Assembly: GCA_004294465.1 (NCBI GenBank)
Contig: REAV01000192.1
Coordinates: 1-11,359 of the forward strand
Length of the DNA: 11,359 nucleotides
Origin: Sphingobacteriia bacterium
GTDB lineage: Bacteria; Bacteroidota; Bacteroidia; Chitinophagales; Chitinophagaceae
Reading direction: 5' to 3'
The notes beneath the pieces are model-generated. The model had not been told where the DNA came from. It was given only the letters and a program-made list of their open reading frames with translations, and did no database searches. Shown piece after piece: positions 1-11,359 of this stretch. The position numbers and the translations under genes are program-made. Within the stretch, counting starts at the first letter, position 1, and every line of letters starts with the position of its first letter.

Positions 1-32
1 CAAATAATCACAATCAGTCTACAAATCTTCAT
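1..32 (-). CDS. possible 5' end of a further secreted-protein gene (partial)
   Basis: A minus-strand ATG at 30-32 opens a frame reading MKICRLIVII before the window edge. A Lys followed by Arg and a run of Leu/Ile/Val is what the start of a signal peptide looks like. Upstream of it on the same strand there is a TTTG followed about 20 bases later by TTATTGTG, a poor match (6 of 8) to the Bacteroidota TAnnTTTG box. Only ten complete codons are visible, so this could be chance. If real, it would lie downstream of the large surface-protein gene in the same direction and probably also be exported. Confidence 0.25.
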   Translation of the reverse strand, partial: MKICRLIVII

Positions 33-155
33 TACAACCGGGGGGTTACACAATAAATAAGCCTTTAAAAATAACACAAACCATTCTATTATCACATAAA
101 AGAGGCATTAAAATCGGTTATTGTTGCTTTTAGCCTGCTAAATATACATAAGAAA

Positions 156-3100
156 TTATTTCAATATTGTTACAGACCCGCTAATTGTTGGTTTGCCATT
201 TTTGGGGTTGACAATATAATAATAGGTACCAATTGGCAAAGGTTTGCCTTTGAATGTTCCATCCCAAGGAGTAGTATAATTAATCGCTTGAAATACCAAT
301 TGCCCATAGCGATCATACACATCAACAGTAGCATCTGGATATCGCTCTAAATATTGAATCTTCCAGGTATCATTAATCCCATCTCCATTGGGTGAAAATG
401 CATTGGGCGCTTTAGGTGGCTTTAGTACTAAAATGAAAATATCTTTTGAAGTGGTACAACCTCCATCTCCTGTTAATTGTAAAGTATAAGTGATGTCGTC
501 TGGGGCAGAACAGATTGGATTGGCCAAACTTGGATCATTCAAATAAGTTGGTGGCGTCCATAAATAAGTTAAATTATTTCCAAACAAAGAATCTGGAATC
601 AATGGTATTGGCTCACCAAAAAACAAATTCTGTCTACTACGTAAAAACAATTTGGGATTTGGTAAAACGGTTAATGTAGAGGTTGCTGTATCGCTCCTAC
701 ACCCATCCGAATTATTAAAATACATACTGATATTTACTATTCCAGAATCAGGAAATTGTTGTCGAGGGCTTTGTAACAAAGACCTACCAGCAGTTCCTAA
801 AGTCCAATTCCAGATTTGTCCTGCACTTGATATACCATTACTCAGATCCTGGAAATTAACCGATTGATTTACACAGATCTGTGTAGCTGATTGAGCAAAT
901 TTTGCTTTGGGTTGTGGGAAAACTGAAATTGTTTTTTCTGTAAAATTTACACATGAACCTCCACCAGTAAATGCAACCAAACGTATTGTATAAGTTTGGG
1001 CATTGGGTAATTGAAGATCTGGATATTTATGAGCGTAAATTTTATCTGTTAGTGGATCATCGTCTGTATCTTTTTGAGTAGGATTATTTAAATAGTCCCA
1101 ATAAATTTCCACCCTTGCAATTGCTCCAATATCTACAAAAGATTTGTTTTTTATTTGAATCGGTGCTGGTTGACAAAAAGGACTTGTTCCAACCATTTCA
1201 AAATCGGCTTTAGGATTTGCACCATTCACAAAAAAAGGTTTATCTACTTTAATGGAACATCCTGATGTAGCCGTTACTTCCAAGCTTGCAATATAGGGTC
1301 CTGGTGCAGGATATTTTACTTGAGGAGCTTTAGCCGTGCTAGTTGCAGGCAATCCTCCAACAAATGTCCATTTTCTTGTGAGCAATGTGCCTGTTCCATC
1401 AGCAATTGTACTCTCATCAAGAAATGGAGCAAACGCATCATCCAAACAAATTTTAGGGGTTTTAAAAATGACAACTGGGGTAGGTTTTATGGAAAACAAA
1501 GGCTTGAATGGATCACTAGGGCAACCAGTGTTTGATCTTGTAATCAAACTAATGTTTTTAACTCCCTCTGAAGTATATTGTTTGGTTTGAGCTATACCCG
1601 TAGTAATTGTATCGATTTTCAATCCATTATCGAAATCCCATATCCATGATTGAATGGTATTGTTATTTGGGCCAGGTACTAAAGTAGAAATATTGGAAAA
1701 TACAATATCTGTATTCATACAATTAGGTGTAGAAAAATTAAATCGAGCAATGGGCTTATTCGATAATTCTAGCGTTTTGGTAGTTGTTGCTACACATCCA
1801 AAATCTGTAATAGAAGTGAGTTTAACAGTGGTAGTAAATGCATTGATATTTCGAGCAACATTCTGTGTGGTAACTTGTGTACCTGAACCGAAATCCCAAA
1901 ACCATTTATACACTGGCCTTCCAAAACCATTCGTTGAATCACTGAATAAAACACTTGTATTGATGCATCCATTGGTAGATATAGAAAAATTGGCAATAGG
2001 CGGATCGTTCACTACAACATTGTCGTTTATTTCTTCATCATTATTATTACTACAACCATCTGATTGTGGAACTACTGAAGTAGCAACAATTTTTATAGGA
2101 AAGGTTCCTGTTTTATTAAACTTATATGTATTTGGAATTTCATATACATAAAATGTTTTCCCATTGGATGTATAACTTGAGTCGGGAACTAAGGTAGGCG
2201 AACCCGTAGGTCTATACAAATACGGATTGGTTCCTGTAAGATTTGCATTCGTACCAAAATCTACATTGATCTTAGTTGCTATATACGGAACAGTTACTTT
2301 TACCCTGAATGGAGCATTGGTACAAGTTGCAGAATAACTTATTCCACTACTTGCAAATTCATTTTTAATGGCAATTGGTGGGTTTAAATCTACAATATTG
2401 GTACCTGCATTGTATCCATAGCTTTCAGCAAAACCAAAACCATATGCAATAGCATTGAATCCACTATCTGAATACAAAGCATGTGATGCTCCAGAACTTA
2501 CAGGAATGATTGCATAGGAATAATTGGGATCCCCTGGGTGAGGTTGAAAACTTACGCCACTTGAACCATCCAATGTAAAACTTGACACACCAACATTCTT
2601 AATAATTACATTGATATAACTCTGGTTAATCTGGAAGTTATTGGCAGAATATACAGTGATTTTATTAATGGTTTGTTCAACAGGGCTTAGATAGATCATC
2701 TCAGGATCTCCATCCCCAGTATTCCCTTCCACATTTTGAGAAGTACAAAATTGAGCTACCAGTATTGGCTTATCAGATTCTATACTATTAGGGGCTGGAG
2801 GATTGGCACCTGACTGATTGCTATTTTTAAACTGATAATAAAACCCATTTTGCAACATAGAAAATGGCAATGGAACTCCATTCAACCTAACTACAGTTGT
2901 TGGATCTTTTACACATACCCTGAAAAAATTATTGGGTTGAGAGCCAGTAGGTGCTGTCAAGTATTTAGTACCCCAAGCATTGGATGGAAATGCTTGTGCA
3001 ATGAAATTATCAGAAGTTTGATTACTGCCACTGGCTCCAATATTCATTTTTCCAGTTCCTGAGAATACCGCAATTGGTTTGCAACCACTGTTCAATCCTG

Positions 3101-3794
3101 TTGCACTAATTGATCTAATTCTAGATCCTGTTAAATCGGCACCAAAATCACCAGTTGTAGTACCCATCACTTGATAAATCTGGCCTTTATTCAATTTGTT
3201 TGGCAATCTTGTTGCCACCCCGACTGGCAAACCATTCAGATTTGGTGCACTAGGAGTAATTTCAATGGTTGTGCTGTCTTCGGTTGCAACAATAAAAAAG
3301 AAAGCATTTGAAAAACCCTCATTTGAACTTTGGGTAAAACCAACAGAATAATAATCTTTTCCCAATGTATTGGTTGGAAATAGAACAGAAGCACCTGATA
3401 CGCTCTGATTGAAATTATGCGCATAAGCTACTATGGAGCGATCGCTGGTTATATGTATACCCTTGTCGGATAAACCAGGTTGTGTTAATCGAACATCCTG
3501 AGATCCAGATTTTGGAAGGGCTTCGGTAATGGTTACTTGATTGGCAGTAACTTGATAGGTTTTGGAATATCCCACACCTGGTATTTCAACCAATACATTG
3601 GCATTTTGATCCGAAGTAAAATATAAAATTAGATCTTGACCGTTATTTGCAGCTGGTAATTGACCTACAGCCATTCTTACGTGATAAGAGTAACCCAGCC
3701 AAAAATCCTTCCCTTTATTCGAAAATTCTTGTGCATAGGAACACAAATAGGTCAATCCCATCAAACAACTCAACATCAGTTTATTCAACTTCAT
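156..3794 (-). CDS. large secreted IgGFc-like/PKD-repeat protein with type B T9SS sorting domain
   Basis: Predicted cell-surface or extracellular protein of 1212 residues. Residues 1-21 form a signal peptide (MKLNK start, hydrophobic core, cleavage after CSYA). Residues about 25-470 resemble the IgGFc-binding N-terminal domain: 'GKDFWLGY' opens it, and 'GDPEMIYLSPVEQ' matches the family's GDPxM...PVEQ segment. PKD or Ig-like modules begin near residues 599, 680, 771, 860 and 961, each with an aromatic-rich core such as WFWDFG or WIWDFD and paired cysteines; a sixth, more diverged module starts near 1045. From about 1132 the protein ends in the 'gliding motility-associated' sorting domain (AFSPNGDGINDTW, then DRYGQLVF, then PWDG and PIGTYYY), which directs export by the type IX system. 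Domain assignments rest on family knowledge; a role in adhesion, gliding or the extracellular matrix is inference. It has its own promoter-like box directly after the wbqC-like gene. Confidence 0.9.
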   Translation of the reverse strand: MKLNKLMLSCLMGLTYLCSYAQEFSNKGKDFWLGYSYHVRMAVGQLPAANNGQDLILYFTSDQNANVLVEIPGVGYSKTYQVTANQVTITEALPKSGSQDVRLTQPGLSDKGIHITSDRSIVAYAHNFNQSVSGASVLFPTNTLGKDYYSVGFTQSSNEGFSNAFFFIVATEDSTTIEITPSAPNLNGLPVGVATRLPNKLNKGQIYQVMGTTTGDFGADLTGSRIRSISATGLNSGCKPIAVFSGTGKMNIGASGSNQTSDNFIAQAFPSNAWGTKYLTAPTGSQPNNFFRVCVKDPTTVVRLNGVPLPFSMLQNGFYYQFKNSNQSGANPPAPNSIESDKPILVAQFCTSQNVEGNTGDGDPEMIYLSPVEQTINKITVYSANNFQINQSYINVIIKNVGVSSFTLDGSSGVSFQPHPGDPNYSYAIIPVSSGASHALYSDSGFNAIAYGFGFAESYGYNAGTNIVDLNPPIAIKNEFASSGISYSATCTNAPFRVKVTVPYIATKINVDFGTNANLTGTNPYLYRPTGSPTLVPDSSYTSNGKTFYVYEIPNTYKFNKTGTFPIKIVATSVVPQSDGCSNNNDEEINDNVVVNDPPIANFSISTNGCINTSVLFSDSTNGFGRPVYKWFWDFGSGTQVTTQNVARNINAFTTTVKLTSITDFGCVATTTKTLELSNKPIARFNFSTPNCMNTDIVFSNISTLVPGPNNNTIQSWIWDFDNGLKIDTITTGIAQTKQYTSEGVKNISLITRSNTGCPSDPFKPLFSIKPTPVVIFKTPKICLDDAFAPFLDESTIADGTGTLLTRKWTFVGGLPATSTAKAPQVKYPAPGPYIASLEVTATSGCSIKVDKPFFVNGANPKADFEMVGTSPFCQPAPIQIKNKSFVDIGAIARVEIYWDYLNNPTQKDTDDDPLTDKIYAHKYPDLQLPNAQTYTIRLVAFTGGGSCVNFTEKTISVFPQPKAKFAQSATQICVNQSVNFQDLSNGISSAGQIWNWTLGTAGRSLLQSPRQQFPDSGIVNISMYFNNSDGCRSDTATSTLTVLPNPKLFLRSRQNLFFGEPIPLIPDSLFGNNLTYLWTPPTYLNDPSLANPICSAPDDITYTLQLTGDGGCTTSKDIFILVLKPPKAPNAFSPNGDGINDTWKIQYLERYPDATVDVYDRYGQLVFQAINYTTPWDGTFKGKPLPIGTYYYIVNPKNGKPTISGSVTILK

Positions 3795-3860
3795 TAATGG
3801 TAGCCTGATTTTAGTAGCAGGGTAAGTGTTCTTGTAAAACTACATTTAGTAGCCAAAGTT

Positions 3861-3868
3861 CAAATATA
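3861..3868 (-). promoter_or_regulatory. promoter -7 box for the large T9SS protein gene
   Basis: The minus strand reads TATATTTG, a full match to the Bacteroidota -7 consensus TAnnTTTG. It lies 12 bases beyond the stop codon of the upstream wbqC-like gene and would give a leader of roughly 60 bases. No clear TTTG -33 element is found at the usual spacing, so the site is only moderately supported. Confidence 0.4.
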
Positions 3869-3880
3869 AGACCCATTATT

Positions 3881-4504
3881 TTAAGGAATCGTTGCTTTTA
3901 AATAGCTTATTGCAGCCGGTCCAGTACAGCATAAAAGGTCAATAATGCTCAAATTTGGTTTAAACCCTATTCGATCTTCAAAAACCTGGGTGTACTTTAT
4001 GGCCAAGGCTGATTGGTCATAGTTCTTGGGCAATTGATTATTTTTCCTATCCTCCATTAAAATATCGGGGGCTTTTCCATCTAATTGGGAAAGACCAATA
4101 TCTAGGGGCGATTTTAGCTTTTTCAGCACCCATTGCAGAATGGCCCAATTTAGGTCAAATAGAAAAACAGGCCGATTCTCTAATAAGCCAAAAAGCTCAT
4201 CTCTGTAAAATTCAAAAAAAGGGGCTCGGTTAAAACAGGCTTCCATCGATCGGCAATGTTGTATAACCCAATTTTCTTTATAAGCAATTTTCACATCCCG
4301 AATTGGAGTGTTTTGATTCCTCCCTTTTTCTACAGGTACCGTTAATTGAATCAACCCATTTGCTCCAGGAATGATGCACCTGTTCCTGAAACTCATTTTT
4401 TGGAAGCTTTCATATTGGTCAATTTGAATATATGAATTTTCAAACAACATTTTATAGTAGTTAACAGTTCCAAAGTATTGATTTTCAATTAATAATGTTT
4501 TCAT
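3881..4504 (-). CDS. WbqC-like family protein
   Basis: The 207-residue product resembles the WbqC-like family, whose members are found in O-antigen and other surface-glycan loci and whose biochemical activity is, as far as I know, unsettled. Family features visible here are an early 'ENQYFGTVNYYKML' block, then 'YESFQKMSFRNRC' near residues 33-44, and 'GLIQLTVPV' near 49-58, where family members typically carry an asparagine-rich-to-LTVPV stretch. The length matches the family (about 200-230 residues). No signal peptide or membrane segment is seen, so it is probably cytoplasmic. The ATG start is well placed behind a strong promoter and no competing upstream start exists. It is read toward the large secreted-protein gene, but that gene has its own -7 box. 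Confidence 0.8.
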   Translation of the reverse strand: MKTLLIENQYFGTVNYYKMLFENSYIQIDQYESFQKMSFRNRCIIPGANGLIQLTVPVEKGRNQNTPIRDVKIAYKENWVIQHCRSMEACFNRAPFFEFYRDELFGLLENRPVFLFDLNWAILQWVLKKLKSPLDIGLSQLDGKAPDILMEDRKNNQLPKNYDQSALAIKYTQVFEDRIGFKPNLSIIDLLCCTGPAAISYLKATIP

Positions 4505-4547
4505 TCTTTATTCTGTTTAAGCATTCCCCGTTTCTCAATAAAAAATT

Positions 4548-4577
4548 CAAATTTAGCTAGTTTTTATATTAACCAAA
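4548..4577 (-). promoter_or_regulatory. Bacteroidota-type promoter for wbqC-like gene
   Basis: On the minus strand TTTG (4574-4577) is followed after 18 bases by TAAATTTG (4548-4555), a full match to the TTTG / TAnnTTTG consensus of the Bacteroidota primary sigma factor. Transcription would start near 4541, giving a leader of about 37 bases before the ATG at 4504. This is the best promoter in the window. Confidence 0.65.
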
Positions 4578-4697
4578 TTAATAAATATAATAATATAAAA
4601 TATTAAAAATCAATGTATTAATTAATAATTATTATGCTAAAAAGAATAGCACAGATTTTGACACCAAAAACTTAATAAAAAACTAAGATTATTAGTA

Positions 4698-4727
4698 TTG
4701 ATTAGAAGGCAATTTAATGTTAATTTG
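4698..4727 (+). promoter_or_regulatory. probable promoter for the LEA-type lipoprotein gene
   Basis: TTG (4698-4700) is followed after 19 bases by TTAATTTG (4720-4727), matching 7 of 8 positions of TAnnTTTG. Transcription would begin near 4733 and leave a leader of about 27 bases before a TTG start at 4761. The 4698 TTG that extends the reading frame would then be the -33 element and not an initiation codon. Confidence 0.4.
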
Positions 4728-4760
4728 CAACAAAATAATCACTCCTATAAAATCATTAAT

Positions 4761-5207
4761 TTGAAGACTCCCCTACTTTTAGTTTTTTGCTGTCTGATTT
4801 TTATGGCTTGTTCTAAGCCCAAAGAATTTGAATATCGAGATGTTCGGAAAGTAAAATTGAACTCTTTGGGATTTAATCAAAGCACCCTAAGTTTTGAAAT
4901 AGTCTATTATAATCCTAATCAGTTTGGGCTAGATTTAAGAAAAGTAGACAGCGATGTTTTTATCGACAGCCTTTTTTTAGGCAAATTTCAATTAGATACC
5001 ATCATGCATATCGATCGAATGAGTGAATTTGCCCTCCCAGCCACCATTCAATTAGACATGAAGAATCTGCTCAAACACTCAGCAAGTATGTTATTCCACA
5101 AAGAAGTGCTGATTGAAGCCAGAGGAACTGTAAAAGTGGGTAAAGGCGGTCTTTTTAAGACAGTACCATTCAATTATCAGTCAAAACAAGCGCTGAATCT
5201 ATTTTAA
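4761..5207 (+). CDS. LEA type 2 family lipoprotein
   Basis: The frame contains no ATG before the signal sequence. A TTG at 4761 gives a 148-residue product beginning as a compact lipoprotein signal (Lys, Thr, Pro, then a Leu/Val/Phe/Cys core) ending in IFMAC, with the Cys as probable lipidation site near residue 17. A TTG at 4698 would add 21 residues and put a long polar stretch ahead of the hydrophobic core, so 4761 is preferred. The mature part resembles the LEA14/WHy-type beta-sandwich: 'STLSFEIVYYNPNQFGLDLRKV' is the characteristic 'N-P-N' strand pair, followed by a 'DSLFLGK' strand and late 'VKVGKGGLF' strand. It is probably anchored in a membrane and exposed to the periplasm. Function unknown; the family is linked to desiccation stress mainly in plants. 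Confidence 0.75.
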   Translation: MKTPLLLVFCCLIFMACSKPKEFEYRDVRKVKLNSLGFNQSTLSFEIVYYNPNQFGLDLRKVDSDVFIDSLFLGKFQLDTIMHIDRMSEFALPATIQLDMKNLLKHSASMLFHKEVLIEARGTVKVGKGGLFKTVPFNYQSKQALNLF

Positions 5208-5243
5208 ATACAGTGTCAATCGGCTATATATAACAGTGATTTG
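5208..5243. other. short convergent gap, no terminator recognised
   Basis: These 36 bases separate the stop codons of the plus-strand lipoprotein gene and the minus-strand metal-binding-domain gene. I see no GC-rich stem followed by a T-run on either strand, so termination here is not explained by an obvious intrinsic terminator. Confidence 0.5.
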
Positions 5244-5645
5244 TTAATTATAAGGTTGAATATGGCAAGGCTTTTGGGGCAAGGGCCCGCCCCCATCTTC
5301 GGAACGCTTACAAATAGGTGGTAGCTTTTTATAGGCTTCTGGCTCTGCTTTTTCGTCGTCGGCATCAAAGCCTGCATTGTTTAAAGCTGTTCGAATGGTG
5401 CTTTCATCCGTTCTATCTGGCCAGAATTGGACCTTAATCTCCCCTTGTAGTAAATTGATTTTCCACTGGATCATGCCTGATTCCATATTGGCCTTATTCT
5501 CTACAACCAAGTATTTTTCTAATCGCTCCTTGCATTCCCAGCATTTAAGATTCACTGATTTAATGGTTACCCATTGCTGTTTAGGCATTTGAGCCTTTCC
5601 AACTAGAACAAACAATATGCAAAGAGAAGTTAAGAAGCATTTCAT
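5244..5645 (-). CDS. secreted heavy-metal-associated (HMA) domain protein
   Basis: The ATG at 5645 gives 133 residues and places a clean signal peptide at the N-terminus (MKCFLT, hydrophobic core, cleavage after VGKA before Gln). A TTG three codons earlier is possible but unlikely. The mature protein has the ferredoxin-like layout of HMA domains: 'VTIKSVNLKCWECKERLEKYL', with a CxxC pair (CWEC) in the loop before helix 1, a strand 'GEIKVQFW', and the terminal 'ALNNAGFDAD' helix-turn that matches the family's A-x-x-x-A-G-[FY]-D-A. A proline/glycine-rich tail carries two more cysteines (PPICK and KPCH). By family it should bind a soft metal such as copper in the periplasm; which metal is unknown. 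Its leader runs directly into the heptamer array upstream. Confidence 0.7.
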   Translation of the reverse strand: MKCFLTSLCILFVLVGKAQMPKQQWVTIKSVNLKCWECKERLEKYLVVENKANMESGMIQWKINLLQGEIKVQFWPDRTDESTIRTALNNAGFDADDEKAEPEAYKKLPPICKRSEDGGGPLPQKPCHIQPYN

Positions 5646-5654
5646 GTTACACAA

Positions 5655-5772
5655 TTATCGGTTATTGGTCATTGGTTATTGGTTATTAGGATATTATATC
5701 TTTTATCTCTTATCTTTTATCTTTTATCTTTTATCTCTTATCTTTTATCTCTTATCTCTTATCTCTTATCTC
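5655..5772 (+). repeat. heptanucleotide tandem array A (TTATTGG then TTATCTY)
   Basis: Five 7-base units (TTATCGG, TTATTGG, TCATTGG, TTATTGG, TTATTAG) occupy 5655-5689. After a six-base junction (one base short of a unit) eleven TTATCTC/TTATCTT units fill 5696-5772; the first has A for T. The array takes up nearly all of the gap between pyrE and the HMA-domain gene. The TTA of the last unit (5766-5768) is the complement of the pyrE stop codon. The 7-base period resembles the short tandemly repeated repetitive (STRR) sequences of cyanobacteria; function unknown. Confidence 0.9.
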
Positions 5773-6395
5773 CCCCATTGTGCTGGGTCTTTACTCCAAT
5801 CCATTAACAGCGCTTTATTTTCAGGTGTAACAATCCCCTTTTCAACTGCCAATTCAATCATTGTTGCATAATCAGTTAAAGACCTAGTAACAACTCCTGC
5901 TTCATGAAAGGCTTTAATGGCATGGTCAAATCCATAAGTGAATATCGACACCATCCCCACTATTTCTACTTCAGCCTTTTTTAAAACTTCTACTACCTGT
6001 AAACTACTCTTACCTGTAGAAATGAGATCCTCGATTACCAAAACACGCTGCCCCTTTGAATAAGCACCTTCAATTTGGTTGCCCAAACCATGTTCTTTTG
6101 GTTTTGGTCGAACATACATGAAAGGCAACTTCAATTGATCTGCCGCCATTGCTCCCCAGGGAATGCCTGCAGTAGCAACACCGGCTAATGCCTCGGCATC
6201 TGGAAAATGTTCAAAAACAACATTGCAGAGTTCGCTTTTAATAAAGTCTCTCACATATGGGAAGGATAACACTTTTCTATTATCACAATAAATAGGGCTT
6301 TTCCAACCACTAGCCCATGTAAAAGGAGCACTAGGGCTTAGTTTGACCGCTTCTACTTGTAACAATTTTTCTGCTACTGCTTTTTCATTTGTCAT
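5766..6395 (-). CDS. pyrE: orotate phosphoribosyltransferase
   Basis: Converts orotate and PRPP to orotidine monophosphate and pyrophosphate in de novo UMP synthesis, in the cytoplasm. The 209-residue protein has the PRPP-binding motif VLVIEDLISTGKS at about 118-130 and the flexible catalytic loop RPKPKEHGLGNQIEG at about 96-110, both hallmarks of the family; length is typical. 'GVATAGIPWGAMAADQL' (72-88) fits the core sheet region. The ATG start lies 62 bases from the divergent Nudix ATG. A TACTTTCG box (6400-6407, minus), 7 of 8 to consensus, sits just ahead of the ATG, which would make the mRNA nearly leaderless; no -33 element supports it. The last Arg codon and stop codon fall inside heptamer array A. 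Confidence 0.95.
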   Translation of the reverse strand: MTNEKAVAEKLLQVEAVKLSPSAPFTWASGWKSPIYCDNRKVLSFPYVRDFIKSELCNVVFEHFPDAEALAGVATAGIPWGAMAADQLKLPFMYVRPKPKEHGLGNQIEGAYSKGQRVLVIEDLISTGKSSLQVVEVLKKAEVEIVGMVSIFTYGFDHAIKAFHEAGVVTRSLTDYATMIELAVEKGIVTPENKALLMDWSKDPAQWGR

Positions 6396-6415
6396 GCAAC
6401 GAAAGTAAAACCATT

Positions 6416-6445
6416 TTTGAATTGGAAAATGACAAAAATTATTTG
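6416..6445 (+). promoter_or_regulatory. candidate promoter for the Nudix gene
   Basis: TTTG (6416-6419) is followed after 18 bases by ATTATTTG (6438-6445). The TTTG half of the -7 box and the spacing are right, but the TA half does not match. The start of transcription would be near 6452, only a few bases before the ATG at 6458. Confidence 0.3.
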
Positions 6446-6457
6446 AGTTTTGATAAT

Positions 6458-6883
6458 ATGGATAAAAAGAGAATAATTGCAGCTGGAGGTTTGGTATTTA
6501 ATGAACAAAATGAATTACTCATGATCTTCAGACGTGGATTTTGGGACCTTCCTAAAGGAAAACTAGATTCAGGAGAAACCATTGAAGCTTGTGCAATTAG
6601 AGAAGTACAGGAAGAAACCGGTTTAACAAAAATTGAATTGGGGAAGTTTATCAAAATTACGCTTCATGAATATTTTGACCCATACTTGAAAGAAGATGTA
6701 ATCAAAGAAAGTCATTGGTACCATATGAAAGTAAAAGGCAATCCTCCATTAACGCCTCAAACAGAAGAAGATATTAGTTTAATTGAATGGGTTGGCGCAG
6801 ATGCACTTCCGAATTATTTAAAAAACACCTATGCTACTATTATTGATGTGATTGAGTTTTTTTCTTCATCACAGCAACTGTAA
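6458..6883 (+). CDS. Nudix hydrolase
   Basis: Hydrolyses a nucleoside diphosphate linked to another moiety; the substrate cannot be told from sequence. The 141-residue product has a complete Nudix box at residues 34-56: GKLDSGE, seven residues, then REVQEETGL, matching G-x5-E-x7-R-E-U-x-E-E-x-G-U. The preceding 'RRGFWDLPKGKLD' is typical of ADP-ribose/Ap4A-type and MutT-like members. I start it at the ATG 6458; a TTG at 6389 would extend it by 23 residues into the pyrE start region with no recognisable homology. It is divergent from pyrE and its 3' end overlaps the convergent thioesterase gene by 44 bases. Gene order pyrE-Nudix-coaD suggests housekeeping, not acquired, DNA. Confidence 0.85.
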   Translation: MDKKRIIAAGGLVFNEQNELLMIFRRGFWDLPKGKLDSGETIEACAIREVQEETGLTKIELGKFIKITLHEYFDPYLKEDVIKESHWYHMKVKGNPPLTPQTEEDISLIEWVGADALPNYLKNTYATIIDVIEFFSSSQQL

Positions 6884-7283
6884 TTCTACTAACACAAATG
6901 ATTCGTTCATGGTCATCATAAATTTTGATATCCCAAACTTGAGAACTCGAACCAATATGTATAGGCCTTGAAATACCAGTTACAAAACCACTTCTAACAC
7001 TCCTCAAATGATTGGCATTGATTTCTTGCCCTACACAAATAAATTCATTTAAATCAATCACCATTGCTGCACCAAAACTACCCAGGGTCTCTGCCAAAAC
7101 TAGTGATGCTCCTCCATGTAATAAACCAAAAGGCTGCTTGGTCCGATCGTCTACTGGCATTCGGGCTTTTAAAAAATCAGGGCCAATTTCTGTTAGTTCG
7201 ATACCTAAATGATTATCTAAAGTATTTCTCTGCATCCCTTCAAAATCGGCTAAGGAGATATTTTTTTTGAACCAAATATTCAT
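6840..7283 (-). CDS. hotdog-fold acyl-CoA thioesterase, YdiI/MenI-like
   Basis: A 147-residue single hotdog domain of the PaaI/YdiI group. It matches E. coli YdiI (1,4-dihydroxy-2-naphthoyl-CoA hydrolase of menaquinone synthesis) closely by eye: 'MPVDDRTKQPFGLLHGGASLVLAETLGS' (42-69), with His56-Gly-Gly and the likely catalytic Glu65, then 'EINANHLRSVRSG' and 'PIHIGSSSQVWDIKI'. Bacteroidota use menaquinone, which fits, but related enzymes act on other acyl-CoAs, so no gene symbol is given. Its start lies 14 bases after the coaD stop, so the two are probably co-transcribed. Its last 14 codons plus stop overlap the 3' end of the opposite-strand Nudix gene; the lysine- and glutamine-rich tail may be an extension past the domain. 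Confidence 0.85.
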   Translation of the reverse strand: MNIWFKKNISLADFEGMQRNTLDNHLGIELTEIGPDFLKARMPVDDRTKQPFGLLHGGASLVLAETLGSFGAAMVIDLNEFICVGQEINANHLRSVRSGFVTGISRPIHIGSSSQVWDIKIYDDHERIICVSRITVAVMKKKTQSHQ

Positions 7284-7297
7284 ATCGTTGCGATAAA

Positions 7298-7759
7298 TTA
7301 AAGCGAATTGATTACTGCCTGTGGCAAGAAAGGAGAAGCGTTTCCTCCATTTCGAATAATATCTCTAACAATAGTAGAAGCTACTGAAGTGTATTTTGGT
7401 TCTCCCGTTAAAAAAATGGTTTCGATATTACTATCCATTGTTCTATTGGCATCTGCAATTGTTTTTTCATATTCAAAATCACTCACGTATCGTATCCCTC
7501 TTAAAATAAATCGTGCCCCAATTTTTTCGCAAAAATGTACGGTCAATCCATCATAAATCACACTCTCTACTTTTGGCTCATCCTTGTATATTTGGTTAAA
7601 CCATTCCATTCTTTGTTCTGCACTAAACATTGGATTCTTAGATGAATTGATACCAATTCCAATATAAATTTTATCAAACAAAGGCAATGCTCTGTTAATA
7701 ATATCCGTATGACCCAAGGTTACTGGGTCAAAGGTTCCGGGAAATAAACAGATTCGCAT
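7298..7759 (-). CDS. coaD: pantetheine-phosphate adenylyltransferase
   Basis: Transfers AMP from ATP to 4'-phosphopantetheine to form dephospho-CoA, the penultimate step of CoA synthesis, in the cytoplasm. The 153-residue protein is of normal length. It shows the nucleotidyltransferase motif GTFDPVTLGH at 8-17 (TxGH at 14-17), RGIRYVSDFEYE at 87-98, and VASTIVRD at 126-133, corresponding to the family's ISSTxVR. The ATG start directly follows heptamer array B: only four bases separate the last repeat unit from it, so the region where a ribosome would bind is the repeat itself. pyrB lies 76 bases upstream on the same strand and the thioesterase gene 14 bases downstream. Confidence 0.95.
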   Translation of the reverse strand: MRICLFPGTFDPVTLGHTDIINRALPLFDKIYIGIGINSSKNPMFSAEQRMEWFNQIYKDEPKVESVIYDGLTVHFCEKIGARFILRGIRYVSDFEYEKTIADANRTMDSNIETIFLTGEPKYTSVASTIVRDIIRNGGNASPFLPQAVINSL

Positions 7760-7763
7760 TGGG

Positions 7764-7849
7764 AGTTATGAGTTATGAATTATGAGTTATGAATTATGAA
7801 TTATGAGATACAATTTTTGAATGATGAGTTTTCAATTATTGGTTATCGT
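7764..7849 (+). repeat. heptanucleotide array B (TTATGAR), running into pyrB
   Basis: Six clean units of ARTTATG occupy 7764-7805, equivalently TTATGAG/TTATGAA read two bases later. From 7801 on, the 7-base phase can be followed through degenerate units (ATACAAT, TTTTGAA, TGATGAG, TTTTCAA) to two units at 7836-7849, TTATTGG and TTATCGT, which match units of array A. The TTA at 7836 is the complement of the pyrB stop codon and the two units encode the protein's last residues. The array fills the whole pyrB-coaD gap. Confidence 0.8.
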
Positions 7850-8768
7850 CTCGGCCTGCTAATAAATACAATACCGCCATTCTCACTGCTACCCCATTTT
7901 CTACTTGATTTAAAATGATAGAGCTTTTTCCATCAGCCACATCACTATCTAATTCTACCCCTCTATTAATTGGGCCTGGGTGCATAATCACTATTTCTTT
8001 GCCAAGACTATCTAAATTACTTCGCTTTATACCATATGCCAAATTATACTCCCTAAGTGAAGAAAACAGTGGCTGGTTTTGTCTTTCTAATTGTATTCTT
8101 AAAACGTTGGCAACATCGCACCATTTCAATGCCTCTTGAAGATTATAAGTAACTCTTACACCCAATGCTTCTCCAATATAAGTAGGAATTAAAGTTGGTG
8201 GGCCAACCACCAATACTTCAGCACCCATTTTCTTCAATAAATATAGATTGCTCAACGCAACCCTGCTATGCATGATGTCACCAATAATAGCCACTTTAAG
8301 GCCTTCGATCCTGCCCAGTTTTTCTTTCATTGAAAAAGCATCGAGCAAGGCTTGCGTAGGATGTTCATTAATGCCATCTCCAGCATTAACAATGGCAGCG
8401 GGAATATGTTTGGCCAGAAAATGGGGAGCTCCAGAAGCACTATGCCTCATCACCACCATATCCACTTTCATGCTCAGAATATTGTTTACCGTGTCGAGTA
8501 AGGTTTCTCCCTTTGCTGCAGATGAACTGCTTGCTGCAAAATTGAGCACATCGGCAGAGAGTCTTTTTTCGGCCAGTTCAAATGACATTCGGGTTCTGGT
8601 AGAATTCTCATAGAACAAATTCACAATAGTAATATCCCTTAGAGAGGGTACTTTTTTTACAGGTCTTTGTAATACTTCTTTGAATTGTTCGGCAGTGGAT
8701 AAAATGAGATTAATGTCCTCCTTAGAGAGATCCTTAATACCAAGTAAGTGTTTGGTAGATAGTTTCAT
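7836..8768 (-). CDS. pyrB: aspartate carbamoyltransferase catalytic subunit
   Basis: Condenses carbamoyl phosphate with aspartate to N-carbamoylaspartate, the second step of pyrimidine synthesis. The 310-residue protein carries the carbamoyl-phosphate loop FYENSTRTR at 52-60, the SSSAAKGE loop at 81-88 that supplies a catalytic lysine, HPTQALLD at 136-143 and HPGPINRG at 263-270. No regulatory subunit gene (pyrI) is adjacent, so control is more likely through PyrR, whose gene lies 26 bases upstream in the same direction. The last residues (DDNQ) and the stop codon coincide with heptamer units of array B, so the very C-terminus may have been rewritten by the repeat; the catalytic parts are far from it and intact. 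Confidence 0.97.
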   Translation of the reverse strand: MKLSTKHLLGIKDLSKEDINLILSTAEQFKEVLQRPVKKVPSLRDITIVNLFYENSTRTRMSFELAEKRLSADVLNFAASSSSAAKGETLLDTVNNILSMKVDMVVMRHSASGAPHFLAKHIPAAIVNAGDGINEHPTQALLDAFSMKEKLGRIEGLKVAIIGDIMHSRVALSNLYLLKKMGAEVLVVGPPTLIPTYIGEALGVRVTYNLQEALKWCDVANVLRIQLERQNQPLFSSLREYNLAYGIKRSNLDSLGKEIVIMHPGPINRGVELDSDVADGKSSIILNQVENGVAVRMAVLYLLAGRDDNQ

Positions 8769-8794
8769 TAAAAATCAAAGCTAATCAAATAATT

Positions 8795-9316
8795 TTATAC
8801 AATAACCACTTCATCTTTTTCAGCAGTTTCAGCCCAGTTTACTTTTACCTTATCTGATACGATTGTATCAATTGCTTTGCCTGAAAAATCGGGCTGAATA
8901 GGTAATTCTCTACTAAACCTTCTGTCTATTAAAACACAAAGTGAAACTTTTGAAGGTCTCCCAAAATCCAATAATGCATCCAACGCTGCCCTAATTGTTC
9001 TACCCGTATACAACACATCATCAATCAACACCACTTTTTTCCCTTCAATACTAAAAGGAATTTCGGTAGCATTGGCTATATGGAGCGCTTTTCTAACATC
9101 ATCCCTATAAAAAGTAATATCCAATTTTCCGTATTTAATGGGCAAAGCTGGGGTCATCTGTTTCAATTCATCAACAATTCGATCACTTAAAAAGACGCCT
9201 CTTGGTTGTAATCCAATTATAACCGTATCTATTAAGCCCTGATTATTCTCTACAATCTGGTGAGCAAGCCGCTTAACGGTAAGTGCTATTTGCTGTTCAG
9301 AAAGAATGGTCTTCAC
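8795..9316 (-). CDS. pyrR: pyr regulator / uracil phosphoribosyltransferase
   Basis: In Firmicutes PyrR binds leader mRNA of pyr genes in response to UMP/UTP and has weak uracil phosphoribosyltransferase activity. The 173-residue protein shows the PRPP motif VVLIDDVLYTGRT at 95-107, 'IIGLQPRGVFLSDRI' at 33-47, and 'DITFYRDD' at 66-73, all typical. The start codon is GTG. It is the first gene of a pyrR-pyrB transcript. Its leader has a minus-strand TTTG (9351-9354) followed 21 bases later by TAAAATTT (9322-9329), a weak promoter candidate, and a short inverted repeat TGGCT/AGCCA, but no sequence like the Firmicutes PyrR-binding loop. Whether it acts on RNA in this lineage is therefore open. 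Confidence 0.93.
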   Translation of the reverse strand: MKTILSEQQIALTVKRLAHQIVENNQGLIDTVIIGLQPRGVFLSDRIVDELKQMTPALPIKYGKLDITFYRDDVRKALHIANATEIPFSIEGKKVVLIDDVLYTGRTIRAALDALLDFGRPSKVSLCVLIDRRFSRELPIQPDFSGKAIDTIVSDKVKVNWAETAEKDEVVIV

Positions 9317-9382
9317 TCGATAAATTTTATTAAAAATAATGGCTTTCTTTCAAATCAGCCAATTTATTCACGTGGTTCTTTA

Positions 9383-9390
9383 TTACTTTG
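9383..9390 (+). promoter_or_regulatory. candidate -7 box of recF
   Basis: TTACTTTG matches 7 of 8 positions of TAnnTTTG and ends six bases before the recF ATG at 9397. No TTTG/TTG is found at the normal -33 spacing. The TTG of this box could be mistaken for a start codon in the recF frame. Confidence 0.3.
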
Positions 9391-9396
9391 CGAACC

Positions 9397-10476
9397 ATGC
9401 TCCAAATTAAAGAACTTGAACTGATACAATTCAGGAATTACCATCAACAAAAATGGGCATTCCAAGATAGAATCGTTTGCATTGGTGGATTGAATGGGGT
9501 GGGAAAAACCAATTTATTGGATGCTATTTATTATTTAGGATTTTCGAAAAGCTATTTTTCGAGAACCGATGCCCAAAATGTTCAACATGGCCAATTGGGT
9601 ATGCGATTATCAGGCAATTATTTATTGCAAAAAGAAAGCAACAATATCACCTGTATTTTAAGAGAGAACAATCGAAAAGAATTAACCGTAAACAATGAAC
9701 TCATCAAAAAAATGTCTGACCATGTAGGAAAATTTCCTTGTGTGATGATTGCTCCTGATGATGTAGAATTAATAAGTGGAAGTGGTGAAGGAAGAAGAAA
9801 AATGATTGACACCATTTTATCTCAAACAGATCGGGAATACTTGGTTCAATTAATGGATTATACAAAAGTATTGCAGCAAAGAAATAGTTTATTCAAACAA
9901 GCTGAAAACAATACCATTGATCAGGAATTGTTAGAAGTGTTCAATAATCAATTAATCAAAGCGGGCAACTATATTTTCAATAGTAGAACAATATTTTTGA
10001 AAGATTTTATTCCTTCAGTCATTAGTTTATATACAGCAATAGCAGGTAAATCGGATGAACTTGGCTTAGAATACCAAAGTGAATTGACATCAAATTCTTT
10101 TGAAACATTACTGAAAAATAGTTTCCAGAAAGACCTTATCCTTCAAAGAACTACTAAGGGAATACACAGAGATGAGTTGAGTATTTTGCTCAACCAATTT
10201 GCATTTAAATCAGAAGCATCACAGGGTCAACGCAAAAGTTTATTATTCGCACTAAAATTAGCTGAATGGGACTTTCTCGCTAAGAAAATCGGCTACGGTC
10301 CTATTTTATTACTTGATGATGTATTTGAAAAATTAGATGAAAAAAGGATGTACCAATTATTAGAACGCGTTTGCAGTGACCATTATGGCCAGGTATTTAT
10401 TACAGATACCCATGTAGACAGGCTTCAAAAACAATTAAAGCAAACCGGTCAATCATTTCAACTGATAGAATTATAA
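9397..10476 (+). CDS. recF: DNA replication and repair protein RecF
   Basis: SMC-like ATPase that helps load RecA at single-strand gaps, with RecO and RecR. The ATG at 9397 gives 359 residues, the usual family length, and the family's N-terminal pattern 'L-x-L-x-x-F-R-N-Y'. A TTG three codons upstream is less likely because it sits in a promoter-like box. Walker A is GLNGVGKT at 31-38, the ABC-type signature SQGQRKSLLFALKLAEW starts near 275, and Walker B plus D-loop is ILLLDDVFEKLD at 303-314. Divergent from pyrR and 20 bases ahead of the DUF721 gene, with which it is probably co-transcribed. Confidence 0.95.
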   Translation: MLQIKELELIQFRNYHQQKWAFQDRIVCIGGLNGVGKTNLLDAIYYLGFSKSYFSRTDAQNVQHGQLGMRLSGNYLLQKESNNITCILRENNRKELTVNNELIKKMSDHVGKFPCVMIAPDDVELISGSGEGRRKMIDTILSQTDREYLVQLMDYTKVLQQRNSLFKQAENNTIDQELLEVFNNQLIKAGNYIFNSRTIFLKDFIPSVISLYTAIAGKSDELGLEYQSELTSNSFETLLKNSFQKDLILQRTTKGIHRDELSILLNQFAFKSEASQGQRKSLLFALKLAEWDFLAKKIGYGPILLLDDVFEKLDEKRMYQLLERVCSDHYGQVFITDTHVDRLQKQLKQTGQSFQLIEL

Positions 10477-10496
10477 AATAGACCTAACTTTACATT

Positions 10497-10778
10497 ATGG
10501 CCGAAATGCATATTGGTGACGCATTAAAAGGATTTATTCGAAAGAGTAATTTAAAGAACGGAATCAGGGCCGTTCAGATAGAAGAAGTATGGGGCAAATT
10601 AATGGGAAAGACCATTGCTAAATACACTGAAAAAGTGCAGATCATCAATAAAAAATTGTTCATTCATACCAATATTGGTCCTTTAAAAAATGAATTGCAA
10701 TTTCAAAAACCACAAATCATTGCGCGTGTAAATGAACTTTTTGGAGAAGAAGTGATAACAGAGGTTATTATCCAGTAA
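10497..10778 (+). CDS. DUF721 / DciA-like protein
   Basis: A 93-residue small protein of the DUF721 family, part of which is DciA, a loader or partner of the replicative helicase in many bacteria lacking DnaC. Visible features are 'IGDALKGFIRKSNLKNGI' followed by 'VQIEEVWGKLMGKTIAKYT' (the family's V-x-x-x-W-x-x-x-V-G pattern) and a strand-rich second half with 'LFIHTNIGPLKNELQFQK', matching L-x-V-x-x-x-S-x-W-x-x-E-L. This short form lacks a long extra domain. Adjacent to recF, which fits a DNA-replication role; the helicase role is inferred from the family, not shown here. Confidence 0.8.
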   Translation: MAEMHIGDALKGFIRKSNLKNGIRAVQIEEVWGKLMGKTIAKYTEKVQIINKKLFIHTNIGPLKNELQFQKPQIIARVNELFGEEVITEVIIQ

Positions 10779-10781
10779 CTG

Positions 10782-10844
10782 TAATCTTTTATCTTTTATC
10801 TCATATCTTTTATCTCTTAATTCATAATTCCTAATTGGTGATTA
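10782..10844 (+). repeat. heptanucleotide array C (TTATCTY plus TTAATTC-type units)
   Basis: Nine consecutive 7-base steps in unbroken phase: TAATCTT, TTATCTT, TTATCTC, ATATCTT, TTATCTC, TTAATTC, ATAATTC, CTAATTG, GTGATTA. The first five are the unit of array A; the later ones contain TTCATAA, the reverse complement of the array B unit TTATGAA. It fills the convergent gap between the DUF721 gene and the DoxX-type gene and overlaps the latter's last codons and stop (10831-10833). Confidence 0.8.
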
Positions 10845-11359
10845 GTTCTGCTGTGTCAAGATAACTTCGCTTATCAAGTATTGTAGCTCCTTTCATTAGG
10901 AAGAATGTAGGCTTAACTCTCGCTGCAGTTTTAATAACTGTTGCATCGCAGCTTAATACCGTATATGCAGGAAAGGCTTCTTTTATTCTTGCAGCTTCAG
11001 CAGAAACGAGATAAACTGGTATTGATTTTTTTTCAACTCCAGCCAATATTTTCAGCATTGCATTTTGCCATTTATTAATGTTAACTGCATCTTGAATAAA
11101 TACCAATAAGTATTCTCCTGGTTGCTGAAAGATGGCTCCTGTTGTATCGGTTTGATTGATCGTTAATAAAGAAAAATCTACAATAGCAGGCTTCAAACCA
11201 TTACCCGATTTTACCAATTGATCTTTTCGATCGACGTATAAATAGGTGGAATCAAAGTCTTCAGGGAAATGCTCCTGATCAAACTGCAATTGCTTACCAT
11301 TTTTTTGATAAATAAATTGAATGGAGAAACTATCCAAAGTTGCTCCTTCAGGCATTTTC
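10831..11359 (-). CDS. DoxX-family (BT_3928-like) protein, C-terminal part (partial)
   Basis: The reading frame continues past the right edge, so only the last ~176 residues are seen; the Met at 11353-11355 is internal (Lys precedes it). In Bacteroidota a known architecture is an N-terminal four-helix DoxX membrane domain followed by a thioredoxin-like region. The visible part fits the latter: 'KMPEGATLDSFSIQFIYQKNG' (joining segment), 'STYLYVDRKDQLVKSGN', 'PGEYLLVFIQD', and 'VKPTFFLMKGATILDKRS', the last like the cis-proline end of a thioredoxin fold. No CxxC is present, so redox activity of this half is doubtful. The C-terminal ITN and stop lie in the heptamer array. Assignment is by resemblance to the family; the DoxX half itself is not visible. 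Confidence 0.6.
   Translation of the reverse strand, partial: KMPEGATLDSFSIQFIYQKNGKQLQFDQEHFPEDFDSTYLYVDRKDQLVKSGNGLKPAIVDFSLLTINQTDTTGAIFQQPGEYLLVFIQDAVNINKWQNAMLKILAGVEKKSIPVYLVSAEAARIKEAFPAYTVLSCDATVIKTAARVKPTFFLMKGATILDKRSYLDTAELITN

What the first reader, a model, noticed from the sequence alone, without database searches (positions are those of the whole stretch)
5655..10844. Three heptamer arrays each supply the stop codon of a minus-strand gene, at the same unit position
In the phase set by each array, the complement of the stop codon is bases 1-3 of a unit in all three cases: TTA of TTATCTC (5766) for pyrE, TTA of TTATTGG (7836) for pyrB, and CTA of CTAATTG (10831) for the DoxX-type gene. 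The three unit families differ in their last three bases but share TTAT. All three flush genes are on the minus strand, where TTAT reads ATAA. Such precise junctions suggest that arrays arise or insert at stop codons, or are seeded by them, and may be a gene-end device such as a stop cassette, transcript 3' element or protein-binding platform.
Basis: partly seen in the sequence, partly recalled or inferred. Interest (0 to 1): 0.72.

Follow-up and report, generated by a model that had tools for sequence, protein, structure and literature searches.

The report
Polar seven-base arrays at gene ends
Between some genes this bacterium carries runs of a seven-letter DNA repeat that mostly begin right where a gene stops and point away from it, a pattern reported for other repeat units in other bacteria and not yet explained.

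Summary
The arrays are real and all three stops are in array phase, but only pyrE's lies in a clean unit. The shared unit position is mostly forced: RAGATAA (gene sense) holds one stop triplet, TAA, so any frame entering the array stops there within 21 nt. The hunch behind it, arrays tied to gene 3' ends, holds beyond the window. In this genome the G-containing strand begins within 10 nt of a stop in 22 of 22 arrays whose 5' side faces a well-supported gene end, against 2 of 14 for its other end; pooled with six more genomes and 80 named loci, 86/111 against 5/67. In convergent spacers the G-strand 5' end is the nearer one in 21 of 21 arrays. Random insertion plus removal of coding damage predicts less. 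Four genes compared with array-free orthologues keep their ends, so no stop cassette is needed. Chryseobacterium loci (1 of 15) and start-flush arrays are exceptions. The same polarity is published for quadruplex-forming heptamers of Xanthomonas and Nostoc; RAGATAA has no GG run. The mechanism is unproven; I favour slippage growth in purine-rich untranslated transcript behind stops.

The parts
5655..5687 (+). Array 1a, TTATTGG family; its G-strand 5' end faces the start codon (5643-5645) of the 5244-5645 gene, 9 nt away
5691..5772 (-). Array 1b, GAGATAA/AAGATAA in gene sense, beginning at the pyrE stop
5766..5768 (-). pyrE stop codon TAA, inside the first unit of array 1b
   Evidence: orthologues end within 3 codons
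5766..6395 (-). pyrE-like gene (phosphoribosyltransferase domain)
   Evidence: Pfam PF00156; orthologues
7763..7807 (+). Array 2, GAGTTAT/GAATTAT; G-strand 5' end 3 nt from the start codon (7757-7759) of the coaD-like gene; far end followed by GATACA
   Evidence: Pfam PF01467 for the gene
7836..7849 (-). Degenerate TTATTGG-like units holding the pyrB stop (complement TTA 7836-7838), about 29 nt beyond the tidy array
7836..8768 (-). pyrB-like gene (aspartate/ornithine carbamoyltransferase domains)
   Evidence: Pfam PF02729, PF00185; orthologues
10784..10836 (-). Array 3, AGATAAA units turning into AATTATG/AATTAGG towards the gene, between two convergent stops
10831..10833 (-). Stop codon TAG of the 10831-11355 gene, in a degenerate unit
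10497..10778 (+). DciA-like gene whose stop lies 5 nt from the far edge of array 3
   Evidence: Pfam PF05258

Best explanation
The stretches belong to a genome-wide set of heptamer simple-sequence arrays with fixed polarity: the strand that carries G begins at a gene boundary, mostly just after a stop codon, and runs away from the gene. SHOWN: the period of 7; the stop-linked polarity; its presence with several unit families and in other genomes; gene ends unchanged in the four genes compared; single arrays of this genome mostly unfolded. INFERRED: the arrays grow by 7-nt slippage. They build up next to stops because that is the first place where the transcript leaves the ribosome, and where a purine-rich RNA can stay paired with its pyrimidine template, favouring slippage in one orientation. 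Selection then removes arrays that would put an open hydrophobic reading frame (TTATCTY has no stop in any frame) behind a gene, or spurious ATG triplets in front of one. The stop codon lying on a unit's TAA is a by-product, since any frame that enters the array ends at TAA. I hold the descriptive part at about 0.85 and the transcription-linked growth step at about 0.35.
For: G-strand 5' end within 10 nt of a stop, against its 3' end, boundary genes of at least 100 aa: this genome 22/22 v 2/14; G034+G013+G026 15/17 v 0/6; G059+G068+G030 4/7 v 2/15; GTDB loci 45/65 v 1/32; all 204 arrays 86/111 v 5/67. Arrays lying outside the gene (0-10 nt): 26 v 2, where the null gives equal numbers, so stop supply alone does not set orientation. 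Convergent spacers: 5' end nearer in 21/21 arrays (17 spacers), flush in 17, uniform placement predicts 6.5. Stop-flush arrays are purine-rich in gene sense in 85 of 93; start-flush arrays are not, 17 of 39. Null of random insertion plus coding purge: 14-24% of arrays at a stop against 18 of 21. Orthologue ends. In co-directional spacers start-flush arrays are antisense 8 v 1 where the G strand holds ATG and 5 v 10 where it does not.
Against: No transcript data, no strain comparison, no direct evidence of R-loops or slippage. Arrays of one genome share the same unit, which independent slippage at each gene end does not predict; GATACA recurs at the far end of 10 of 33 arrays (0.36 expected), which looks like copying. 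In Chryseobacterium-labelled loci 1 of 15 arrays has its 5' end at a stop (2 of the 15 are at a locus edge). In co-directional spacers the families with ATG in the G strand show no stop polarity (sense 4, antisense 4). Arrays with TAA in the C strand keep the polarity (12/14 v 1/9 and 6/9 v 2/12), so a TAA-based translation filter is at best part of it. The gene finder is home-made; arrays in one spacer or genome are not independent, so the P values are optimistic.
Confidence: 0.45

Rival explanations
1. A selected 3'-end element: the purine-rich, C-free RNA behind the stop (or the hairpin that two facing arrays make) is bound by a protein or sets the mRNA 3' end, so the arrays are kept in sense orientation at stops.
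For: Sense orientation and proximity to stops. Five facing-pair spacers (L031, L034, L046, L048, L051) fold far better than shuffles, z -4.9 to -8.3.
Against: In this genome 23 of 29 folded array spacers have z above -2.5, the three of the window among them. No terminator-like site at the window's arrays and no Rfam match in the window. Sporadic: 7 of 48 same-genus genomes have any pattern hit, and the orthologous genes in relatives do without.
Confidence: 0.2
2. A dispersed element with a defined far end (GATACA here) that is copied into gene ends by an unknown transposase or reverse-transcriptase-like activity.
For: The same alternating AAGATAA/GAGATAA unit at many loci; GATACA at 10 of 33 far ends; facing pairs; conserved flank next to many Chryseobacterium arrays.
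Against: No RVT_1 and no Y1_Tnp match in this genome, though it is only 70.6% complete and other enzymes were not sought. No target duplications were looked for. Array lengths vary unit by unit.
Confidence: 0.2
3. Neutral insertion or growth anywhere in spacers, with purging of whatever harms coding or the next gene's leader; nothing special about gene ends.
For: Spacers are short (87 array-free spacers, median 56 nt; orthologous spacers at pyrE and pyrB are often a few tens of nt). The G strand supplies stops, the other strand of RAGATAA none.
Against: Simulation of this model gives 14-24% of arrays at a stop, and 36-42% of those with a stop on the 5' side, against 18 of 21 and 18 of 18. It predicts equal numbers for arrays outside the gene, seen 26 v 2. 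Convergent spacers contradict it.
Confidence: 0.1
4. One reading: arrays arise from, or are inserted as, stop codons and serve as stop cassettes.
For: Stops in phase in the window and in 30 of 57 stop-flush RAGATAA arrays, 8 expected at 1 in 7.
Against: Phase is forced when a frame enters the array; 27 of 57 are out of phase; TAG and TGA stops outside the unit occur; orthologues have their own stops at the same place.
Confidence: 0.05

Closest known systems
GGGAATC / GGGGA(C/T)T heptamer repeats of Xanthomonas and Nostoc (Rehm et al. 2015, PMC4692102; abstract and sections 13, 14, 16 read)
   Same: Heptamers spread in spacers; [quoted passage not shown] some overlap the stop; inverted pairs occur; variable copy number; no function found.
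   Different: Those units are quadruplex-forming with a preference for four copies. RAGATAA and GARTTAT have no GG run, the bacteria are other phyla, and arrays here lie within about 10 nt of the stop.
TAACTGA direct repeats of Beggiatoaceae, Cyanobacteria and a few Bacteroidetes (MacGregor 2015, PMC4679880; abstract and sections 3, 9, 10, 24 read)
   Same: Intergenic heptamers with sporadic distribution; the paper notes that a TAA-bearing orientation can overlap a gene end by 18 nt at most, the same constraint as here; long arrays in some Bacteroidetes.
   Different: There most sets lie just upstream of start codons; unit differs; the main class here lies behind stops.
Prokaryotic satellites derived from heptamers, such as (GATAGRA)n in Chloroflexus (Subirana and Messeguer 2019, PMC6749651; passages seen)
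   Same: A family of purine-rich heptamer arrays.
   Different: The passages seen do not give position or polarity relative to genes.
Long simple sequence repeats, heptanucleotide class (Mrazek et al. 2007; not held, known here only through PMC4679880 and PMC4692102)
   Same: Excess of period 7 and slippage as the proposed cause.
   Different: Gene-end polarity not described in what I saw of it.

Membership tests
Heptanucleotide long simple sequence repeats | Tandem units of 7 nt beyond chance, other periods rare | tested here: met
   31 arrays of period 7, 9 of period 14, 1 of period 4, none at the other periods 5-15 in 192 kb
Heptanucleotide long simple sequence repeats | Length change by slippage between strains | not testable with these tools
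   No second strain of this species was available; relatives have no array at the loci compared
Xanthomonas/Nostoc polar G-rich heptamers | G strand in sense close behind stops | tested here: met
   22/22 v 2/14 in this genome, 86/111 v 5/67 pooled
Xanthomonas/Nostoc polar G-rich heptamers | G strand antisense close before starts | tested here: inconclusive
   5/7 v 1/12 here and 11/17 v 0/5 in G059+G068+G030, but 6/24 v 13/48 in the GTDB loci
Xanthomonas/Nostoc polar G-rich heptamers | G-tracts able to form quadruplexes | tested here: not met
   RAGATAA and GARTTAT units hold no GG; TTATTGG units do hold GG
TAACTGA repeats | Unit TAACTGA just upstream of start codons | tested here: not met
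   Units differ; most arrays lie at stops
Intrinsic terminator | GC-rich hairpin followed by T run | tested here: not met
   Window arrays unfolded and no terminator-like site at them
REP/REPIN with RAYT | Palindromic element with a Y1 transposase in the genome | tested here: not met
   No Y1_Tnp match in this 70.6% complete genome; single arrays are not palindromic

The most novel reading that the evidence does not exclude
A general polar process, linked to transcription past stop codons, writes lineage-specific purine-rich heptamer arrays directly behind genes in several phyla, independent of G-quadruplexes, so that arrays mark where ribosomes release the transcript.
Probability: 0.25. Interest if true: 0.8.

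Novelty: new variant of a known kind. Interest (0 to 1): 0.52.

Why it matters
Heptamer arrays have been put down to polymerase slippage or to quadruplexes. A polarity that follows gene ends, kept by units without GG runs and seen in several lineages, shows that neither account is complete, and makes the question testable by orientation-swapped reporters in an ordinary laboratory strain. It also warns that 'stop codon inside a repeat' can follow from the unit alone.

Tried and rejected
Rejected: the 1-in-7 phase argument (the unit has a single stop triplet). Rejected: arrays truncate genes. Rejected for the window: intrinsic terminator or known RNA family. Tried without support: reverse transcriptase and Y1 transposase families (48 genomes each, of the array-bearing genomes only G000, G013, G026 and G059 among them). 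Considered: end-healing of breaks by repeat addition, which would also give facing pairs; synteny around pyrE and pyrB is kept in several relatives (by eye) and nothing tested it further. A first gene finder was too weak and was replaced. Artefact check: spurious short ORFs would end in arrays by themselves, so counts were repeated with boundary genes of at least 100 and 150 aa. Dropped rows: 12 arrays of ambiguous strand and 3 inside genes. G030 was left out. The reversed-pattern control is not clean in some relatives (up to 49 hits), because other heptamer families match it. Nothing matching the stop-linked polarity of RAGATAA-like units in print was found in searches, beyond the papers named.
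Full report
1. What is there. The three arrays exist as described in outline. Array 1 is clean and takes in the pyrE stop. The pyrB stop lies about 29 nt outside the tidy part of array 2, on degenerate TTATTGG-like units, and the third stop (TAG) is in a degenerate unit. All are in phase. The other edge of each array also lies close to a gene: 9 nt from an ATG, 3 nt from the coaD ATG, 5 nt from the DciA stop.

2. Why the phase says little. In gene sense the unit is RAGATAA, and the only stop triplet in an array of it is TAA, once per 7 nt. As 7 and 3 share no factor, every frame that enters the array meets TAA within 21 nt, at the same unit position. The other strand, TTATCTY, has no stop in any frame. 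MacGregor 2015 makes the same point for TAACTGA (section 9). Of 57 stop-flush RAGATAA arrays 30 are in that phase and 27 are not, and 18 of the stops are TAG or TGA.

3. Genome scan. The genome (233 contigs, 70.6% complete, unnamed) has 111 pattern hits against 1 for the reversed pattern. Of 48 same-genus genomes 7 have any hit (G005, G013, G024, G026, G030, G034, G045), with different favoured units such as TTATCAA in G013 and TTATAGG in G030; so the trait is sporadic. Period 7 stands alone apart from its multiple 14 and one array of period 4.

4. Position and polarity. With a home-made gene finder each array was oriented by the strand that holds more G. In this genome the 5' end of that strand lies within 10 nt of a stop in 22 of 22 arrays whose 5' side faces a stop of a gene of at least 100 aa; the 3' end does so in 2 of 14 (20/20 and 2/12 without the window contig). 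G034, G013 and G026 give 15/17 and 0/6; G059, G068 and G030 give 4/7 and 2/15; the 80 GTDB loci give 45/65 and 1/32. Arrays wholly outside the gene, where no stop has to be supplied, give 26 against 2. In convergent spacers, which hold no promoter or leader, the 5' end is nearer in 21 of 21 arrays from 17 spacers and flush in 17; uniform placement predicts 6.5, and none of 20,000 draws reached 17.

5. Start codons. In this genome 5 of 7 arrays with a start on the 5' side lie within 10 nt of it, against 1 of 12 at the other end; in G059, G068 and G030 11/17 against 0/5; but in the GTDB loci 6/24 against 13/48. In co-directional spacers the antisense preference at starts appears where the G strand holds ATG (8 against 1) and not otherwise (5 against 10); the same ATG-bearing families show no stop polarity there (4 and 4). 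Stop-flush arrays are purine-rich in sense in 85 of 93, start-flush arrays in 17 of 39. The stop-linked polarity is thus the stronger one.

6. Nulls. Random insertion of RAGATAA arrays in either orientation into 87 array-free spacers, accepted only if coding ends change by 7 codons or less and a leader of 0, 30 or 60 nt is kept, puts 14, 19 or 24% of arrays with the 5' end at a stop, and 36, 40 or 42% of those whose 5' side faces a stop. Seen: 18 of 21 and 18 of 18. The P values treat arrays as independent, which they are not fully.

7. Gene ends in relatives. For pyrE, 28 of 29 relatives' loci show the gene end (one is cut by its contig) and all 28 end within 3 codons of the window's end; for pyrB 29 of 29. 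The gene in L043 ends at the same residue in 13 of 13 relatives. For the gene in L031 the 9 relatives of at least 77% identity with an uncut end stop within 2 codons; one is cut by its contig, and one of 41% identity ends earlier. No array is seen in the stretch behind the stop printed for these relatives (107-147 nt). So arrays begin at the ancestral end of the gene.

8. Structure. Of 29 array spacers 23 fold no better than shuffles at z -2.5, including the three of the window. Five facing pairs (L031, L034, L046, L048, L051) reach z -4.9 to -8.3 and L040 -3.2. The far end of 10 of 33 arrays reads GATACA, 0.36 expected.

9. Elsewhere. A scan of GTDB genomes for four RAGATAA units gave at least 114 stretches in Bacteroidales and other Bacteroidetes MAGs, Chryseobacterium, Ruminococcus and other Clostridia, Vibrio relatives and others. 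Chryseobacterium differs: 1 of 15 arrays is stop-flush, and many share a conserved flank.

10. Reading. This is a polar heptamer repeat of the kind Rehm et al. described in Xanthomonas and Nostoc, here with a main unit that has no GG run, in other phyla and tighter to the stop. My favoured cause, transcription-linked slippage behind stops plus a translation filter, is inference. The shared unit and the GATACA end are its main difficulties, and they speak for a copied element.

Noticed in passing
L171, L175, L180, L182, L185, L191, L199, L209, L210, L246 (Chryseobacterium loci): The 3' end of the AAAAGAT array is followed by a similar stretch (cttgtYRYtaaa ... tgggctttagcc) in most of these loci, as if the array were one end of a dispersed element.
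   Followed up: partly
L233, L240, L245 (Ruminococcus-labelled loci): Heptamer arrays end at GC-rich palindromic stretches of the type gtgtccgctttgcggac or tatcgccttcggcg.
   Followed up: no
L161 4555-4707 and L162 1-84 (G068): A stop is followed by ACAAGAC units, a perfect short palindrome and AATAACC units up to the contig end; another contig starts with AATAACC units before a start codon. The two may be neighbours.
   Followed up: no
L031, L034, L046, L048, L051 spacers of G000: Two arrays face each other with GATACA and TGTATC (or GATAC and GTATC) at or near the centre and fold into long hairpins.
   Followed up: partly
window 10831-11355: The gene called DoxX-type has no Pfam match; it begins 4 bases from the contig end and is probably cut.
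   Followed up: partly
L033, L036, L044, L051 (G000): Arrays lie at or within 30 bases of contig ends, so assembly breaks at them and the true number is probably higher.
   Followed up: no
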